DNA of 64,000 nucleotides, from contig NZ_VKKY01000001.1 of the NCBI RefSeq assembly GCF_008271695.1, positions 1 to 64,000 on the forward strand, given 5' to 3'. A program made the position numbers and the translations under genes. Shown in pieces: positions 1 to 64,000 of the stretch (position 1 is the first letter of the stretch; the number at the start of each line of letters is the position of its first letter). The notes under the pieces were generated by a model. The model searched no databases. It was not told where the DNA came from and saw nothing but the letters and a program-made list of their open reading frames with translations. Source of the DNA: Rufibacter hautae. Its GTDB lineage: Bacteria > Bacteroidota > Bacteroidia > Cytophagales > Hymenobacteraceae.

Positions 1-97
1 TTTTGTCTGACATCGACCGCCGATACGCTTCACTTCTTCCCTAGACGCTACATAATATATAGTGTCTATGTTTTCTTTTCCTATCTATCCCATTCAC

Positions 98-107
98 TCA
101 AAGAACC
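98..107 (-). promoter_or_regulatory. boxA-like antitermination site in a probable rRNA leader
   Basis: Read on the minus strand this is GGTTCTTTGA, which resembles the boxA-like element (GTTCTTTGA core) found in Bacteroidota rRNA leaders. It lies downstream of five tandem leftward promoters. The rRNA gene itself is not in the window, so the assignment is inference. Confidence 0.4.
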
Positions 108-178
108 TCCCACCGGCCTGTCGCCGGCGACTAGCGAACCGCTCTCCGGTTCGTTTCCCTTCCTTCCGGAAGGGGCTG

Positions 179-208
179 CAAAGGTAAGGAACAAATCTTT
201 GTTTCCAA
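179..208 (-). promoter_or_regulatory. Leftward promoter P1 of a tandem array
   Basis: Minus-strand -7 element TACCTTTG (186-179) with TTG (208-206) exactly 19 bases upstream, the Bacteroidota primary-sigma pattern. It is the most downstream of five promoters with the same geometry, so it should start the shortest leader toward the left edge. Confidence 0.7.
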
Positions 209-295
209 GCCCCCAGGCAACTTTTTTCTCTCTTTTTTTTCTCCCTCGCTCTGTCAGCGAAGTCGTTTCGTTGCGCTTCGTTTGAGAAGCGGGTG

Positions 296-325
296 CAAAG
301 GTAAGAACTTTCTTTCTCTTCGCAA
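296..325 (-). promoter_or_regulatory. Leftward promoter P2 of a tandem array
   Basis: Minus-strand TACCTTTG (303-296) with TTG (325-323) 19 bases upstream. It lies 117 bp from P1. Confidence 0.7.
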
Positions 326-419
326 TGCTTTTTAAAACTTTTTTTTCTTCTCCTCTTTATCCAACCGACGAAGAGAAGCTCCGTTTCCAAACCCGAAAGC
401 TTATCGTCGAAGCGGGGTG

Positions 420-449
420 CAAAGGTAAGAAGAACCTCTCTCTTCGCAA
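420..449 (-). promoter_or_regulatory. Leftward promoter P3 of a tandem array
   Basis: Minus-strand TACCTTTG (427-420) with TTG (449-447) 19 bases upstream. It lies 124 bp from P2. Confidence 0.7.
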
Positions 450-522
450 GTGTTCAGCAAAAGTTTTTTTTTCGTTTTCTTCCTCCACCCTGTTGGTGAA
501 GGCCTCCTCTCGGAAGGGAGTG

Positions 523-552
523 CAAAGGTAAGAAGAAGTTTCCTTTCCGCAA
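523..552 (-). promoter_or_regulatory. Leftward promoter P4 of a tandem array
   Basis: Minus-strand TACCTTTG (530-523) with TTG (552-550) 19 bases upstream. It lies 103 bp from P3. Confidence 0.7.
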
Positions 553-625
553 TACCCGCGGAAAACTTTTTTCTCTGCCCTGCGGCTATCCTATGTTCTG
601 CTTCCCTCTCCTGTCGAGCGGGCTG

Positions 626-655
626 CAAAGGTAGAAAACCTTTTTGGGTTTCCAA
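626..655 (-). promoter_or_regulatory. Leftward promoter P5 of a tandem array
   Basis: Minus-strand TACCTTTG (633-626) with TTG (655-653) 19 bases upstream. It lies 103 bp from P4 and is the most distal member of the array. Confidence 0.7.
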
Positions 656-687
656 ACGCTTTCTTTAAGAGAAGGCTCCTTCTCCTG

Positions 688-921
688 GTTCCCTGCCGAG
701 GCCTGAGACGTAACCACCTTGGCGGCCAAGTAGTTCCACACAGGAAATATTTTCTTTGCTTCGCCTTTTCGGAGCAGGTCCCGTCCGGAGCCTCCCGTGT
801 AACCGCAGGTGGGTGCCCCGAAGTTCTAGGGTTGGGAAGGTTTTTACCTTTTATCTCACCGGGCCGGCTCCCGACCGGAGCCTCAAGTGAAACCAAGAAC
901 GGGTAGTCAGAAGTTCCCCAA
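688..921. repeat. Three degenerate tandem units of about 89 bp
   Basis: Three related blocks begin near 688, 776 and 866. Each has a CCnnCCGgaGCCT-like core, an AACC about 10 bases later, and AGTTC about 20 bases after that. They sit just upstream of the five leftward promoters. Identity is moderate and the function is unknown; an upstream activating region for the array is one possibility. No open frame here looks like a protein: the translations are low-complexity and overlap on both strands. Confidence 0.45.
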
Positions 922-1006
922 GAATAAAGGTTTTCTAAAAAGTGGCTGCATCCTTTTTTAGGTAGCTTGTTTATACCCTGCTCCCAGATCTCAGTTCCTT
1001 ATAAAC

Positions 1007-1043
1007 AAAGAAGGCAAGGTGATCGCCACCTTGCCTTCTTTTC
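1007..1043 (-). terminator. Terminator downstream of purA
   Basis: A 15-bp perfect stem (AAAGAAGGCAAGGTG, 1007-1021) pairs with 1027-1041 across a 5-nt loop. It lies 17 bp past the purA stop, and minus-strand reading runs into a T-rich stretch. Confidence 0.8.
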
Positions 1044-1059
1044 ATATTGTATCTAGCTA

Positions 1060-2328
1060 TTACTTTACCAGAGTACTCTTTCTATCTGGACCTACGCTGA
1101 TGATGTTCACACTTACTTCTAATTGCTCTTCTAGGTAAGCAACGTATTCAAGTATTGCCTTAGGGAGTTCATTGTAGGCTTCATATTTCCGCAGCTCTTC
1201 GCCCCAACCTTTCATGGTGATGTACACTGGTGTAAGGTCAGTCTTATCTAAATCGTGAGGCACTTGGTCGGTAACAGTACCGTCAGCCAATTTATAGTGA
1301 GTGCAGACACTGATCTCCTCAAAGTCATCCAGCACATCTGCCTTCATCATGTTTAGCTGCGTTACGCCATTGAGCATAATAGCATACTTCAGGGTTGGGA
1401 GATCTATCCAGCCGCAGCGGCGGGGACGTCCAGTGGTGGATCCGAACTCTCTTCCGGCTTGGCGAATTCTCTCCCCTACTTCGTCATGAAGTTCGGTGGG
1501 GAACGGTCCACTTCCTACACGGGTGCAGTAGGCCTTAAAGATACCATATACTTCTCCTATATGACGAGGGGCAATGCCCAAGCCAGTACAGGCACCCGCT
1601 ACCAAGGTATTGGAAGAGGTCACAAACGGATATGTTCCGAAGTCAATATCTAAGAGAGAGCCCTGAGCGCCTTCGGCCAAGATTTTCTTGCCATCCTTCA
1701 GAGCCTGGTTAATCATGTACTCTGAATCTACCAACGTAAAGGTGCGCAGGAAGTCAATGGCACTAAAGAACTGTTGCTCCAGTTCTTCTATTTCTAAGTC
1801 CTTTTGGTAAAAAGAGGCTATTTTCTGGTGCTTGGCTACCGTGGCCTGGTAGCGCTCCTGGAAATCAGGTTGCAGGATGTCTCCTACCCGCAAACCGCTA
1901 CGTCCAATCTTGTCTTGGTAAGCCGGCCCGATTCCTTTTTGGGTAGACCCGATCTTGGAAGTACCTAAAGCCTCCTCAGAGATTCTGTCCAGGCTTTTAT
2001 GCGACGGCAAAATCAACTGTGCTTTTTTGGAGATGAACAGGTTGCGGGTAGCATCCACGCCGCGGGCGGTCAGTTTCTCTACCTCCGTACGGAATACGAT
2101 TGGGTCTAGCACAACGCCATTGCCAATGATATTGGTGATGTGCTCATGAAAGATACCGGAAGGTATTTGGTGAAGCACGTGCTTGGTTCCCTCAAACTCA
2201 AGGGTGTGTCCGGCATTAGGGCCGCCCTGGAAACGGGCTACCACGTCATACTGAGGAGCAAGTACATCAACGATCTTACCTTTTCCTTCATCGCCCCACT
2301 GGAGGCCTACTAAAATGTCAACTGGCAT
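1060..2328 (-). CDS. purA: Adenylosuccinate synthetase
   Basis: Catalyses GTP-dependent ligation of IMP and aspartate to adenylosuccinate, the first committed step from IMP to AMP, in the cytoplasm. The 422-residue product is normal length for the family. The GTP-binding signature GDEGKGK lies at residues 12-18, with catalytic Asp13, and the NAGHT motif carries the catalytic His near residue 41. The C-terminal GPDRKSTL region is also typical. Its ATG directly abuts the stop of the STAS gene upstream with no spacer, so translation is probably coupled, and it is the last gene of a fur-STAS-purA operon closed by a strong hairpin. Grouping purA with a metal regulator and a STAS protein is not an obvious functional unit. 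Confidence 0.97.
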   Translation of the reverse strand: MPVDILVGLQWGDEGKGKIVDVLAPQYDVVARFQGGPNAGHTLEFEGTKHVLHQIPSGIFHEHITNIIGNGVVLDPIVFRTEVEKLTARGVDATRNLFISKKAQLILPSHKSLDRISEEALGTSKIGSTQKGIGPAYQDKIGRSGLRVGDILQPDFQERYQATVAKHQKIASFYQKDLEIEELEQQFFSAIDFLRTFTLVDSEYMINQALKDGKKILAEGAQGSLLDIDFGTYPFVTSSNTLVAGACTGLGIAPRHIGEVYGIFKAYCTRVGSGPFPTELHDEVGERIRQAGREFGSTTGRPRRCGWIDLPTLKYAIMLNGVTQLNMMKADVLDDFEEISVCTHYKLADGTVTDQVPHDLDKTDLTPVYITMKGWGEELRKYEAYNELPKAILEYVAYLEEQLEVSVNIISVGPDRKSTLVK

Positions 2329-2676
2329 TTAAACTGATTCTTTAAGAAGCTGAACGGCCTTGGTATCATCCTCGGCAATGGTAAAGATGGCGCTCAGTTT
2401 TGTGATTATTAATAACTTACGAATGTGCTCTGAGGGGTTGATGAGAATAAGCTCCCCACCGCGGTTCCTGAATTTGGTTAAAAGGGAAACCAACACGCCA
2501 ATGCCGGTGCTGTTAATGAACCGCACATTGGACAGGTCTACTGCGGATAGCAGCAAGGCATCATCAATGGTATTGTTGGCCAGGTCCATGAGGCGCTGGG
2601 TCTCAGGTCCTCCAATCATGTCGCCCTCCAGCCGAATGATCAGGATGTTGTTGTCTAACGTGTGGTCAATTTTCAT
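2329..2676 (-). CDS. STAS-domain protein (anti-sigma factor antagonist-like)
   Basis: A single STAS domain of 115 residues, the SpoIIAA/RsbV fold. The phosphorylatable-serine loop is visible as [11 protein letters not shown] with Ser56. Such proteins bind anti-sigma kinases in a partner-switching cascade and are inactivated by serine phosphorylation. No kinase or phosphatase partner is encoded nearby, so the partner must be elsewhere if the pathway exists. Its start overlaps the end of the fur-type gene by 11 bp and its stop touches the purA ATG, so it is translated within that operon. Confidence 0.85.
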
Positions 2677-3142
2677 GGATGGGTGCGTTTAGTTTGGCCT
2701 GGCAGTCACCACAGATACCGTACAAATTTAGGGAGTGGTGCAGAATATTAAAATTAAGCAGATCCCCCACCATGGTCTGGATGTTGTGCACCCGTGGGTC
2801 ACAGAACTCCACCACTTTGTGGCATTCGGTACAAATGACGTGGTCATGCTGGCGGCGGCCATATGATTTCTCATACTGGGCCAGGTTACGCCCAAACTGG
2901 TGTTTGCTTACCAGATCGTTTTCTACCAGTAGATCTAAGGTGTTGTATACGGTTGCCCGGCTTACTTGGTAATTCTTGTTTTTCATGCTGATGTAAAGCG
3001 ACTCTACATCAAAATGACCGGTGCGCGAATAGATCTCTTCTAATATAGCATAGCGCTCCGGGGTTTTCCGGAGACCCTTGCTTTCTAAATAGGCGGTGAA
3101 TATTTTCTTCACCTCCATGAATTTCAATTCATCTAGTGCCAT
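2666..3142 (-). CDS. Fur-family transcriptional regulator
   Basis: A 158-residue metal- or peroxide-responsive repressor. The winged-helix DNA-binding half includes KTPERYAIL (26-34) and the recognition helix region [10 protein letters not shown] (60-69). The dimerisation half carries the His-rich [12 protein letters not shown] segment and two CxxC pairs (Cys104/107 and Cys144/147) for structural zinc. This could be Fur, PerR or Zur; the sequence alone does not decide. It is the first gene of the operon with the STAS gene and purA. A minus-strand TAnnTTTG element lies at 3159-3166, but no TTG is found at the right distance, so the promoter is only half supported. An in-frame ATG eight codons downstream is an alternative start. 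Confidence 0.92.
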
Positions 3143-3633
3143 ACGCCTTCTTCTGCTACAAACTTAACAGGTTTTACGTGGGAATGCTAAAAACACCCCT
3201 AAAAAGCAAATCCAGAAAAACTAATGCCGGTAGCTTTTTCTCAGGGCTTGCCGGCATCTAGTCACTTCAACTAAGGAACGAGTAAGGACAAGTCTCATTT
3301 CCTGCTTGTGCCTCTTCTGCTAGGAAAGGCTTGCCCATTTCTGTTTAAAGCCTTGTTTTAGGAAATCACCAGAAAAACAGGAAAACCGAAATCCACCCAT
3401 TTTCCTCTTGCCATTTCAGTATCTGTTTCGCCCATTTCATCCTTTGAATTAATGGGTTCATCCAAAACAATCAAATATTAACTCGCCAAAGTAGGGGTTA
3501 GTCCATTTCACTGTGTCTAAAGAACAGGAACACGAAATAAGAATTGTTAAGAAAGGCCTTTCATACATTCTCATACTCCTCCAAGAAATTTTAACCCTTC
3601 AAGAATCTTTAACCCTTTCTGAAAATTACGATT
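3143..3633. other. Divergent intergenic region, 491 bp
   Basis: The region separates the leftward fur operon from the rightward outer-membrane gene. It holds one copy of the 39-bp palindrome family (3341-3380) and a 10-bp direct repeat TTTAACCCTT at 3590-3599 and 3608-3617, just upstream of the ATG. A frame at 3513-3878 runs into the next gene in another phase and is not credible as a gene. Confidence 0.6.
3341..3380. repeat. Interspersed 39-bp palindrome, copy 1
   Basis: Left arm begins CTGTTTAAAGCC, centre TTTTAGGAAA, right arm ends AAAACAG. It matches the family pattern: left arm CnGTTTnnnGCCnnTTTTC, one base, right arm GAAAAnnGGCnnnAAACnG. Right-arm GGC is degenerate. Confidence 0.65.
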
Positions 3634-4476
3634 ATGAAAAATTCAACCTTTTTGCAAGGCATGCGCTCGCTTACCCTAACTGGTCTAGTTTGTTTAGCTT
3701 CATTGGCTGTATCGGCGCAAACCAAAACAAAAACGTCTACTTCTACGCAGACCAAAGCGAAAACCACAGCTACTGCTACTCCGGCGAAGGCAAAAACCGC
3801 CACTGCGGCTACTGCCAAACCAAAAACATATTCCGCTTCCGCCACCACAAGAAAATCAACCGCCGCTGCTTCCACTAAAAAAGCCCCAGCTAAAACCGTT
3901 GCCTCTGCCGCTCCGGTGAAACCAGTGGAAACCGCCGCTGCTGCTCCAGCCCCAACTCCCGAGGTAGTCAGCCCGGCAGAAACCAAAAGACAGGCTTCAG
4001 CCGCTTTCGGGGGTGGGTCTAACGTGATCTCATTCGGAATTGGTTTAGTCCACAACTTGGATTACCCTAAAGGCGGAAGCAGACTTATGCCCCTCACTTT
4101 CTCTTATGAGAGAGGATTGAACGTGGCCGCCGGCCCCGGAACCATTGGGGTAGGCGGGGTTTTCTCTTACTCACACTATAAATGGGGAGAAGGCGACTAC
4201 AAATGGACAGTGATGTACTTCGGGGCGAAAGGTGCCTATCACATTGATCTAGCCAAAAACGAGAAATTAGACACTTATGCAGGCTTAAATCTTGGCTACG
4301 CCAGAACCAAAGTAAACTATGACTCTTATTACTATGGTAGTGCCTCTGAAGGAGAAGTGAAAGTTGGCGTACTGGCTGGTGCTCGTTACTTCTTCACCGA
4401 GAACGTAGGCGCCCACCTGGAACTTGAGACCGGCCCTATGTCTCACATCACCCTTGGCCTGAGCTATAAGTTTTAA
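3634..4476 (+). CDS. Outer-membrane beta-barrel protein with Ala/Lys/Thr-rich N-terminal linker
   Basis: 280 residues. An N-terminal signal peptide ends near VSAQ (residue 29). About 100 residues of low-complexity Lys/Thr/Ala/Pro sequence follow, and then a C-terminal half of alternating aromatic/glycine strands ending in LGLSYKF, as expected for an outer-membrane porin-like barrel. The basic linker could bind peptidoglycan or lie in the periplasm. I do not recognise a specific family. It is monocistronic, with a perfect palindrome downstream. The low-complexity stretch resembles histone H1-like Ala/Lys tails, but the signal peptide and barrel argue for envelope location. Confidence 0.75.
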   Translation: MKNSTFLQGMRSLTLTGLVCLASLAVSAQTKTKTSTSTQTKAKTTATATPAKAKTATAATAKPKTYSASATTRKSTAAASTKKAPAKTVASAAPVKPVETAAAAPAPTPEVVSPAETKRQASAAFGGGSNVISFGIGLVHNLDYPKGGSRLMPLTFSYERGLNVAAGPGTIGVGGVFSYSHYKWGEGDYKWTVMYFGAKGAYHIDLAKNEKLDTYAGLNLGYARTKVNYDSYYYGSASEGEVKVGVLAGARYFFTENVGAHLELETGPMSHITLGLSYKF

Positions 4477-4509
4477 CCTTTAAAGATTAAAAGCTTCTTC
4501 TGACTAAGT

Positions 4510-4548
4510 CGTTTTCTGGCCCCTTTTCAGAAACCAGGCCCAAAACAG
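4510..4548. repeat. Interspersed 39-bp palindrome, copy 2
   Basis: CGTTTTCTGGCC left arm, centre TTTTCAGAAA, right arm CAGGCCCAAAACAG. A close family match, 34 bp downstream of the outer-membrane gene. Confidence 0.75.
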
Positions 4549-4566
4549 AAAGCAACTATCTCACTT

Positions 4567-4622
4567 CAGCTGTGTAAAAGGAAAGCCTCCCAAATTTGGG
4601 AGGCTTTCCTTTTACACAGCTG
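4567..4622. terminator. Perfect 56-bp palindrome, bidirectional terminator
   Basis: Two 28-base arms (4567-4594 and 4595-4622) are exact reverse complements with no loop, centred on AAATTT. It sits between the rightward outer-membrane gene and the leftward lipoprotein gene, so a hairpin would form in transcripts from either side. Family-unrelated to the 39-bp palindromes. Confidence 0.8.
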
Positions 4623-4682
4623 CTTATAATGAATAGCCAATGGTCGCTACTAGCGATTACATTAAGCTGTACAAAGTTTTAC

Positions 4683-5147
4683 TCACTCCATTTGTCCGGC
4701 TTGGCCTGCTACTTCAATAGCTTTTAACAAGATACTCTCGTCTGATTTCACCACAGAAATCAACCTGCTCACTTTTTCCAGACTTTCTTTGTCAGAGCTC
4801 CAAATGGCTAGTCCTTCGGCTTCATCATCAAATCTGATTTTGGATTCGATAGTCGGGTCTGACATTTGAATAGCTCCGTAGATAATCCCCAACCAACTAG
4901 GTCCACCTCCCTGATAACCTTTTGCATTCAAATACTCAAGGTGACTATCTTCTTCATGGATGTCGTAATAATCCAGTCTGAACTCATTAGGAGTGATTGC
5001 CACGAGGTTTCCCCTCCCTTTAAGGTTATGATCACTTAGGGCGCTAAGCAGTTTCTTATTCTTTGGTGCCTGGCTGCTGGCATTGCAACTCAAAAGAAAG
5101 AGCAATAGAATTAGATAAAGGAATTTCATTTGACTCTTAAAGTTCAT
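4683..5147 (-). CDS. Small predicted lipoprotein of unknown function
   Basis: 154 residues. A hydrophobic leader ends in the lipobox LLSC (Cys21, or Cys15 if the second ATG at 5129 is used), giving a predicted membrane-anchored lipoprotein. The mature part is polar and has no motif I recognise. It lies 24 bp downstream of the spoT/relA stop on the same strand and is probably co-transcribed with it, though a functional link is not evident. Confidence 0.7.
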   Translation of the reverse strand: MNFKSQMKFLYLILLLFLLSCNASSQAPKNKKLLSALSDHNLKGRGNLVAITPNEFRLDYYDIHEEDSHLEYLNAKGYQGGGPSWLGIIYGAIQMSDPTIESKIRFDDEAEGLAIWSSDKESLEKVSRLISVVKSDESILLKAIEVAGQAGQME

Positions 5148-5171
5148 ATTACAACTAGGTTCATCTAATTA

Positions 5172-7376
5172 CTAAGAGTCAAATCGGTCTACGCTTAGCA
5201 CACCGTTTACTTTCAACAATTTCTGGATTAGTTTTTCCAATTGTGCGGTATCATTCACAAACACCATCAGGCGGCCTTCAAACACACCGTCATGCGAGTC
5301 AATGGTGATAGAGCGCATGTTCACCTTCAAAGAATTAGAGATGATCTTGGTTACGTCATTCACCAGCCCCACCCTATCGGTGCCTTTGAGGGTGATGCCG
5401 GCCAGGAAGGAAAGCTCCTGCTGCCCCGTCCATTTGGCCTTCACAATGCGGTGCCCGTAGTTAGACATCAGCTCCACCGCTTTAGGGCAGGTGGTCCGGT
5501 GGATGGTAATCCCATGATCTACCGTCTGGAAACCAAACACGTCATCGCCGGGGATAGGATTACAGCAATTGGCCAGTTCGTAGTCAATCTTATCCGTGCC
5601 GCCGCCAATCACCAGCAGCTGCGAGTTCACGCCCCTGATTTTCTCCACTTCTTTGTCAAAGGTAGAACCCACCAGCAAAGACGCCGGGCGGTATTTTTCG
5701 CTCTGCGGATTGAAGATGTATTCTTTTATCTCCTTAAGGTCAATGAGGTTCACCGCCACGCGGTAAAAGAAATCCTGCAAAGAGGAAGCGTTGAAATAGG
5801 CCGCCAACCGATTAAGGTTCGCCGCCGACGGCTCAATAGACAAGAGTTGCAGCCGGTCTATTACCTGCTGACGTCCTTCCTCGGCTTTGCCTTTGCGTTC
5901 CTCGCGCAGGAACTCCTTAATCTTGGAACGGGCTTTGGAGGTGGTCACAAACTTGAGCCACTCGCCGGTAGGTTTCTGCTTCTGCGAGGTCAGGATCTCC
6001 ACCTGGTCTCCGTTATGCAGCCGATAACTGAGCGGCACCAGCTTCTGGTTCACCTTCGCGCCCAGGCTTTGATAACCGATTTGGGTGTGTATTTCGAAAG
6101 CAAGGTCCAAAGCGGTGGCACGGTCCGGCAAGATGATGAGCTCGCCTTTGGGCGTAAACACAAACACCTCCTCCACAAACAGGTTCGTCCGGAACTCGTC
6201 CAGGAACTCAATGGCATTGGTGTTGTTCACGTCCAGCATGTCGCGCACCTTGTTAATCCAGTTGTCTAGACCAGACTCAGAGGGCCCGTTGCTGCCGGTT
6301 TTGTATTTCCAGTGGGCGGCGTACCCGCGCTCCGCGATGTCGTCCATGCGTTTGGTCCTGATCTGCACCTCCACCCACTGCCCGGTCTTGCTCATCACCG
6401 TGGTGTGCAGGGCCTCGTAACCGTTGGCTTTGGGTGTACTGATCCAGTCGCGCAGGCGGTCTGGGTTAGGCTGGTAGAAGTCCGTCACGATGGAATAGAC
6501 CCGCCAACAGACGGGTTTCTCCTGCTCATAGGGCACGTTCAAGATAATCCGGATGGCGAACAGGTCATAGATCTCCTCAAAGGTGACATTCTGCTTCTTC
6601 ATCTTTTTGAGGATGGAGTAGATGGACTTGGGCCGTCCTTTCACCTCAAAATCGGTGAAGCCCTGGCGCCGCAGTTCTTCCTCCACCGGACCAATAAAAT
6701 CTGCGATGAACTTGCTGCGGGCCGCTTTGGTCTGCCTGATTTTGTTGGAGATAAACTTATAGGTCTCCGTATCGGTGTACTTCAGGTGCAGGTCCTCCAA
6801 CTCAGACTTAATGGCATACAGACCCAGGCGGTGCGCCAGTGGGGCATACAGGTACATGGTCTCAGAGGCAATCTTGAGCTGCTTATCACGGGCCATGCTG
6901 CCCAGCGTCCGCATGTTGTGCAGGCGGTCGGCCAGTTTGATCAGGATCACGCGCACATCATCTGAGAGCGTGAGCAGCATTTTTCTAAAGTTCTCGGCCT
7001 GTTGCGAGGTGCCGTACTCAAATACACCGGAAATCTTGGTCAAGCCTTCAATGATGCGGGCTACGCTGGGCCCGAAGTCGCGTTCAATGTCTGCAATCTC
7101 CAGATCAGTGTCTTCCACCACATCGTGCAGCAGGGCCGCCACAATGGAAGTGGTTCCTAGGCCAATCTCCTCCACGGCAATCTGGGCCACGGCCAAGGGG
7201 TGCAGAATGTACGGCTCGCCAGACTTGCGGCGCATGTCTTTGTGCGCCTCCAACGAGGTATTAAAAGCCTTTTTTATGATCTTGGCGTCGTTGTCCTTCA
7301 GAAAAGGCTTGGCGTGCCGCAGTAACTTTCGGTAATGGCGCAGAATCTCTTTCCGTTCTGCTTCGTGATCAATCAT
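5172..7376 (-). CDS. spoT: Bifunctional (p)ppGpp synthetase/hydrolase (RelA/SpoT family)
   Basis: Makes and degrades the stringent-response alarmone. 734 residues with the full-length domain order. The HD hydrolase domain has HDVVEDT at 84-90, with metal-binding His-Asp and Glu-Asp pairs intact. The synthetase domain has GRPKSIYSI, YDLFAIRII and the EVQIRT strand. A TGS domain near 400 begins VFVFTPKG, and an ACT domain covers the last 80 residues. Both catalytic halves look complete, so it should be able to make and hydrolyse (p)ppGpp. It is expressed leftward, probably together with the small lipoprotein downstream. The start is the ATG at 7376; no in-frame extension is convincing. Confidence 0.96.
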   Translation of the reverse strand: MIDHEAERKEILRHYRKLLRHAKPFLKDNDAKIIKKAFNTSLEAHKDMRRKSGEPYILHPLAVAQIAVEEIGLGTTSIVAALLHDVVEDTDLEIADIERDFGPSVARIIEGLTKISGVFEYGTSQQAENFRKMLLTLSDDVRVILIKLADRLHNMRTLGSMARDKQLKIASETMYLYAPLAHRLGLYAIKSELEDLHLKYTDTETYKFISNKIRQTKAARSKFIADFIGPVEEELRRQGFTDFEVKGRPKSIYSILKKMKKQNVTFEEIYDLFAIRIILNVPYEQEKPVCWRVYSIVTDFYQPNPDRLRDWISTPKANGYEALHTTVMSKTGQWVEVQIRTKRMDDIAERGYAAHWKYKTGSNGPSESGLDNWINKVRDMLDVNNTNAIEFLDEFRTNLFVEEVFVFTPKGELIILPDRATALDLAFEIHTQIGYQSLGAKVNQKLVPLSYRLHNGDQVEILTSQKQKPTGEWLKFVTTSKARSKIKEFLREERKGKAEEGRQQVIDRLQLLSIEPSAANLNRLAAYFNASSLQDFFYRVAVNLIDLKEIKEYIFNPQSEKYRPASLLVGSTFDKEVEKIRGVNSQLLVIGGGTDKIDYELANCCNPIPGDDVFGFQTVDHGITIHRTTCPKAVELMSNYGHRIVKAKWTGQQELSFLAGITLKGTDRVGLVNDVTKIISNSLKVNMRSITIDSHDGVFEGRLMVFVNDTAQLEKLIQKLLKVNGVLSVDRFDS

Positions 7377-7468
7377 ACGGGTAGGTACATCAAAAACGGG
7401 GGTCTGGCAAATGCCAACGCGTTTCTGACCTCTTTTTTATAAATTTCAACAAAAAAAACGAAAGAGAG

Positions 7469-7500
7469 TTGCATAAACAAAAAAGAGTTTGCTACATTTG
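7469..7500 (+). promoter_or_regulatory. Promoter of tRNA-Leu
   Basis: TTG (7469-7471), 21-base spacer, TACATTTG (7493-7500). Transcription would begin near 7507, about 20 bases before the mature tRNA. Confidence 0.7.
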
Positions 7501-7527
7501 CAGCACCAAATACAAAAACACATTGAT

Positions 7528-7609
7528 GCGGATGTGGCGAAATTGGTAGACGCACTAGACTTAGGATCTAGCGCTGCGAGGCATGGGGGTTCGAGTCCCT
7601 CCATCCGCA
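7528..7609 (+). tRNA. tRNA-Leu (anticodon TAG)
   Basis: Acceptor arms GCGGATG (7528-7534) and CATCCGC (7602-7608) pair perfectly. The anticodon stem CTAGA/TCTAG encloses the loop CTTAGGA, giving anticodon TAG at 7562-7564. A long variable arm (class II) and the T-loop GTTCGAGT fit leucine. CCA is not encoded. It reads CUN leucine codons. Confidence 0.96.
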
Positions 7610-7626
7610 CAAGTCAAACCCTCAAT

Positions 7627-7650
7627 CCCAACCGGGGTTGGGGGTTTTTT
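7627..7650 (+). terminator. Terminator after tRNA-Leu
   Basis: CCCAACC pairs with GGTTGGG across a very short loop and is followed by GGTTTTTT. It separates the tRNA from tig. Confidence 0.75.
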
Positions 7651-7685
7651 CAATTTAACCGTAGCACAATTAAACTCTGATAGCT

Positions 7686-9014
7686 TTGAATATCACCCTC
7701 AATCAAACCGATGGCCAGAATGCCAGCCTAAAAGTTAGCCTGCAAGAGGCCGACTACGCCGCCCGTGTAGACGAGCAAATCAAAGAATACAGCAAGAAAG
7801 CCAACATCAAAGGTTTCCGCCCGGGTAAGGTTCCTGCTGGTTTGATCCGTAAGATGTACGGCAAAGGCATTTTGGTAGAGTCCATCAACCAGTTGCTGCA
7901 CGAGTCTGTAAACAACTACATCAAAGACAACAAACTGCGTATCCTGGGCGAGCCGCTCCCGGATCGTCAGGATGAGAACGCCATTGACTGGGACAACCAG
8001 AAAGAATTTGAATTCAGCTATGCCGTGGGCTTGCTGCCAGAGTTTGAGCTGCCTTTGAACGAGGTGTCTGTCCAGAAATATGACATCGAGGTGGACCAAA
8101 CCACAGTTGACGAGGCTTACGAGCAGATGCAGCGCCAGTTTGGACAAACTACCAACCCTGAGGTTTCTGAGGCCAACGATTACCTGTACGGCGACCTGAA
8201 GCAAGTAGACGGTGAGTTTGAGACTAAGACCCTGTTGCCTATCAACAAAGTGGTAGCTGGTGTGGAGACGTTTGTGGGCGTGAAGCCAGGTGACACCATC
8301 ACCTTTGACATCCGCGAAGCGTTTGGCGATGATGCCGCTTTGGCCCACGTAACCGGCTTAAGCAAAGACGTTACCAAAGACCTGAATGGCCAATTCACGT
8401 TCACGGTAGAGAAAATCAACCGCACAGAGCCAGCCGAGATGAACCAGGAGTTCTTCGACAAGATCTTCGGGCAAGGCAACGTGACCACGCAGGAAGAGTT
8501 TGACGCCAAAGTACGCGAGGTGATCAAAGAGAACTATGACCGTGAGGCCGTAAACGTGCTGGACCGCGACGTGATAGACCAACTGGTGGAGAAATCTTCC
8601 ATTGAGATCCCTACTGAGTTCTTCAAGCGCTGGTTAGCCGATACGAACGAAGGCAAAATCACCACGGAGCAGATTGACGAGTTCTACGACCAGTATGTGA
8701 AAGAGCTGAAGTGGTCTATGATCCGCAACAAAGTGGTGGAAGAGAATGACATCAAAGTAGCCAATGAAGATGTGGTGAACAGCGCGCGTCAGAAAATGAT
8801 GGCTCAGTTCAACATGCCAGAGGTGCCAGAAGAAATGGAAGCCACCTTCAACAACTTCCTGGACAACCACTTGAAGCAAAACAACGGCCGTAACTTCGTG
8901 AATGAGTACGAGGCGCTGGTAGCTGAGAGAGTGCTGGAGTTTGTGAAAGACAAAATCACCATCACAGAAAACACCGTATCTGCTGAGGAATTCCGCAACA
9001 AAGTAGGCGCGTAA
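7686..9014 (+). CDS. tig: Trigger factor, ribosome-bound chaperone
   Basis: Binds the ribosomal tunnel exit and folds nascent chains. 442 residues. The ribosome-docking loop is clear (KGFRPGKVP, about 40-48), followed by a diverged peptidyl-prolyl isomerase domain and a long helical C-terminal chaperone domain. The start appears to be TTG at 7686: the encoded N-terminus MNITLNQ matches the first beta strand expected in the family and no nearby ATG preserves it. A TAGCTTTG string overlaps this TTG, but a promoter there would initiate inside the gene, so it is probably chance. It is followed by clpP and clpX in the common tig-clpP-clpX order, each with its own terminator. Confidence 0.95.
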   Translation: MNITLNQTDGQNASLKVSLQEADYAARVDEQIKEYSKKANIKGFRPGKVPAGLIRKMYGKGILVESINQLLHESVNNYIKDNKLRILGEPLPDRQDENAIDWDNQKEFEFSYAVGLLPEFELPLNEVSVQKYDIEVDQTTVDEAYEQMQRQFGQTTNPEVSEANDYLYGDLKQVDGEFETKTLLPINKVVAGVETFVGVKPGDTITFDIREAFGDDAALAHVTGLSKDVTKDLNGQFTFTVEKINRTEPAEMNQEFFDKIFGQGNVTTQEEFDAKVREVIKENYDREAVNVLDRDVIDQLVEKSSIEIPTEFFKRWLADTNEGKITTEQIDEFYDQYVKELKWSMIRNKVVEENDIKVANEDVVNSARQKMMAQFNMPEVPEEMEATFNNFLDNHLKQNNGRNFVNEYEALVAERVLEFVKDKITITENTVSAEEFRNKVGA

Positions 9015-9038
9015 GCGGTACTACTTCCTAGAAACAGA

Positions 9039-9068
9039 AAAGTCCTTACCTACAGTAAGGACTTTTTT
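9039..9068 (+). terminator. Terminator after tig
   Basis: AGTCCTTAC (9041-9049) and GTAAGGACT (9055-9063) form a 9-bp stem with a 5-nt loop and a run of six T. Confidence 0.85.
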
Positions 9069-9188
9069 GTTTCCAATAGGTACTTCGCGGCACGAATAAA
9101 AGAGCACATCTTCCCTGAAAGGAAGTGGACGTTAGTGGTGAAAAACAGCATGGAGGGTATTCTTCACGAAAATCCTTTATCTTGAACC

Positions 9189-9226
9189 GCGGTACGCACC
9201 TGGCGGTACGCAAAAGACGGCACGCA
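9189..9226. repeat. Three phased 10-bp direct repeats
   Basis: GCGGTACGCA at 9189-9198 and again at 9203-9212, and ACGGCACGCA at 9217-9226, each starting 14 bp after the last. This could be an operator for a regulator of clpP or chance in GC-rich sequence. Confidence 0.4.
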
Positions 9227-9313
9227 TTGGCCCTCCCCGGGCATGAACTCAGAGAAGTAGAGAGAACGCCTCCTGCCCCGTCATCGGCCATAATGGCAGT
9301 AAAAACCCATTAT

Positions 9314-9353
9314 TTGTTTTTGGCCTGATTTTAGGAAAACAACCCCAGAACGG
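9314..9353. repeat. Interspersed 39-bp palindrome, copy 3
   Basis: TTGTTTTTGGCC left arm, centre TTTTAGGAAAA, right arm ending AGAACGG. The right-arm GGC is degenerate. Confidence 0.6.
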
Positions 9354-9433
9354 GTAAACCCAGTTTGCCCTGTCTGGTTATTCTTGTAACCATCGCGTTT
9401 CTTTTTAAGTTAAGGCATCTAAACAGAACCCTT

Positions 9434-10132
9434 ATGTATACTAAAGACGAATTCAGAAAATTTGCCGTGCACGGCTTGGGCATGAGTGGCCTGGGCGTTG
9501 ACCAATACCTCACCCACATTGAAAGCAAAACCAGCATGCAGCCTACCAGCATGACGCGTTCTGTGATTGAGGAAAGACCTACCAATTTCCGTGAGATTGA
9601 CGTATTCTCCCGCCTAATGGTAGACCGTATCATTTTCCTGGGCACCCAGGTAGATGATTATATCGCCAACATCATCACTGCCCAGTTGCTGTTCCTGGAG
9701 AGTGTGGATTCCAAGAAGGACATTTTGCTGTACATCAACAGCCCGGGTGGGTCTGTGTACGCTGGTCTGGGAATCTATGACACCATGCAGTATGTGCAGC
9801 CGGACGTAGCCACCATCTGTACCGGTTTGGCAGCCTCCATGGGTGCGGTGTTGCTTTGCGGCGGCGCCAAAGACAAGCGCTCTGCCCTTCCGCACGCCCG
9901 CGTGATGATTCACCAACCAATGGGTGGAACCCAGGGTCAGGCCTCAGACATTGAGATCACCGCCCGCGAGATCCTGAAGCTGAAGAAAGAGCTGTACGAG
10001 ATCATCTCCAGCCACAGCGGTAAGTCAGTGGAACAAGTAGACAAAGACAGCGACCGTGACTACTGGATGATTGCCCAGGAAGCCAAGGAGTACGGTCTTA
10101 TTGACGAGGTATTGACCCGCCATAAAGCATAA
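9434..10132 (+). CDS. clpP: ATP-dependent Clp protease proteolytic subunit
   Basis: The serine peptidase that forms the double-heptamer chamber docked by ClpX. 232 residues from the ATG at 9434, chosen because upstream in-frame sequence is hydrophobic junk unlike the family. The catalytic triad is visible with family spacing: Ser135 in GLAASMGA, His160 in ARVMIHQP and Asp209 in DRDYW. The oxyanion and substrate strand SPGGSV is at 103-108. The N-terminal extension of about 40 residues before SVIEE is longer than in E. coli, as usual in Bacteroidota. It precedes clpX but has its own terminator. Confidence 0.95.
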
Positions 10133-10155
10133 GCGAACCGTTTATTCCAACTCTG

Positions 10156-10187
10156 AAAAGGCCTGCTCTGTAGCGGGCCTTTTTTTA
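10156..10187 (+). terminator. Terminator after clpP
   Basis: AAAAGGCCTGCT and AGCGGGCCTTTT form a 12-bp stem (one G-T pair) with a CTGT loop, followed by T residues. Confidence 0.85.
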
Positions 10188-10287
10188 TGGGGCTCCGTTT
10201 TTTCCGGTAGTATTTACTTCAATTAACCAGGCAAAACGGCACTGTAATTCTCATTAATTTCAAAAGGCACTTTCCTGAAAGCCGCCA

Positions 10288-10326
10288 CGTTTTAGGGGTA
10301 TATTCCTGAAAAAAGGCGCAAAACAG
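10288..10326. repeat. Interspersed 39-bp palindrome, copy 4
   Basis: CGTTTTAGGGG left arm, centre ATTCCTGAAAA, right arm AGGCGCAAAACAG. Confidence 0.6.
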
Positions 10327-10511
10327 CGGGCTGGTTCAGCACCTTCAAAGATTTTTTCAGGGTAGGTTTGGGGGTGATTGCAGCTGCTGGGGGCTTCTTC
10401 GTATAGTACAGCGTATTCTGCTTCAATCAGATACAACATATGCTATATTTTATAATACTCTCGCTTCCAACCACTTCCTGACGCATGTTGGATAACTTGT
10501 GCAAAAATATT

Positions 10512-10544
10512 TTGGCGTAGTGCCTAACCAATTTTGTAACTTTG
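10512..10544 (+). promoter_or_regulatory. Promoter of clpX
   Basis: TTG (10512-10514), 22-base spacer, TAACTTTG (10537-10544). Start of transcription expected near 10551, giving a leader of about 46 nt. Confidence 0.6.
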
Positions 10545-10596
10545 TCGTACCCGGCGATCTTCAAGGCCGGATACTACACATCCCACTCTTCGGTTT

Positions 10597-11829
10597 ATGG
10601 CAGAAATAACGTGCTCCTTTTGCGGAAAAAATAAGAAAGAGGTGTCTGTGATGATCTCAGGCATCAATGCGCATATCTGTGAGCGTTGCATTGGACAGGC
10701 GCAGCAGATATTGAATGAGGAGAACCGGTTACGTGCCACCAACCGGGCGCCTAAATTCAACCTGATCAAGCCAAGGGAGATGAAAACCTACCTTGATCAG
10801 TTTGTGGTAGGCCAGGACGAAGCCAAGAAGGTGATGTCTGTAGCGGTGTACAACCACTACAAGCGCCTTATGCAGAAACCCAAAACCGATGACGTGGTGA
10901 TTGAGAAATCCAACATCATCATGGTAGGCGAAACCGGAACCGGTAAAACCTTCCTGGCCCGCATGTTGGCCGGCGTTCTGCAAGTACCGTTCTGTATTGC
11001 GGATGCCACTGTCCTCACCGAGGCCGGTTACGTGGGCGAGGACGTGGAAAGCATCCTGACCCGTCTGCTGCAAGCCGCTGATTACAACGTTGAAGCAGCC
11101 GAGCGCGGCATCGTGTATATTGACGAGATTGATAAAATTGCGCGTAAAAGCGATAACCCTTCTATCACCCGTGATGTGTCTGGGGAAGGCGTACAGCAGG
11201 CTCTCTTAAAACTGTTGGAAGGAACCTCGGTGAACGTTCCGCCACAGGGAGGCCGGAAGCACCCAGAGCAGAAAATGATCTCGGTGAACACGGAGAACAT
11301 CCTGTTCATCTGCGGAGGCGCTTTCGTGGGCATTGACCGCCTCATCAAGAGCCGCCTCAACACCAAGCCCATCGGGTTCTCTTCTACCAACCTGGAGGAG
11401 AAAATGGATACTGAGAACTTCCTGCGCTACATCACCTCCCAAGATTTGAAATCATTCGGTCTGATTCCTGAGTTGATTGGTCGCCTACCGGTGGTGACGC
11501 ATTTGAACCCACTGGATAACGAGACCCTGCGCCTGATCCTCACCGAGCCGAAGAACTCCTTGGTGAAGCAGTACAAGCGCCTGTTTGAGATGGAGAACAT
11601 CAACCTGGAGTTTGCCGAGGAAACCCTGGAGTACATTGTAGAGAAAGCCGCCGAGTACAAATTGGGTGCCCGTGGTCTGCGCTCCATCTGTGAAGGCATC
11701 ATGACCGACGCCATGTTTGACCTCCCTTCTGAGGAACACGAAGGCGGCACCACCGACCTGGTGATCACCCTGGATTACGCCCGCGAAAAGTTTGAGAAAT
11801 CAGCGGTGAAGAAACTGAAAGTAGCTTAA
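10597..11829 (+). CDS. clpX: Clp protease ATP-binding unfoldase ClpX
   Basis: AAA+ unfoldase that recognises tagged proteins and feeds ClpP. 410 residues. The N-terminal zinc-binding domain has Cys6/Cys9 and Cys28/Cys31. Walker A is GETGTGKT (111-118), Walker B is VYIDEIDK (173-180), and arginine-finger and sensor segments follow ([16 protein letters not shown]). Family-typical length and no anomalies. It is expressed from its own promoter and closed by a long hairpin shared with convergent lpxB. Confidence 0.97.
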
Positions 11830-11840
11830 GGATTTCTTTC

Positions 11841-11904
11841 TAAACCGTAAAAAGCGAAGGCCTCCCCTACTTTGGTAAGGGAGGCCTTCGCTTTTTACGG
11901 TTTA
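11841..11904. terminator. Bidirectional terminator between clpX and lpxB
   Basis: 26-base arms at 11841-11866 and 11879-11904 are exact reverse complements with a 12-nt loop. Genes converge here, so it can stop both. Confidence 0.85.
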
Positions 11905-11943
11905 TTGTTTTAAGCCCAATTTTGAGAAAAGCAGCTTAAATGG
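11905..11943. repeat. Interspersed 39-bp palindrome, copy 5, overlapping the lpxB stop
   Basis: TTGTTTTAAGCCC left arm, centre TTTTGAGAAAA, right arm GCAGCTTAAATGG. Its right arm contains the lpxB stop codon (11936-11938), so the element reaches into the gene end. Confidence 0.7.
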
Positions 11944-13090
11944 CTGTCTTCATAGGTTGGCTAGCCACTTGGGGAGTCTGTTCTCCTTTCAGGTACTGCA
12001 CCATCAGCTTGGCAGCGGTCTGGGATGTATTGAAGTCGCCAATCAGATTCTGCACGTGTTTGTAGCCTTCCAGTTGCGCGGCGCGGCCATTTGGGTTGTT
12101 CAGGATGTTCTTCAGTTCCCGTACCAGGTTCTGCGCGTTCATATCACCCTGGATGAGTTCCGGCACTACTTTGCGCCCGGCAATGAGGTTCACCAAGGAA
12201 ATATAAGGCACTTTGATCACGGCACGGCCAATCCAGTAAGAAACGGCACTGGTACGATAGCACACTACCTGCGGCACGCTGAACATAGCGGTCTCCAGGG
12301 TAGCTGTCCCGGAAGTCACCAAAGCAGCCTCGGCGTTAGCAAGAATATCGTAAGTTTGGTCGTAGACGATCTTGATAAAGGGCTTCCGGTTGAAGTGTTC
12401 GTAGTATTCCCGGTCAAAGTTGCTCACCGCCGCCACCACAAACTGGTAATCCTGGAACGGGGGCAGAATACTAAGCATGATGTAAAGGATGTTCTCTATT
12501 TCCTGCTGCCGGCTACCAGGAAGCACCGCAATAATAGGGCGCTCATCCAGTCCGTTGTCCTTCCGGAAATTGGGGTTAACGGTATGCGCGGCCACGGCAT
12601 CAGAGACCGGGTTGCCCACGTAATCGGTTTTGTAGTCAAACTTCTGGTAGAAGTCCTTCTCAAACGGCATGATCACGAACATCTTGTCCACCAGTTTTTT
12701 GATGGTGTGCACGCGTCCCTGGTTCCAGGCCCAGATTTTAGGGGAAATGTAGTAGAAGACTTTGAGGCCGTGCTCTTTCGCGAACTTCGCGATGCGCATG
12801 TTGAAACCGGCATAATCCACCAGAATCACCACATCGGGCTTATACGCCAGCAGGTCGTCCTGACACTCTTTGAGAAAACGCTTGATCTTGAAAAGGTTCT
12901 TGGCAGCCTCCAGAAAACCCATGAAGGCCATTTCCTGGTAGTGCTTCACCAATTCTGCCCCTGCGGCCTCCATCATGTCGCCGCCCCAGCAGCGGATGTG
13001 CGCGTCTGGATCTTGCTCATGCAATTGCTTGATCAGGTTGGAGGCATGCAGGTCTCCAGAGCGTTCTCCGGCAATAATGTAATATTTCAT
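11936..13090 (-). CDS. lpxB: Lipid-A-disaccharide synthase
   Basis: Condenses UDP-2,3-diacylglucosamine with lipid X to the lipid A disaccharide, at the inner membrane. 384 residues from the ATG at 13090, which gives the family N-terminus MKYYIIAGERSGDLHASNLI; the longer frame adds 21 residues that do not fit. Family motifs seen include SPKIWAWNQGR, GNPVSDA, VLPGSRQQEI and the late SGTATLETA sugar-nucleotide site. The C-terminal few codons are formed by a copy of the interspersed palindrome, so the tail may vary between strains. No other lipid A genes are adjacent. Confidence 0.95.
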   Translation of the reverse strand: MKYYIIAGERSGDLHASNLIKQLHEQDPDAHIRCWGGDMMEAAGAELVKHYQEMAFMGFLEAAKNLFKIKRFLKECQDDLLAYKPDVVILVDYAGFNMRIAKFAKEHGLKVFYYISPKIWAWNQGRVHTIKKLVDKMFVIMPFEKDFYQKFDYKTDYVGNPVSDAVAAHTVNPNFRKDNGLDERPIIAVLPGSRQQEIENILYIMLSILPPFQDYQFVVAAVSNFDREYYEHFNRKPFIKIVYDQTYDILANAEAALVTSGTATLETAMFSVPQVVCYRTSAVSYWIGRAVIKVPYISLVNLIAGRKVVPELIQGDMNAQNLVRELKNILNNPNGRAAQLEGYKHVQNLIGDFNTSQTAAKLMVQYLKGEQTPQVASQPMKTAI

Positions 13091-13249
13091 TGAGTGGTGT
13101 CTGAACAGTAACAGGGCTTGAACAGGAAACAGCCGATATCTTCCTCTAGACACAATGTTTGTGCCAAAACGATTTTAATCCGCTGATATTGTTCTATATA
13201 GATACTTTATCTTGCCTTGTTCTTCCTCCGTTAGTAGTTTGATCGTACG

Positions 13250-13669
13250 TTATTCTCCAAAATATTCCACAAAGTTACGAGGGGTCTCATACAGCTTTAG
13301 ACTGTGCAGCTGCGCGCTGGATGATATACGAGGAATAAGTGGATTGAGGATGTTCCAGAACTCCATAACCAGGTTTTCTGTGCTGGCCAGTTTGCCTTCC
13401 ATGAACGCCACGTCCATGTTCAGGTTTTTATGGTCCACTTTCTTGATGATGTGCTCTCTTATGAGCGTACTCAGCTTCTTTAAATCAATCACGAATCCTG
13501 TATCAGGATCTGGCTTTCCCTTCACCGTTACAATCAGTTCATAGTTGTGCCCGTGCCAGTTGGTGTTTGCACAAGGCCCAAAAACTTCTTTGTTCTTTGC
13601 CAGCGACCAATTGGGATTATGCAGCTTATGCGCCGCGTTGAAATGCTCTAATCTGCTTACGTATACCAT
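13250..13669 (-). CDS. queD: 6-carboxy-tetrahydropterin synthase (QueD/PTPS family)
   Basis: Zinc enzyme of the 6-pyruvoyl-tetrahydropterin synthase fold, normally making 6-carboxytetrahydropterin from dihydroneopterin triphosphate for queuosine and other deazapurines. 139 residues. Zinc ligands are visible as AAHKL (His14) and HGHNY (His40 and His42 region), with the catalytic Cys in GPCANTNW (Cys33). The start is the ATG at 13669, overlapping the stop of the permease gene by one base (TAATG), so translation is coupled. The longer upstream reading frame merely shadows the permease. No other queuosine genes lie here. Confidence 0.9.
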   Translation of the reverse strand: MVYVSRLEHFNAAHKLHNPNWSLAKNKEVFGPCANTNWHGHNYELIVTVKGKPDPDTGFVIDLKKLSTLIREHIIKKVDHKNLNMDVAFMEGKLASTENLVMEFWNILNPLIPRISSSAQLHSLKLYETPRNFVEYFGE

Positions 13670-14676
13670 TAACTGAATCGGTAATTCTTTCTCCGCAGCA
13701 AATATACGAAGAAAGGCACACCAAAGAACGAAGTTACAATACCAACTGGCATGCCGGCCGGCGGATAAATCCACCGGGAAATCAAATCGCAGACCACCAG
13801 AAACAAACCTCCGGCCAGGGCGCAGGCAATCAAGTTGAACCGATTGGTGGTACCCAGCAACGCCCGCGTGATATGCGGTACCATGAGCCCCACAAACCCC
13901 ACCGGTCCCGAGAAGGCCACCGCAAACCCCGTCACCACCGAAATTGCCCCTAGCATAAGCCACCGGATGAGCCGCACGTCCACGCCCAGGGTCTCAGCGC
14001 GGTCGGCGCCTAAGAGCAGCACGCTCAGATGCCGTTGCAGAAAGAAAAACAAGACCAACCCGGCGGCTAGCGCCGTAGCCGGATAACCCAGGTTAGACCA
14101 ATCTGCCTTCTCAAAACCGCCCATGCTCCAGAACACCACCGATTTGAGCTGGCTTTCAGAATCTGACAGAAACATGATGAGGCTGACCAACGCGGTGAGC
14201 AAAGAACTCAGGGCCACCCCCACCAGCAGCATCTGACTGGGAACCAACTGCCCACGCCGTGAGCCCAGCAATACCACTACCAACGTCACCGCAAAAGAAC
14301 CCACCAACGCGAAAAACGGCGGCAGGTACAAGCCCATAAAAGTGAGATCGGTTAAAAGGACAAAACTGAAGGAGGCTCCCAGCGAAGCACCCGAAGCCGT
14401 GCCTAAGAGATAAGGATCTGCCAAGGCGTTGTTCACCAAGGCCTGCATGAGGTACCCGGAAAAAGCCAGCGAAGCGCCCGTTAAAAATGCCAACAATAAG
14501 CGGGGCAAGCGTAAATGGAGGATACTGTAATGCGTGCCGTTTTGGGCATCGTATGCAAAAAGCGCCTCAAAAACGGTTGCATAGGAAGTATCTAAGCTCC
14601 CCACCTTCAACCCCAGGAAAAGCCCCAAGATCAGCAGCACCAGCAATCCCAGCAATATGGGCAGGGCCTTTCTCAC
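13669..14676 (-). CDS. FecCD/BtuC-family ABC transporter permease
   Basis: Inner-membrane permease for vitamin B12, siderophore or haem import. 335 residues with about ten hydrophobic spans. Family motifs include TGASLAFSGYLMQAL near 90-105 and GPVGFVGLMVPHITR in the coupling region. It overlaps the substrate-binding protein gene by 4 bp upstream and queD by 1 bp downstream. No ATPase gene is present next to it, so the ATP-binding subunit is either elsewhere or shared. Confidence 0.92.
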   Translation of the reverse strand: MRKALPILLGLLVLLILGLFLGLKVGSLDTSYATVFEALFAYDAQNGTHYSILHLRLPRLLLAFLTGASLAFSGYLMQALVNNALADPYLLGTASGASLGASFSFVLLTDLTFMGLYLPPFFALVGSFAVTLVVVLLGSRRGQLVPSQMLLVGVALSSLLTALVSLIMFLSDSESQLKSVVFWSMGGFEKADWSNLGYPATALAAGLVLFFFLQRHLSVLLLGADRAETLGVDVRLIRWLMLGAISVVTGFAVAFSGPVGFVGLMVPHITRALLGTTNRFNLIACALAGGLFLVVCDLISRWIYPPAGMPVGIVTSFFGVPFFVYLLRRKNYRFS

Positions 14677-15593
14677 CGCAGGACGGCTTTAAGCTCGGCA
14701 ATGCCCTCCACCACCCGCGGGCTGGGCCGGGACATAAGGTCATCGGTCACGGCAAATATTCTCTTTTGCCGGTAGGCTTTAATGCGGCGCAGCTCGGGGT
14801 ACAAGGAGAAAAACGTCTTTTCCATCTGCTCAAAGCTGCCGCCGATGATCACCTCTGGGTTCATTTTGAGGATATACTCGCGCGTGAGCGCCGGGTAGGG
14901 TTGGGCGAAGACTTCGGTAACGGCGTTCTGGCCCCCGGCGAAGCGGAGTTTATCAGTGAGCAGGGTGTTGCGGCCGAACACGTAGATGGGGTCTTTCCAG
15001 GTGATGGCCAAAACACGAGGTCGGGTACCCGCGGCAGAATCAGCGGCAAGTTGGTTTAAGCGGTCTTGGAGGGAGTCTGCCACGGCATTACCTTTTTCCG
15101 GGCGGTGCAGGAGAAAACCAAGGTTCCGGAGGCCTCGCAGAATATCAGCCACGCTGTCATAGGCTTGGAAATAGATGGGAATGCCTAGTTTCTCTACCTG
15201 CGCCGCCACTTCCATGGAGATGATGCCTTCGGTCGCGAACACCACCTCGGGTTTCAGGGAGATCAGCTTCTCGTAATCCATGGGGTAGTTGTTCACCACG
15301 GGTTTGGTAAGCACGGCTTTCGGAAAATCGCAGTTCTGGGTACGGCCTACAATGGTGGCGGTATCAGCAACGGCGAAAAGCATCTCGGTCATGGAGGGGG
15401 CCAAAGCCATGACGCGGCGCGGCTGCACGGGAAGTTTCACCTTGCGGCCGAGGTCATCGGTGACGGTATGGAACGCAGCAGTAGCCGGGGCAACGGCCTT
15501 TTTAGAATCACAGGCAGAAAACAAGAGGAAGCACCATAGGCCCACAAAGAGCCGTAAGGGAAGCCAGAAAGGCAGGAATTTGGTTTGTTTCAC
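14673..15593 (-). CDS. Periplasmic substrate-binding lipoprotein, BtuF/FepB-like
   Basis: Helical-backbone binding protein for cobalamin or ferric chelates. 306 residues. The leader ends LLFSAC, a lipobox with Cys28. The mature protein shows the class pattern: DDLGRKVKLP, RVMALAPSMTEMLFA, and the second lobe beginning RPRVLAITW. BtuF-like features (APSMTEML) favour a corrinoid, but iron cannot be excluded. The promoter 20 bp upstream leaves no room for a cobalamin riboswitch in the leader. Confidence 0.88.
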   Translation of the reverse strand: MKQTKFLPFWLPLRLFVGLWCFLLFSACDSKKAVAPATAAFHTVTDDLGRKVKLPVQPRRVMALAPSMTEMLFAVADTATIVGRTQNCDFPKAVLTKPVVNNYPMDYEKLISLKPEVVFATEGIISMEVAAQVEKLGIPIYFQAYDSVADILRGLRNLGFLLHRPEKGNAVADSLQDRLNQLAADSAAGTRPRVLAITWKDPIYVFGRNTLLTDKLRFAGGQNAVTEVFAQPYPALTREYILKMNPEVIIGGSFEQMEKTFFSLYPELRRIKAYRQKRIFAVTDDLMSRPSPRVVEGIAELKAVLR

Positions 15594-15611
15594 GAAGCGC
15601 AGATGCTGTAG

Positions 15612-15626
15612 ACTGCCTCAAAGATA
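15612..15626 (-). promoter_or_regulatory. Promoter (-7 element) of the binding-protein/permease/queD operon
   Basis: Minus-strand TATCTTTG (15626-15619), a full match to TAnnTTTG, with initiation expected near 15612. At 19 bases upstream there is TTT rather than TTG. Confidence 0.55.
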
Positions 15627-15675
15627 CAGGATTTGCCCATAGCTTAAACAGCGCGGCCTCCCTCCTGCCCCACTC

Positions 15676-15713
15676 GCATTTAAGCTCCTTTTGGGAAATC
15701 AGCCGCAAAACGA
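15676..15713. repeat. Interspersed 39-bp palindrome, copy 6
   Basis: CGCATTTAAGCTCC left arm, centre TTTTGGGAAA, right arm TCAGCCGCAAAACG. One of two copies in this 280-bp gap. Confidence 0.65.
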
Positions 15714-15736
15714 AAATGGAAGTGCGGAAGAAGTAG

Positions 15737-15775
15737 CTGTTTTACGGGTGTTTTTCGGAAATGAGGCCAGAAACG
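15737..15775. repeat. Interspersed 39-bp palindrome, copy 7
   Basis: CTGTTTTACGGG left arm, centre TTTTTCGGAAA, right arm TGAGGCCAGAAACG. It starts 24 bp after copy 6. Confidence 0.65.
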
Positions 15776-15833
15776 AACATCTGCGTCCTCGGCCGGCACG
15801 TACATCGGGGCGGCCCACAGTTCAAAACTTTCG

Positions 15834-15851
15834 TACCTTTGGGTAGCTTTG
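15834..15851 (+). promoter_or_regulatory. Promoter region of hldD
   Basis: Two -7-like elements, TACCTTTG (15834-15841) and TAGCTTTG (15844-15851). Only a TTC lies at a suitable -33 distance (20 bases before the second). Confidence 0.5.
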
Positions 15852-15874
15852 CACACAACTTAACCTCTGTATAC

Positions 15875-16840
15875 ATGATAGTAGTCACCGGAGCAGCCGG
15901 TTTTATTGCCAGTTGCCTTGTTTCCCGTCTCAATGCTGCCAATTTCAATGACATAGTGGTGGTAGACAATTTTTCCGTGGCGAAGAAGCTGCCTAACGTA
16001 GAAGGCAAAAAGATAAAGGAGTTTGTAGACCGCCACGATTTCTTCACTTGGCTGGACAAGAATTACGAGGATGTGGAGTTCATTTTCCACCTGGGCGCCC
16101 GCACCGATACCACCGAAACGAACCTGGATGTCCTCAATCTCCTGAACTTGGACTACTCCAAAAAGATGTGGAACGCCTGCTGCGAGTACCAGATTCCGCT
16201 GGTGTACGCTTCTTCGGCGGCTACCTACGGCTCCGGAACCCTGGGCTATGATGATGACGAATCCATCATCTCGCTGCTTCGGCCGCTCAATGCCTACGGC
16301 GAGTCCAAGAACGACTTTGACATCTGGGCGCTGGAGCAAACCGCCAAGCCTTTCTTCTGGGCAGGCCTGAAGTTCTTCAACGTGTACGGACCCAACGAGT
16401 ACCACAAAGGCAGAATGGCCTCGGTGGTGATGCACGCCTTCAACTCCATCAAGGAAAGCGGCCGCCTTACCTTGTTCCGTTCCCACAACCCAGACTACGA
16501 AGACGGCAAGCAGATGCGCGATTTCGTGTACGTGAAAGACGTGGTAGACGTGATGTACTGGCTCATGCACCACCGCAAGAACTCGGGCATCTACAACCTG
16601 GGCAGCGGCGAGGCCCGTACCTTCCTGGACCTGGCCTTCAACACCTTCACCGCCATGGGCGCCGACATCAACATTGATTTCAAAGACACCCCCGAGGACA
16701 TCCGGGACAAGTACCAGTACTACACCCAGGCCAACATGGCCAAGCTGAAAAGCATAGGATATGACAAACCCTTCCACACCCTGGAGGAAGGCATTCAGGA
16801 TTATGTGCAGAATTACCTTTTACCCGGCACTTACCTCTAA
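15875..16840 (+). CDS. hldD: ADP-L-glycero-D-manno-heptose 6-epimerase
   Basis: Epimerises ADP-D-glycero- to ADP-L-glycero-manno-heptose for lipopolysaccharide core. 321 residues from the ATG at 15875, which gives the Rossmann N-terminus MIVVTGAAGFIAS; upstream in-frame residues lie across the promoter and are rejected. The short-chain dehydrogenase catalytic set is visible: SSAATYG and YGESKNDFD (Tyr-x-x-x-Lys). The heptose-epimerase signature NVYGPNEYHKGRMASV follows. It is monocistronic, between two interspersed palindromes and a strong terminator. Confidence 0.94.
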   Translation: MIVVTGAAGFIASCLVSRLNAANFNDIVVVDNFSVAKKLPNVEGKKIKEFVDRHDFFTWLDKNYEDVEFIFHLGARTDTTETNLDVLNLLNLDYSKKMWNACCEYQIPLVYASSAATYGSGTLGYDDDESIISLLRPLNAYGESKNDFDIWALEQTAKPFFWAGLKFFNVYGPNEYHKGRMASVVMHAFNSIKESGRLTLFRSHNPDYEDGKQMRDFVYVKDVVDVMYWLMHHRKNSGIYNLGSGEARTFLDLAFNTFTAMGADINIDFKDTPEDIRDKYQYYTQANMAKLKSIGYDKPFHTLEEGIQDYVQNYLLPGTYL

Positions 16841-16841
16841 G

Positions 16842-16882
16842 AAAACAGAAGAGCAGACTTTAGGTCTGCTCTTCTGTTTTAA
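16842..16882 (+). terminator. Terminator after hldD
   Basis: 17-bp perfect stem (AAAACAGAAGAGCAGAC with its complement at 16864-16880), loop TTTAG, ending in T residues. Confidence 0.85.
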
Positions 16883-17019
16883 AACCATTTTCAACAAATC
16901 CGTGTATAAACACATCGTTCTTTTCAGTACCTTAAGCAGAGTAACCCCATCCCCTGATTTCGTATAAATACCCAAAGCTTTTGAATTAACTCTTAATCTG
17001 TTTAAGCAGCCTAACTCCT

Positions 17020-17865
17020 ATGGCCTACTCCATCGTAGAAAACGACATGAGTGAAGAAGCTTCATCTGATTCTTTGGCGATGCCCAATGACTTGCGCATA
17101 GAAACCTGGGAAGAACTGCAGCGAGAACTTTTTCGTGATTCTTGGGACGACAAACTGAACCGATACCGCTCTCCGTACGTCTTCCGGGGCCTATGGAACA
17201 AGACGTACAACCTTAAAACCAGCCTCATGCGCATTGGCGGGGACTATCCTAAACTGGAACCCCACCTGCTACGCAACTTCCGGAAGTATTCCCGCGGTAC
17301 CATGGAAGTGGGCGAGTCATTCTGGAACTGGCTGGCGGTGGCCCAACACCACGGCTTGCCCACCCGCCTCATGGACTGGACCTACTCGCCGTACGTGGCG
17401 CTGCACTTCGCTACCTCAGACCTCAACAACTTCCACGAAGACGGCGTGATCTGGTGCGTGAACTACGTCAAATCCACCGATTACCTACCTGATAAACTGC
17501 AGCAAGTCATTCGGAAAGAAGGTTCCAACGTGTTCACCCCCGAGGTGCTGGAACCCATCGCCACTTCGCTCAACAGCCTAGGCGAGTTCCAGGAAGAACC
17601 GTTCGTATTGTTCATGGAACCACCCTCCCTAGATGAACGAATTGTGCACCAGTACGCGCTGTTTTCCATGATGTCGCTCCCAAACGCCATGCTCTGCGAC
17701 TGGCTCCTGGACCACCCGGAACTCTATTACCGGCTCATCATCCCAGCCAAATTGAAGTGGGAAATCAGAGACAAACTGGATCAGGCCAACATCACCGAGC
17801 GCGTTCTTTTCCCCGGCCTCAGCGGCATCAGCGCCTGGCTCAGACGGCACTATACCACTACCTAA
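17020..17865 (+). CDS. FRG-domain protein
   Basis: 281 residues. The FRG domain takes its name from the Phe-Arg-Gly motif, seen here in YVFRGLW (Phe55-Gly57). The second hallmark, QHHGLPTRLMDW followed by SPYVALHFA, is at 109-131. FRG proteins occur in defence-like and toxin contexts but are biochemically poorly defined. Here there is no antitoxin or phage gene next to it; neighbours are housekeeping genes. It is soluble, with no signal peptide. A second in-frame ATG at residue 10 is a possible start. Confidence 0.85.
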   Translation: MAYSIVENDMSEEASSDSLAMPNDLRIETWEELQRELFRDSWDDKLNRYRSPYVFRGLWNKTYNLKTSLMRIGGDYPKLEPHLLRNFRKYSRGTMEVGESFWNWLAVAQHHGLPTRLMDWTYSPYVALHFATSDLNNFHEDGVIWCVNYVKSTDYLPDKLQQVIRKEGSNVFTPEVLEPIATSLNSLGEFQEEPFVLFMEPPSLDERIVHQYALFSMMSLPNAMLCDWLLDHPELYYRLIIPAKLKWEIRDKLDQANITERVLFPGLSGISAWLRRHYTTT

Positions 17866-17988
17866 TTTTGAGTGAGTGAATGAATGATGGAGTGAATAGG
17901 TGAATTGATTTCCGGTTTGGCGCTGCTTTCGGCAAAAAGGATTAACTTTTCAATGCCTCATTTTCCTCACTCCTTTTTAAACCAAACC

Positions 17989-18237
17989 ATGAGTAAAAAC
18001 TTCCAACCAAAACCAGTCATAGTTTTCTCTGGCAACGCCATGGAGGCGAATGTGGTGAAAAGCATGCTGGAGAACGCCAACCTACAGGCTTTCCTGAAAG
18101 ACGAGCATATCGGGTCTATTGCTCCCTGGCAGGTATCTGCCGGCGGTGGCGGGGCCGTAAAGGTGTTAGTCTCTTCTCTAGATCAGGAGGAAGCCCAGGA
18201 AATTATTGCGCGCTACAATAGCAATGAGAATCAATGA
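17989..18237 (+). CDS. DUF2007-type small protein
   Basis: 82 residues from the ATG at 17989; the upstream in-frame extension is AT-rich and unlikely. The sequence VIVFSGNAMEANVVKSMLEN, then GAVKVLVSSLDQEEAQEII, matches the small family annotated as putative signal-transducing proteins (DUF2007). The fold resembles a ferredoxin-like regulator. It has no clear partner and lies in a short gap downstream of the FRG gene. Confidence 0.75.
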   Translation: MSKNFQPKPVIVFSGNAMEANVVKSMLENANLQAFLKDEHIGSIAPWQVSAGGGGAVKVLVSSLDQEEAQEIIARYNSNENQ

Positions 18238-18265
18238 ACTGAGTAGCTCGACACTTTGCCGATAG

Positions 18266-18304
18266 GCATTTCTTGCCTGTTTTTGTGAAAAGTCCCGAAA
18301 ATGG
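18266..18304. repeat. Interspersed 39-bp palindrome, copy 8
   Basis: GCATTTCTTGCC left arm, centre TTTTTGTGAAAA, right arm GTCCCGAAAATGG. It lies between the convergent DUF2007 gene and the barrel gene, where no other terminator is evident. Confidence 0.6.
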
Positions 18305-18313
18305 TAGAGTAGT

Positions 18314-21300
18314 TTAAAACAGCACCGATACCTGCATTCTCCCCGTGTGGATGGTTCTAATACCCTGCGGTTTGCGGCCATCATAGTCAAAGGTGATGTT
18401 GAGACCGCTGCTGAGGCGCTGTTGCAGGGCCAGGTTCCAAGTGAGATTGTTTCCGGCCCTGAACCCGTTGAGCATCTCAAAGGCTACCGGCGAAGTATCC
18501 AGCCCGGTGTAGTTGATTTTGATGTACTTCACAATGCCCGTTACCGTCCGTTTTCCTACCTGGCTCAGACGCGTCTCTGTACCCAGTTCATGGAATTGGG
18601 CTTTTTCCTGGGCGCCTTGCTCATTGGCCTTGTTCATCCATTGGTAGGTGCCGGTAAACCGGATGGTGGGGTTTGGCTGGTACGAGAGCTCCGGCATGGC
18701 TTCCCAGGACCGAATGAGGAAATTTTTGGTAGTGAGGTAATTGGAGGCGCTTTCCCGTTTGGCCCTGGTTACATTTAATTGGCTCGAAAACACCTCCGTC
18801 AGGTTCACCCGCACTAGCACCTGCTGGCTCGTGTTGTTACGGGCATCGGTACCATTGGTGAGCAATATTTTCTGTAGCCCCTGCTGGAACGTCCACTCCA
18901 CCCCATATTTAGGATTGCTTCGGTTGAAGTAGAGCGTGTTCCGGTAAGAACGGTGCAGAGACAGCAAGCTGGTATCCGCGAAGTTCAAACTGAACGGATT
19001 GAACCGGCTGCGCAGGTTGGCATCGGTGGTGCGTTTGTCAATGGTCACGAAAGATATTGCCGAGAACTTGGCCATGATCCGTTTCCACTTGATTTCTGAG
19101 TTCTGCCAAGCGCGGGGCAGGCTGCTGTTCAGGCGGTAAGTGAAGTTGTTCGTGTACGCGATCACGTATTCATCCGTGGGAATAAACAACCGGATGAAGT
19201 TGCGGCGATACGGCGGGTCTGAGGGCTGCGATTCAAAGAACTCGTTCAAGTCCTGACGCCCGTCCTTGTTCAGGTCCTCAAAGAAGTGGGTTCCTTGGCC
19301 GGGGATTGTCTCCACAAACAAATACTGTCGCTTCAGTTCACGGCCCGTGCCAATGGCGTAAGACATCTCCGAGCGCAGGTGCCGGTTCAGGAAATCGCCG
19401 GTCCAGTTGATTTTGGAAAGCACGGTGGTCTCGCGGAGGCTGTCCCGCGCTTGAATGTTTCGCAGCGTGATCAAGGCCGTGACCTGCTGGTTCTTCTTGA
19501 TGACCGCGCTGGTGCTGAAGTTGAAAGTGTTGGCCGTCTGTTTATTGCCCAATTCTCCGTTTTCAGGCCTAAAATCCACCCGGCGGCTGTACTCCACGCG
19601 GTACTTGAAATTGGCGGTGTCACGGCTCTCCACATAGAAAAGGTGATCGTCAAAGTAGTTGGCAGAGCCTAAGAGGGCTTCGTTGAGTTTGGAGGTGATG
19701 CGGTTCTTGTCAAAGCGGTACACGTAGCCCGGGGTGAAAAACTTAGTGGGGTACTGCACGCCAATCTCGCCCCGCATCCAGTTAGAGGTACTCTCCGTCT
19801 GCTCGTTCTTCAGCATGAAAAAATTCCCGCGCAGCTCCAGCCCCTTCAGCTTCTGGGTCATCTCCACGTAATGCTGCGTGCCGTCCACCTCGGTGGGGCG
19901 GAACCGGCGGCTGATGCGGTAATTGATGAAGTGCAACGCGTCCTTCACCCCTCCCACCGAGAACGTGAAAATGTGGTCCTCAATCCGGGACTGCCGCGCC
20001 AGGGTAGTGTTGGTGGGGCTGCTCCAGTCGCGGTCAAACTCTATGTCGCGGTAGCGGTCAATGGGCGTGAAGTTGGGATCAGTGTACTCATAGGTCATCG
20101 CGCTCCGCAGCTTATAGTCGCCCAGGAACTTGACGTTGCGATCATTCAGCTGGTACCCCACCCGGATGGCTTTCCCCTGATCATCTCTAGAATCTAGGTT
20201 GGAATAGCGGTTGAGGTCATTTTTAGAGCCGGCTACCTCCAGAAAAACGCTGCTCTTCTCGTCCAGCGACCAGGCTCCGCCCAAGGTCATCATCTGCTTC
20301 TGAATAGGCGTGGGCAGAATCCGGATGGGTTCATAACGGCCCTGCGGCACGCCGTTCACGGGCTCTACCCACTGGAACACGCGCCCGTTCACCGTATTGT
20401 TCTGCAGCACGTAGTTCCCGCCGGTGGCTACCTCGGTGAAACTCACGGCGTAGTAGGCTTGGGTAGAATCGGTGGAGAACTGGTAGATGGGATAGGTGCC
20501 GCTGGCAGTCACGGTGTCTTTGCGGAGGTACAATACCTGGTTGCGGTCAAAGCGTACGGAATCGCCGCTGGGCGCCGCGGCCAAATCCAAGCGGTCACCA
20601 ATCTGGGAGAGTAGGCGTTTTTCATCATTGCTCAAGTTCAGGGTAAGCGGACTGTTAGGGTTGTCTGCCTCGTTGTAGAAGTTGCCGTACACGTTGAACT
20701 TCCCCATTTTCTGGTAGTGGCTGGCGTGCACCACGCTGCGGGTGTAGTTCAGGTCTGAATATTCAAAATCGACGCGAATACGCGAGTTGCGGGTGATGAT
20801 CCATTTGGGTGTGAAAGTGATCTCGGCTTGGTTGTAGTCAATGACATAGTCATAGTCAAAGCCCCGCTGCAAGAGCTTGCCGTCTAAGTACACCCGCTCT
20901 GAGTTGGCCAGCACAATGATGAAGCGCTCGCCGTTTGGTCCGCGCAGGCGGTAAGGTCCCTGCACGCTTTCAATGGGCGTAATGTTCTCCGAGGCGAACT
21001 TGCCCTTGGCCACCGAAGCTGCCACCGACGTCGCACTCTCCCAACCGGGTTTTCCGCGGTTCACCTCCAGCGCCCCGCCCTGCACGTTTTTGTAAAACCG
21101 CAGAAAATGCGACAACGGACGGTTGCGCAAGACCACATCGCCGCCGGTCACGGTCCACAGCCGATGCTGCAGCGTGATGAACACACGGTCAAACTCCTGC
21201 AACTGCTGCGTATTCCCCTCGGGCTGGAAGGGGATGTTCTGATCCGTGATAGACGCGGTGATGTTGATTTCATCGGTGAGTTTGCCTTCCAACTGCAGGT

Positions 21301-21868
21301 TCAAGGCCGAGTTCACGAACACGTTCTGGGTATTGCCCACCGAAACCCCGCGTGAGATGCTGCCGGTTTTATTCAGACCCGGCGTCTTGAAAAGCTCTTC
21401 TCGGGGAGCCGGCTGGTCAAACACGTACGAGCGCTCAAAGGAAGTAGAATCCCAAGTGCGGATGTCGCGTTTGAACCGGCGGTTGGAGATATTGAGCGGC
21501 AGCACCCGGTAGCAAACCAATACGGAATCTATTTCCGGAGCATTTTGGGGAAATCGGCCCGAAAACGAGCCGGTGCTGTCCCGGGCAATACTATCCGGGC
21601 GCAGAACCGGGACAGGTTCAGGCGCCGGCAAGCCGATGAATTGGAAGAGATTGGAAACCGGGTCATAATGGAATCCCAGCGGCTTTCTGATCTGCCGCCG
21701 GTCCAGAACCTCAATGGTGTTCTCGGCAACGGTTAAAGAATCCAGTTGGAAGGTGCCCGGTTGCAGTTTCACCCATTTACAGCGGCGGTTAGACAACTCT
21801 TGGGCTTGGGTCTGCCCTGCCCACAGAAGTGCCGAAACCAGGAAGAGTATGACGCCCCAGGGCTTCAT
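18314..21868 (-). CDS. Very large outer-membrane beta-barrel protein of unknown function
   Basis: 1184 residues with a signal peptide ending TQAQ (near residue 22). Most of the protein is built of alternating polar/aromatic strands (for example FNVYGNFYNEAD, GLELRGNFFML) and it ends in QVSVLF, all typical of a very long outer-membrane barrel. A periplasmic N-terminal part of about 160 residues precedes it. A Ca-binding-like loop DLNKDGRQDLNEF occurs near residue 870. I do not recognise a characterised family; it is conserved-hypothetical in style. The start overlaps the histidine-kinase gene by 4 bp, so the two are translationally coupled. Residues 101-113 are encoded by a copy of the interspersed palindrome. 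Confidence 0.8.
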   Translation of the reverse strand: MKPWGVILFLVSALLWAGQTQAQELSNRRCKWVKLQPGTFQLDSLTVAENTIEVLDRRQIRKPLGFHYDPVSNLFQFIGLPAPEPVPVLRPDSIARDSTGSFSGRFPQNAPEIDSVLVCYRVLPLNISNRRFKRDIRTWDSTSFERSYVFDQPAPREELFKTPGLNKTGSISRGVSVGNTQNVFVNSALNLQLEGKLTDEINITASITDQNIPFQPEGNTQQLQEFDRVFITLQHRLWTVTGGDVVLRNRPLSHFLRFYKNVQGGALEVNRGKPGWESATSVAASVAKGKFASENITPIESVQGPYRLRGPNGERFIIVLANSERVYLDGKLLQRGFDYDYVIDYNQAEITFTPKWIITRNSRIRVDFEYSDLNYTRSVVHASHYQKMGKFNVYGNFYNEADNPNSPLTLNLSNDEKRLLSQIGDRLDLAAAPSGDSVRFDRNQVLYLRKDTVTASGTYPIYQFSTDSTQAYYAVSFTEVATGGNYVLQNNTVNGRVFQWVEPVNGVPQGRYEPIRILPTPIQKQMMTLGGAWSLDEKSSVFLEVAGSKNDLNRYSNLDSRDDQGKAIRVGYQLNDRNVKFLGDYKLRSAMTYEYTDPNFTPIDRYRDIEFDRDWSSPTNTTLARQSRIEDHIFTFSVGGVKDALHFINYRISRRFRPTEVDGTQHYVEMTQKLKGLELRGNFFMLKNEQTESTSNWMRGEIGVQYPTKFFTPGYVYRFDKNRITSKLNEALLGSANYFDDHLFYVESRDTANFKYRVEYSRRVDFRPENGELGNKQTANTFNFSTSAVIKKNQQVTALITLRNIQARDSLRETTVLSKINWTGDFLNRHLRSEMSYAIGTGRELKRQYLFVETIPGQGTHFFEDLNKDGRQDLNEFFESQPSDPPYRRNFIRLFIPTDEYVIAYTNNFTYRLNSSLPRAWQNSEIKWKRIMAKFSAISFVTIDKRTTDANLRSRFNPFSLNFADTSLLSLHRSYRNTLYFNRSNPKYGVEWTFQQGLQKILLTNGTDARNNTSQQVLVRVNLTEVFSSQLNVTRAKRESASNYLTTKNFLIRSWEAMPELSYQPNPTIRFTGTYQWMNKANEQGAQEKAQFHELGTETRLSQVGKRTVTGIVKYIKINYTGLDTSPVAFEMLNGFRAGNNLTWNLALQQRLSSGLNITFDYDGRKPQGIRTIHTGRMQVSVLF
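21529..21567. repeat. Interspersed 39-bp palindrome, copy 9, inside the barrel gene
   Basis: CTATTTCCGGAGC left arm, centre TTTTGGGGAAA, right arm TCGGCCCGAAAACG. It is translated in frame as roughly SFSGRFPQNAPEI in the periplasmic part of the protein. Confidence 0.6.
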
Positions 21869-24800
21869 GGCTGCACCACCGGCAATTTCAGGAAGAAAGT
21901 GGTGCCCACGTTTTCCTGCGTCTCAAACCAAATGGAACCGCCAATGGCTTCTACCCCTTTTTTCACCACTGCCAAACCAATGCCGGAGCCTGAATACTTG
22001 GTGCTGAAGTTGGGGACAAAGATTTTGTGCTGCACCTCGGCCGGAATGCCCGTCCCGTTGTCCTGCACCGCCACCAAAGCCCATTGCGCATCCACCAGTT
22101 CCATGCTCACTTTTATCTCGGGGGTTTCTGACGAAGGCACGGCCTGAAGTGCATTCAAAAGCAGGTTATTGAAGATCCGGATGAGCTGGTTTTCGTCGGC
22201 GCGCACGTACACCAATTCCTGGGGAAAGGTTACCTCCACGCGGTGCTGCTGCGGGTTCAAATGCAAATCGGTGGTTCTGCGTATCAGTCCGTTCAACTCC
22301 AGAGTCTCCAGTTTCAGATCGGGCATGGCCGTGAAATTGGAGAACGAGGTGGCAATATCGCTTAGTACATCTATCTGCGTGATCATGGTGTTGGAGATTT
22401 TCTCTACCAATTCCTCTATGTTGCCGCGCCCGTCCTGCATAGCTTTGCGCAAATACTGCAACGATAGCTTCATGGGCGTCAACGGATTCTTGATCTCGTG
22501 GGCCACTTGCCGGGCCATCTCTTTCCAGGCCGCCTCTTTCTCCCGCAGCGCCAGTTCCCGCTTGCTCTCCTCCAGTTTCTGCAGCATCTGGTTGTACTCA
22601 TGCACCAACAACCCAATCTCATCGCGGGACTGATACACCAGTTTCTCGTTGCTACCGGTAAGGGAAGTACGTTTCAGGCGCTCGGTCAAAAGCTGCAACG
22701 GAACCGTGAGCGCGCGGGTGGCCACATAACTCATGAGCACGAACAGCAGGAACAGCACCGTGAAGATGTTTAGGATGGTGGTAATCAGCTGAATCAGTTT
22801 GGTGTTCAATTCTTTTTCAGAATCGAAAAACGGAATGGCCAGATATCCTTGGGGGCTATTGGTGGGGCGATCTCTAAGAGGCACGTAAATGGTGCTGTAA
22901 GGCAAGGTACCGGCTTTCTCCTCCAGTAAAACCCGGTTCAAGCCCTGCTCCTTTAGAACCTCATACGCTTTGGGATTAAGCCTGGTGGAAAGCACCCCGG
23001 CCTCAAACAAAGCAGGCTGGCTCGATATCCGCAGTTCACCCTCGGCATTGTAAATGTTCAGCTCGGCCTGGGCTACCATGGCCAAACGGTTGATGCGCCG
23101 GGCCAAGCTATCGGCGCGTCCTTTGAACAGGTTAGCCCCCCAGTTGCTGGTCAAAATATTCTGGCGCACGAAATCGCCTTGATCTGTGTAGCCCCTGATT
23201 AAATCCTGCCGATAGGAATTGGTCACCAGGCTCCCGATGGTAATACTCACCAGCACCAATGGCACCAACACCCCTAAGTTCAGGAAAAGCTGGATCTTAG
23301 TTCCGAAGGTAGACAAGATAGTATCTATCAAATGGCCTCGGTAGAGCATCACCAGCAACAACAGCGAGAACAGCGAAAAGGTGTGCAGCAGGAACAGAAA
23401 CGAGAAATTAGAAAGCCAAGACCGGGCCCCATAGGCCGGCGTGCTCACCAAAGCCACGGTTCCGTTGTTGGAGCGGGCACCCAGGTGGTGGTAATCAGCG
23501 ATGCTCAGGCCCTGGGAATACAGCTGCGGAATGTTGAAGAGATTGGAGGAGAACAACTGACTGTACTCAAAATACCCTTCGGTCTTAAGCCACCGGTTGC
23601 CTTTCCGGAGGGCATAGCTGCTGGACGGGATGGTGTTTTCCTGGGAGCTTTTCCGTTCAACCAGCAATTCGGGCAGTACGCTGTTAGGAGCAGTTACTTT
23701 GGGGCTCACCTCCAACACCACCGTTACCCACTGTTGAAAATCAACAGGCACCCTTATCTCCTGCAGATACGTGAACCGACCCGGGTCACTCTCCGATCCT
23801 ACCAGCAACTGCCCTCTCTGGTTTGTGCTTTTAGACCGGGGACCCCACCTCTGGGCGTAAGCTTCCAGGTTTGAAAGGCTGTCTAAATCATTGAAGCTTT
23901 CGCCGGTAAAATCAAACATGCGCACCGTTACGGAATAGTTCTCCGTGATGGCGCGCAGATGATGCCGCCGGATTTTCTGCTCCACCGTGTTCAGTTTACC
24001 CCACGGGGAGTTGAAGATGTGCCGGATCAAAGGGTCCTGGCTAATATCCTGGGCGGCTTGGGCCAACAGGTACTCGGTTAAATCATCACGGTCTTTGAGC
24101 AATTGGGAGGCAATGCGCTGCTTATCGGCGCGAAGCTGCACGGCATAGAGGTCATACAAAGCGGCAGCTCCTAAGCTGGCACTCAAAATATTCACCATGA
24201 AAATACTGGAGTAGATACCCGCCCGCATGCCCAACCGTTGGTGCAGTTGCTCCCACCCTACCAAGGTTGCACTGGCAAACAAAACAATCCAGTTTCCGCT
24301 GGGTGCATCGCGCCAGAAGGCCCAGCCCAAAGCCAGCACCAGTACGGTCATCCAGGTATATGCGAAGGTTAACTTCCCGGAGGCGGTAAAAGGCAGCGCA
24401 TTCAGTAAGAGACGCAGAATCCAGCTCAACGCTAGGGTATGGAGCACCATCACCAGGTACAGCAACAGCTTCTCCGTCCCGAATTGGATGTTCTGAGTGA
24501 TGTCCAAGTTAGGCTGGGAGTTTACGAAGAGGCTCCGGTAAGTTTCATACCAACTGATGATGAGCACCGTCATGACCACCCCTATGACAATACAGCTCCA
24601 TAGCTGTTTCTGCGCCGTTTTTTGGAAAACAGATCTAAAAGGAATGGGCAAGGCAAACCGGTACACCAACAGGGCAATGGTGAAAAAGCAAACCTCATTC
24701 AAGAGAAGGTCTCCTAAAGAAGGTGACCACCAGGCAGCGGCGTACACCCTGGGGCTGAATAGTTCCAGGTCCTGGATATTGTTGGGGAACTGAGCCAGAA

Positions 24801-25560
24801 GCATAAGAACCCGTAGCACCAGCAATCCCAAGATAATAGTCCATAAGGCAGCTACTTTCTGGCCAGACTTCCTTAGCCTTTGGTACAAGGTAACCAAACA
24901 AAGCAGCGCCGCAACAATGGAAAGCACATACAAACCAAGGGTCAATATGCCGGCATGCAGCCATTGCCCTGGTTCCAGCACCTGTAAAGAGAATAGGTAA
25001 TTACCCTCCGCATCAGCAATGGGAATGGCGGCGCCGCCTTTTTCCGGCTGAATGGCGGCTACGTGGTCTTCAAAGATCTGAGGGTTGAGCCCGCTGCGCA
25101 GGTAAGCATTACTGATTCCGTACCTCACTTCCAGCGGGATCACCGCCAGAACAGTATAGTTTCTGCCGGGCTGCTGGCGCAGCACGATGAACCGCCCGAA
25201 CCTATTTTCTACCACCTGCTGATGTTTGGTCAAGTACCTTGGGTCCAACTCGGGCCGAAGGGAATGCTCTGACCAGAATAGGAGTTTGTTCTGGCGGTAA
25301 ACAAAAAGGGGAACGTTGGTTTTAGGCAGATTTCTGGAAAAGAACCCAGAATCAGGGGCCAGGCTTTTGGAAACGGCGGCCATCTCCTGCTCCGTCTCCT
25401 GCATCAGGCCATGCAACCTGTCCTCCACCTCTTCCACCATCTGCTTTTCGGGGGCCTCCAGCAAATCACGTTGGATGCTCACCTGCAAAAAAGCCGCAAC
25501 TCCCCCAAAAAAAAGGGATGTAAGCAAGAAAAGAAGAGGGAGGGTATACCTGAACTTCAA
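21865..25560 (-). CDS. Giant membrane histidine kinase (NtrY-like) with about 12 membrane spans
   Basis: 1231 residues. After an N-terminal span and a periplasmic domain of about 170 residues there is a block of eight membrane spans (about 200-450), a second periplasmic region, two more spans with a third extracytoplasmic domain, and a final span. The cytoplasmic part follows: HAMP (about 945-1000), the H box VAHEIKNPLTP with the phosphorylatable His near 1021, N box NNLLLNALQA, G1 DNGTGIP and G2 GSGIGLAVVKKG. The catalytic core is complete and NtrY-like. No response regulator is adjacent. It is first in a two-gene operon with the giant barrel. A palindrome copy encodes part of a cytoplasmic loop near residue 306-318. 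Confidence 0.9.
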   Translation of the reverse strand: MKFRYTLPLLFLLTSLFFGGVAAFLQVSIQRDLLEAPEKQMVEEVEDRLHGLMQETEQEMAAVSKSLAPDSGFFSRNLPKTNVPLFVYRQNKLLFWSEHSLRPELDPRYLTKHQQVVENRFGRFIVLRQQPGRNYTVLAVIPLEVRYGISNAYLRSGLNPQIFEDHVAAIQPEKGGAAIPIADAEGNYLFSLQVLEPGQWLHAGILTLGLYVLSIVAALLCLVTLYQRLRKSGQKVAALWTIILGLLVLRVLMLLAQFPNNIQDLELFSPRVYAAAWWSPSLGDLLLNEVCFFTIALLVYRFALPIPFRSVFQKTAQKQLWSCIVIGVVMTVLIISWYETYRSLFVNSQPNLDITQNIQFGTEKLLLYLVMVLHTLALSWILRLLLNALPFTASGKLTFAYTWMTVLVLALGWAFWRDAPSGNWIVLFASATLVGWEQLHQRLGMRAGIYSSIFMVNILSASLGAAALYDLYAVQLRADKQRIASQLLKDRDDLTEYLLAQAAQDISQDPLIRHIFNSPWGKLNTVEQKIRRHHLRAITENYSVTVRMFDFTGESFNDLDSLSNLEAYAQRWGPRSKSTNQRGQLLVGSESDPGRFTYLQEIRVPVDFQQWVTVVLEVSPKVTAPNSVLPELLVERKSSQENTIPSSSYALRKGNRWLKTEGYFEYSQLFSSNLFNIPQLYSQGLSIADYHHLGARSNNGTVALVSTPAYGARSWLSNFSFLFLLHTFSLFSLLLLVMLYRGHLIDTILSTFGTKIQLFLNLGVLVPLVLVSITIGSLVTNSYRQDLIRGYTDQGDFVRQNILTSNWGANLFKGRADSLARRINRLAMVAQAELNIYNAEGELRISSQPALFEAGVLSTRLNPKAYEVLKEQGLNRVLLEEKAGTLPYSTIYVPLRDRPTNSPQGYLAIPFFDSEKELNTKLIQLITTILNIFTVLFLLFVLMSYVATRALTVPLQLLTERLKRTSLTGSNEKLVYQSRDEIGLLVHEYNQMLQKLEESKRELALREKEAAWKEMARQVAHEIKNPLTPMKLSLQYLRKAMQDGRGNIEELVEKISNTMITQIDVLSDIATSFSNFTAMPDLKLETLELNGLIRRTTDLHLNPQQHRVEVTFPQELVYVRADENQLIRIFNNLLLNALQAVPSSETPEIKVSMELVDAQWALVAVQDNGTGIPAEVQHKIFVPNFSTKYSGSGIGLAVVKKGVEAIGGSIWFETQENVGTTFFLKLPVVQP
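24604..24642. repeat. Interspersed 39-bp palindrome, copy 10, inside the kinase gene
   Basis: CTGTTTCTGCGCC left arm, centre TTTTTTGGAAAA, right arm CAGATCTAAAAGG. Translated in frame as part of a basic loop, FRSVFQKTAQKQ, between two membrane spans. Confidence 0.55.
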
Positions 25561-25643
25561 GGGTATTTTTTTACGAATTTAGCCATAATACGCGCAAAAA
25601 TCCCGCCAGTAAGCTAAAAAGTAAAGACTTTAGATGAAAAGCT

Positions 25644-25683
25644 CCCTTTTAAGCCGATTTTCATGAAAACAGCCTTAAAACAG
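25644..25683. repeat. Interspersed 39-bp palindrome, copy 11
   Basis: CCCTTTTAAGCCG left arm, centre TTTTCATGAAAA, right arm CAGCCTTAAAACAG. It lies between the respiratory cluster end and the kinase promoter region. Confidence 0.7.
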
Positions 25684-25744
25684 GATTATTCATTGGGGAT
25701 AGAGGAGAAAGAATTCAGCAGAAGAAGGTAATAGAAGCTACTGC

Positions 25745-26131
25745 TTATTGCTGCCGGTACTTAGGGTCAAAGGAGACACTTCCAAAAAAGTAGAGCATCA
25801 TGACCCTTGCGTACCTGAAGAGAAAGGGCGTAAAAACCAGGATGGTCCCAGCAACGGTAGTAAGATAAACCCAAGTGGGTGGGTCGTTGGCCAGAAAGTA
25901 AAGTGAAATACCCACCAAAAAGACAATCACTACCGAGAGGCCGTAGCTCATGTACATGGCACCCCAGTAAAAGCCCAATTCAACTTCATACCGGAAGCCG
26001 CACACCGGGCACTTCTCCGGCATCTGGTCAAATTTACCAAGATTCAGCGCCGAGTGGGAGAACATGGGTCCTTGATGGCATCGGGGACATTTCATCTCCA
26101 GCCCAGCCTGCAGGTGCTCCCAAGCGCTCAC
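25745..26131 (-). CDS. DUF983 membrane protein
   Basis: 128 residues. Two CxxC pairs (MKCPRCHQG and EKCPVCGFR) form a small zinc-ribbon-like cytoplasmic domain, followed by two hydrophobic spans with a GFYWGAMYMSYG signature. DUF983 proteins are commonly found with oxidase genes but have no agreed function. The start is GTG at 26131, sharing a base with the stop of the gene upstream (TAGTG). It is the last gene of the respiratory supercluster. Confidence 0.82.
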   Translation of the reverse strand: MSAWEHLQAGLEMKCPRCHQGPMFSHSALNLGKFDQMPEKCPVCGFRYEVELGFYWGAMYMSYGLSVVIVFLVGISLYFLANDPPTWVYLTTVAGTILVFTPFLFRYARVMMLYFFGSVSFDPKYRQQ

Positions 26132-26373
26132 TATTTCTTCTTGCTGTACTTATACCAGAAAAAGCCTACGCAACCAGCAATCACATAAGGGATAGCCATG
26201 AGGTAAAGAATGCCCTTGTTCAAACCATTGGCAATACTGTCCCCAGACTCATTGTTGGAAGACTCCACCGAGGCCGTACACATAGCACATTGTGCCTGTA
26301 CCGGTGCCGCCTGGAAGGTTAAAAGCACCACCAAGAAAAGACTTCCCAACCAAAATGCAAGTTTCTTTTTCAT
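26131..26373 (-). CDS. Small periplasmic-facing CxxC membrane protein
   Basis: 80 residues from the ATG at 26373 (a GTG seven codons upstream is less likely). A signal peptide is followed directly by QCAMCTASVESS, giving a CxxC pair (Cys29/Cys32) at the mature N-terminus. A C-terminal span GILYLMAIPYVIAGCVGF and a basic tail KYSKKK complete it. I do not know a named family. Its place between DUF420 and DUF983 in an oxidase cluster suggests a role in copper delivery or thiol chemistry during oxidase assembly, which is inference. Confidence 0.75.
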   Translation of the reverse strand: MKKKLAFWLGSLFLVVLLTFQAAPVQAQCAMCTASVESSNNESGDSIANGLNKGILYLMAIPYVIAGCVGFFWYKYSKKK

Positions 26374-26424
26374 CTCTATCAACCTATCTCTCACTTATAT
26401 GAACACCTTTGCCGCGGTAAAGTT

Positions 26425-26973
26425 TCAACTGTAATACGGCGAAATCATTACATAAACCACTACTCCGGTAATAGCCACATACAGCCACAACGGAAAAGTC
26501 CAGCGGGAAACCTTGCGGTGACGCACATACTGCTCAGACAAGGCAAAGTAAACCGAAAGTAGCACCAAAGGCACGATCACCGCCGCTAACACAATGTGGG
26601 TAATAAGGATGAAGTAATACACCATTTTCAAGGTTCCCTCACCACCGTAAGACGTAGGTGCCGCCTGGTAATGGTAGATCACATAAGAAACCAGGAACAC
26701 CACGGAAAGCATGAAAGCCGAAACCATGGCAAAACGGTGCAGTCGGCGGTTTTGCTTTTTGATCTGGTAATAGCCTATGATCAGGGCAAGGGCGGTAAGG
26801 GAATTAAGGACCGCGTGCAACTGGGGCAGAAAGGAAACGTCCAGGTCTCCCAACTTACCAGACTGCGGCATAAACATCAGGAAGGCTACCAACAGCGGAA
26901 CCACAACGGAAAGAACGGAGATGATTATCAGGTAGCGGGTATCGTTAGGGTTACCCAAGGTTTTATTTTCCAT
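26425..26973 (-). CDS. DUF420 membrane protein, oxidase-associated
   Basis: 182 residues with five hydrophobic spans. Conserved histidines are seen in LPQLHAVLNS, RLHRFAM and ITHIVLAA, matching DUF420 (related to the CtaM/YozB group needed for haem-A oxidase maturation in Firmicutes). It overlaps the Sco-like gene by 11 bp. Probable role is haem or copper insertion in the aa3 oxidase encoded upstream. Confidence 0.85.
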   Translation of the reverse strand: MENKTLGNPNDTRYLIIISVLSVVVPLLVAFLMFMPQSGKLGDLDVSFLPQLHAVLNSLTALALIIGYYQIKKQNRRLHRFAMVSAFMLSVVFLVSYVIYHYQAAPTSYGGEGTLKMVYYFILITHIVLAAVIVPLVLLSVYFALSEQYVRHRKVSRWTFPLWLYVAITGVVVYVMISPYYS

Positions 26974-27643
26974 TTTCTAGGTTGTACTCAGAAAGGAGCA
27001 CGTTTATTTCGGTAATCAATCGGTCTACATCGGCAGCATCTGTGCCGTCATAGATTCCCCTCACATGCTTCTCTTTGTCTACCAGGAAGAATTTAGTGAT
27101 AGGCTCTTCCATAACGTTTTTAGCAGCGGAATCTTGCGAAGAAGTTAACCGGAAACCGTTTCGGACTAATGCCTTGATCTGTTCTTCCTGGCCGGTAAGA
27201 AAAATCCATTTCTCCGGATTAGCCTTAAAGCTGGAAGCATATTCTTTCAGGTCAGCCGGGCTGTCCTCTTCCGGCTTCTGAGAATAAGAAACAATTCTTA
27301 CATCTGGTCTTAACCTGAAGGCATCCTGAACTCTGGAGAGTTGGGTGCTCATCTGTTTGCAGGGCCCTTGGCAAGAAGTAGAAAAGAAGTTTGCGACGTA
27401 GATCTTTCCTTCCAGGTCTTTCTGGGAAAAGGAAGCACCGCTTTGGGAGGTGAGTTGGAAATCTGGTACCCGGTAGTACGTGGTATCATAGCGCCACTGC
27501 CCCTCTACCATGGTAGAATCTACAGTAGCCGGAAAATAAGTTCGGAGTGAAAATCTATTCACTCCGAACATTTTAAGGAATAAAAACACTAGTACGGGTA
27601 CCAGCAGAAGGGTACCCAATACCAGGGCTTTTTTTGGACTCAT
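26963..27643 (-). CDS. Sco1/SenC-like copper chaperone with an altered metal site
   Basis: 226 residues: an N-terminal membrane anchor (about 7-25) and a thioredoxin-fold domain. The CxxxC motif is present as CQGPC (Cys91, Cys95). In Sco proteins the third copper ligand is a His eight residues before the conserved VD of the late strand; here that position is Pro181 (EEPITKFFLVD). Loss of that His suggests it may act as a thiol reductase rather than a copper carrier, or that copper binding is different. It starts with TAATG overlap after subunit IV. Confidence 0.88.
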   Translation of the reverse strand: MSPKKALVLGTLLLVPVLVFLFLKMFGVNRFSLRTYFPATVDSTMVEGQWRYDTTYYRVPDFQLTSQSGASFSQKDLEGKIYVANFFSTSCQGPCKQMSTQLSRVQDAFRLRPDVRIVSYSQKPEEDSPADLKEYASSFKANPEKWIFLTGQEEQIKALVRNGFRLTSSQDSAAKNVMEEPITKFFLVDKEKHVRGIYDGTDAADVDRLITEINVLLSEYNLENGK

Positions 27644-27990
27644 TAGTTAAAGTAATTGAAAACAGACTCTCCGTAGAAAGTACCTTCTACCAGTAGGGCT
27701 ACCAATAACCAAACCAGTAATACGGTAGGCACCAGAACTGCCCAGATCAGCCCTTTGGTCTCATGCTTTAAGTGCATGAATTCCCCTACAATGTAAAATG
27801 CCTTGAACAAGGTAAGTCCTATGAAGATTGCGTTACGCAACGTACCTGCATCCATCATGAAAGCGAAGGCAAATTCAACTGCGGTGATCGCAACAAGAAT
27901 GAAGAAAGTCTTCCAGATAACTTTAGTCTGCGCTTTTGGAATTTCGCCAGTGTGAGCAAACTCGTCGGTATGGTGTGAATGCGATGCCAT
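27643..27990 (-). CDS. Cytochrome c oxidase subunit IV (prokaryotic type)
   Basis: 115 residues with three membrane spans and a His-rich N-terminus (SHSHHTDEF). The KAFYIVGEFMHLKHE segment is typical of the small CyoD/CtaF-like subunit. It is an accessory subunit of the haem-copper oxidase and is located directly after the subunit III genes. Confidence 0.88.
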   Translation of the reverse strand: MASHSHHTDEFAHTGEIPKAQTKVIWKTFFILVAITAVEFAFAFMMDAGTLRNAIFIGLTLFKAFYIVGEFMHLKHETKGLIWAVLVPTVLLVWLLVALLVEGTFYGESVFNYFN

Positions 27991-28018
27991 GTCTATTCAG
28001 TTTTAATCAATTCAACAA

Positions 28019-28765
28019 TTATACTAAGTAGAAGAAGGTGAATACAAACACCCAAACCAAGTCTACAAAGTGCCAGTAAAGACCTACTTTCTCAACCATT
28101 TCGTAGTGTCCTCTTCTGTGGTACACGCCATTTACGGTGTTGAAGAAAATGAGGATCAACAATACCACTCCAGAGAATACGTGGGTTCCGTGGAAACCGG
28201 TAATGAAGAAGAACAGGTCAGCAAACAAGGGTGGTCCGTACTGGTTCACAATAAGGTTGGCGCCATGAATCACACTACCATCAGCCAGTTTCATGCCTTC
28301 CTCTGTTCCAGCGATAAAGTGCGACCACTCCCAAGCCTGGCAACCCAAGAACATGGAACCAAAAAGGATGGTCCACAACAACCATTTCTGCACATCATTT
28401 TTGTCCATTCTATGACCTGCTTCCACAGCTAATACCATGGTTACAGAAGAAAGAATCAGGATCATGGTCATCAAGGCTACGAAAGCCAATGGCCAGTCTA
28501 CCCCATGGAAACCAGGAAATGCATTGAAAACTTTATCTGGAATTGGCCACCACTGGGTTGAGAAATTGAAAGCTTCTGGTGTTCCTTCATAGGCTTGGTG
28601 CCGATGACGAGCCAGTCCATAGGTGGTTAAGAAAGCAGCAAAGGTGAAGGCATCTGATAAGAGGAAAAACCACATCATCAGTTTACCATAACTTACCTTG
28701 AAAGGCTCGTTCCCTCCATCCCAGGTGCCAGTGTTAGGCTGCTCAAAGGTTGTTGTTTGCGACAT
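28019..28765 (-). CDS. ctaE: Cytochrome c oxidase subunit III
   Basis: 248 residues. Seven-span-like profile with a long insertion; conserved FFLLSDAFTFAAF, GCQAWEW and ITGFHGTHVFSGV segments, ending WHFVDLVWVFVFTFFYLV. The terminal WHFVD motif is a subunit III hallmark. A second, shorter subunit III gene lies 16 bp upstream. Confidence 0.93.
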   Translation of the reverse strand: MSQTTTFEQPNTGTWDGGNEPFKVSYGKLMMWFFLLSDAFTFAAFLTTYGLARHRHQAYEGTPEAFNFSTQWWPIPDKVFNAFPGFHGVDWPLAFVALMTMILILSSVTMVLAVEAGHRMDKNDVQKWLLWTILFGSMFLGCQAWEWSHFIAGTEEGMKLADGSVIHGANLIVNQYGPPLFADLFFFITGFHGTHVFSGVVLLILIFFNTVNGVYHRRGHYEMVEKVGLYWHFVDLVWVFVFTFFYLV

Positions 28766-28781
28766 ATGTGTTACAGAATTA

Positions 28782-29363
28782 TTAATGGTTCAAAACTAGG
28801 AATACGTATAAGTAGATCCAGAGAGCGCCTAAGAAGTGCCAATAAATGGTGCACAACTCAATACGGTTCAGGTTTCTGGAATGTACTTTGTACTTGAGTG
28901 CCGAAATTACTACAATAATTAGAAAAATTAACCCCGTGATCAGGTGAAATGCGTGAACACCGGTTAATACATACAGAAAAGAGCCAGAAGGGTTAGAAGT
29001 GCTTCCGCCAAAGTAGACATTATTGCGCACTAACTCTCCCCAACCTTGCCACTGCCCAATCAAGAAAGCGGTACCCGCCACAATAGTGAGCAACAAGGCA
29101 ATTTTTAGGTTCTTCAGGTTATCCTTCTTAGCTGACGCATAGGCCCACTGCATGAAGATACTGCTCAGGATAAGCACTACCGTATTGATAATCAGTACAG
29201 CCGGGAGGTCAAATTCCAGCCAGTTTCCTTCTTCCCGGCGCACAATGTAGGCACTGGTAAAAGCCGCAAACATCATGACAATGCTTACGATCAATAGAAT
29301 AAGCATGAACTTCAACGGGTTTACCCGCCGTTGCTCTGCCTGTAATTCTGGATTCATTATCAT
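28782..29363 (-). CDS. Second haem-copper oxidase subunit III
   Basis: 193 residues with five spans: FTSAYIVRREEGNW near the N-terminus, TGVHAFHLITGL in the middle and a terminal YWHFLGALWIYLYVFL. This is the shorter cytochrome o/caa3-type subunit III. The pair of unequal subunit III genes is usual in Bacteroidota oxidase clusters. Two ATGs two codons apart are possible starts. Confidence 0.9.
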   Translation of the reverse strand: MIMNPELQAEQRRVNPLKFMLILLIVSIVMMFAAFTSAYIVRREEGNWLEFDLPAVLIINTVVLILSSIFMQWAYASAKKDNLKNLKIALLLTIVAGTAFLIGQWQGWGELVRNNVYFGGSTSNPSGSFLYVLTGVHAFHLITGLIFLIIVVISALKYKVHSRNLNRIELCTIYWHFLGALWIYLYVFLVLNH

Positions 29364-29374
29364 TACTTACTCTT

Positions 29375-30271
29375 TTATAAGCTATCTACCACAAAAGCAA
29401 TCTGCACAATTGGCAAGTATAGGAACGAACCAAACATGATGTTCATGGCTGCCCTTTTAGAGCAGGTATGCATGAGATAGAAAGTCTGCATTAAAAACAA
29501 AACACCACATACAACCGCAATGAAAGCGGAGGTTTTCCCTGCCATTCCAAACTGCATGGGCAATAACCCTAGTGGAATAAGCAGTAACGTATAGATCATA
29601 ATCTGAATGGCTGTCTTCAGGTTCTTACCTCCTGCCATTGGCAGCATCTTGAAACCAGCTTTCTTGTAATCGTCATCCAGCACCCAGGCGATGGCCCAGA
29701 AATGCGGGAATTGCCAGATAAATTGAATGCCAAATAGAATCCAAGCCTCTACTCCTATGTATCCGGTGGCAGCTACCCATCCGATCAAAGGAGGTAAACC
29801 ACCGGGTATGGCTCCTACAAACACGCAAATGGGAGAAATTCTCTTTAATGGTGTATAGAAGAACCCATACAAAAGTAAGGACAGGAAAGACAAAGCCGCT
29901 GCCAGCCAATTGAAATAGAATCCTAATAATCCCACTCCGGCCAGACAAAGCAGAACGCAGAAGAAAATGGCCTCCTGCACTGACAGCACGCCAGTAGGAA
30001 GTGGGCGTTTGGCGGTTCTCTTCATCATCTTGTCCAAATCTTTTTCCAAGACTTGGTTAATGATGTTGGCGGAACCTGTTACTAATAAACCACCAAGCAT
30101 CACCAAGGCAGTATCAACCCAGGAAGCGTTTGGCTTTCCTAAAAGGAAACCAATTGCACTGGAGAAAGCTACCGTGGCTGAAAGCCGGAACTTTAAAAGC
30201 TGAAAATAAGCGGTTGCTTTACTCATGGCCGATGATGTCTGGGCACTGGATGTTACGTCTTGTACGTACAT
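29375..30271 (-). CDS. ctaB: Protohaem IX farnesyltransferase (haem O synthase)
   Basis: UbiA-superfamily membrane enzyme that adds farnesyl to protohaem, giving haem O. 298 residues with about nine spans. The prenyl-diphosphate motif is NIINQVLEKDLDKMMKRT and the second conserved loop is DDDYKKAGFKMLP. It lies just downstream of ctaA, and both products are needed for haem A. Confidence 0.94.
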   Translation of the reverse strand: MYVQDVTSSAQTSSAMSKATAYFQLLKFRLSATVAFSSAIGFLLGKPNASWVDTALVMLGGLLVTGSANIINQVLEKDLDKMMKRTAKRPLPTGVLSVQEAIFFCVLLCLAGVGLLGFYFNWLAAALSFLSLLLYGFFYTPLKRISPICVFVGAIPGGLPPLIGWVAATGYIGVEAWILFGIQFIWQFPHFWAIAWVLDDDYKKAGFKMLPMAGGKNLKTAIQIMIYTLLLIPLGLLPMQFGMAGKTSAFIAVVCGVLFLMQTFYLMHTCSKRAAMNIMFGSFLYLPIVQIAFVVDSL

Positions 30272-30279
30272 AAACGTGT

Positions 30280-31356
30280 TTATGCCACCAATTCGGGTGA
30301 AGGTTGATTTGGTTTGTGTGCGTAATAATAAATCATGAGCAGCAGAAACTGCAGCCCGAACAATAAAGTCCCAAAGAGCAAATGAAGCGGTTGCGCCATT
30401 GCTGGCAGCGCCAGATAAGCAAGGATAATTCCTAACAAGATTTCCGCTGCAATCACCACCAGAATAGACGTGGCTATGAACACTAAATTCTTATTACCTA
30501 ACCTTTTCATGAAGATGTAGAGTGCCACATTCATGACCACCAGTAAAATTGAAAGTGACCGGTGCACATAAAACTGCGTTCCAAGTCTTTCAATCCAGGT
30601 TTCTCTACCCAGGTTGTTAGCTCCAAATGCCACCAAATCTACTTGTTCTCTTACTTGTGTCCCTATAATTACCTGAAAGAAGGTAAGCAGCAGCACACCT
30701 ACCAGCAAGAACCTCACCTTACCAGAAGGAATGGCAAAATTTGCAAGTAGTTTTACTCTATCTACCCGGATCACAATGTATATTAAAACGGCTACCATCA
30801 CCAAAGCCAAGGCCATGTGTAAGGTGACCATCTCAGGTAGAAGATTGGTGGAAACCACAAGGGAACCAAGCCAAGCCTGAAAAACAACCAGGAATAAAGA
30901 GGCCACTGAACCCCAGAAGATCTTAGGATCTCTTTTCACAAAAGGAAAAGAGTAAAGAACTGTTAATACAATCAAAAGCCCTATTACCACTCCAACCAAT
31001 CTGTTCACATATTCAATCCACGTTTTGGTGGCGTTGAATTCCGTTTCAATGTATTGAGACGGATGTGCGAAAATCTCCTGGGCCACTTCGGTAAAACCAA
31101 ATCCTTGCAGAACCCGGCCAATGCGTTCGTTCTTCTGGATTCGCTTTTCTTTATACACCTCCAGGTAATCTGAAGGTAACTGCTCTAAACTAGTGGGGGG
31201 GACCCACGATCCGAAACACTTCGGCCAGTCTGGACAACCCATCCCGGAACCCGTGCTACGAACGATCCCCCCTACTAAGATTAAAATATAGACAGAAGCA
31301 ATAGTGAGTACTCCTATGCGCTTAAACCTTTTAATAATAAAAGATTCGTCCTTCAT
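30280..31356 (-). CDS. ctaA: Haem A synthase (COX15/CtaA)
   Basis: Oxidises the haem O methyl group to the formyl of haem A. 358 residues with eight spans. The extracytoplasmic cysteine pair is in GMGCPDWPKCFG. The segment WIEYVNRLVG carries Asn where Bacillus-type enzymes have a haem-ligand His; later segments VTLHMALALV and YVHRSLSILL keep His. The N-type may be the normal Bacteroidota variant. Seven bases separate its ATG from the end of ctaD. Confidence 0.93.
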   Translation of the reverse strand: MKDESFIIKRFKRIGVLTIASVYILILVGGIVRSTGSGMGCPDWPKCFGSWVPPTSLEQLPSDYLEVYKEKRIQKNERIGRVLQGFGFTEVAQEIFAHPSQYIETEFNATKTWIEYVNRLVGVVIGLLIVLTVLYSFPFVKRDPKIFWGSVASLFLVVFQAWLGSLVVSTNLLPEMVTLHMALALVMVAVLIYIVIRVDRVKLLANFAIPSGKVRFLLVGVLLLTFFQVIIGTQVREQVDLVAFGANNLGRETWIERLGTQFYVHRSLSILLVVMNVALYIFMKRLGNKNLVFIATSILVVIAAEILLGIILAYLALPAMAQPLHLLFGTLLFGLQFLLLMIYYYAHKPNQPSPELVA

Positions 31357-31362
31357 TAGTTG

Positions 31363-33195
31363 CTATTCAGTGTCTCTCTCGTGCGGCAGGTTTGAAGACT
31401 GCGTCTGAGAGAAAGGTACGTTTTGTGGGATGAAGTCCTCAGGCGCACCTGGCTTGCTATAGTCATATGGCCATCTGTAAACCACTGGAAGCGGGCCTGG
31501 CCAGTTGCCGTGACCTGGGTTAACTGGAGTAGTCCACTCCAAGGTGTTTGACTTCCATGGGTTCTCAGTGGCTCTTCTTCCTCTAAAGATGCTATAGATG
31601 AAGTTGAACAAAAACAAGAACTGGGCAGCGAAAGCTACAATAGCTGCAATGGTAATGAAGGTATTCATATCCATGAACTTATTGAAGGTCTCAAAACCAG
31701 TCCAGGTGTAGTATCTTCTTGGGAAACCAGCAATACCAATGTAGTGCATCGGCATGAAGATAAGGTACACGCAAGCAAAGGTGATCCAGAAGTGCAGGTA
31801 GCCAAGTTTCTCCTCCATCATGCGGCCAAACATCTTAGGGAACCAGTGGTATACCCCGGCATACATCCCGAAGAAAGCGGCACTACCCATTACCAAGTGG
31901 AAGTGAGCCACTACAAAGTAAGTATCGTGCAATTGGATATCCAAAGCAGAGTTACCCAAGATAATACCCGTTACCCCACCAGAAATAAAGAGGGACACGA
32001 AAGCCACAGAGAACAACATGGCAGTAGTGAAGTTGATATTACCTCTCCACAGGGTTGCAATCCAGTTGAACACTTTCACTGCAGAAGGTACCGCAATAAT
32101 CAAAGTCAAGAACATGAATACGGAACCAAGGAATGGATTCATTCCGGAAACGAACATGTGGTGTGCCCATACTACGAAGGAAAGCAACGCGATACCCAAC
32201 ATTGAACCAATCATAGCACGATACCCGAAAATTGGCTTACGTGAGTTGGTGGCAATGATTTCAGAAACAATACCAAATGTTGGTAGAATTACGATGTATA
32301 CCTCTGGGTGACCTAAGAACCAGAACAAGTGCTGGAACAATACTGGGCTACCACCTGTGTGGGTCAAAGCCTCACCTGCTACATAGATATCAGACAAGAA
32401 GAAGCTTGTACCAAACGAGCGGTCAAAGATCAGCAGCAATGCTGCAGAGAAAAGAACCGGGAATGCTAACAAACCTAACACAGCAGTAAGGAAGAAAGCC
32501 CAGATAGTCAAAGGAAGCTTAGTCATGGACAAGCCACGGGTACGCATGTTGATTACAGTAGTAATGTAGTTTACCCCACCCAATAACTGAGAAACGATAA
32601 ACAAGGCCATACTCACCAACCACATGGTCATACCAGCACCTGAACCAGAGATTGCTTGAGGCAAGGCACTAAGAGGAGGATAAACTGTCCAACCACCAGC
32701 GGCAGGTCCAGTCTCTAGGAACAAAGAGTAGAACATGATCACACTGGCTAAGAAGAAGAACCAGAAAGATAACATGTTCATGAAACCAGAGGCCATATCA
32801 CGGGCTCCAATCTGAAGTGGAATCAAGAAGTTACTGAACGTTCCAGAAAGACCAGCTGTCAGTACAAAGAACACCATAATGGTACCGTGCATGGTCACCA
32901 AGGCAAGGTAGAACTCTGGGTTAAGTTTACCACCATCTACCCACTTACCCAGAATAGGTTCTAGGAAAGTAAAGGTAGCTTCCGGGAAACCTAACTGCAT
33001 CCGGAATAAACTGGAGAGAAGACCTCCAATCACAGCCCAGAAGATACCAGCGAACAGGAACTGCTTCGCGATAACCTTATGGTCCTGGCTGAAGATGTAC
33101 TTCTCTATGAAACTCTGATCATGGTCATGGTCATCATGATGATCATCGTGCCCTAAGTGCACATCTTTATGTAATGAAATATCCGTACTAGACAT
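31363..33195 (-). CDS. ctaD: Cytochrome c oxidase subunit I
   Basis: Catalytic subunit reducing O2 at the haem a3-CuB site and pumping protons. 610 residues with at least 12 spans. CuB and cross-linked Tyr motif GHPEVYIVILP, VVWAHHMFVSG, and the haem-ligand segment VVAHFHLVMGS are intact, consistent with an A-type oxidase. A His/Asp-rich N-terminal tail (HDDHHDDHDHD) could sequester metal. Confidence 0.97.
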   Translation of the reverse strand: MSSTDISLHKDVHLGHDDHHDDHDHDQSFIEKYIFSQDHKVIAKQFLFAGIFWAVIGGLLSSLFRMQLGFPEATFTFLEPILGKWVDGGKLNPEFYLALVTMHGTIMVFFVLTAGLSGTFSNFLIPLQIGARDMASGFMNMLSFWFFFLASVIMFYSLFLETGPAAGGWTVYPPLSALPQAISGSGAGMTMWLVSMALFIVSQLLGGVNYITTVINMRTRGLSMTKLPLTIWAFFLTAVLGLLAFPVLFSAALLLIFDRSFGTSFFLSDIYVAGEALTHTGGSPVLFQHLFWFLGHPEVYIVILPTFGIVSEIIATNSRKPIFGYRAMIGSMLGIALLSFVVWAHHMFVSGMNPFLGSVFMFLTLIIAVPSAVKVFNWIATLWRGNINFTTAMLFSVAFVSLFISGGVTGIILGNSALDIQLHDTYFVVAHFHLVMGSAAFFGMYAGVYHWFPKMFGRMMEEKLGYLHFWITFACVYLIFMPMHYIGIAGFPRRYYTWTGFETFNKFMDMNTFITIAAIVAFAAQFLFLFNFIYSIFRGRRATENPWKSNTLEWTTPVNPGHGNWPGPLPVVYRWPYDYSKPGAPEDFIPQNVPFSQTQSSNLPHERDTE

Positions 33196-33218
33196 ACAAT
33201 ACTGTTAAAAAAGTATAA

Positions 33219-34283
33219 CTATTGTTTTGATGCAGTTGCTCCGGCACCTGCGGCTCCAGAAGTAGAATTAAGCGCTACAGCAGCAGTACTGTCAGCAGGA
33301 GCTGCTTGCAACTGCGTACTGAAGGTCTTTTGCTGTTGGGCAGCCACCCACTTCTGATATTCTTCAGGCTCATCTACGATCATGGTCATTTTCATGGCAA
33401 AGTGACCGCGTCCACATACCTCTGTACAGGCTAGCTCATACTGGAAGTTTGCATTTCCAGTCTCGGATTGCATCTCAGAAGTGGTTTTGGTTGGGATAAA
33501 CCAGAATGAAGTCGGCATCCCTGGCACAGCATCCATCTTCACCCGGAAGTGAGGAAGGAACACACTGTGGATTACGTCTCTTGCTCTGATCTTCAGGAGA
33601 ACCGGAACGCCTTTTGGAACGTGGAAGGCACTCGGCTCAGCAGGGAAATCATCCTGAGCATTCTTGTCATTCAAGTCAATTCCAAACTCGTTTGTGGCAT
33701 CAATCAAGGTGTGCTTCACATGACCCAGTTTGTTGTCTGCACCAGGGTAACGGATAAGCCAGTTAAACTGCTTACCCATCACTTCTACTACTACCGCGTT
33801 ATCTGGAGCTGGGCTGGTGATCTTAGCCCAGGTCTTCCATCCTGAAAATACGAGGAGAGCCATTACCACGGCAGGAATCACTGTCCAGATGATCTCAATT
33901 TTGTTATTGTGAGGATAGTAGTAAGCCCGTTTGCCTTCTTTATGCTGATACTTATAAGAGTATACGAACAGTAAGATGTGGGTCAGAACAAATACAAATC
34001 CAATGATGGCCATGGTAAGCCAGAACATGCTGTCAATGGCGATGCCGTGCTCAGAGGCGAGCGGCAAAGTCATCTCTTCTTTAGAAGAAGCAAAGGACCA
34101 CACAAAAAGGGCACCCATAACCACAAGGAAGGCCAGGAAAAGACCGGCATTCACTTTGTTGCTTGTACCTATATCACGTCTGTAGCTTCCTTTAAAGATT
34201 GAAGCCAATACCTGAATTTTGAATAAAAGGTAAAGGGTGACTAGTAAAAGGAGGATTGATAGTGCTACTGCAATTGTAATCAT
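33219..34283 (-). CDS. ctaC: Cytochrome c oxidase subunit II
   Basis: Carries the binuclear CuA centre that accepts electrons. 354 residues: an N-terminal span, a second unusual span pair (about 50-120), then the cupredoxin domain with CuA ligands in CTEVCGRGHFAMKM. The C-terminus is Ala/Thr-rich and has no cytochrome c domain, so electrons must come from a separate or neighbouring cytochrome such as ActE or ActA. Confidence 0.95.
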   Translation of the reverse strand: MITIAVALSILLLLVTLYLLFKIQVLASIFKGSYRRDIGTSNKVNAGLFLAFLVVMGALFVWSFASSKEEMTLPLASEHGIAIDSMFWLTMAIIGFVFVLTHILLFVYSYKYQHKEGKRAYYYPHNNKIEIIWTVIPAVVMALLVFSGWKTWAKITSPAPDNAVVVEVMGKQFNWLIRYPGADNKLGHVKHTLIDATNEFGIDLNDKNAQDDFPAEPSAFHVPKGVPVLLKIRARDVIHSVFLPHFRVKMDAVPGMPTSFWFIPTKTTSEMQSETGNANFQYELACTEVCGRGHFAMKMTMIVDEPEEYQKWVAAQQQKTFSTQLQAAPADSTAAVALNSTSGAAGAGATASKQ

Positions 34284-34307
34284 TATCCGTGTCTTTAAAA
34301 TTAAGTC

Positions 34308-35591
34308 TTAAACGTGATGGTGAACACTTTCTTCCAAGAATGGATGATTCACTGGAACCAAAGAAGCCTTGCTAAGCTCTTTTGTATATCTAAGCAAGAA
34401 GATTCCTAAGAAAGTCAATGCTGTACCAATTTCAATCAGCCCAAAGCCACTTTCGCCGCCCATTGTACCTGGCATGATCATCATGTAGAAGTCAAACCAG
34501 TGACCAATAAGGATAGCAATACAAACAATCTTCAGAATAAGCATTTGGCGTTTTGCATCTCTTGTCATTAGAACAAGGAAAGGGAACGCAAAGTTTATTA
34601 ATAGGTTAAAGAAGAAGATCCAGGTAAAGTGGTTGTTGTTACCGCCTAAACGTTCCTGGAAGTAGATAACTTCTTCCGGAATGTTGGCATACCAGTAAAG
34701 CATGAACTGTGAGAACCAGATGTAAGTCCAGAAGATACTAAACCCGAAAATGAACTTACCTAAATCATGTAAGTGGTTAGAAGTTACCATGGTCAAATAG
34801 CCCATCTGCTTCAGGATAATGATGGTAAGGGTGATAGCAGCCAAACCAGATACCCACCAGCTAGCGAACACATACCAACCGAACATGGTACTGAACCAGT
34901 GTGTGTCAATGGACAATACCCAGTCCCAAGCAGACATAGAAGAAGTAACCCCAAAGATCACCAGGAAGGTAGCGCCTAATCTAATACTCTTGTTGTAGTG
35001 GTTCAAACCACCATTCAAGTCTTCCGCCATGGACTCTCTTCTCAACCACTTGAAGAATAGGAACCATAAGGTAAAGTAAGCCACCATTCTAATGACATAG
35101 AAGGTAACATTCAAGTAGCCGCTCTTTCCTACAATGATTGGGTCATAGTTTGGATTACCTACTTCATGTACAGAGTGATCGGTCCAGTGGAATAATGTGT
35201 TATGGCCCGTGAATAGAATGGGCAGTAAGAACACCAATATCATGATTACACCACCTACTAAAATATAGCTTCCTAATGCTTCAGGAACACGCTTGATAGA
35301 TGCGGACCAACCTGCGTACGCTACATATTGGATAGCTACCCAAAGTACGCCTACTACAGAGATACCAGTAAAGTACACATTGTTCATCCATAGGTTAGCC
35401 AATAAACGCTGTCCCCAACCTGCTGCATGGTGCCCTGCCTCAGCAGCTTCTCCATGTCCTTCTCCATGTCCACCACCCGAATTCGCAGCGATGACAAGAC
35501 CAACAGCCATAAGGATCAACCCGATAGCTATCATGAAGAAGAACCGTTTAGTGGCTCTTGCAGGGATGTTTAGTCTTTCTTCAGTTATCAT
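34308..35591 (-). CDS. actF: Alternative complex III subunit ActF
   Basis: Membrane subunit related to ActC/NrfD. 427 residues with about ten spans. Conserved stretches include WTDHSVHE and FGWYVFASWW. A His/Gly-rich loop (GGGHGEGHGEAAEAGHH) follows the first span. It is the last act gene and leads into ctaC with 24 bp between. Confidence 0.92.
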   Translation of the reverse strand: MITEERLNIPARATKRFFFMIAIGLILMAVGLVIAANSGGGHGEGHGEAAEAGHHAAGWGQRLLANLWMNNVYFTGISVVGVLWVAIQYVAYAGWSASIKRVPEALGSYILVGGVIMILVFLLPILFTGHNTLFHWTDHSVHEVGNPNYDPIIVGKSGYLNVTFYVIRMVAYFTLWFLFFKWLRRESMAEDLNGGLNHYNKSIRLGATFLVIFGVTSSMSAWDWVLSIDTHWFSTMFGWYVFASWWVSGLAAITLTIIILKQMGYLTMVTSNHLHDLGKFIFGFSIFWTYIWFSQFMLYWYANIPEEVIYFQERLGGNNNHFTWIFFFNLLINFAFPFLVLMTRDAKRQMLILKIVCIAILIGHWFDFYMMIMPGTMGGESGFGLIEIGTALTFLGIFLLRYTKELSKASLVPVNHPFLEESVHHHV

Positions 35592-35611
35592 TTCTAAATA
35601 TACCTTTAAGG

Positions 35612-36322
35612 TTAGTTACGCGTATCCTTGGTTGGATCCGCAGTAGTACCTGTTACTGGGTTTGTATTCTGATCTGTGCTTGCACCACCTGGAGCATCCG
35701 TTGACTGTGATCCAGTGTCAGCGGCATCAGCGCCACTAGCATCGGTAATGCCTTTTTGCAGCTGTTGCACGTACATGGCAATTTTCCAACGCTCTTGGGG
35801 GTTCACTTGAGTACCATGGGGCATCATCCGGCCGCGGCCGTTTACAATCACATGGTAAATGTGCCCTACCGGCAGAGTGGCGTAACGGCCTTGGGTATAG
35901 TTTGGAACCCCTTTGAATTTAGCTCCAACCAGACCATCACCTTGACCAGTCTCGCCGTGGCAAGGAGAACAGAAACGCAGGTAAAGTACTTTTCCTTCTT
36001 CCAGGTTTTGGGTGGTTCTGGCTATTGGATTAACCAATTCACGTCCGGCTACTTCTGCGCTGTCTTTGGAAATATGGGTATAAAACCCAAGTTTACCTCT
36101 GGCAATAGTATTGGCTGCTGGAACCCGCATGTTCAATCCACCTGGGTTGATCGCGTTTTTATTGTCAGCCAATTGTTTTAAAGGTTCATATGCTACCGGA
36201 TAATACATGTCTGGCGCATATTCTAGTGCTTGTTCCTGATCACTTCTACCGCAAGAAGCAAGGAGAGCAGAAGAGAAAAGAATCAAGGAGGCCTTTGCCC
36301 CTGTTCTAAAGAAATTGTTCAT
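35612..36322 (-). CDS. actE: Alternative complex III subunit ActE, monohaem lipoprotein cytochrome c
   Basis: 236 residues. The lipobox LLASC (Cys24) predicts anchoring at the periplasmic face of the membrane. One c-type haem motif CSPCH is followed by ETGQGDG and a distal Met in GRMMPHG. A flexible Ser/Thr/Asp-rich tail follows. It is expected to pass electrons from the complex to the oxidase. Its ATG overlaps the ActD stop by one base. Confidence 0.93.
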   Translation of the reverse strand: MNNFFRTGAKASLILFSSALLASCGRSDQEQALEYAPDMYYPVAYEPLKQLADNKNAINPGGLNMRVPAANTIARGKLGFYTHISKDSAEVAGRELVNPIARTTQNLEEGKVLYLRFCSPCHGETGQGDGLVGAKFKGVPNYTQGRYATLPVGHIYHVIVNGRGRMMPHGTQVNPQERWKIAMYVQQLQKGITDASGADAADTGSQSTDAPGGASTDQNTNPVTGTTADPTKDTRN

Positions 36323-36846
36323 TATTTAACTACCTCCTTCTCGTTTACTTCTATAGCTCCGTGTGAACGGAGAAGATCATTCAACTTACTGATGTCAGTT
36401 CCTTCTTTCAACTCAATGGCCATCACGTATTTGTCATCTGTGGAACGCACATCCAGAACAGGAACCTTCAAGGTTGGGCGCAGACCACTAATGATGAAGA
36501 ACGTAATCACCATCCCGAAGGCCGCGCAAAGAACGGTTAACTCAAAGGTCACCGGGATAAAGCTTGGCAAAGCAATGTGCGGTTTACCACCTATGATCAT
36601 AGGCCAGTCAAAACCCAGCATGTAAATCTGCATCCAAAGCGCAAAAGAAGTTCCGCACAGGCCACAGAAGAAGGCTACAATTGGCAATCTTGAACGCTGA
36701 ATCCCTAACACATCATCAATTCCGTGAATTGGATAAGGTGAGAAAACATCGTAGATCTTAGTGCCTGCTGCCCGAGTCTGTTCAATGGCGTTCAGCAGCA
36801 CATCCTCGTCGTTGAATACCCCGAGTATATATTTCTTACTAGTCAT
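36322..36846 (-). CDS. actD: Alternative complex III subunit ActD (DUF3341)
   Basis: 174 residues from the ATG at 36846 (an ATG ten codons further up would overlap actC by 38 bp). The N-terminal soluble part is [20 protein letters not shown] and two membrane spans follow. This is the DUF3341 fold of ActD, with no cofactor. It overlaps the end of actC by 8 bp. Confidence 0.92.
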
Positions 36847-38260
36847 GTTTGTGAGAGTTGTTAGGTGCTGTGCCATGCAATGATGCGCCTGGGTTGTGGG
36901 TATGGCTTACCCCCGTAGACGATTTCAAAATTGATTTTACCTCTGCCATGTTCACCACTGGGAAGAACTTAGCAAAAAGAAGGAATAAGGTAAAGAACAA
37001 ACCTATCGTACCTACATAGATTCCCACATCAATGGAAGTTGGGGAGAACATCACCCAGCTAGATGGCAAGAAGTCACGGTGCAGAGACGTCACGATGATT
37101 ACGAAACGCTCAAACCACATCCCGATGTTTACGAAGATAGAGATGATGAACGTAGCGGTTAAGCTGCGACGGATAGAACGGAACCAGAATAACTGAGGCG
37201 TGATTACGTTACAAGTCATCATTGACCAGTAAGCCCACCAGTAAGGACCAGTAGCACGGTTAATGAAAGCGTACTGCTCGTATTCCACTCCAGAGTACCA
37301 GGCGATGAAGAACTCAGTGATATACGCCACCCCCACGATAGAACCAGTCAAAGTAATCACCTTGTTCATGGACTCTACGTGCTCCAAAGTGATGTAATCT
37401 TCCAATTTGAAGGTTTTCCGGGTAATGATCATCAAGGTCAATACCATGGCAAAACCAGAGAAGATTGCACCAGCCACGAAGTATGGAGGGAAGATGGTCG
37501 TGTGCCAGCCTGGGATAACAGAGGTTGCAAAGTCCATAGATACGATGGTGTGTACCGAAAGTACCAATGGGGTCGCTAGACCTGCCAGAATCAGGGAAAC
37601 AGTCTCATAACGTGACCAGTGTTTAGCAGAACCAGTCCAGTTGAAGCTCAACAAAGCATACGCTCTGCGGGCAATTGGTCCGGTAGCTCTGTCACGGATG
37701 GTAGCGAAGTCAGGAATAAGACCAATGTACCAGAATACCAGTGACACTGAGAAGTACGTACTGATCGCGAACACGTCCCAAAGAAGCGGGGAGTTGAAGT
37801 TCACCCAAAGGGAACCAAACGTGTTAGGGAGCGGCAATACCCAGTAAGCTAACCAAGGACGGCCCATGTGCAGGACCGGGAACATGGCCGCACAGATTAC
37901 CGCAAAAATGGTCATCGCCTCAGCGGCGCGGTTGATAGAAGTTCTCCATTTCTGGCGGAACAACAACAAGATTGCGGAAATAAGCGTACCGGCGTGACCA
38001 ATACCTACCCACCATACGAAGTTGGTGATGTCCCATGCCCAACCAACTGTTTTATTGAGTCCCCACTCCCCTATACCAAACCAAAGAGTACGATAAACGG
38101 AGTATAGAAAGATGCCTAGAAAAACCAGAGCAACCCCCAGGGCCACCATCCAACGCATGTTCGGCTTGGCTTCCACCTGCCGACATACGTCTTCCGTGAT
38201 GTCTGCATAAGTTTTACCCCCAGTTACTAAGGGCTCTCTTATCGGAGATACGTGCTGCAT
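36839..38260 (-). CDS. actC: Alternative complex III subunit ActC (NrfD/PsrC-like)
   Basis: Quinol-binding membrane subunit. 473 residues with ten spans; family segments include [22 protein letters not shown], split here as conserved GHAGTLISA near residue 90, and [11 protein letters not shown]. It is the integral partner of the ActB iron-sulphur/molybdopterin-like subunit. Confidence 0.94.
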
Positions 38261-38278
38261 ATATCTTTTTGAGTTAAA

Positions 38279-41200
38279 TTAAGCTTGGTTTCTGATTTTG
38301 GTTAAGTAAGTCACGTTTGGCTGAGTGTTCAACTCTTCCAGTACGTGGAAAGCACGTTCGCCTTTCTCTCTGTTCAGGATTTGTGATACCTGGCTGTTTG
38401 GATCCAGCATATCCCCGAATATGATTGCGTTGGTTGGACAAGCCTGCGCACAAGCAGTGACAATCTCTCCATCCACCGGACGACGGCTTTCTTTCTTAGC
38501 TTCCAATTTACCGTATTGGATACGTTGCACGCAGAAGGAGCATTTCTCCATAACCCCACGTGAACGCACGGTCACATCTGGATTCAACACCATTTTACCG
38601 AGGTCGTTGTTCATTTGGTAGTCGAACTTCTCGTTGTTGGCGTAGTTGAACCAGTTGAAACGACGCACTTTATACGGGCAGTTGTTTGCGCAATAGCGGG
38701 TACCCACGCAACGGTTGTACACCATTTGGTTGATACCTTCGGTGCTGTGCATGGTAGCTGCTACCGGACATACTGTCTCACATGGTGCGTGGTTACAGTG
38801 CTGGCAAAGCATTGGCTGGAAGATAACGGAAGGATTCTCTGAAGGATTCTCCATTTTCTCAAAACCGCCGTCTTCACGGGTTGAGTCACTGCTGTAGTAA
38901 CGGTCAATACGTAACCAATGCATTTCGCGACGGTTCAGTACTTCTTGTTTCCCTACTACCGGTACGTTGTTTTCTACCTGGCAGCTGATGGTACAAGTAC
39001 CGCAACCGATACATGAGTTCAGGTCAATGACCATACCCCAGTGGTGGTTCTTGTACTCGTAATCCTGCCAAAGAGAGATTGCCTGTGGTTTCTGAGGACC
39101 GTCTGGCGTAGCAATTTTGATGTACTCCGTTACGCTCTTAGGATCTTTCTGGTAGTTAGCCAGGGTATTCTCTTGAACCACAATACGTCCCATCACGGTA
39201 TGGTGCGTCTGGGTCTGAGCAATTGGCTTATCAGCACCAACCTTCGTGATGGATACGGTGTTGGCGAACTGAAGAGAATCACCGGCAACCGATACCAAAG
39301 GATACACATTGGCTCCTACGTTGTTCCCCGCCTGACCAGCATGAGTACGGCCGTAACCAATAGCGATGGCGATGGTGTCTACTGCCTGACCTGGTTGAAT
39401 AAGTGCTGGTAACTCAATAGACTTACCGTTAGCAGTTACTCTAACTACATCATTCTGCTCGATTTCTAATCTTTTGGCAGTAGCAGTAGAGATGGCTACG
39501 TAGTTGTCCCAGGTGGCTTTGGTGGTTGGGTCAGACATTTCCTGCAACCAAGGGTTGTTGGTATGCTGTCCGGCACCAATGGCTACTTTCTCGTAGATTT
39601 CCAGCTCAAGGGTATTTCCCCCTGCGGCACGTCCACCTTTATTGATGCTAACGGCTGCGGCGGCTAAGGTCATTGGGGCTACAGGAGCAGTAGGCTCGTT
39701 AGCACCAGTGGTTCCGGTGGCAACACCGTCGTGCGCTACTTTATCCCAACCTGCTGCACCTCCTACAATACCTGACCATGTACGCTGGATAATGGTATAG
39801 AAATCGGCGGTAGATCCCGTCCATTTCAATAAAGAATCCTGCGCTTGTCTTGTGTTGAAGATGTTAGAGATAGTAGGCTGAGCCAAGCTCAGGAAACCTC
39901 TCTTAGGCTCATAATCATTCCAAGACTCCAGGAAGTGGTTATCTGGGCATACGTAGTCTACCAAGGCAGCAGTCTCATCCACTCTGTCAGCGAAAGAGAT
40001 CTTCACGCCTACTTTCTTCAGACCGTTTACAACCTGCGCGCTAAGCGGATGGTCATAAGCTGGGTTAGCTCCGTAGAAAATCACGGCACCCACAGCTCCG
40101 GCGTTCATGTCATTGATAAGACGCAGCATACGGGCATCATCACCCTGACGAACGTATGATGGAGAAGCGGTATTGATAGTGGTTCCGTTGGCTCCTAAAG
40201 CACCGTTGATGGCAGTCACCAACGTCTGAACCGCAGGATCATTAGAATCTGAAACGACCAAGGCAGCTCCACGGCTGGCCAGCAATTCTTTGGCAGCAGC
40301 GTCTATTTGCTTTGCAACGCGAGTAGTTGGTGCCTGAATGGCTGCTCCACCTGTACTGCCAGCAATTCTGTTATATAAGGCAGCAACCACTGCACCGTAC
40401 TCAGATGGTTTCACTGGTACACGTACGTCTGCGTTGGCACCAGTCATAGACATGAACGTCTCAAACTGGTAGTGACGCGACATGGTTGGTTTGTCTGCCG
40501 TTACTTTACGGTTGGTGATGTATTGTCTTGAATACTCTACCGGAGAGATCCAGCTACCTAAGAAATCGGCTCCGATAGAAACGATTACTCTTGCTTTGCT
40601 GAAATCATAACCTGGTACCAAACCGCCGTTGGCACGCAATAACGCTGAAGCAGAATTTGCATCATACGTTACGTGCTCAAAAGCAGGGAACTGGGCACCG
40701 AAATCACGGATAACTGCTTTGGTGCTGGGGCTGATGATGGTATTGGAAACCAATACCACTCTGCCTTGCACGCCGGTTAAACGGGTACGGATTTCCTGGT
40801 CAATGGCTTGCCAGGTAGTGGGCTTTCCTTTGGCAGTTGGTCCTTTTAGACGGTTGTTATCATACAGCGTCAGCAAAGAAGCCTGTGAACGCGAATGGGT
40901 ACCACCACCAGTGATAGGAGAAAGCGTGTTTCCCTCTACTTTGATAGGACGACCTTCTCTGGTTTTCACCAGGATTGGGTTGTAGATATCCCCCATGAAA
41001 TAGGTAGAGGCATACCAGTTAGGAATACCCGGCTCTACTTCTTCTGGCTTGTTAAGGTATGGGATTGCTTTACGTACAGGGGCCTCGCAGGAAGCAAGCG
41101 TAGCAGCTGCCACACCAAAGCCCAATAACTTTAAGAAATCACGTCTGGGAGCCACTTGGGAAGAAGTGTCTCCTCCGTTAGCCTCACTTACTGGCAGGAA

Positions 41201-41290
41201 CTCAGGAAACTCGTTGTGAGCATTCTTCTGGAATTCCGGAGTATTGTTTAACTCCTCTACCCCTCTCCAGTATTTAATTGTTTCTTGCAT
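38279..41290 (-). CDS. actB: Alternative complex III subunit ActB, molybdopterin-type and iron-sulphur protein
   Basis: 1003 residues from the ATG at 41290. A twin-arginine signal (RRDFLKLLGFG, Arg49-Arg50) is followed by a lipobox-like LASC (Cys68). The large N-terminal domain resembles molybdopterin oxidoreductases but in this complex carries no cofactor. The C-terminal domain carries four iron-sulphur cluster motifs: SCIGCGTCTISCQ, CQHCNHAPCETVC, CVGTRYCANNCPY and CSFCVQR with ACAQACP. It sits between actA and actC as expected. Confidence 0.95.
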   Translation of the reverse strand: MQETIKYWRGVEELNNTPEFQKNAHNEFPEFLPVSEANGGDTSSQVAPRRDFLKLLGFGVAAATLASCEAPVRKAIPYLNKPEEVEPGIPNWYASTYFMGDIYNPILVKTREGRPIKVEGNTLSPITGGGTHSRSQASLLTLYDNNRLKGPTAKGKPTTWQAIDQEIRTRLTGVQGRVVLVSNTIISPSTKAVIRDFGAQFPAFEHVTYDANSASALLRANGGLVPGYDFSKARVIVSIGADFLGSWISPVEYSRQYITNRKVTADKPTMSRHYQFETFMSMTGANADVRVPVKPSEYGAVVAALYNRIAGSTGGAAIQAPTTRVAKQIDAAAKELLASRGAALVVSDSNDPAVQTLVTAINGALGANGTTINTASPSYVRQGDDARMLRLINDMNAGAVGAVIFYGANPAYDHPLSAQVVNGLKKVGVKISFADRVDETAALVDYVCPDNHFLESWNDYEPKRGFLSLAQPTISNIFNTRQAQDSLLKWTGSTADFYTIIQRTWSGIVGGAAGWDKVAHDGVATGTTGANEPTAPVAPMTLAAAAVSINKGGRAAGGNTLELEIYEKVAIGAGQHTNNPWLQEMSDPTTKATWDNYVAISTATAKRLEIEQNDVVRVTANGKSIELPALIQPGQAVDTIAIAIGYGRTHAGQAGNNVGANVYPLVSVAGDSLQFANTVSITKVGADKPIAQTQTHHTVMGRIVVQENTLANYQKDPKSVTEYIKIATPDGPQKPQAISLWQDYEYKNHHWGMVIDLNSCIGCGTCTISCQVENNVPVVGKQEVLNRREMHWLRIDRYYSSDSTREDGGFEKMENPSENPSVIFQPMLCQHCNHAPCETVCPVAATMHSTEGINQMVYNRCVGTRYCANNCPYKVRRFNWFNYANNEKFDYQMNNDLGKMVLNPDVTVRSRGVMEKCSFCVQRIQYGKLEAKKESRRPVDGEIVTACAQACPTNAIIFGDMLDPNSQVSQILNREKGERAFHVLEELNTQPNVTYLTKIRNQA

Positions 41291-41326
41291 ATATCTCAAA
41301 AACTCAAATTCAGGATATGGAATTGA

Positions 41327-42646
41327 TTAGTAGTGGCACTTAGAACATTCTGTACCACCGTTAGACGCAACAATGAACGCGCCTTTAGATTGCTTCTCAT
41401 GCAACTTCACCAAGTTGTCATAGTAAGCGTTGCCTTCAGTATTAAGAGGGGTATTTCTGTGGCAATCAATACACCAGCCCATGGTTAATGGAGAGTATTG
41501 CGCTACTACTTCCATGGTCTCAATAGGACCGTGGCAAGTCTGGCACTCTACGCCACCAACTTTTGTGTGCTGAGAGTGGTTGAAGTAAGCCAAGTCAGGA
41601 AGGTTGTGCACCCGTACCCACTCAATTGGCTTGTTGTTCTCAATAGCACGGTAGATCTTCTGGATTTCCGGTGACTCTTTCTTGATCTGGCTATGGCAGT
41701 TCATACAGATGTTAGCGGAAGGAATATTGGCACTTGCACTCTTGTAAACCGAGGTGTGGCAATAGTTACAGTTGATCTGGTGATCACCAGCGTGCAGTTT
41801 GTGAGAGAAAGCAATAGGTTGTCTTGGCGCGTACCCTTGGTGGATACCAATACCCATTACTTTGTCAATGGAGATATCTACCAGCACTACCACGAAGATG
41901 AGGCCTACAATGATTCTAACTGCCTTAGACTTATAGATGTTAGCGAAGTTGGTTCTGCGCTCCAGCATTTCCTGCTCAGCACCAGTCAAGTCGCCTTTTC
42001 CTTTAAGGTAGTTTTTAAGAACTGAGGCAATAATCAACAAGGTAACTACCAACACAATCAACACTACCACTAATACAACAAGCAGAAGGTCTACTGTGCC
42101 ACCTACGTTACCAATGGCATTCTCCCCCACTTTCTCCCCTGGTGCGGTATCTGGACCAGCAGAAGGAGCAGCGGCCGTGGCAGGAGCTGCGCTTTCACTT
42201 TTGATATAAGCGATGATGGAACCGAGTTCCTCATCAGAGAACGCGAAAGATGGCATTTGCTGTTTCGCAAACTTGTTGAAAACCGCTACCGCATCTTTGT
42301 CTCCGCTTTGGATCAGGGCACTGGAGTTCTTGATCCATTTCAGCAACCAGGCTTCTGATCTTCTCTTGTGCACATCACGCAAGCCAGGTCCAACCACAAC
42401 ATCTTCCCCTACTGAGTGACACTGCACACAGTTGTTTTTGAAAAGAGTCATGCCGTTGTCAATAACGCCTGCGTCAGCACCACCTCCTGCACCGGCACCC
42501 GCTGCCGCTGGGGCCGGGGTTACGCCAGCTTTCCCAACAGCACCCGCTTCTTCAGGCGCCTGTGCAAAGGCGGATGAAAAGACAAAGAAGATGAAGAGAA
42601 AAGGGAGTAGGAAAGTATATTTTGCTCTCTTTTTACAGCTAATCAT
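41327..42646 (-). CDS. actA: Alternative complex III subunit ActA, multihaem cytochrome c with an extra haem domain
   Basis: 439 residues with a signal peptide and Ala/Gly-rich linker, then a monohaem domain (CVQCH, Cys73-His77), a second linker, a membrane span (about 187-210), and a C-terminal cytochrome c3/c7-like domain with CNYCH, CMNCH, CQTCH, CIDCH and CSKCH. That totals six haem sites, one more than the five I recall for ActA of Rhodothermus. The N-terminal domain is a class I cytochrome c fused to the standard subunit. First gene of the supercluster. Confidence 0.92.
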   Translation of the reverse strand: MISCKKRAKYTFLLPFLFIFFVFSSAFAQAPEEAGAVGKAGVTPAPAAAGAGAGGGADAGVIDNGMTLFKNNCVQCHSVGEDVVVGPGLRDVHKRRSEAWLLKWIKNSSALIQSGDKDAVAVFNKFAKQQMPSFAFSDEELGSIIAYIKSESAAPATAAAPSAGPDTAPGEKVGENAIGNVGGTVDLLLVVLVVVLIVLVVTLLIIASVLKNYLKGKGDLTGAEQEMLERRTNFANIYKSKAVRIIVGLIFVVVLVDISIDKVMGIGIHQGYAPRQPIAFSHKLHAGDHQINCNYCHTSVYKSASANIPSANICMNCHSQIKKESPEIQKIYRAIENNKPIEWVRVHNLPDLAYFNHSQHTKVGGVECQTCHGPIETMEVVAQYSPLTMGWCIDCHRNTPLNTEGNAYYDNLVKLHEKQSKGAFIVASNGGTECSKCHY

Positions 42647-42691
42647 AGCTTAAATTGTAGTGTTAAGAATAGTGAAAGTACATTACGGGCA

Positions 42692-42721
42692 CAAATCTAC
42701 TACCCGATGACCATTAATCAA
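42692..42721 (-). promoter_or_regulatory. Promoter of the act-cta respiratory operon
   Basis: Minus-strand TAGATTTG (42699-42692) with TTG (42721-42719) exactly 19 bases upstream. Transcription would start near 42685, leaving a leader of about 40 nt before actA. It is the only good promoter I find for the 17-kb cluster. Confidence 0.7.
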
Positions 42722-43667
42722 ACACAATATTTCTTATTTTTAGGGGGTATCCTACCTATGTTTCAGGGGTGGTTTCTCCACTTAAACCCTTTCTATTAGC
42801 CTGTTTAGGCACTATTTAGAATTTTTATAAATTATCAACCTTCTCGTCTCCACCCCCACCGGTTCTTCTTTCGCACGCTACTCCACACTGCCGTTTTCTG
42901 TTATACTATGGTTAGCCTTTATTGATTGAGTACAATTTTTCTAAGGACTTTGGCTTATAGTATTAATACTTTTTTACCAATCGTGTATAAACCTGGCAAG
43001 TGTATTTATACCTGAACCTTATGAAGAGTTAAACAAAGTACGCCCATTTCAGCCGACTACTATACGCTTCTCCTTAGCCACTTACTTGATATTTTTCTAT
43101 TCATCTCCCTTTGCAGGTGCAAAGAATAATTATAGAATAGCTTTGTTCTCATGTTTTTCTCTTCCTATTCTCGGTTTCTTTTCATTTCTCACAACCTCTT
43201 CAAATATCTATACAAGGCTTGTGAGGCAGTTTTTACCCTGATTTTGTTTAACGAGCCTTGAAACGCTCCTCTTCCCCTATCACCAAAAAAGTTGTAGTGA
43301 CTACCCTCCGCATGGTTGAATCTGTTGGTCTGGTTCAAAAAAGAAGGCGAGTTTGACCTTTCTTCTTCTATTATATTAGATTAGAAAGGCCTTATAGCCT
43401 TTATAGCTACTACTGGCACTTGCAATTGACTTTACCCCTCGCTCATCCAAAAACCCACCTTTTCCTGTACACTATATATAATAGAGTAAGAAAGCACTCT
43501 CTCGCCCTTCAACATCTGGGCAATTTCTGCCTTGGGCTTTGACTTTTTACCCTTTCAGAATTCCCTTTTTGGTATGACTTCGATTTAAGGCCGGTTTAAA
43601 AATCCGTATTAAAACCTAAAAAAGATGGAGTTATGGCTCAGCGCTTGGGGTTTAAGTTTGATCATTC
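42722..43667. other. AT-rich intergenic region of about 950 bp
   Basis: It separates the leftward respiratory operon from the rightward ribosomal-protein operon. It is pyrimidine-rich with no credible frame. Small inverted repeats include CTTTGCA/TGCAAAG near 43109-43124 and AAAGGC/GCCTTT near 43386-43402. An isolated TAGCTTTG lies at 43138-43145 without a matching -33. No full copy of the 39-bp palindrome was recognised. I cannot assign a function. Confidence 0.5.
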
Positions 43668-43698
43668 TTGGTTTCTGTTAGAATTTCCTCTACCTTTG
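43668..43698 (+). promoter_or_regulatory. Promoter of rpsF-rpsR-rplI
   Basis: TTG (43668-43670), 20-base spacer, TACCTTTG (43691-43698), the same -7 sequence as the five leftward promoters at the left edge. Initiation expected near 43705, 22 bases before the rpsF ATG. Confidence 0.8.
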
Positions 43699-43726
43699 CC
43701 CCTTCGAACCAAAATCATTTTTTCAA

Positions 43727-44092
43727 ATGACTTTAAAAAATTACGAAGTACTCTACATCATGACCCCGTTGTTGAACGAGGTTCAGATGCAAGAGACGGT
43801 CGAGAAGTTCAGACAGGTGCTTAAGGAAAATGGCGCCGACATTATTCACGAGGAGAACTGGGGCCTAAAAAAACTGGCTTACCCAATCCAGAAGAAAAAC
43901 ACTGGTTTCTACCACCTCGTTGAATTCCAAGGTCCAGCAACAATTGTTGATCAGTTAGAACTGGCCTTCCGTCGCGATGAGAAAATCATCCGCTTTTTGA
44001 CCACTGCCCTAGATAAGCACGCCATTGCTTACAACGAGCGCCGCAGAAACGGTGAATTCAAATCATCTAAAAAGGAGGCCCAAGCATCATGA
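43727..44092 (+). CDS. rpsF: 30S ribosomal protein S6
   Basis: 121 residues. The N-terminal strand NYEVLYIMTPLLNE and the segment NWGLKKLAYPIQKKNTGFY are S6 hallmarks. S6 pairs with S18 on the 30S platform. It is first of a three-gene operon and overlaps rpsR by 4 bp (ATGA). Confidence 0.96.
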   Translation: MTLKNYEVLYIMTPLLNEVQMQETVEKFRQVLKENGADIIHEENWGLKKLAYPIQKKNTGFYHLVEFQGPATIVDQLELAFRRDEKIIRFLTTALDKHAIAYNERRRNGEFKSSKKEAQAS

Positions 44093-44340
44093 GTTTAGTA
44101 AACGAAAAAATCCACAAGCAAGACACGCGCAAGAAATACTGCCGTTTCAAGAAAAACGGAATCCAGTACATTGACTACAAAGATGGTAACTTCTTATTGA
44201 AGTTCGTGAACGAGCAAGGCAAACTGTTGCCACGTCGTTTAACCGGTACCAGCTTGAAATTCCAGCGTCGTGTATCTCAGGCGGTTGCCAGAGCACGCCA
44301 CTTGGCTATTTTGCCTTACGTAACAGATTCTTTAAAATAA
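44089..44340 (+). CDS. rpsR: 30S ribosomal protein S18
   Basis: 83 residues. Contains CRFKKNGIQYIDYKD and the basic tail RRLTGTSLKFQRRVSQAV, typical of S18. It assembles with S6. Confidence 0.96.
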   Translation: MSLVNEKIHKQDTRKKYCRFKKNGIQYIDYKDGNFLLKFVNEQGKLLPRRLTGTSLKFQRRVSQAVARARHLAILPYVTDSLK

Positions 44341-44354
44341 GGAGGTAAATACAG

Positions 44355-44798
44355 ATGGAAGTTATTCTTAAAGATGACGTTAAAGGCGTTGGCTATAAAA
44401 ACGATATCGTTACGGTAAAGGCTGGTTACGGCCGCAACTATTTGATCCCTCAAGGCTTAGCTGAAATGGCTACTCCTTCTGCCCGTAAAGTGGTAGCTGA
44501 AAACACCCGTCAGGCTGCCCACAAAGCGGAGAAAATCCAGAAAGATGCCCAGGAGCTAGCCAACCGGATTGGTGATACTTTATTGGAAATCCCTGCCAAA
44601 GCAGGTGAGACCGGTAAAATCTTCGGTGCTGTGACTACCCTGCAAGTTTCTGAGGCTTTGAAAGCTCTTGGGTACGATGTAGACCGTAAGCGTGTTGATT
44701 TTGATCAAGAGGTTAAATCATTAGGCGAGTACACTGCTACCCTGAACCTGCACAAAGAAGTGAAGCACCAAATCCGCTTCAACGTAGTAGCCGCTTAA
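44355..44798 (+). CDS. rplI: 50S ribosomal protein L9
   Basis: 147 residues. The N-terminal domain MEVILKDDVKGVGYKNDIV and the glycine-rich loop AGYGRNYLIPQGLA define L9; the connecting helix and C-terminal domain are complete. Last gene of the operon. Confidence 0.96.
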   Translation: MEVILKDDVKGVGYKNDIVTVKAGYGRNYLIPQGLAEMATPSARKVVAENTRQAAHKAEKIQKDAQELANRIGDTLLEIPAKAGETGKIFGAVTTLQVSEALKALGYDVDRKRVDFDQEVKSLGEYTATLNLHKEVKHQIRFNVVAA

Positions 44799-44821
44799 TT
44801 TTAGCTGCTTCTTAGATATTC

Positions 44822-44857
44822 AAACATCCTGCCGAGACCCGGCAGGATGTTTTGTTT
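44822..44857 (+). terminator. Terminator after rplI
   Basis: AAACATCCTGCCG pairs with CGGCAGGATGTTT across a short loop, followed by TGTTTT. Confidence 0.85.
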
Positions 44858-44934
44858 TAAGGCCCCTCCAGATTTCAAGGTTAGGAAAAGCAATTCTTCT
44901 ATAACCCATAATTTAGGACCTATTAGGTATTTAC

Positions 44935-44973
44935 CTGTTTTCAGTCCCTTTTTAGAAAAAAGAGGCAAAAACG
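44935..44973. repeat. Interspersed 39-bp palindrome, copy 12
   Basis: CTGTTTTCAGTCC left arm, centre TTTTTAGAAAAA, right arm AGAGGCAAAAACG. Confidence 0.65.
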
Positions 44974-45076
44974 CTTTACTATAATCAGGCAACTGATTAC
45001 CAAATTTTTACCCAAACCCTTAGCTTTGCCAAGACTGCCGCATAAAGATGGCAGTGAGACTCCTTACTCCGCTTTC

Positions 45077-45766
45077 ATGGTTCCTTACCCGGTTGTCATT
45101 TTTGATTTTGACGGCACCCTCTGCGATACAGAGAAAGCCATTCAGTACACCTTTCATCAGGCCTTTGAACAGAAGGGGATCACGCCACCGCCGCCTGAAG
45201 AAGTAAAACAAGCCATCGGCACTGGGGGGAACCTCTCAGAGTTCCTGCCCATGCTGTACCCGCCTTTGCGGGGCAATCATAAGAAATCAGAACTGGAGGA
45301 GTGGGTGTTGCATTACCGCCATATCTATGACACAGACGGCGGCCGACTCACGACTTTGTTCCCGGGGGTGGATGCACTTCTGTCCCGGTTGAAAGAGAAG
45401 GAAATAAACTGCGTAGTCATCAGCAACAAAGGCCAGCGGGCTATTGAAGACTCCTTGGAGCGCTTTGACCTTTGCCATTACTTTGACCTGGTCATTGGCG
45501 ATAATCCATTGTTGCCCCTCAAGAAGAAACCGCATCCTATGGCCTATGAGCAGGTGATCAAAGCCCACTATCCTAGGGTGAGCCCCTCCCAGGTTTTGAT
45601 GGTAGGTGACACCGATGCCGATCTGTTTTTCGCAAAGAATGCGGGCCTTCCCTCCTGTTGGGCGGCCTATGGCTACGGGGCCGAGGAAACCTGTCTGGCG
45701 GCGGAACCTACCTTTACCATTCAGTCGGTGGAAGGACTATACCCCATTGTGGCGCCAGAAGCGTAA
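45077..45766 (+). CDS. HAD-superfamily hydrolase, phosphoglycolate phosphatase-like
   Basis: 229 residues from the ATG at 45077; a TTG 17 codons upstream lies within a TAGCTTTG promoter-like element (45021-45028) and is rejected. Catalytic motif I is DFDGTLCDT (nucleophile and acid-base Asp), motif II VISNKG, motif III Lys in LKKKPHP, and motif IV VGDTDADL. The cap domain is of the Gph/pyrophosphatase type. The substrate is not decided by sequence. The next gene begins 44 bp later and may be co-transcribed. Confidence 0.85.
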   Translation: MVPYPVVIFDFDGTLCDTEKAIQYTFHQAFEQKGITPPPPEEVKQAIGTGGNLSEFLPMLYPPLRGNHKKSELEEWVLHYRHIYDTDGGRLTTLFPGVDALLSRLKEKEINCVVISNKGQRAIEDSLERFDLCHYFDLVIGDNPLLPLKKKPHPMAYEQVIKAHYPRVSPSQVLMVGDTDADLFFAKNAGLPSCWAAYGYGAEETCLAAEPTFTIQSVEGLYPIVAPEA

Positions 45767-45810
45767 CCACCAAAATTAGTACCTTCTCTGTCCACCACGC
45801 CTCATCTGCC

Positions 45811-46794
45811 ATGCAGTTCCGGACCGAAATCAACGTATCCCCCGCGACTCAACGACTTTCCCGTACCCAGGGTATCTTCACCATAGGCTCTTGCTTCGCC
45901 GAAGTCATGGGCCGGAGGCTGCAGGAAGCCAAAGCCAACGCGCTGGTCAATCCGTTCGGCACTGTTTTTAATCCGGTGTCCATCCATAAACTGCTGCGGG
46001 CCGTGTTGGAGCAGGACGAATCCGGTCTGGAAGAGGGCTTAGTGCAGCATAACGGGATTTGGTACCATTATGACTTCCACTCGTCTTTCTCGCACCCAGA
46101 ACCAGAGGCGTTGCTGCAGATGCTGCGGCACCGGCTTAGGCATGCCCAAACCTTTTTAAAGCAAAGCCAAGCTGTCATGCTTACCTGGGGAACGGCGTAC
46201 ATCTATGAACGCCAGGACACTGGCGTTTTAGTGGCCAATTGCCATAAAGTGCCCCAAAAAGCCTTTACCAAACGTCTGCTCTCCCTAGAGGAAATCACAG
46301 CTGACACCCGCAAGACCCTGGAACTGCTGCAAAGGCATTGTCCCGACATTCAGGTGATTCTCACCGTCAGCCCTGTGCGGCACCTCAAAGACACGCTGCC
46401 GCTCAACAGCGTAAGCAAAAGCCTGCTGCGGGTAGCCGCGCATTTGGCCCAGGAACAACACCCCAACCTCACGTACTTCCCAGCCTACGAGCTGTTGCTG
46501 GATGATCTCCGCGATTACCGCTTTTACGCCGATGACCTGCTGCACCCCACCCCGATGGCGGAGAACTACATTTGGGAGAAATTCCTTCAGGCGTACGCCG
46601 ATGAGGCTTTCCTGCAGTTCCTCTCCCGCTGGACTGAGGTGCAGCGCGAGCTGGCCCACAAATCCTTTCACCCAGACAGTCCGGCGCACCAAAAATTCCT
46701 CCAGAAACTCCTGCAGAAGTTGACCAATCTGGCCCACGAGGCAGATGTGCAGGCTGAAATTGACACGGTGCAGCGCCAATTGCGTATGCAGTAG
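45811..46794 (+). CDS. GSCFA-family protein
   Basis: 327 residues from the ATG at 45811. The family-naming motif is IGSCFAEVMGRRL near residue 25, with the partner SPVRHLKD and HPTPMAENYIWE (45811-based about 245) segments. GSCFA proteins are probably SGNH-like esterases or related to surface polysaccharide chemistry. Catalytic Ser is in GSCF. No carbohydrate genes are adjacent. Confidence 0.85.
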   Translation: MQFRTEINVSPATQRLSRTQGIFTIGSCFAEVMGRRLQEAKANALVNPFGTVFNPVSIHKLLRAVLEQDESGLEEGLVQHNGIWYHYDFHSSFSHPEPEALLQMLRHRLRHAQTFLKQSQAVMLTWGTAYIYERQDTGVLVANCHKVPQKAFTKRLLSLEEITADTRKTLELLQRHCPDIQVILTVSPVRHLKDTLPLNSVSKSLLRVAAHLAQEQHPNLTYFPAYELLLDDLRDYRFYADDLLHPTPMAENYIWEKFLQAYADEAFLQFLSRWTEVQRELAHKSFHPDSPAHQKFLQKLLQKLTNLAHEADVQAEIDTVQRQLRMQ

Positions 46795-46796
46795 TT

Positions 46797-46836
46797 GCGT
46801 TTAGCGCGTCTTTTCAGAAAAAGAGCTTCTAAACGC
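46797..46836. repeat. Interspersed 39-bp palindrome, copy 13
   Basis: GCGTTTAGCGCG left arm, centre TTTTCAGAAAA, right arm AGAGCTTCTAAACGC. It lies three bases after the GSCFA stop. Confidence 0.75.
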
Positions 46837-46859
46837 CTTGTGACTTTACCCTTCTATCT

Positions 46860-48893
46860 ATGGAAAAAAAGCCCAACCGCCTTGCCCAGGAATCCAGCCC
46901 TTATCTGCTGCAACATGCCTATAACCCGGTAGATTGGTACCCTTGGGGACCAGAGGCGCTGGAGAAAGCCAAAGCCGAGCAGAAACCCATTCTGGTAAGT
47001 ATCGGGTATGCCGCATGCCACTGGTGCCACGTGATGGAACATGAATCCTTCGAGCTGGAAACCATTGCCAAGGTCATGAACCAGCACTTTGTCTGCATCA
47101 AGGTAGACCGCGAGGAACGCCCCGATGTGGATCAGGTGTACATGGATGCCCTCCAAGCCATGGGCCTGCAGGGCGGCTGGCCCCTGAACGTGTTCCTTAA
47201 CTCAGACGCCAAGCCTTTCTACGGCGGCACCTACTTCCTTCCCCAGAACTGGATGCAGCTGCTCCAGAGCATCTCTGATGCCTACACCAAAAGCCGGAAG
47301 GAACTGGACCAATCCGCTGAACAGTTTGTGCAGCACCTGAACCAAAGCGAGCTGGCCAGATACGGCCTCAAGCAAAGCAATCCGGACTTCAACCCAGTGG
47401 ACTTTGAGCAGATGTTCCAGCGCCTGAAAGGCCGCTTTGACCTGAAGCGCGGCGGCACCAGCGGCGCGCCTAAATTCCCCATGCCCAGTATCTGGCGCTT
47501 TCTGCTCCGGTATTACCACCATAGCCAAGAGCTAACCGCCCTCGAACAGGTTAACCTTACGCTGGAAGAGATGGCTTTCGGGGGCATTTATGACCAGGTG
47601 GGCGGCGGCTTCGCCCGATATTCCACCGACGAGGAATGGCTCGTGCCTCACTTCGAGGAGATGCTCTATGACAACGGGCAACTCATAAGCCTGTACTCTG
47701 AGGCTTATCAGGTGACCCGCAACGAACTGTACCGCCAGGTGGTGCTGGAAACCATCGCCTTTGTGGAGCGCGAGCTCACCAGCCCCGAGGGCGGCTTCTA
47801 TTCCTCCCTAGATGCCGACAGCGAAGGTGTGGAAGGCAAGTTCTACGTCTTCACCCAAGCCGAGCTGAACCAAATCCTGGGCGGGGAAGCCGAGTTGGCA
47901 GGCAAGTACTACAACACCTCTCCGGAAGGAAACTGGGAGCACGGCGTGAACATCCTGCACCGCCGCCAGACCGATGAAGCCTTCGCCGCGGACCAGGGAC
48001 TTTCGTTGGATGAACTGCAGGAACACGTGCAGAACTGGAAAGACACCCTGCTGCAGGCTCGCACCGAGCGCATCCGGCCCGGCTTGGATGACAAAATCCT
48101 GACTTCCTGGAACGCGCTCATGCTCATCGGGCTCACCGATGCCTACCGCGCCTTCGGGGAACCTAGGATTCTGGAACTCGCCTGCGCCAACGCGCATTTC
48201 CTGCTGCATCACGTGAAACAGGAAGACCAGCTCTTCCACAACTACAAAGAAGGCAAAGCCACCATTGACGGTTTCCTGGAAGATTACGCCCTCCTGATTC
48301 AGGCCTTACTGGGATTGTACCAAATCACGTTTGAGGAGAATTGGCTAAAAGAAGCCCGAAAACTCACGGACTACACGCTGGCCCATTTCTTTGACTCTGA
48401 GGAAGACCTCTTCTTCTTTACCAGTAATGCAGGAGAGCAGTTGATCGCCCGTAAAAAGGAGATTTTTGACAACGTGGTGCCGGCCTCCAACTCTGTCATG
48501 GCCATGAACCTGCACCTTTTAGGCCTGTTTTTGGAAAAAGAGCGCTATTCCAGCCTCTCAGACCGCATGCTTTCCCGAGTGCGCGACTTGGTGGTGCAGG
48601 AGCCTTCGCACCTGGCTAACTGGGCTTCGCTGTACTTCCTGAAACTGAAACCTACCGCTGAGATCGCCATTGTGGGCCCGGAGGCGCATTCTTTCCGCAA
48701 CTTGCTGCAGCAGCATTTTCTTCCCAACGCTTTATTAGTGGGCACCAAGGAAGAAGGCTCCTCCACCCTGTCCCTGCTGGAGGACAGAACCGCCTACCAA
48801 GGGCAAACCACTATCTATGTATGCTACAACCGAGCCTGCCAGTTGCCGGTGCAATCTGTGGCCGAGGCGCTGGACCAGGTAAGCCATATCTAG
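46860..48893 (+). CDS. Thioredoxin-domain protein of the DUF255/YyaL (SPATA20-like) family
   Basis: 677 residues. The N-terminal thioredoxin-like domain has [21 protein letters not shown]-type sequence with the motif HWCHVME near residues 53-59. A catalytic-like six-hairpin domain follows ([40 protein letters not shown]), resembling N-acylglucosamine epimerase folds. The biological role is not settled. It is preceded by a 39-bp palindrome and followed by a strong terminator. Confidence 0.9.
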
Positions 48894-48914
48894 AATTTGC
48901 GTATAGAGGCTATA

Positions 48915-48957
48915 AAAGAATCGGCTTTCTTCAACCAAAGAAAGCCGATTCTTTGTT
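48915..48957 (+). terminator. Terminator after the DUF255 gene
   Basis: 17-bp perfect stem (48915-48931 with 48938-48954), 6-nt loop, followed by GTTCT. Confidence 0.8.
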
Positions 48958-49081
48958 CTGGGCGTTTGTATAAAAAGAACCCAATATTTAAGGTTACGAA
49001 TAAATTCCTATTTTTTGCCGTCGGGTAGAACCGTTTAGGTTTTGTGGCTGTTGCCTTCCCATAACCTAAACCAAACCTAAC

Positions 49082-49558
49082 GTGAAAAAGATATTTATCC
49101 TGGGCGGCCTTTTGCTTGCCTGCTCAGCTTCTGCCTTTTCCCAGAATGGAGACGGTTACTGGAAGCGTTTACAGAAAACCCATCCAGAGACCACGCTTGA
49201 AGCCCTGCAAAGCCCGGCACCAGCTGTTTCCCAGGCTCCTTCGGGGCAAGTGGACCTTCCGGCTTGCCGTATCTCTTTGGTGTACGAAGGCAAGACCCGC
49301 AACATCAGCCTGGAGAATATCCAGCGCATGAAGAACAATGGCTTTAAGCCGGGCAACATCCGCCAGTACCGCAAAGAAGTGCTCTTCACCTCCGCCGACA
49401 AAGAAGTATGGCTCCCGGTGAAATCCTCGTTGGTAGACCAGTTGGGGATTGAGCTGCGCGAAGATGAGCCAGTGCTGCTGTATACCACGGTGCTGCAAGA
49501 CAAAACCCCACAAGACAAGAAAGTAGTCTTATTGGTAGAAGAGTATCAGGTGAAATAA
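49082..49558 (+). CDS. Secreted protein of unknown function
   Basis: 158 residues from a GTG start at 49082, with a signal peptide ending ASAFSQ (about residue 20). The mature protein has no motif I recognise; it includes ACRISLVYEGKTRNISLENI and RKEVLFTSADKEVWLPV. It is not a lipoprotein. It lies 54 bp before priA on the same strand, with a palindrome between. Confidence 0.65.
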   Translation: MKKIFILGGLLLACSASAFSQNGDGYWKRLQKTHPETTLEALQSPAPAVSQAPSGQVDLPACRISLVYEGKTRNISLENIQRMKNNGFKPGNIRQYRKEVLFTSADKEVWLPVKSSLVDQLGIELREDEPVLLYTTVLQDKTPQDKKVVLLVEEYQVK

Positions 49559-49567
49559 GGAAAGTTT

Positions 49568-49607
49568 CCGTTTCCGGGCTGTTTTTCCGAACTTTGGCCC
49601 AAACCGG
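49568..49607. repeat. Interspersed 39-bp palindrome, copy 14, just before the priA start
   Basis: CCGTTTCCGGGC left arm, centre TTTTTCCGAACTTT, right arm GGCCCAAACCGG. It ends five bases before the TTG start of priA, so it could fold over the initiation region. Confidence 0.65.
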
Positions 49608-49612
49608 ACGCT

Positions 49613-52147
49613 TTGACACCAGAATTAGAATTTCATATTCCTGCTGATGACGTCCCTGAACGGATTACCCTGTTCGCGGACGTCATTTTGCCTTTACCCC
49701 TTCCCAAGCTTTACACCTACCGGGTTCCTTACCAGATGAGCGATGAGGTGCTGGTAGGTGCCCGCGTCTTGGTCCAGTTTGGCTCCAAGAAAGTCCTGAG
49801 CTGCGTAGTGGCGCGCGTGCACGAGCAGCCGCCCAAAGAGTACCAGGCCAAATACCTGCTGGAGGTCATTGACGAGAAGCCTGTGGTCACCGGTCCGCAG
49901 CTCCGCCTTTTCCTCTGGATGGCCGAGTACTATCTCTGCACCCTTGGCGAGGTCATTAACGCAGCCCTGCCCTCGGCCCTCAAGCTCAGCAGCGAGTCCA
50001 AAATCCAGCTGCACCCGCAGTTCAACGCCGAAACGAACGAGTGGCCCCTCACCAGTCACGAGGAGAAGATCATTTTCGCGCTGCGCCAAAAACAGCACCT
50101 CACTTTCACTGAGGTGGGCCAGTTGCTGCAGCTGACCAGTTTCCATAAGATCATCAAGTCGCTTTTGCTCAAGGATATCATCATTATCTACGAGGAAATA
50201 GCCGAGAAATACGCCCCCAAAGTGGTAAAGAAGGTGCGCCTGGCGCCCATGTTCACCACCGACGAGGAAACCCTGGAAGAGCTTTTCAACCAACTGGCGG
50301 CCAAACCCAAGCAACTGGACGTGTTGCTGAAATACGTGCAGCTCACGCCTATTCTGCAGAACCTGCGCATGAACGAGGAAGGGCTGGAGAAAAACGTGCT
50401 CACGTCCAATCCGCACCTGTCCTTATCGGCTATTAATACCTTGCTCAAGCACGGCGTGCTGGAGCAGTTTGACGTGGTGGTAAGCCGCTTCCCTATGGCC
50501 GAAGGGCGCGGACCGTACCTGCATTCTGAGTTGTCTCCGGCCCAAACAGCTGCCCGTGACCAAATCCTGGAGACCTTCGGGGAGAAAAGCACGGTGCTGT
50601 TGCACGGCATCACGGGCAGCGGCAAAACCGAGATTTACATTGACCTGATCCAGAAAGCCGTGGAAGCCGGTGGTCAGGTCCTGTACCTGTTACCGGAGAT
50701 CGCGCTGACCGCCCAGATTGTAACCCGCTTGAAACGCGTGTTTGGCGACAGGTTGGGCGTTTACCATTCCAAGTTCTCAGACAACGAGCGCGTGGAGGTC
50801 TGGAACGGAATCCTGTCGGGGCGGTTCCAGGTGGTGGTGGGCGTACGGTCTTCAGTATTTTTGCCTTTCCATTCACTTTCGCTCATTATTGTGGACGAGG
50901 AGCACGAGCCGTCTTACAAGCAGCATGAGCCAGCGCCGCGCTACAATGCCCGCGAGGTGGCCTTCATGATGGCACAGTTCCAGGGCGCCCGGACGCTGCT
51001 GGGATCGGCTACGCCGTCCATAGAATCTTATTATCATTGCCAGACCGGCCGTTGGGGCCTGGTGAACCTGCATGAGCGCTACGGTGCGGCTACGTTGCCC
51101 GAGGTGGAGTTGGTGGATACCCGCCGCGAGAGCCTGCGTAAGAACATGATGAGCCACTTCTCCAATCGGTTGGTGCACGACATCCAGGATGCGCTTTACC
51201 GCCATGAGCAGGTGATTCTGTTCCAGAACCGCCGGGGCTACGCGCCCTTTATTGACTGCAACGACTGCGCCTGGATTCCCAAATGCCGCAACTGCGCCGT
51301 GAGTCTCTCTTACCATAAGTTCTCCAACGAGCTGCGCTGCCATTACTGTGGCTACACCGAGCGCAAACCCACGGACTGCCCCGCCTGCGGCTCTACCATG
51401 CTGAAGACCGTGGGTTTCGGGACGGAGAAGATTGAGGATGAGCTGAAGCTGATCATGCCCGAGGCCCGCATCCAGCGCATGGACCTGGATACCACCAAAA
51501 AGAAGAACAGCCACCAGCAGATTATTGAGGACTTTGAGCAGCAGCGCACCAACGTGCTGGTGGGCACCCAGATGGTGACCAAAGGCTTGGATTTTGAGCA
51601 CGTAAGCCTGGTGGGCATTCTCAGTGCCGATAGCATCATCCACTTCCCCGATTTCAGGGCGCATGAGCGGGCGTACCAGTTGTTTGTGCAGGTAAGTGGC
51701 CGGGCCGGCCGGAAGGGCAACAAAGGCAAAGTGCTCATCCAGACGGCTAACCCCAACCAAAACATTTTCCAGCGGGTGATTGAGGGCGATTACCGCGGCC
51801 TGTACGAACAGGAGATCGCCGAACGCCAGAAGTTCCGGTACCCGCCCTTCGTGCGGATGATCCGGCTCACGGTAAAACACCCCGAGGCCCGTCCCTGCGA
51901 AGCGGCGGCCATTCTGTTGGCCAAAGAACTGGTAGACCGCTTAGGCAAAACCGGCGTGCTCGGCCCCGAGGCCCCGCACATCTTCAAGATCAGGAACCAG
52001 TTCCTGCAGGAAATTCACGTGAAACTGGACCGCGACAGCAGCCATCTGCGGGAATCCAAATTCCAGGTGCTGGACGCTGTGCAAAGTCTGCTTAAAACCA
52101 AGGAATTCAAGAATGCGCGGGTAGTCATTGACGTAGACCCTTCCTAA
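49613..52147 (+). CDS. priA: Primosomal protein N' (replication restart helicase)
   Basis: 3'-to-5' DNA helicase that reloads the replisome at stalled forks. 844 residues. The N-terminal 3'-DNA-binding domain begins ITLFADVILPLPLPK. Helicase motifs are Walker A GITGSGKTE (near 335), DEEHEPS (near 427) and GSATPSIES. Zinc motifs are CNDCAWIPKCRNC and CHYCGY...CPAC. Motifs V and VI are GTQMVTKGLDF and QVSGRAGRKG. The start is TTG at 49613: no ATG precedes the first domain. Its stop is followed by a palindrome that forms a terminator-like hairpin. Confidence 0.95.
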   Translation: MTPELEFHIPADDVPERITLFADVILPLPLPKLYTYRVPYQMSDEVLVGARVLVQFGSKKVLSCVVARVHEQPPKEYQAKYLLEVIDEKPVVTGPQLRLFLWMAEYYLCTLGEVINAALPSALKLSSESKIQLHPQFNAETNEWPLTSHEEKIIFALRQKQHLTFTEVGQLLQLTSFHKIIKSLLLKDIIIIYEEIAEKYAPKVVKKVRLAPMFTTDEETLEELFNQLAAKPKQLDVLLKYVQLTPILQNLRMNEEGLEKNVLTSNPHLSLSAINTLLKHGVLEQFDVVVSRFPMAEGRGPYLHSELSPAQTAARDQILETFGEKSTVLLHGITGSGKTEIYIDLIQKAVEAGGQVLYLLPEIALTAQIVTRLKRVFGDRLGVYHSKFSDNERVEVWNGILSGRFQVVVGVRSSVFLPFHSLSLIIVDEEHEPSYKQHEPAPRYNAREVAFMMAQFQGARTLLGSATPSIESYYHCQTGRWGLVNLHERYGAATLPEVELVDTRRESLRKNMMSHFSNRLVHDIQDALYRHEQVILFQNRRGYAPFIDCNDCAWIPKCRNCAVSLSYHKFSNELRCHYCGYTERKPTDCPACGSTMLKTVGFGTEKIEDELKLIMPEARIQRMDLDTTKKKNSHQQIIEDFEQQRTNVLVGTQMVTKGLDFEHVSLVGILSADSIIHFPDFRAHERAYQLFVQVSGRAGRKGNKGKVLIQTANPNQNIFQRVIEGDYRGLYEQEIAERQKFRYPPFVRMIRLTVKHPEARPCEAAAILLAKELVDRLGKTGVLGPEAPHIFKIRNQFLQEIHVKLDRDSSHLRESKFQVLDAVQSLLKTKEFKNARVVIDVDPS

Positions 52148-52174
52148 CTTCTTTCGTCTCACATATCATATTTG

Positions 52175-52213
52175 CCGTTTCGGGCCTGTTTTCTTTAAAA
52201 CAGGCCCGAATTG
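52175..52213. terminator. Interspersed 39-bp palindrome, copy 15, serving as the priA terminator
   Basis: TTCGGGCCTGTTTT (52179-52192) pairs perfectly with 52197-52210 across CTTT. It fits the interspersed palindrome pattern and is the only hairpin downstream of priA, suggesting that family members can work as terminators. Confidence 0.7.
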
Positions 52214-52606
52214 TTTCTGCCCTCCTCAGAGAGGCAGGCGTGCAAGGTTCAGCAGGTGAATATCCGGTTTCAGGTGGGTAAATTCTTTCCCTGCGCAAAA
52301 ACACCTTCAACACCAATAGGGTTAGGTGCCTTCTCTCTGTCTTTACATCAGAGGTTTGAGACCAAAGATTGTTCAGAAGCTTCTTTCCAGAAATGAGTCA
52401 AAAAATTCTTGTCTCTTTCATCCGCAAAAAAGGCAGCCTCAGTTTCGGTTTCTTCGGCTTCATCCTGGTTTTAAGCCTTTTAACAAACCATTAACATACA
52501 ACCAAGCAACGTTTTACCCAAATTTGCATCTATATAATCAAAAGGGATAACCCAAAAGAGGGCAACTCCTTCTAAAAAAGTTTAAAAATTTTAACCATAA
52601 AAAAAC
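52214..52606. other. Intergenic region, about 390 bp
   Basis: No gene, RNA or promoter of the standard form was recognised. Small frames on the plus strand have composition unlike neighbouring genes. Confidence 0.4.
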
Positions 52607-53032
52607 ATGAAAACTAAATTAACTTCCGCCTTCTTCACCGTTTGTTTCCTGTTCACCCTGGTTCCTGCCTTCGCTGGAAACACGCCTGCCAACGGACCTA
52701 CCACCCGCACTACCAAAGTCTTCAAACACGTTTTGAAAACCGATAACCTGCGCATCTTGTCATTAGAACTAAAGCCAGGTGAGTACCTTGATTTCCACGC
52801 CTCTCCGGAGCAGGAAGCCTACGCCGCCAACGAAGGAACCCTGCGCATGGTGACCGCAGACGGCCAGGAGAAAATTGTAACCGTTAAAGCCGGCGACCGC
52901 CTGTGGATGGACCTGTCCCAGTACAAGAATTGGAACACCGGAGACAAGACCTTAAAAATATTGCTCCTGGAAGGCCAGAAGGAGGTTTTTGAAAAAAAAT
53001 CTAACATTTCTTTATACTCACTTAAACCTTAA
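52607..53032 (+). CDS. Secreted cupin-like protein
   Basis: 141 residues with a signal peptide ending PAFAG (near residue 24). The mature part reads as a small jelly-roll: RILSLELKPGEYLDFHASP, GTLRMVTADGQ, VKAGDRLWMD and a final ILLLEGQKEVF. His/Glu metal ligands typical of cupins are not obvious. Enzyme activity is not predicted. It is followed by two hairpins. Confidence 0.65.
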   Translation: MKTKLTSAFFTVCFLFTLVPAFAGNTPANGPTTRTTKVFKHVLKTDNLRILSLELKPGEYLDFHASPEQEAYAANEGTLRMVTADGQEKIVTVKAGDRLWMDLSQYKNWNTGDKTLKILLLEGQKEVFEKKSNISLYSLKP

Positions 53033-53075
53033 TGATTTAGGGTCGTTAAAGACTATACATTCACACTCTATTTCA

Positions 53076-53140
53076 GCTTAAAAGTAGTCTTCTTCTATCC
53101 GCTTGCGCTCTGGTGATAGACTACTTTTAAGCATTTTTTT
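53076..53140 (+). terminator. Terminator after the cupin-like gene
   Basis: 15-base arms at 53076-53090 and 53118-53132 are exact complements enclosing a structured 27-nt loop, followed by eight T residues. Confidence 0.75.
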
Positions 53141-53155
53141 TCCCTTTTCCCCTCC

Positions 53156-53187
53156 AAGCCATTCTTTAAAGGATGGCTTTTCTCTTT
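53156..53187 (+). terminator. Second hairpin with T-rich tail
   Basis: AAGCCATTC pairs (with two G-T pairs) with GGATGGCTT across TTTAAA, followed by TTCTCTTTT. It may be a back-up terminator or the end of a short transcript. Confidence 0.5.
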
Positions 53188-53244
53188 TATATAAATAGCA
53201 CTATATCTCTAAGGGACTTGGGGCGAGTTCGTCGTTGCTTTACC

Positions 53245-53341
53245 CGGTTCACTCCTTGTTTTGCTGGTTTCAGGCAGGAAAAGGCCCGCTTCCTCTGGTT
53301 ATGGTTGGCGTAGGCGCAAAACCACTGCATATTTGTATCAC
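53245..53341 (+). repeat. Shared promoter block, copy A
   Basis: 97 bp that align without gaps to 57156-57252 at roughly 80 percent by eye. The last 40 bp, GCAAAA-CACTGCATATTTGTATCAC, are almost identical. It carries the promoter of candidate RNA A. Confidence 0.8.
53305..53335 (+). promoter_or_regulatory. Promoter of candidate small RNA A
   Basis: TTG (53305-53307), 20-base spacer, CATATTTG (53328-53335), one base from the TAnnTTTG consensus. Spacing and -7 sequence are the same at the second locus. Confidence 0.6.
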
Positions 53342-53485
53342 CAGTCAGGCAGAAAGCGGCTGAGTCTTCTCCCAGAGAATGAATCCCCACCGCCTGAAAG
53401 GTTGCTGAGACAACTCAGCTCTTAAAAGAGAATTAGGTTTTGTTTGTTAGTTTGGTGTAAGGGGCCCGGTTTTTCCGGGCTTTTT
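53342..53485 (+). ncRNA. Candidate small RNA A
   Basis: Predicted transcript of about 144 nt between a conserved promoter and terminator. It can fold into TCAGGC/GCCTGA (53345-53350 with 53392-53397), a GCTGAG-ACAA-CTCAGC hairpin (about 53404-53419) and the 3' terminator. No credible reading frame is present. The 3' 49 nt are identical to RNA B, while the middle is different. The expression and target are unknown. Confidence 0.55.
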
Positions 53486-53492
53486 CATTTTC
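53437..53492 (+). repeat. Identical 56-nt 3' block, copy A
   Basis: Bases 53437-53492 are identical to 57333-57388. The block contains a T/G-rich single strand (GTTTGTTAGTTTGGTGTAAG) and the terminator. Confidence 0.85.
53464..53485 (+). terminator. Terminator of candidate RNA A
   Basis: GCCCGG, loop TTTTT, CCGGGC, then five T. Identical at the second locus. Confidence 0.8.
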
Positions 53493-53516
53493 AGGCCTTA
53501 CCAAACGCACCGGTTC

Positions 53517-53555
53517 CGTTTTCCTGCCCTTTTCTGAAAATCGGTTCTAAAACAG
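53517..53555. repeat. Interspersed 39-bp palindrome, copy 16
   Basis: CCGTTTTCCTGCCC left arm, centre TTTTCTGAAAA, right arm TCGGTTCTAAAACAG. It begins 32 bp after the RNA A terminator, the same distance as at RNA B. Confidence 0.75.
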
Positions 53556-53611
53556 GCTCACAATGAATAACCTTTCTTAACAGCAAAGCTGGAAGGGTCG
53601 TTAAGGTATTC

Positions 53612-54625
53612 TTACCATAGATTGCTGGGGCTTACGGCCCGCCGATGGTTGAGCAAGCGCACGCCCAGCAGCAATTCATGGCTGCCGGCTCCCTCCCGGC
53701 TTACGTCACCGGTGCCCAGGTCATAGGCATAGCTGATTTCAAACATAGAGTTGAGGGATAAGCCTGCCAAGGCCGCAAAACTCTCTCCCTGCCGGTAAGA
53801 ACCTCCCAGCCAGAACCGGTTATCATAGATGGCCTTTAGGTTGTAATCCAGGGAGACAGGCAAAGGCCGCATCCATTTCATAAGCACCGAGGGGACCAAC
53901 GCAACCTCTGGCGATATGTTCAGTTTATAGGCACCGGTCACAAAGTAGTGCGGCAGAAACTTTGTTTCCTTTTGGCTGGAAAGATCCTGCCCCAGCAACT
54001 GGGCGCCAGAAACACCCGCGTAGAAGTTCTGGGAGTAGAGCCAAAGCCCTAGGGAGAAGTTGGGGTTAATAGAGGACCGGCCCGTGTTCACCAAATCCGC
54101 AGGATCAGCGAATGTCACCTTGTCTGCCCGGAAAGATTGCCGCAGGAACCCTGCAGAGGCGCCGGCTGAAAGTTTCATTTTTGCGTTCAGCCACAGATGG
54201 TAAGCATAAGAGGCATTCACCTCGGTGCGGACAAAGGGCCCGATACGGTCATACAAGATGCTACCTCCCACGCCATGGTGCGGCTTGTGCTTCCGGTGGG
54301 TTCCGTACTGTTTAGGCGTGGGCGCGAAGTCTCCTTGCTTGTTGTCTGCCTCGTTCAGGATAGAAGACGGATTGTTCAGCCCTAGTTTGGTGTGCCCGGT
54401 GAGATACAGCGTGAGCGGCGCACCATCAATACCCACCCATTGGCTCCGGCTGCTGAGTTTCAAATCCAGATAGTCTTCAATGCCGGTAATGGCAGGGTTC
54501 AGTACATAGTTGTTGAGCATGTACTGCGTGTGTTGGGGCCGCTGCTGCGCCGTCAAGGATAAAGATACGCCGAAGAGTAAGCCGCCCAGCAGCAGCATTC
54601 TGGTCATTGGGTTCCGGAAGTTCAT
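53612..54625 (-). CDS. PorP/SprF-family type IX secretion membrane protein
   Basis: 337 residues with a signal peptide ending SLTAQQ (residue 27). The N-terminal mature motif QQRPQHTQYMLNNYVLNPAITGIEDYLD is the family hallmark (shown split: QYMLNNYVLNPA near 35-46). The rest is a beta-barrel-like protein ending in NHRRAVSPSNLW. Such proteins anchor or pass type IX secretion cargos to the surface. It overlaps the cargo gene upstream by 4 bp, which supports a dedicated cargo-partner pair. Confidence 0.9.
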   Translation of the reverse strand: MNFRNPMTRMLLLGGLLFGVSLSLTAQQRPQHTQYMLNNYVLNPAITGIEDYLDLKLSSRSQWVGIDGAPLTLYLTGHTKLGLNNPSSILNEADNKQGDFAPTPKQYGTHRKHKPHHGVGGSILYDRIGPFVRTEVNASYAYHLWLNAKMKLSAGASAGFLRQSFRADKVTFADPADLVNTGRSSINPNFSLGLWLYSQNFYAGVSGAQLLGQDLSSQKETKFLPHYFVTGAYKLNISPEVALVPSVLMKWMRPLPVSLDYNLKAIYDNRFWLGGSYRQGESFAALAGLSLNSMFEISYAYDLGTGDVSREGAGSHELLLGVRLLNHRRAVSPSNLW

Positions 54626-56679
54626 CTTACAATAGAAACAGAACCCGTCAGGGTACGGCCCTGGTCAAGGTTGAGGTGGTAGAAATAAGTCCCTACGGGC
54701 AGCGGTTTTCCTTTCTGGGTACCGTTCCAGTCGTTGCGGTAGCCTTTTGACTCAAAGACGTTTCCGCCCCATCGGTCAAAGACACGAAGGGTAGCATTGG
54801 GATAGCTGAAGATGTTGGTGATTTCCCACGTCTCATTTGTGCCATCGCCATTAGGAGAGAAAGCCGTAGGAATAACCACGTTTTTGGTGACGGTGACGGT
54901 GACCGTGGCCTGGTTCTCGCATCCCTGGGCATCTTGCGCAGTGACGGTGTAGGTAGTGGTTTCCTGGGGCTGGGCCTTGGTAGTTGCGCCAGAAGTATTG
55001 CTCAAACCCATGCTTGGCTGCCAAGAATAGGAAACCCCGCCGCTCGCCTGCAACTCTGTGCTCTGCCCCAAGTTGATGGTCACATCGGGCCCAGCCTGTA
55101 TCAAGGGTAACGCCTGGATGATGGCTTCTACCGGGGCTCTGGGGCCTTCGCAGCCGTTCTGCACCACCGAGACATAGTACGTGGTACTCTTCACCAGATC
55201 CGGAGTCTTGAATATCCCGATGGGGCTTTCCTGGAGGGGAACCGTGGCAGAAGCGGCGTCATACCACCGGAAGGCCTCCACAGCAGTGCTACTCTCTGCT
55301 TTTAACGTCACGCTGCCCGGTCCGCAATTGGTGGCACTTGTCACCGATGGGGCGAGCGGCAATGCTTTCACGGTGACAGTCAGGTTGTTGGTCGTGAGCA
55401 AGGCACCACAGGCGTTGAGGACATCGGCGGAGTACTGCCCAGCCTCCTGCACCTCCAGCGTATTGGTACTCACGAGGCCGCCCACCGCTTGGCCGTTCCT
55501 TCGCCACTGGTACATGTAGTTTTCACCTTGGGTAGCGGTGAGTTGGGTTTTACTTCCGGCGCAGATGACCAGCGCTCCATTGGCCTGCAGAGTGGGCGTG
55601 GCCATAGGTGGGCAGGCAACTTGCATGGTCACGGTAGCGGTGGCGCATTTGGTGTAGCATTGGTCCGAGGCGCTTTCGCATACTTCGTACACAAAGGTGT
55701 CAGCCCCGGTATAGCCCCGGTTAGCCGTGTAAATGACCTGGTTTTCGAAAATAGTGGTGGTTCCATGCAGTGGCGGCGTCACTACCCTGGTCACCCGGAT
55801 AGGTTCGTTTTTGGTGTGGAGGTCGTTCTGCATCACGGGCAGCGTGGCTGGCTTCAAAGGTTGGGCCTGCCCTTGGTCATTGCGGGCCTCAGGCTTGCTG
55901 GCAGGGTCAATGATGCAAATGGTTTGTTCGTTCTGGAATCCGCCCGTAGAGCCGGTGAAACCATAGTACACTTCTTTGGCTCCCGCAAAGACATTCTTCA
56001 CCAGATCGTCCTGGTGGCTGAAGCGGCGTTTGCCGTCAAAGAAAAGCTGCAGTTCTTTGGTGGCAGGGTTCCAGGTGATTTTGTAGGTGTGGCAGCGGTT
56101 ATCTTCCACGTTGGCGTTGTCTGGGTCAATGAAAACCGGGGGCAGTTTGGGGGTGCTTACTTTCCCGTCATACACCACCGTGGTGTGGTCCTGGGGGATA
56201 TCACCGGTTACCGAAACGCCGCCAGTAATAGAGGTGTTGTCAAAGGTATCAAACTCAATGCCCACGGAGGGAGAAATGGCCTGTCCCGCATTCGGGTTAA
56301 ACTCATCATAGCCAAACCCCAACCCACTGCCCGAACTTCCGCGGGCGTCCATGCCCCTGGGGTCATTTTGAAACACAAACGCTATGCCGTCTGCCCCATC
56401 ACCGTCTTTAGATCCTAAGAAGATGATAAAGGAAACCTCAAAGGGCTGGGTAAGGTCTATTTTGTCTTTCCACCAGATGGTGCCGAACCGGGAGGAGACA
56501 TCTGGAGTGATCCTGTAGCACGTGGAGGAAATTTGGGAGGCATCTCCCCTGGAGATGAACTGCCCCGCACTTGAGAAGGAAATGAACAGCAACAGGCAAA
56601 GGAGAAGCAGGGGCTGAACCGTTTTAGCTATACTATGTTTGCGTTGTGAAAACTGTTCTTTAAAGCAAAATGCCACCAT
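54622..56679 (-). CDS. Type IX secretion cargo with lectin-like domain and gliding-motility C-terminal domain
   Basis: 685 residues. Signal peptide ending SSAGQ (about residue 40); an alternative downstream start is possible. The first 230 residues resemble an L-type lectin/legume-lectin domain (GADGIAFVFQNDPRG, GIEFDTFDN, YKITWNPATKELQLFFDG). A Tyr/Asp-rich linker of Ig/cadherin-like repeats follows (about 300-600). The C-terminal CHU_C/type B sorting domain begins PTAFSPNGDGTNE and includes FDRWGGNVFES and LPVGTYFYHL. It is secreted through the type IX system and may adhere to carbohydrates. Paired with PorP/SprF. Confidence 0.88.
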   Translation of the reverse strand: MVAFCFKEQFSQRKHSIAKTVQPLLLLCLLLFISFSSAGQFISRGDASQISSTCYRITPDVSSRFGTIWWKDKIDLTQPFEVSFIIFLGSKDGDGADGIAFVFQNDPRGMDARGSSGSGLGFGYDEFNPNAGQAISPSVGIEFDTFDNTSITGGVSVTGDIPQDHTTVVYDGKVSTPKLPPVFIDPDNANVEDNRCHTYKITWNPATKELQLFFDGKRRFSHQDDLVKNVFAGAKEVYYGFTGSTGGFQNEQTICIIDPASKPEARNDQGQAQPLKPATLPVMQNDLHTKNEPIRVTRVVTPPLHGTTTIFENQVIYTANRGYTGADTFVYEVCESASDQCYTKCATATVTMQVACPPMATPTLQANGALVICAGSKTQLTATQGENYMYQWRRNGQAVGGLVSTNTLEVQEAGQYSADVLNACGALLTTNNLTVTVKALPLAPSVTSATNCGPGSVTLKAESSTAVEAFRWYDAASATVPLQESPIGIFKTPDLVKSTTYYVSVVQNGCEGPRAPVEAIIQALPLIQAGPDVTINLGQSTELQASGGVSYSWQPSMGLSNTSGATTKAQPQETTTYTVTAQDAQGCENQATVTVTVTKNVVIPTAFSPNGDGTNETWEITNIFSYPNATLRVFDRWGGNVFESKGYRNDWNGTQKGKPLPVGTYFYHLNLDQGRTLTGSVSIVR

Positions 56680-57155
56680 AGAGGGGAGGAGTTTATAACG
56701 ATTGTTAAGCGATGAAACACTAAAAGCGACCGCTCCTCCACTACACTCTCTCCTACCTTCTACAAAGGCAGCCCAGTTGCTCTTCCTTATAAAGAAAAGG
56801 ATAATTCGGTAAGATTCTCAATTTCAGAGGTAAAAAGATAAAAAGGCCGCTAAAACGGCCAAGCCCTTGGATAAGGCTCACCTATCCTCTTCCAGAAAGC
56901 CTTGGGAGACCAAAAATTCCAGTTCAGTCCGGTTCGTCAACTTTATACCGGGTTTTACACGGTTCATCAGAATTTAGAAGACAAAGCACAAGAAAGCTAT
57001 TTTTTCACCCGATGAAGATGTTTTTAGGCTTTTGGCTGCTGCAAACCTGATTTTTTGCGAACTGGTCATCTGTTTTTTGCTGCGTTTATCAGAAAATCTG
57101 GGATTTTGGATGGCCGATTCAGGTGCGGTTTTGTCCGGTTCACACCCCTATATTC
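56680..57155. other. Intergenic region upstream of candidate RNA B, about 475 bp
   Basis: It contains AT-rich sequence with repeated ACCGG/GGTTC fragments and no recognised promoter for the leftward cargo gene. Frames here are not credible genes. Confidence 0.4.
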
Positions 57156-57252
57156 CAGTTCACTCCGGCTTTGTCTGGTTTCAGACAGGAAAAAGGCCGT
57201 TTCCTCTTGTTTGGGTTGCCACCGGGGCAAAAGCACTGCATATTTGTATCAC
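57156..57252 (+). repeat. Shared promoter block, copy B
   Basis: The gapless 97-bp counterpart of 53245-53341, containing the promoter of candidate RNA B. Confidence 0.8.
57216..57246 (+). promoter_or_regulatory. Promoter of candidate small RNA B
   Basis: TTG (57216-57218), 20-base spacer, CATATTTG (57239-57246), the same arrangement as RNA A. Confidence 0.6.
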
Positions 57253-57381
57253 TAAACGAGACCACAGCCCCTGATTCCCTCTCAGCTGGCTGCTCTTCCC
57301 TCGGTCTCGTTCAGTATTTAGGTTTGTTTAAAGTTTTGTTTGTTAGTTTGGTGTAAGGGGCCCGGTTTTTCCGGGCTTTTT
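57253..57381 (+). ncRNA. Candidate small RNA B
   Basis: Predicted transcript of about 129 nt. A long arm AACGAGACC/GGTCTCGTT (57255-57263 with 57303-57311) encloses a nested hairpin CAGCC-c-CTGA/TCAG-ct-GGCTG with two C-rich unpaired stretches (TTCCCTC and CTTCCCTC). The middle is unlike RNA A, but the 3' end and terminator are identical. It lies upstream of the Rieske gene and ends 98 bp before it. Confidence 0.55.
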
Positions 57382-57388
57382 CATTTTC
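57333..57388 (+). repeat. Identical 56-nt 3' block, copy B
   Basis: Identical to 53437-53492, containing the terminator at 57360-57381. Confidence 0.85.
57360..57381 (+). terminator. Terminator of candidate RNA B
   Basis: GCCCGG, loop TTTTT, CCGGGC and five T. Confidence 0.8.
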
Positions 57389-57412
57389 GGGCTTTTCCAA
57401 ACCATTCCCTTC

Positions 57413-57451
57413 CATTTTCCCGCCGTTTTCCGTAAATCAGGTCCAAAACAG
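57413..57451. repeat. Interspersed 39-bp palindrome, copy 17
   Basis: CATTTTCCCGCCG left arm, centre TTTTCCGTAAA, right arm TCAGGTCCAAAACAG. It starts 32 bp after the RNA B terminator and 29 bp before the Rieske ATG. Confidence 0.75.
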
Positions 57452-57479
57452 GTTTTCTCCCTTCCCCGTACGCAGACCT

Positions 57480-57806
57480 ATGCAATGGATCAAAATCTTT
57501 GACAGTGAGGCCCAGGCTAAAAAGCAGATTCCGGTGACCAAGTCAACGGCGGTAGTGGCTGCCGGAAAGGAAATCTGCATCGCCCACACCCCAACCGGGC
57601 TTTTTGCAGTGGAGAACCTTTGCCCGCACTTGGGTGACGCGTTGAGCCGAGGCACCACCAATTACCTCAATGAGATTATCTGCCCGTGGCACAGCTACCG
57701 CTTTCACCTTATCTCGGGGGAAGAATGCAGAGGCCGCACCCGTCCCTTGGAGCGTTTTCCGTTAGAAGTGCGGGAAGATGGGGTGTACGTGCAGGTACCA
57801 GACTAA
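57480..57806 (+). CDS. Small Rieske [2Fe-2S] ferredoxin
   Basis: 108 residues, a single Rieske domain. The cluster ligands are CPHLGDA (Cys and His) and CPWHSYRF (Cys and His). It is soluble with no signal peptide, so it resembles the ferredoxins of nitrite reductase small subunits and dioxygenases rather than complex III. No oxygenase gene is adjacent, so the partner is unknown. Confidence 0.9.
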   Translation: MQWIKIFDSEAQAKKQIPVTKSTAVVAAGKEICIAHTPTGLFAVENLCPHLGDALSRGTTNYLNEIICPWHSYRFHLISGEECRGRTRPLERFPLEVREDGVYVQVPD

Positions 57807-57837
57807 TGGCGTTGGACCACTCGCTTTCAAAGCAAAA

Positions 57838-57877
57838 GCGTTTAAGAGCTCTTTTCTAAAATCAAGCCCCGAAACAG
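57838..57877. repeat. Interspersed 39-bp palindrome, copy 18
   Basis: GCGTTTAAGAGCTC left arm, centre TTTTCTAAAA, right arm TCAAGCCCCGAAACAG. It lies between the convergent Rieske and sugar-dehydrogenase genes, where no other terminator is seen. Confidence 0.7.
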
Positions 57878-57898
57878 CTATCTCACAGCGCTACTAAA

Positions 57899-59371
57899 TC
57901 AATTCCCAGCATTGGGTTCATCTGAAGGCACTAAGCGGTAAATGACGCCGGGGTTTTCTACCGCAAGGTAGATGTAGCCATCGGGGCTCTGGCGCACGTC
58001 CCGCACCCGGCCAATGTCTGACAGCAGTCGTTCTTCTTTGATGACCCGGTTCCCGTCCACGTCCAGGCGGCTCAGGAACTTGTAGCTGAGAGAGCCCACC
58101 AACAGATCGCCTTCCCAGCCTTTGTAGCGGTTCCCGGTCACAAACGCCATGCCCGAGGGGGCAATGGAAGGCACCCAGTACTTGATAGCATCCGTGATGC
58201 CTGCTTTCTGCTTCAGGTCAGAGATTTTGGAGCCGTTGTAGTCAATGCCGTACGTTACATCGGCCCAGCCGTAGTTAGCGCCTTTTTTCAGGATGTTCAC
58301 CTCATCGCCGCCTTTGGGCCCATGCTCGTGCGCCCAAACCTCCCCGGAGGTAGGATTCAGCGCCACCCCCTGCGGATTGCGGTTCCCGAAGGTGAAGATG
58401 GAGGCCATAGCGCCGGACTTGTTCACGAACGGGTTATCAGCGGGGATGCTGCCGTCTTCTTTGATGCGGTGGATCTTGCCGGGGTGCACGTTGAGGTTCT
58501 GCGGATTCTCGCGGGTGCCGCCCCTATCGCCCATGGAGAAATACAGGTACCCGTCCCGCCCGAACTCCATGCGACAGCCGTAGTGATGGCGCGTTCTCAG
58601 GTAAGGCAGGCCCTCAAAGATCTGCTTCTGGTCCGTAAGGCTATTTCCGTCTAAACGCGCTCGCGTAATGGCCGTGGTGGACAGCGTCTGCCCGCCGTCT
58701 TTCTTGAAGGCCGAGTAGGAAAGGAAAAGCACGTTGTTCTTTGCAAAATCTGGGTGCAGTTTCACGTCCAGCAAACCGCCTTGGCCTTGGCTCAGGACCT
58801 GGGGAACACCTTCAATCCTTTGCAGCTCTTTGTTCTTGGTGAAGCGGTACAAGGTGCCGGAGCGTTCGGTGATCAGCATGTCGCCGTTGGGCAGAAACGC
58901 CATGGCCCAGGGCACATCCAGGCCGGTGACCACCTGCTCCAGCTCAAAATTCACTTTCTCTGACCGGTGAACCGTGACGTTGGATTTACTCTCCGGTTTG
59001 TCTTTCTGCGCCTGTATTCCCTGCCGGATGAAGGAGACCAACTGGGTAATTTGATCATCAGAAAAGGTGGTGGCGTAGGCGGGCATGCCCTGCTCAGGGT
59101 AGCCGTGTTTGATGCCTTTGAAGAGTGCCTCCGGCGAATCTCCATGCTGCCATTTGCGGTTCACGAAAGTCTCCAATTCCCGGCCATGGCAACCCCCGCA
59201 GTAATTGGTGTAATTGCTTCGGGCCTGGGCTACTTGGTCACTGGATAATTGCGGTTCCCCGGCAGTGGTGGCGCTCACGGAACCTCCGTTAGACGATGTT
59301 TTTTTGGCGCAGCCAGCCAAACCGGCCAGCAAGAACAGGGAAACGGCAGCAATGTTAGAGACAGAACGCAT
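57899..59371 (-). CDS. Cytochrome c-fused PQQ-type sugar dehydrogenase, lipoprotein
   Basis: 490 residues from the ATG at 59371; 33 upstream in-frame residues are rejected because they lack the signal pattern. The lipobox LAGC gives Cys21. A monohaem cytochrome c domain (CGGCH, Cys58-His62; distal Met in QGMPAYA) is followed by a beta-propeller of the soluble glucose/sorbosone dehydrogenase type (VPWAMAFLPNGDMLITER, YGCRMEFGRDGYLYFS, AHEHGPKGGDEVN). It should oxidise an aldose or alcohol in the periplasm and pass electrons through its own haem. The usual order is dehydrogenase first; the N-terminal cytochrome is a variant. Confidence 0.9.
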   Translation of the reverse strand: MRSVSNIAAVSLFLLAGLAGCAKKTSSNGGSVSATTAGEPQLSSDQVAQARSNYTNYCGGCHGRELETFVNRKWQHGDSPEALFKGIKHGYPEQGMPAYATTFSDDQITQLVSFIRQGIQAQKDKPESKSNVTVHRSEKVNFELEQVVTGLDVPWAMAFLPNGDMLITERSGTLYRFTKNKELQRIEGVPQVLSQGQGGLLDVKLHPDFAKNNVLFLSYSAFKKDGGQTLSTTAITRARLDGNSLTDQKQIFEGLPYLRTRHHYGCRMEFGRDGYLYFSMGDRGGTRENPQNLNVHPGKIHRIKEDGSIPADNPFVNKSGAMASIFTFGNRNPQGVALNPTSGEVWAHEHGPKGGDEVNILKKGANYGWADVTYGIDYNGSKISDLKQKAGITDAIKYWVPSIAPSGMAFVTGNRYKGWEGDLLVGSLSYKFLSRLDVDGNRVIKEERLLSDIGRVRDVRQSPDGYIYLAVENPGVIYRLVPSDEPNAGN

Positions 59372-59446
59372 AGTTGTATCTGATGAACCTCGTACAAGAT
59401 AGTGGTTTTCCCTTATACGGCCCTCCGGTAATCGGTTCCGAAGTTC

Positions 59447-59486
59447 TTGTTTACAGCCTGTTTTCACCAAAATAGCCTGTAAACAG
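59447..59486. repeat. Interspersed 39-bp palindrome, copy 19
   Basis: TTGTTTACAGCC left arm, centre TTTTCACCAAAA, right arm TAGCCTGTAAACAG. This is one of the best paired copies and touches the terminator at 59481. Confidence 0.8.
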
Positions 59487-59517
59487 AAACGCCCGCTTAA
59501 AGCGGGCGTTTCTGTTT
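59481..59517. terminator. Bidirectional terminator after the M14 peptidase gene
   Basis: 17-base arms (59481-59497 and 59501-59517) with loop TAA. It lies 22 bp past the peptidase stop and upstream of the leftward dehydrogenase gene. Confidence 0.8.
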
Positions 59518-59538
59518 TTGTTCTGAATGTCGGCTGAA

Positions 59539-62082
59539 TTACTGTCCTACCAAAAACACAGCGTTCCCGAAGAGCAGCTTGCCGCCTTGCCAGAAGGCTC
59601 TGAACAACGGATTGTCTACTAGGTACACCACACTGCCACGCCCCAGGTCCTGCACGCCCAGCACCAGGCCGTTCTGCAGATTGCTGCTGGCTTTGGAGCC
59701 TACAAAACCGGTAGCCGGCGCTTCTTTCTTCACCACCCCCACGTTCCAGGCATCTTTCATGAACTGAGGCAGCGTGTTGGTTCTGATCAAAGCGGGATAC
59801 GTAGTGCCGTACCCGAAGGCCAGCGGATGGGTGTTGTCCAGGTTGACTCTGAACACACTGCCCTGCACCTCCTCAGAGATGGATTCCCGCTCACGGTTGG
59901 CGTATTTCTTCAGGTCCTCCTCCGTAGCGCCTTTCTTGGCGTTGGTGGTATCGGCGGCCTTTTTCTTCACTGCGAAATCAGGTTTATCCGCCAGGAAGGT
60001 CACGGCGCTTTCCATGGCAATGAGCTTGCCGCCGGCGCGTACCCAATCCTTTACTTTTGTCAGGTTGCGCTCGTCCAGGATGCGGCCGTAAGAGCCGGTA
60101 GGCAGGATAAGCACATCAAACTCATGCAGCGGCACACTGGCGAAGTAATCGGCGCCCAGCACCGTCACGGGGTACCCGATCTGCTGCTCAAAGTAATGCC
60201 AGATTTCCCCAAATCCGTACGCAGACACGCCTTCGCCGGTCATCAAGGCCACACGCGGTGCCTTCACGTACCGGATGTTGCGCGATCCGAAATCGGAACC
60301 CGAACTCACAAAACCGGAGGTGGTAGATGCCAGCTTCACGCCCAGAGAATCGGCGGCGCGGGTCACGATCTGGTCAAACTTGGCGCCCAGCCCTTCGTTG
60401 CCGGTGCGGGTGATGATAAGCGTGCCCGGTGCGTAGGTCTCCTTGTTTTGCTCAAAAGGCACCTCTGAGTAACGCACGCGCACTTTGGACTTGAGCAGCG
60501 AAGCCAGGAATTTCAGGTCCTGCACGCCGTTCCAACGCGCGATGTAGGCGTACGCAGCAGGCACAGTTGTATTGGTGATGGCTGCGGCGGCTGGTTTGGC
60601 CTCGTTCATGGAAATACGGCCCGTAAACGCGGCACCTTTCAGGCCGTAGGCGTAAGGCAAAGACCAGGCGGTGATGTCATACGTCACGGAATCCTCCAGG
60701 CGGGCAGTTGGCTCAAATAACACGTTCAGCAAGGTGGATTTGGGCTGATAGGCGCTGATCACCAGGTCACCGCCCTCGTATTTCACTGATTCTGTTTTGC
60801 CAGTTCCGTAGTTAAACCCTTTGCTGCTTCCACCGGATTTAGCGTAGCCGTAGCGGATCTGCTGGCGGTCCAGGTACTCGGTCAGGTCTTTGATGCGGCC
60901 TTCCTCGCCTTTCACTTTGAACACGTAACTGCGGTACTGGCCATAAGGCTTGTCCAGGGCATCGGAGTAGAATCTCTTGAACTCCTTAATCACTTGGTCA
61001 GACTTGTCAGAAATGGCTTCCACGGTAGCCAAACTGGCGGCGTGGTGGTGGGCAATACGCTGAGACAACGTAAGACTGTCGCCGTCTGATTTCTGAATGA
61101 CTACCCCGGCGCGGCCGGAACCGCCCTGCTCATAGGTCATGGCAATAGCGCCCTGGTACGTAGGCCAGGTGTCGCCGTAGCTGGGGTAGAACAAGTCAAA
61201 GTTCTCGCGGGTGAAGTACAGCCAGTTGTTTTTGTCAAAGTACTTGCGGTTGTAGTCACCAATAATGCCCTGGAACTCGCGCTGCCAAGGGGTGATGGCA
61301 TCGTGGTAAGGCTTCGCCGAGGGTGCGAAGTAATACGGGTTGTCTACACCCTGCTCATGGAAATCGGCGTGAAGCTGGGGCATCCATTGGTTGTACACCA
61401 CGGCGCGCTGCTTAGACTCGGTTTGCGTTTGCCAGGCCCAGTCGCGGTTCAGGTCAAAGTAATAGTGGTTGGGGCGTCCGCCCGGCCAGGGCTCATTGTG
61501 CTCCCAGGCCCATGGCGAGGCATTGGGGTTCTGGTTCCGGGCTCGGTTGTACCACTGGGTGTAGCGCTCGCGGCCGTCTGGGTTCACGCAAGGGTCAATC
61601 ATCACCACGGTGTTCTCCAGCCATTTCTGGGTTTGGGCGTTCTTGGGGTCCAGCAGATCATACAGCACCTGCAACACGGCCTCAGAGGAGACAGACTCGT
61701 TGCCGTGGATGTTGTAGCTGAGCCACACAATGGCCGGCTGTTTGCCGCCCGTTGGCTGACCGCTCATCAGGCCGGTACTCTTTAAGTTATTCGTTCTGAT
61801 TTCCTCCAGGCGCTGCATGTTGGCCGGTGAGGAGATGGTGGCCAGCAGCAAAGGACGTTTCTCATAGGTCTGGCCGTAGGTCTGCACCTGCATCTTGGTA
61901 GGGTTCTGGCTGGCAAGGTAGCGTACGTAGTCAACCAGGCGGCCGTGGTAGGTGAACTGGTCACCCAACCGGTAACCCAAAAATTGCTCAGGAGTCTGCA
62001 ACGCGGTCTGGGCCTGGGCCGCAGACATCCCGCTCAGCAGCATTGCCCAGCAGAGGGCAAGCTTGACGTAAAATTTCAACAT
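59539..62082 (-). CDS. Secreted M14-family zinc carboxypeptidase with extra C-terminal domain
   Basis: 847 residues with a signal peptide ending AAQAQ (about residue 25). Zinc site HGNES (His126 and Glu129), third ligand in LHADFHEQG near 236, and NPDGRERYTQ typical of M14. The C-terminal 250 residues (VALMTGEGVSAYGFGEIWHYFE, then DVLILPTGSYGR) resemble a class I glutamine amidotransferase-like flavodoxin fold and may be a non-catalytic accessory domain. It is probably periplasmic or exported and degrades peptides. Confidence 0.9.
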   Translation of the reverse strand: MLKFYVKLALCWAMLLSGMSAAQAQTALQTPEQFLGYRLGDQFTYHGRLVDYVRYLASQNPTKMQVQTYGQTYEKRPLLLATISSPANMQRLEEIRTNNLKSTGLMSGQPTGGKQPAIVWLSYNIHGNESVSSEAVLQVLYDLLDPKNAQTQKWLENTVVMIDPCVNPDGRERYTQWYNRARNQNPNASPWAWEHNEPWPGGRPNHYYFDLNRDWAWQTQTESKQRAVVYNQWMPQLHADFHEQGVDNPYYFAPSAKPYHDAITPWQREFQGIIGDYNRKYFDKNNWLYFTRENFDLFYPSYGDTWPTYQGAIAMTYEQGGSGRAGVVIQKSDGDSLTLSQRIAHHHAASLATVEAISDKSDQVIKEFKRFYSDALDKPYGQYRSYVFKVKGEEGRIKDLTEYLDRQQIRYGYAKSGGSSKGFNYGTGKTESVKYEGGDLVISAYQPKSTLLNVLFEPTARLEDSVTYDITAWSLPYAYGLKGAAFTGRISMNEAKPAAAAITNTTVPAAYAYIARWNGVQDLKFLASLLKSKVRVRYSEVPFEQNKETYAPGTLIITRTGNEGLGAKFDQIVTRAADSLGVKLASTTSGFVSSGSDFGSRNIRYVKAPRVALMTGEGVSAYGFGEIWHYFEQQIGYPVTVLGADYFASVPLHEFDVLILPTGSYGRILDERNLTKVKDWVRAGGKLIAMESAVTFLADKPDFAVKKKAADTTNAKKGATEEDLKKYANRERESISEEVQGSVFRVNLDNTHPLAFGYGTTYPALIRTNTLPQFMKDAWNVGVVKKEAPATGFVGSKASSNLQNGLVLGVQDLGRGSVVYLVDNPLFRAFWQGGKLLFGNAVFLVGQ

Positions 62083-62491
62083 AGTGTTTGGCTTGATGTA
62101 GACTTAACACGGGAGTTAAGCAAGTTCCAAAGTTTAAAAAAATTGCTGAAACATCACGCTTAAAAAATGGCGTTCTGAGCATGATTTTAAGGAATCAGCC
62201 CTGAAACGAACCGGTTCCGCAATTCACCTCTCCCCTATCTGCCCTTCGTTTTCCCCTGAAGCTGGCAGCAGATTCTACAGGAAACGGATTTACGCCTAAG
62301 TTCCTAGAACTGTGCTCCTTTGGGGGTGCCTCTAGTCAGTTAGGTGTAGCTACAGAAGAATATAAATAAAAAATGTTGGGGTTGGATTAGGGGTAAAGCC
62401 AGAGGAGGGTGTCTATACTCTTGAAAATGCATATAAGCGCTTTGCATCCTTTGTCAAAATTACTAACCCTCACCTTCAACTTAACGAGAAA
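62083..62491. other. Divergent intergenic region, 409 bp
   Basis: It separates the leftward peptidase from the rightward lipoprotein. It holds one 39-bp palindrome (62170-62208). No promoter of the standard form is convincing in either direction. Confidence 0.5.
62170..62208. repeat. Interspersed 39-bp palindrome, copy 20
   Basis: GCGTTCTGAGCATG left arm, centre TTTTAAGGAA, right arm TCAGCCCTGAAACG. More diverged than most copies. Confidence 0.55.
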
Positions 62492-63319
62492 ATGAAATTC
62501 CCTAAATTATTACCAGTCCTTTTTGCTGCCTCTTTATTCATCATGGGTTCTTGTACCGATGACGAAGATTCAACTCCTATTGATGGTATCCAGGCTTGTA
62601 AAGCAGTGAAGATCACCGATGAAGACGGTGTGACCTCGGTTACCTACGCCAATGACAAGATCTCCTCTTTCTCTAATGGTGAGTTTGGCTCAGTAAACGT
62701 ACAGTACCATTCTTCTGGCAGCAAAGCCGGCAAACCTTCTAAATTGGTATTTACGGATGGTGATCAGGGCGACGGAACCTTGGAGTACACCTATGATGAC
62801 CAAGGCAAACTGACAGGCACCCTGCTGACCGGCGACGACATGGATGGCATGGGCATGGCCTCTGAAATTGAATACAGCGGCAACCGCATCAGCAAAATCA
62901 CCCGTTTGGCTGTAATCCCCGCCGAGGAAGACGAAGAACCCGTAACGTTCTCTATGGGCTGGTCCACTTTCCAGTATGATTCCAAAGGCAACGTCTCCAA
63001 AGCCACAGAGTACTATGACAACCCGCTCACCGAGGAAGACGAGTCTACTTCTCCTGCTGCCACTACGGAGTACACCTATGACGCTAAAAACAGCCCAATC
63101 TCTGCGTTTGAGGCGCTCTTCGTTGGATTGCCGGGCTTGAACCCTGCCAGCGTGAACAACGTGATCACCGAGGTTCGGAAAGAAGGCAGCACCGTAGACA
63201 AAGACCTTTCTTACACCAACACCTACGTGTTCAACGACAAAGGCTACCCTACCAAAATCACCAAAACCACCCAGAACAATGATGTAACCACCATGAACGT
63301 GGAATACAGCTGCCAATAA
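62492..63319 (+). CDS. Lipoprotein with YD-repeat-like strands
   Basis: 275 residues. Lipobox MGSC (Cys21) predicts a lipoprotein, followed by an Asp/Glu-rich spacer. The mature protein contains repeated strand pairs like LEYTYDDQGKLTG, FQYDSKGNVSKATEYYD, TEYTYDAKNSPIS and FNDKGYPTKITK, resembling YD/RHS-type repeats. Similar Bacteroidota lipoproteins are uncharacterised. It ends with a strong GNRA-loop terminator. Confidence 0.75.
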   Translation: MKFPKLLPVLFAASLFIMGSCTDDEDSTPIDGIQACKAVKITDEDGVTSVTYANDKISSFSNGEFGSVNVQYHSSGSKAGKPSKLVFTDGDQGDGTLEYTYDDQGKLTGTLLTGDDMDGMGMASEIEYSGNRISKITRLAVIPAEEDEEPVTFSMGWSTFQYDSKGNVSKATEYYDNPLTEEDESTSPAATTEYTYDAKNSPISAFEALFVGLPGLNPASVNNVITEVRKEGSTVDKDLSYTNTYVFNDKGYPTKITKTTQNNDVTTMNVEYSCQ

Positions 63320-63341
63320 GAATTCTGGAACGCTTACCTGT

Positions 63342-63368
63342 AAAGGCCTGGGAAACCAGGCCTTTTTT
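63342..63368 (+). terminator. Terminator after the YD-repeat lipoprotein gene
   Basis: AAAGGCCTGG, loop GAAA, CCAGGCCTTT, then T residues. Confidence 0.85.
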
Positions 63369-63398
63369 GTGCCTTTTTCTAAAGCAGCACCAAAACAG
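63361..63398. repeat. Interspersed 39-bp palindrome, copy 21
   Basis: CCTTTTTTGTGCC left arm, centre TTTTTCTAAA, right arm GCAGCACCAAAACAG. Its left end uses the T-run of the preceding terminator. Confidence 0.6.
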
Positions 63399-63421
63399 AA
63401 TAGCAAGGGTTTCGTGCTTTG

Positions 63422-63461
63422 TTGTTTTAGGGCTATTCTTGGGAAAACGGCTGAAAAACAG
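63422..63461. repeat. Interspersed 39-bp palindrome, copy 22
   Basis: TTGTTTTAGGGC left arm, centre TTCTTGGGAAAA, right arm CGGCTGAAAAACAG. It lies 24 bp after copy 21, a tandem arrangement like that at 15676-15775. Confidence 0.65.
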
Positions 63462-63525
63462 AGGTTGTCTGCCGCGGCTGAATTCTCTAAATTGTCGGCG
63501 CCAAACTATACGCAAAGAACAATTT

Positions 63526-64000
63526 ATGAAACCAACCCTCTGGCAATGGCTGGTGCTGGTGCTCCTGTGGCCCACCCTCACCGCCTCTGCCCAAACCCTT
63601 ACAGATTCGGCTTACATCCGGCAGAACTACACCAAAACCGAGCACCAGATTGCCATGCGCGACGGTACCAAACTGTTTACCGTGGTGTATGCGCCCAAAG
63701 ACAAAAGCCAGAAATACCCCATTATGCTTAGCCGCACGCCTTACTCGGTGGGACCGTACGGCGCGGACAAGTACAAAACCAGCATCGGGCCATCCCCAGA
63801 CATGATGCGCGAGGGCTACATTTTCGCCTACCAGGACGTGCGCGGCAAGTACATGAGCGAGGGCGAGTTCATCAACATGAAGCCCATCATCGCCAAGAAA
63901 GGCAAGAAGGACGTGGACGAGACTACCGATTCCTATGATGCCATCGCCTGGCTCGTGAAGAATGTGCCCAACAACAACGGCCGCGTGGGCCAGTGGGGAA
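63526..64000 (+). CDS. CocE/NonD-type S15 hydrolase, cut by the right edge
   Basis: The first 158 codons of an exported alpha/beta-hydrolase, from the ATG at 63526 with signal peptide ending ASAQ. Family markers are YPIMLSRTPYSVGPYG, YIFAYQDVRGKYMSEGEF and AIAWLVKNVPNNNGRVGQWG, the last of which leads to the catalytic Ser beyond the window. This class includes X-Pro dipeptidyl peptidases and acyl-ester hydrolases. Confidence 0.88.
   Translation, partial: MKPTLWQWLVLVLLWPTLTASAQTLTDSAYIRQNYTKTEHQIAMRDGTKLFTVVYAPKDKSQKYPIMLSRTPYSVGPYGADKYKTSIGPSPDMMREGYIFAYQDVRGKYMSEGEFINMKPIIAKKGKKDVDETTDSYDAIAWLVKNVPNNNGRVGQWG

Follow-up and report, generated by a model that had tools for sequence, protein, structure and literature searches.

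Paired putative small RNA genes of Rufibacter with a constant 3′ segment and candidate targets in carbon and nitrogen metabolism

Introduction

Two loci in a 64,000-nucleotide stretch of the Rufibacter hautae genome (positions 1 to 64,000 of contig NZ_VKKY01000001.1, here called the window) begin alike, end alike and differ in between, which raises the question of what is expressed from them and which of their parts carries the function. The original prediction held that they belong to a family of regulatory RNAs with common expression signals, a common 3′ end and a variable, possibly target-specific 5′ module. This bacterial group has few known regulatory RNAs. The loci, referred to as A and B, were followed through related genomes, and their promoters, predicted structures and candidate targets were compared.

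Results

Two loci with one set of expression signals

Loci A and B are intergenic and lie 3.9 kb apart, both on the + strand (Table 1). As had been described, positions 53245-53341 and 57156-57252 align without gaps over 97 bp, with 78 of the 97 identical, and both contain the same promoter geometry of TTG, 20 bases and CATATTTG, which is of the Bacteroidota type. Open reading frames of 66-80 amino acids that begin upstream of promoter B extend into locus B. The divergence of the middles was also confirmed, over 95 nt in A and 80 nt in B, given that their alignment is no better than that of shuffled sequences (84 of 500 shuffles equal it), and the loci rejoin in an identical 56-nt block (53437-53492 and 57333-57388) that holds an intrinsic terminator.

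The RNAs were modelled from TCAC (53338 in A, 57249 in B) to a point just past the terminator. The two predicted RNA loci stand, whereas the lengths proposed for them, 144 and 129 nt, are replaced by modelled lengths of 151 nt (A) and 136 nt (B). Strong structure had been described in each middle, and by folding energy this is true of B (z -3.15) and not of A (z -1.23). No open reading frame of at least 12 codons lies entirely within either RNA of the window, as had been claimed, so that, as far as tested, the loci are not pieces of a longer coding region.

Table 1. Positions in the window of the features of loci A and B
Feature	Position	Strand	Description and basis
Operator of copy A	53228..53293	+	Boxes TTCG 53228, TTCA 53248, TTCA 53269, TTCC 53290; spacing 20-21 bp
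Promoter of copy A	53305..53335	+	TTG, 20 nt, CATATTTG; sequence and conservation
sRNA A as modelled	53338..53488	+	151 nt, ends unmapped
Hairpin P3 of sRNA A	53404..53419	+	Species comparison
U/G-rich seed candidate, sRNA A	53437..53458	+	22 nt; last 21 invariant in 29 copies
Intrinsic terminator, sRNA A	53459..53485	+	Sequence and folds; missed by a simple terminator scan
Operator of copy B	57118..57204	+	TTCA 57118, 57139, 57159, 57180 and TTCC 57201; spacing 20-21 bp
Promoter of copy B	57216..57246	+	TTG, 20 nt, CATATTTG; sequence and conservation
sRNA B as modelled	57249..57384	+	136 nt, ends unmapped
Outer helix P1 of sRNA B	57251..57315	+	Encloses hairpin P2 57265-57292, loop UUCCCUC
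U/G-rich seed candidate, sRNA B	57333..57354	+	Identical to the seed candidate of A
Intrinsic terminator, sRNA B	57355..57381	+	Sequence and folds; missed by a simple terminator scan

Distribution and copy history

A search of 98 genomes found the element in all 16 genomes of the genus (the Rufibacter group), and this conservation in relatives excludes chance as an explanation. BLAST over the 82 genomes of other genera gave only two matches, both to the terminator alone. When named genomes were scanned using part of the 56-nt block, ten genomes matched, nine of Rufibacter and that of Sabulibacter ruber. A sequence model, R1, was run over 200 genomes of the family and matched 26, the 16 of the genus strongly and ten others weakly (E 1e-4 to 0.01). 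The weak matches were not accepted as homologs, since the four of the ten that were inspected combine the end of a protein gene with a U/G-rich tract and a terminator; three of them are one gene, presumably for a catalase to judge by its C-terminal sequence. The stretch upstream of the Rieske gene in six genomes of other genera looks different on reading.

The same neighbours flank the locus in all 16 genus genomes, with a 141-residue protein without a Pfam match on the left and a Rieske protein on the right. Thirteen genomes carry the pair and three (G006, G012 and G013) a single copy, for 29 copies in total. The copies of a pair are 413-677 bp apart in nine genomes and about 3.9 kb apart in the other four (G000, G003, G008 and G014), separated in these by a T9SS gene pair, one PorP/SprF and one lectin/CHU_C. 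In a tree of the copies, 11 of whose 26 inner branches are weak, A-type and B-type copies separate in 11 paired genomes, G001 and G007 excluded. The two copies of G007 are each other's nearest relatives, so that this pair looks like a separate duplication, and copy A of G001 clusters with the sole copy in G012.

Two copies per genome, a pair in G007 that seems to have been duplicated separately and a T9SS gene pair between the copies of four genomes could together suggest a functionless duplicated non-coding repeat or the remnant of a mobile element. We give this explanation almost no credence. The search for further copies that had been proposed as a check found exactly two in the 5.84-Mb R. 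hautae genome and no third full copy; among the BLAST matches listed for the whole element, the 38 besides the two loci are pieces of 16-43 nt. The synteny is also fixed in 16 genomes and, with one syntenic locus per genome, the element does not behave as an insertion sequence as far as tested.

A putative phased operator upstream of both promoters

The promoter elements are kept in the 29 copies, with a single mismatch in the second element of one copy. Upstream of them lies a ladder of TTC[AG] boxes, found, relative to the end of CATATTTGTA, at -131 in 12 of the 29 copies, at -110 in 22 and at both -90 and -69 in all 29; a TTC box at -48 is present in 27. The intervals from box to box are 21, 20, 21 and 21 bp, a spacing that would suit regulators binding side by side at two-turn intervals. 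In LytTR-type operators the direct repeats have a GTT core and recur about every 21 bp; the repeat spacing seen here fits, and the G before TT varies among the boxes.

A sequence model of the operator recovers its own 29 sRNA promoters in the 16 genus genomes (E 7e-12 or better), and the next match in the same genomes reaches only E 0.0078. The lack of any other good match suggests that the operator is dedicated to these genes, or serves others only in a much weaker form. In the R. hautae genome a simpler two-box pattern matches 26 times, compared with 13 times for a control pattern. Two copies of one helically phased, dedicated operator would drive A and B, and both would be switched by a regulator whose molecules bind next to one another at intervals of about two helical turns.

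Structure of the 5′ modules

The 5′ parts evolve fast, are structured and retain an outer helix. Covariation was examined in alignments, of which A1 and A2 omit G001A, G007A and G007B. Among 12 B-type copies, the outer helix P1 (13 pairs) and the inner hairpin P2 (9 pairs) have 88.6% of their cells paired, compared with 82.0% (sd 0.9) in shuffles. Double-sided changes occur at 9 pairs, compared with 3.0 in shuffles, and the covariation score is reached by none of 500 shuffles. Slid control structures are only 23.5-43.2% paired, a comparison that favours P1 and P2 because a single row of the alignment (G008B) supplied the structure.

The structure was also tested without an alignment, by pairing the 5′ arm of each copy with its own downstream region and with those of other copies. 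The arms pair better with their own regions, at -13.3 compared with -10.3 kcal/mol for 11 A copies, -15.7 compared with -12.5 for 12 B copies and -10.1 compared with -7.3 for 6 others, the fractions of 20,000 permutations that do as well being 0, 0.0002 and 0.0026, respectively. A further hairpin, P3, occurs in A-type and older copies and is absent from the 12 B copies. With arms picked by eye from folds of 17 copies, 84 of 85 cells are paired, compared with 62.5 (sd 3.5) for swapped arms; on an 11-row alignment P3 is weaker (94.3% paired, equalled by 14 of 500 shuffles). The compensatory changes support a conserved RNA structure in the 5′ parts, less strongly for P3 than for P1 and P2, and they largely contradict a functionless repeat. 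The claim of a regulatory RNA family with common expression signals and a common 3′ end is well supported by presence in 16 of 16 genomes, synteny, operator conservation and this covariation.

An outer helix enclosing an inner hairpin also recalls structural RNAs. The loci could encode an RNA that binds RNA polymerase, as 6S RNA does, or one whose function resides in the 5′ module, with the 3′ block serving termination and stability only. Rfam does not fix the kind of RNA, since the loci have no match there at the gathering threshold (a tRNA at 7528-7609 was the only hit) and below it, 6S included, reach E-values of 4.4 and worse with scores far under gathering. However, 6S RNA is a long hairpin with a central bubble, which A and B do not form, and the 5′ module, unlike the 3′ segment, has diverged strongly, both from A to B and from one species to another. 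These explanations are considered very improbable.

An invariant segment near the 3′ end

A 21-nt U/G-rich segment before the terminator, TTTTGTTTGTTAGTTTGGTGT, has zero changes across the 29 copies. The only other unchanged positions are parts of the terminator stem, whereas the loop of the terminator and the 5′ module vary. Invariance next to drift of this kind is not what a functionless repeat would leave.

In full-length minimum-energy folds, 6 of the 13 B copies (G000, G002, G008, G011, G014 and G015) leave this candidate seed free; it is partly paired in the remaining B copies and most A copies, often with the RNA's own 5′ end. For the B alignment, RNAalifold also preferred to pair the 5′ end and the seed, and since most of the pairs involved never vary, this arrangement is retained as no more than a conceivable alternative state.

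The complement of the seed at start codons

A pattern resembling the complement of the seed occurs at 10 places in the R. hautae genome besides the two sRNA genes, and five of these (L187, L188, L189, L192 and L194) are at start codons in the orientation for pairing; the reversed pattern, used as a control, has 25 matches. The search was widened to the 16 genomes with a 17-nt pattern and at most one mismatch, which gave 84 places, the 29 sRNA genes and 55 others. A start codon, defined as an ATG that opens at least 70 codons and lies inside the match or at most 40 bases downstream, accompanies 37 of the 55 places, compared with 9 of 34 for the reversed pattern (Fisher p 2e-4, a value that is too small because the 37 places represent about 21 different genes, with orthologs counted repeatedly). 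The reversed pattern is a rough control only: two of its nine start-codon places (G004:779517 and G003:347390) coincide with test places and a third (G007:57899) pairs at -19.9 kcal/mol, and all three were still counted as controls.

The genes found in two or more species are those for glutamate synthase (gltB, 5), an S8 peptidase lipoprotein (4), a galactonate-type MFS transporter (3), acetyl-CoA synthetase (acs, 3), a membrane pyrophosphatase (3), a DUF485 protein (2), an M28 peptidase (2) and a sugar MFS transporter (2). It is the constant 3′ block whose complement recurs at the start codons of orthologs, and the variable 5′ module as the possibly target-specific part, as the original prediction had it, is not supported; a role of the 5′ modules in targeting is still conceivable.

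Predicted pairing with the gltB leader

Place L187 is gltB, and orthologs were found in 14 of the 16 genomes; at E 1e-20 there is none in G006 and G013, both of which retain the sRNA. Twelve of the 14 orthologs pair with the seed at -18.7 kcal/mol or better, G005 is weak (-16.2) and G012 gives no match (-10.3). In G011 the pairing spans 26 nt of the leader CCCUUACCCAAACGAACAAACAAAGGA-AUG at -27.7 kcal/mol. Over 13 orthologs the mean is -22.6, compared with -13.6 for 120 dinucleotide-shuffled seeds (sd 1.9, the best of them at -19.6), none of which does as well; G012 was left out of this mean because its start is not aligned, and with it the mean is about -21.8. The eight genomes held out, namely those in which gltB was not among the finds of the wider pattern search, average -22.0, and again 0 of 120 shuffled seeds are as good.

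When the leaders are shuffled instead, 0 or 1 of 500 pair as well in eight genomes, and 7 do so in G000, 5 in G008, 11 in G009, 30 in G002 and 43 in G005. For ten other gene families of the locus, mean pairing with the seed is between -9.1 and -14.0. In 10 of the 14 orthologs the site occupies the loop of the hairpin CUGAUUCA/UGAAUCAG in the predicted leader fold, and the 3′ arm of this hairpin starts in the start codon.

Other candidate targets

The acs gene is present in seven of eight genome stretches fetched, and all seven orthologs pair immediately before the ATG at -16.8 to -29.9 kcal/mol (mean -21.6, compared with -14.9 for shuffled seeds). The DUF485 gene, which sits upstream of acs, pairs in seven orthologs at -11.2 to -24.0 (mean -19.2, compared with -14.5). 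For the four held-out acs orthologs the average is -19.9, and for the five of DUF485 it is -17.6; in each case 1 of 120 shuffled seeds is as good, which is supportive and, given about 21 candidate genes, not decisive. Pairing with the R. hautae galactonate-type transporter (-17.1) and pyrophosphatase (-15.9) is unremarkable. The sugar transporter at L192 was rejected as a target, given that the site position is not retained among the 12 of 16 orthologs that could be placed.

Prediction in a single genome does not single out these genes. Against 557 sampled start regions of R. hautae, gltB ranks 8th, acs 4th and DUF485 32nd, so that the case rests on the orthologs, and strong pairing (-18 or better) occurs in 21 of the sampled regions, compared with 20.7 (sd 6.5) for shuffled seeds. 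Because start regions are A-rich, U/G-rich RNAs look like binders. A and B might be real RNAs that bind a protein through the invariant U/G-rich segment, either titrating it or using it as a chaperone, and that the match to start regions is a by-product of composition. Invariance, U/G-richness and the absence of a general pairing excess would all be expected of such an RNA. Yet the pairing with gltB includes the CCCUUACC part, which is not A-rich, and in most orthologs it is far above that of shuffled seeds or leaders, with agreement from the held-out genomes. We regard a purely protein-binding RNA as unlikely.

Discussion

Taken together, A and B are probably sibling trans-acting sRNAs that use a common 3′ seed to repress translation of mRNAs for carbon and nitrogen metabolism, a reading that draws on comparisons of sequence among species. 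In each RNA, helix P1 would close a structured 5′ module, which is followed by the U/G-rich seed and the terminator. The partner of the seed would be an A/C-rich stretch of the target, directly ahead of the start codon or spanning it, and to judge by that position the seed would block ribosome loading. The best-supported target is gltB, which would most likely be repressed at translation start; acs and DUF485 come next, and transporters and exported peptidases are candidates. The acs gene and uptake genes are probably repressed at translation start as well. Overall, the acquisition of carbon and nitrogen would come under post-transcriptional control.

A more elaborate proposal is that the pair is a hub of catabolite control, in which a dedicated regulator reads carbon and nitrogen status via a private operator of up to five boxes and the 5′ modules act as switches. 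The 5′ end (CACYAA) would pair either with its own right arm, forming P1 and leaving the seed free, or with the seed, which would then be hidden. Given two alternative pairings of the 5′ end, a ligand or protein that binds the 5′ module would determine, for A and B independently, how far the seed is exposed. This proposal is rather improbable as a whole.

The nearest known systems are compared here. FopS of Bacteroides thetaiotaomicron comprises 14 paralogs of about 65-70 nt that are bound by RbpB and have a common seed at the 5′ end (PMC11697453). As with A and B, these are paralogous sRNAs of Bacteroidota in which one segment is common and the rest diverges, with pairing at start codons and targets in nutrient uptake (PMC11697453). 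The Rufibacter RNAs differ in having one or two copies, modelled lengths of about 133-165 nt, a common segment at the 3′ side before the terminator, one syntenic locus and a dedicated phased operator. A and B were not assigned to FopS, because the common part lies at the opposite end of the RNA, with the 5′ modules diverging, and because size and number differ; in their mode of action they would resemble such RNAs. GibS, also of B. thetaiotaomicron, is about 145 nt, intergenic, ends in an intrinsic terminator and pairs with initiation regions of metabolic mRNAs, where it represses without a Shine-Dalgarno sequence (PMC7366714). In contrast to A and B, it is a conserved single sRNA of Bacteroides with its seed in an unstructured 5′ part and with other targets (PMC7366714). 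Both GibS and FopS repress at start regions (PMC7366714, PMC11697453), which makes the same mechanism plausible here.

Co-located tandem duplicates with common sequence, suggesting common targets, are known from PrrF1/PrrF2, OmrA/OmrB and AbcR1/AbcR2 (PMC4211561). Unlike these siblings, A and B share only promoter, 3′ segment and terminator, and their 5′ modules no longer align. IsrR of Staphylococcus is a Fur-controlled, iron-sparing sRNA that acts on gltB2 and pairs through C-rich regions (PMC9410917). A glutamate synthase mRNA is a target there and the leading candidate here, and the unpaired C-rich regions of IsrR have a counterpart in the C-rich P2 loops (UUCCCUC) of B-type copies; however, in IsrR the C-rich regions do the pairing, the phylum is different and no sequence relation is claimed. 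Iron sparing was considered as the role of A and B and set aside; neither acs nor sugar transporters accord with it. The pair was not found in the literature on sRNAs of Rufibacter, Hymenobacter or Cytophagales, nor among listed titles on sRNAs with glutamate synthase or acetyl-CoA synthetase, with few subscription papers covered in either case.

The characterised trans-acting RNAs of Bacteroidota encountered in the literature are from Bacteroides (PMC11697453, PMC7366714). A constant 3′ segment with a diverging 5′ module is the opposite of the FopS arrangement, and the dedicated operator could lead to the regulator.

In short, the likely role of A and B is to damp carbon and nitrogen metabolism. 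Rufibacter belongs to an environmental lineage of Bacteroidota, for which they would add a conserved pair of sRNAs and, in gltB, a named target that can be tested.

Surroundings of the RNA genes

Among the 16 genomes compared, the PorP/SprF gene and the lectin/CHU_C gene separate the two RNA genes in four (G000, G003, G008 and G014), and both are absent between the RNA genes in the remaining nine paired genomes. The operator-like box pair upstream of the left neighbour gene and the pair belonging to RNA gene A are the only two matches to the box pair in the window, where 0.06 would be expected. When the whole element was compared by BLAST with its own genome, the stretch directly behind terminator A accounted for 27 of the 38 short matches listed. 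This dispersed repeat, with a core like TTTTCTGAAAA...AAAACAGG, occurs throughout the genome.

Features located in the window and in fetched sequences (L numbers)
Feature	Location	Strand	Context
Dispersed repeat	window 53509-53556		directly 3' of terminator A
PorP/SprF gene and lectin/CHU_C gene with type IX secretion signal	window 53612-56679	-	between the two RNA genes
Operator-like box pair GGTTCA...GGTTTCA, 21-22 bp spacing	window 52246-52272		upstream of left neighbour gene
U/G-rich tract before terminator	within L179:355-471	-	3' end of presumed catalase-like gene
U/G-rich tract before terminator	within L180:1501-1619	-	as L179
U/G-rich tract before terminator	within L182:1501-1615	+	as L179
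Seed-complement-like site, arginase-family gene	L194:1490-1520		overlaps start codon

Leader and 3' end elements

A hairpin, CUGAUUCA/UGAAUCAG, is predicted in the leader of the candidate target gltB, which encodes glutamate synthase (L266 and orthologs), in 10 of 14 orthologs, and in this predicted fold the 3' arm starts within the start codon. The hairpin may be a control element in its own right. In an arginase-family gene, a site resembling the complement of the seed, with three mismatches, overlaps the start codon.

In three genomes of a sister genus, a tract similar to the seed precedes the terminator at the 3' end of a gene that we take to be catalase-like. This tract could be related to the seed but reside in a 3'UTR.
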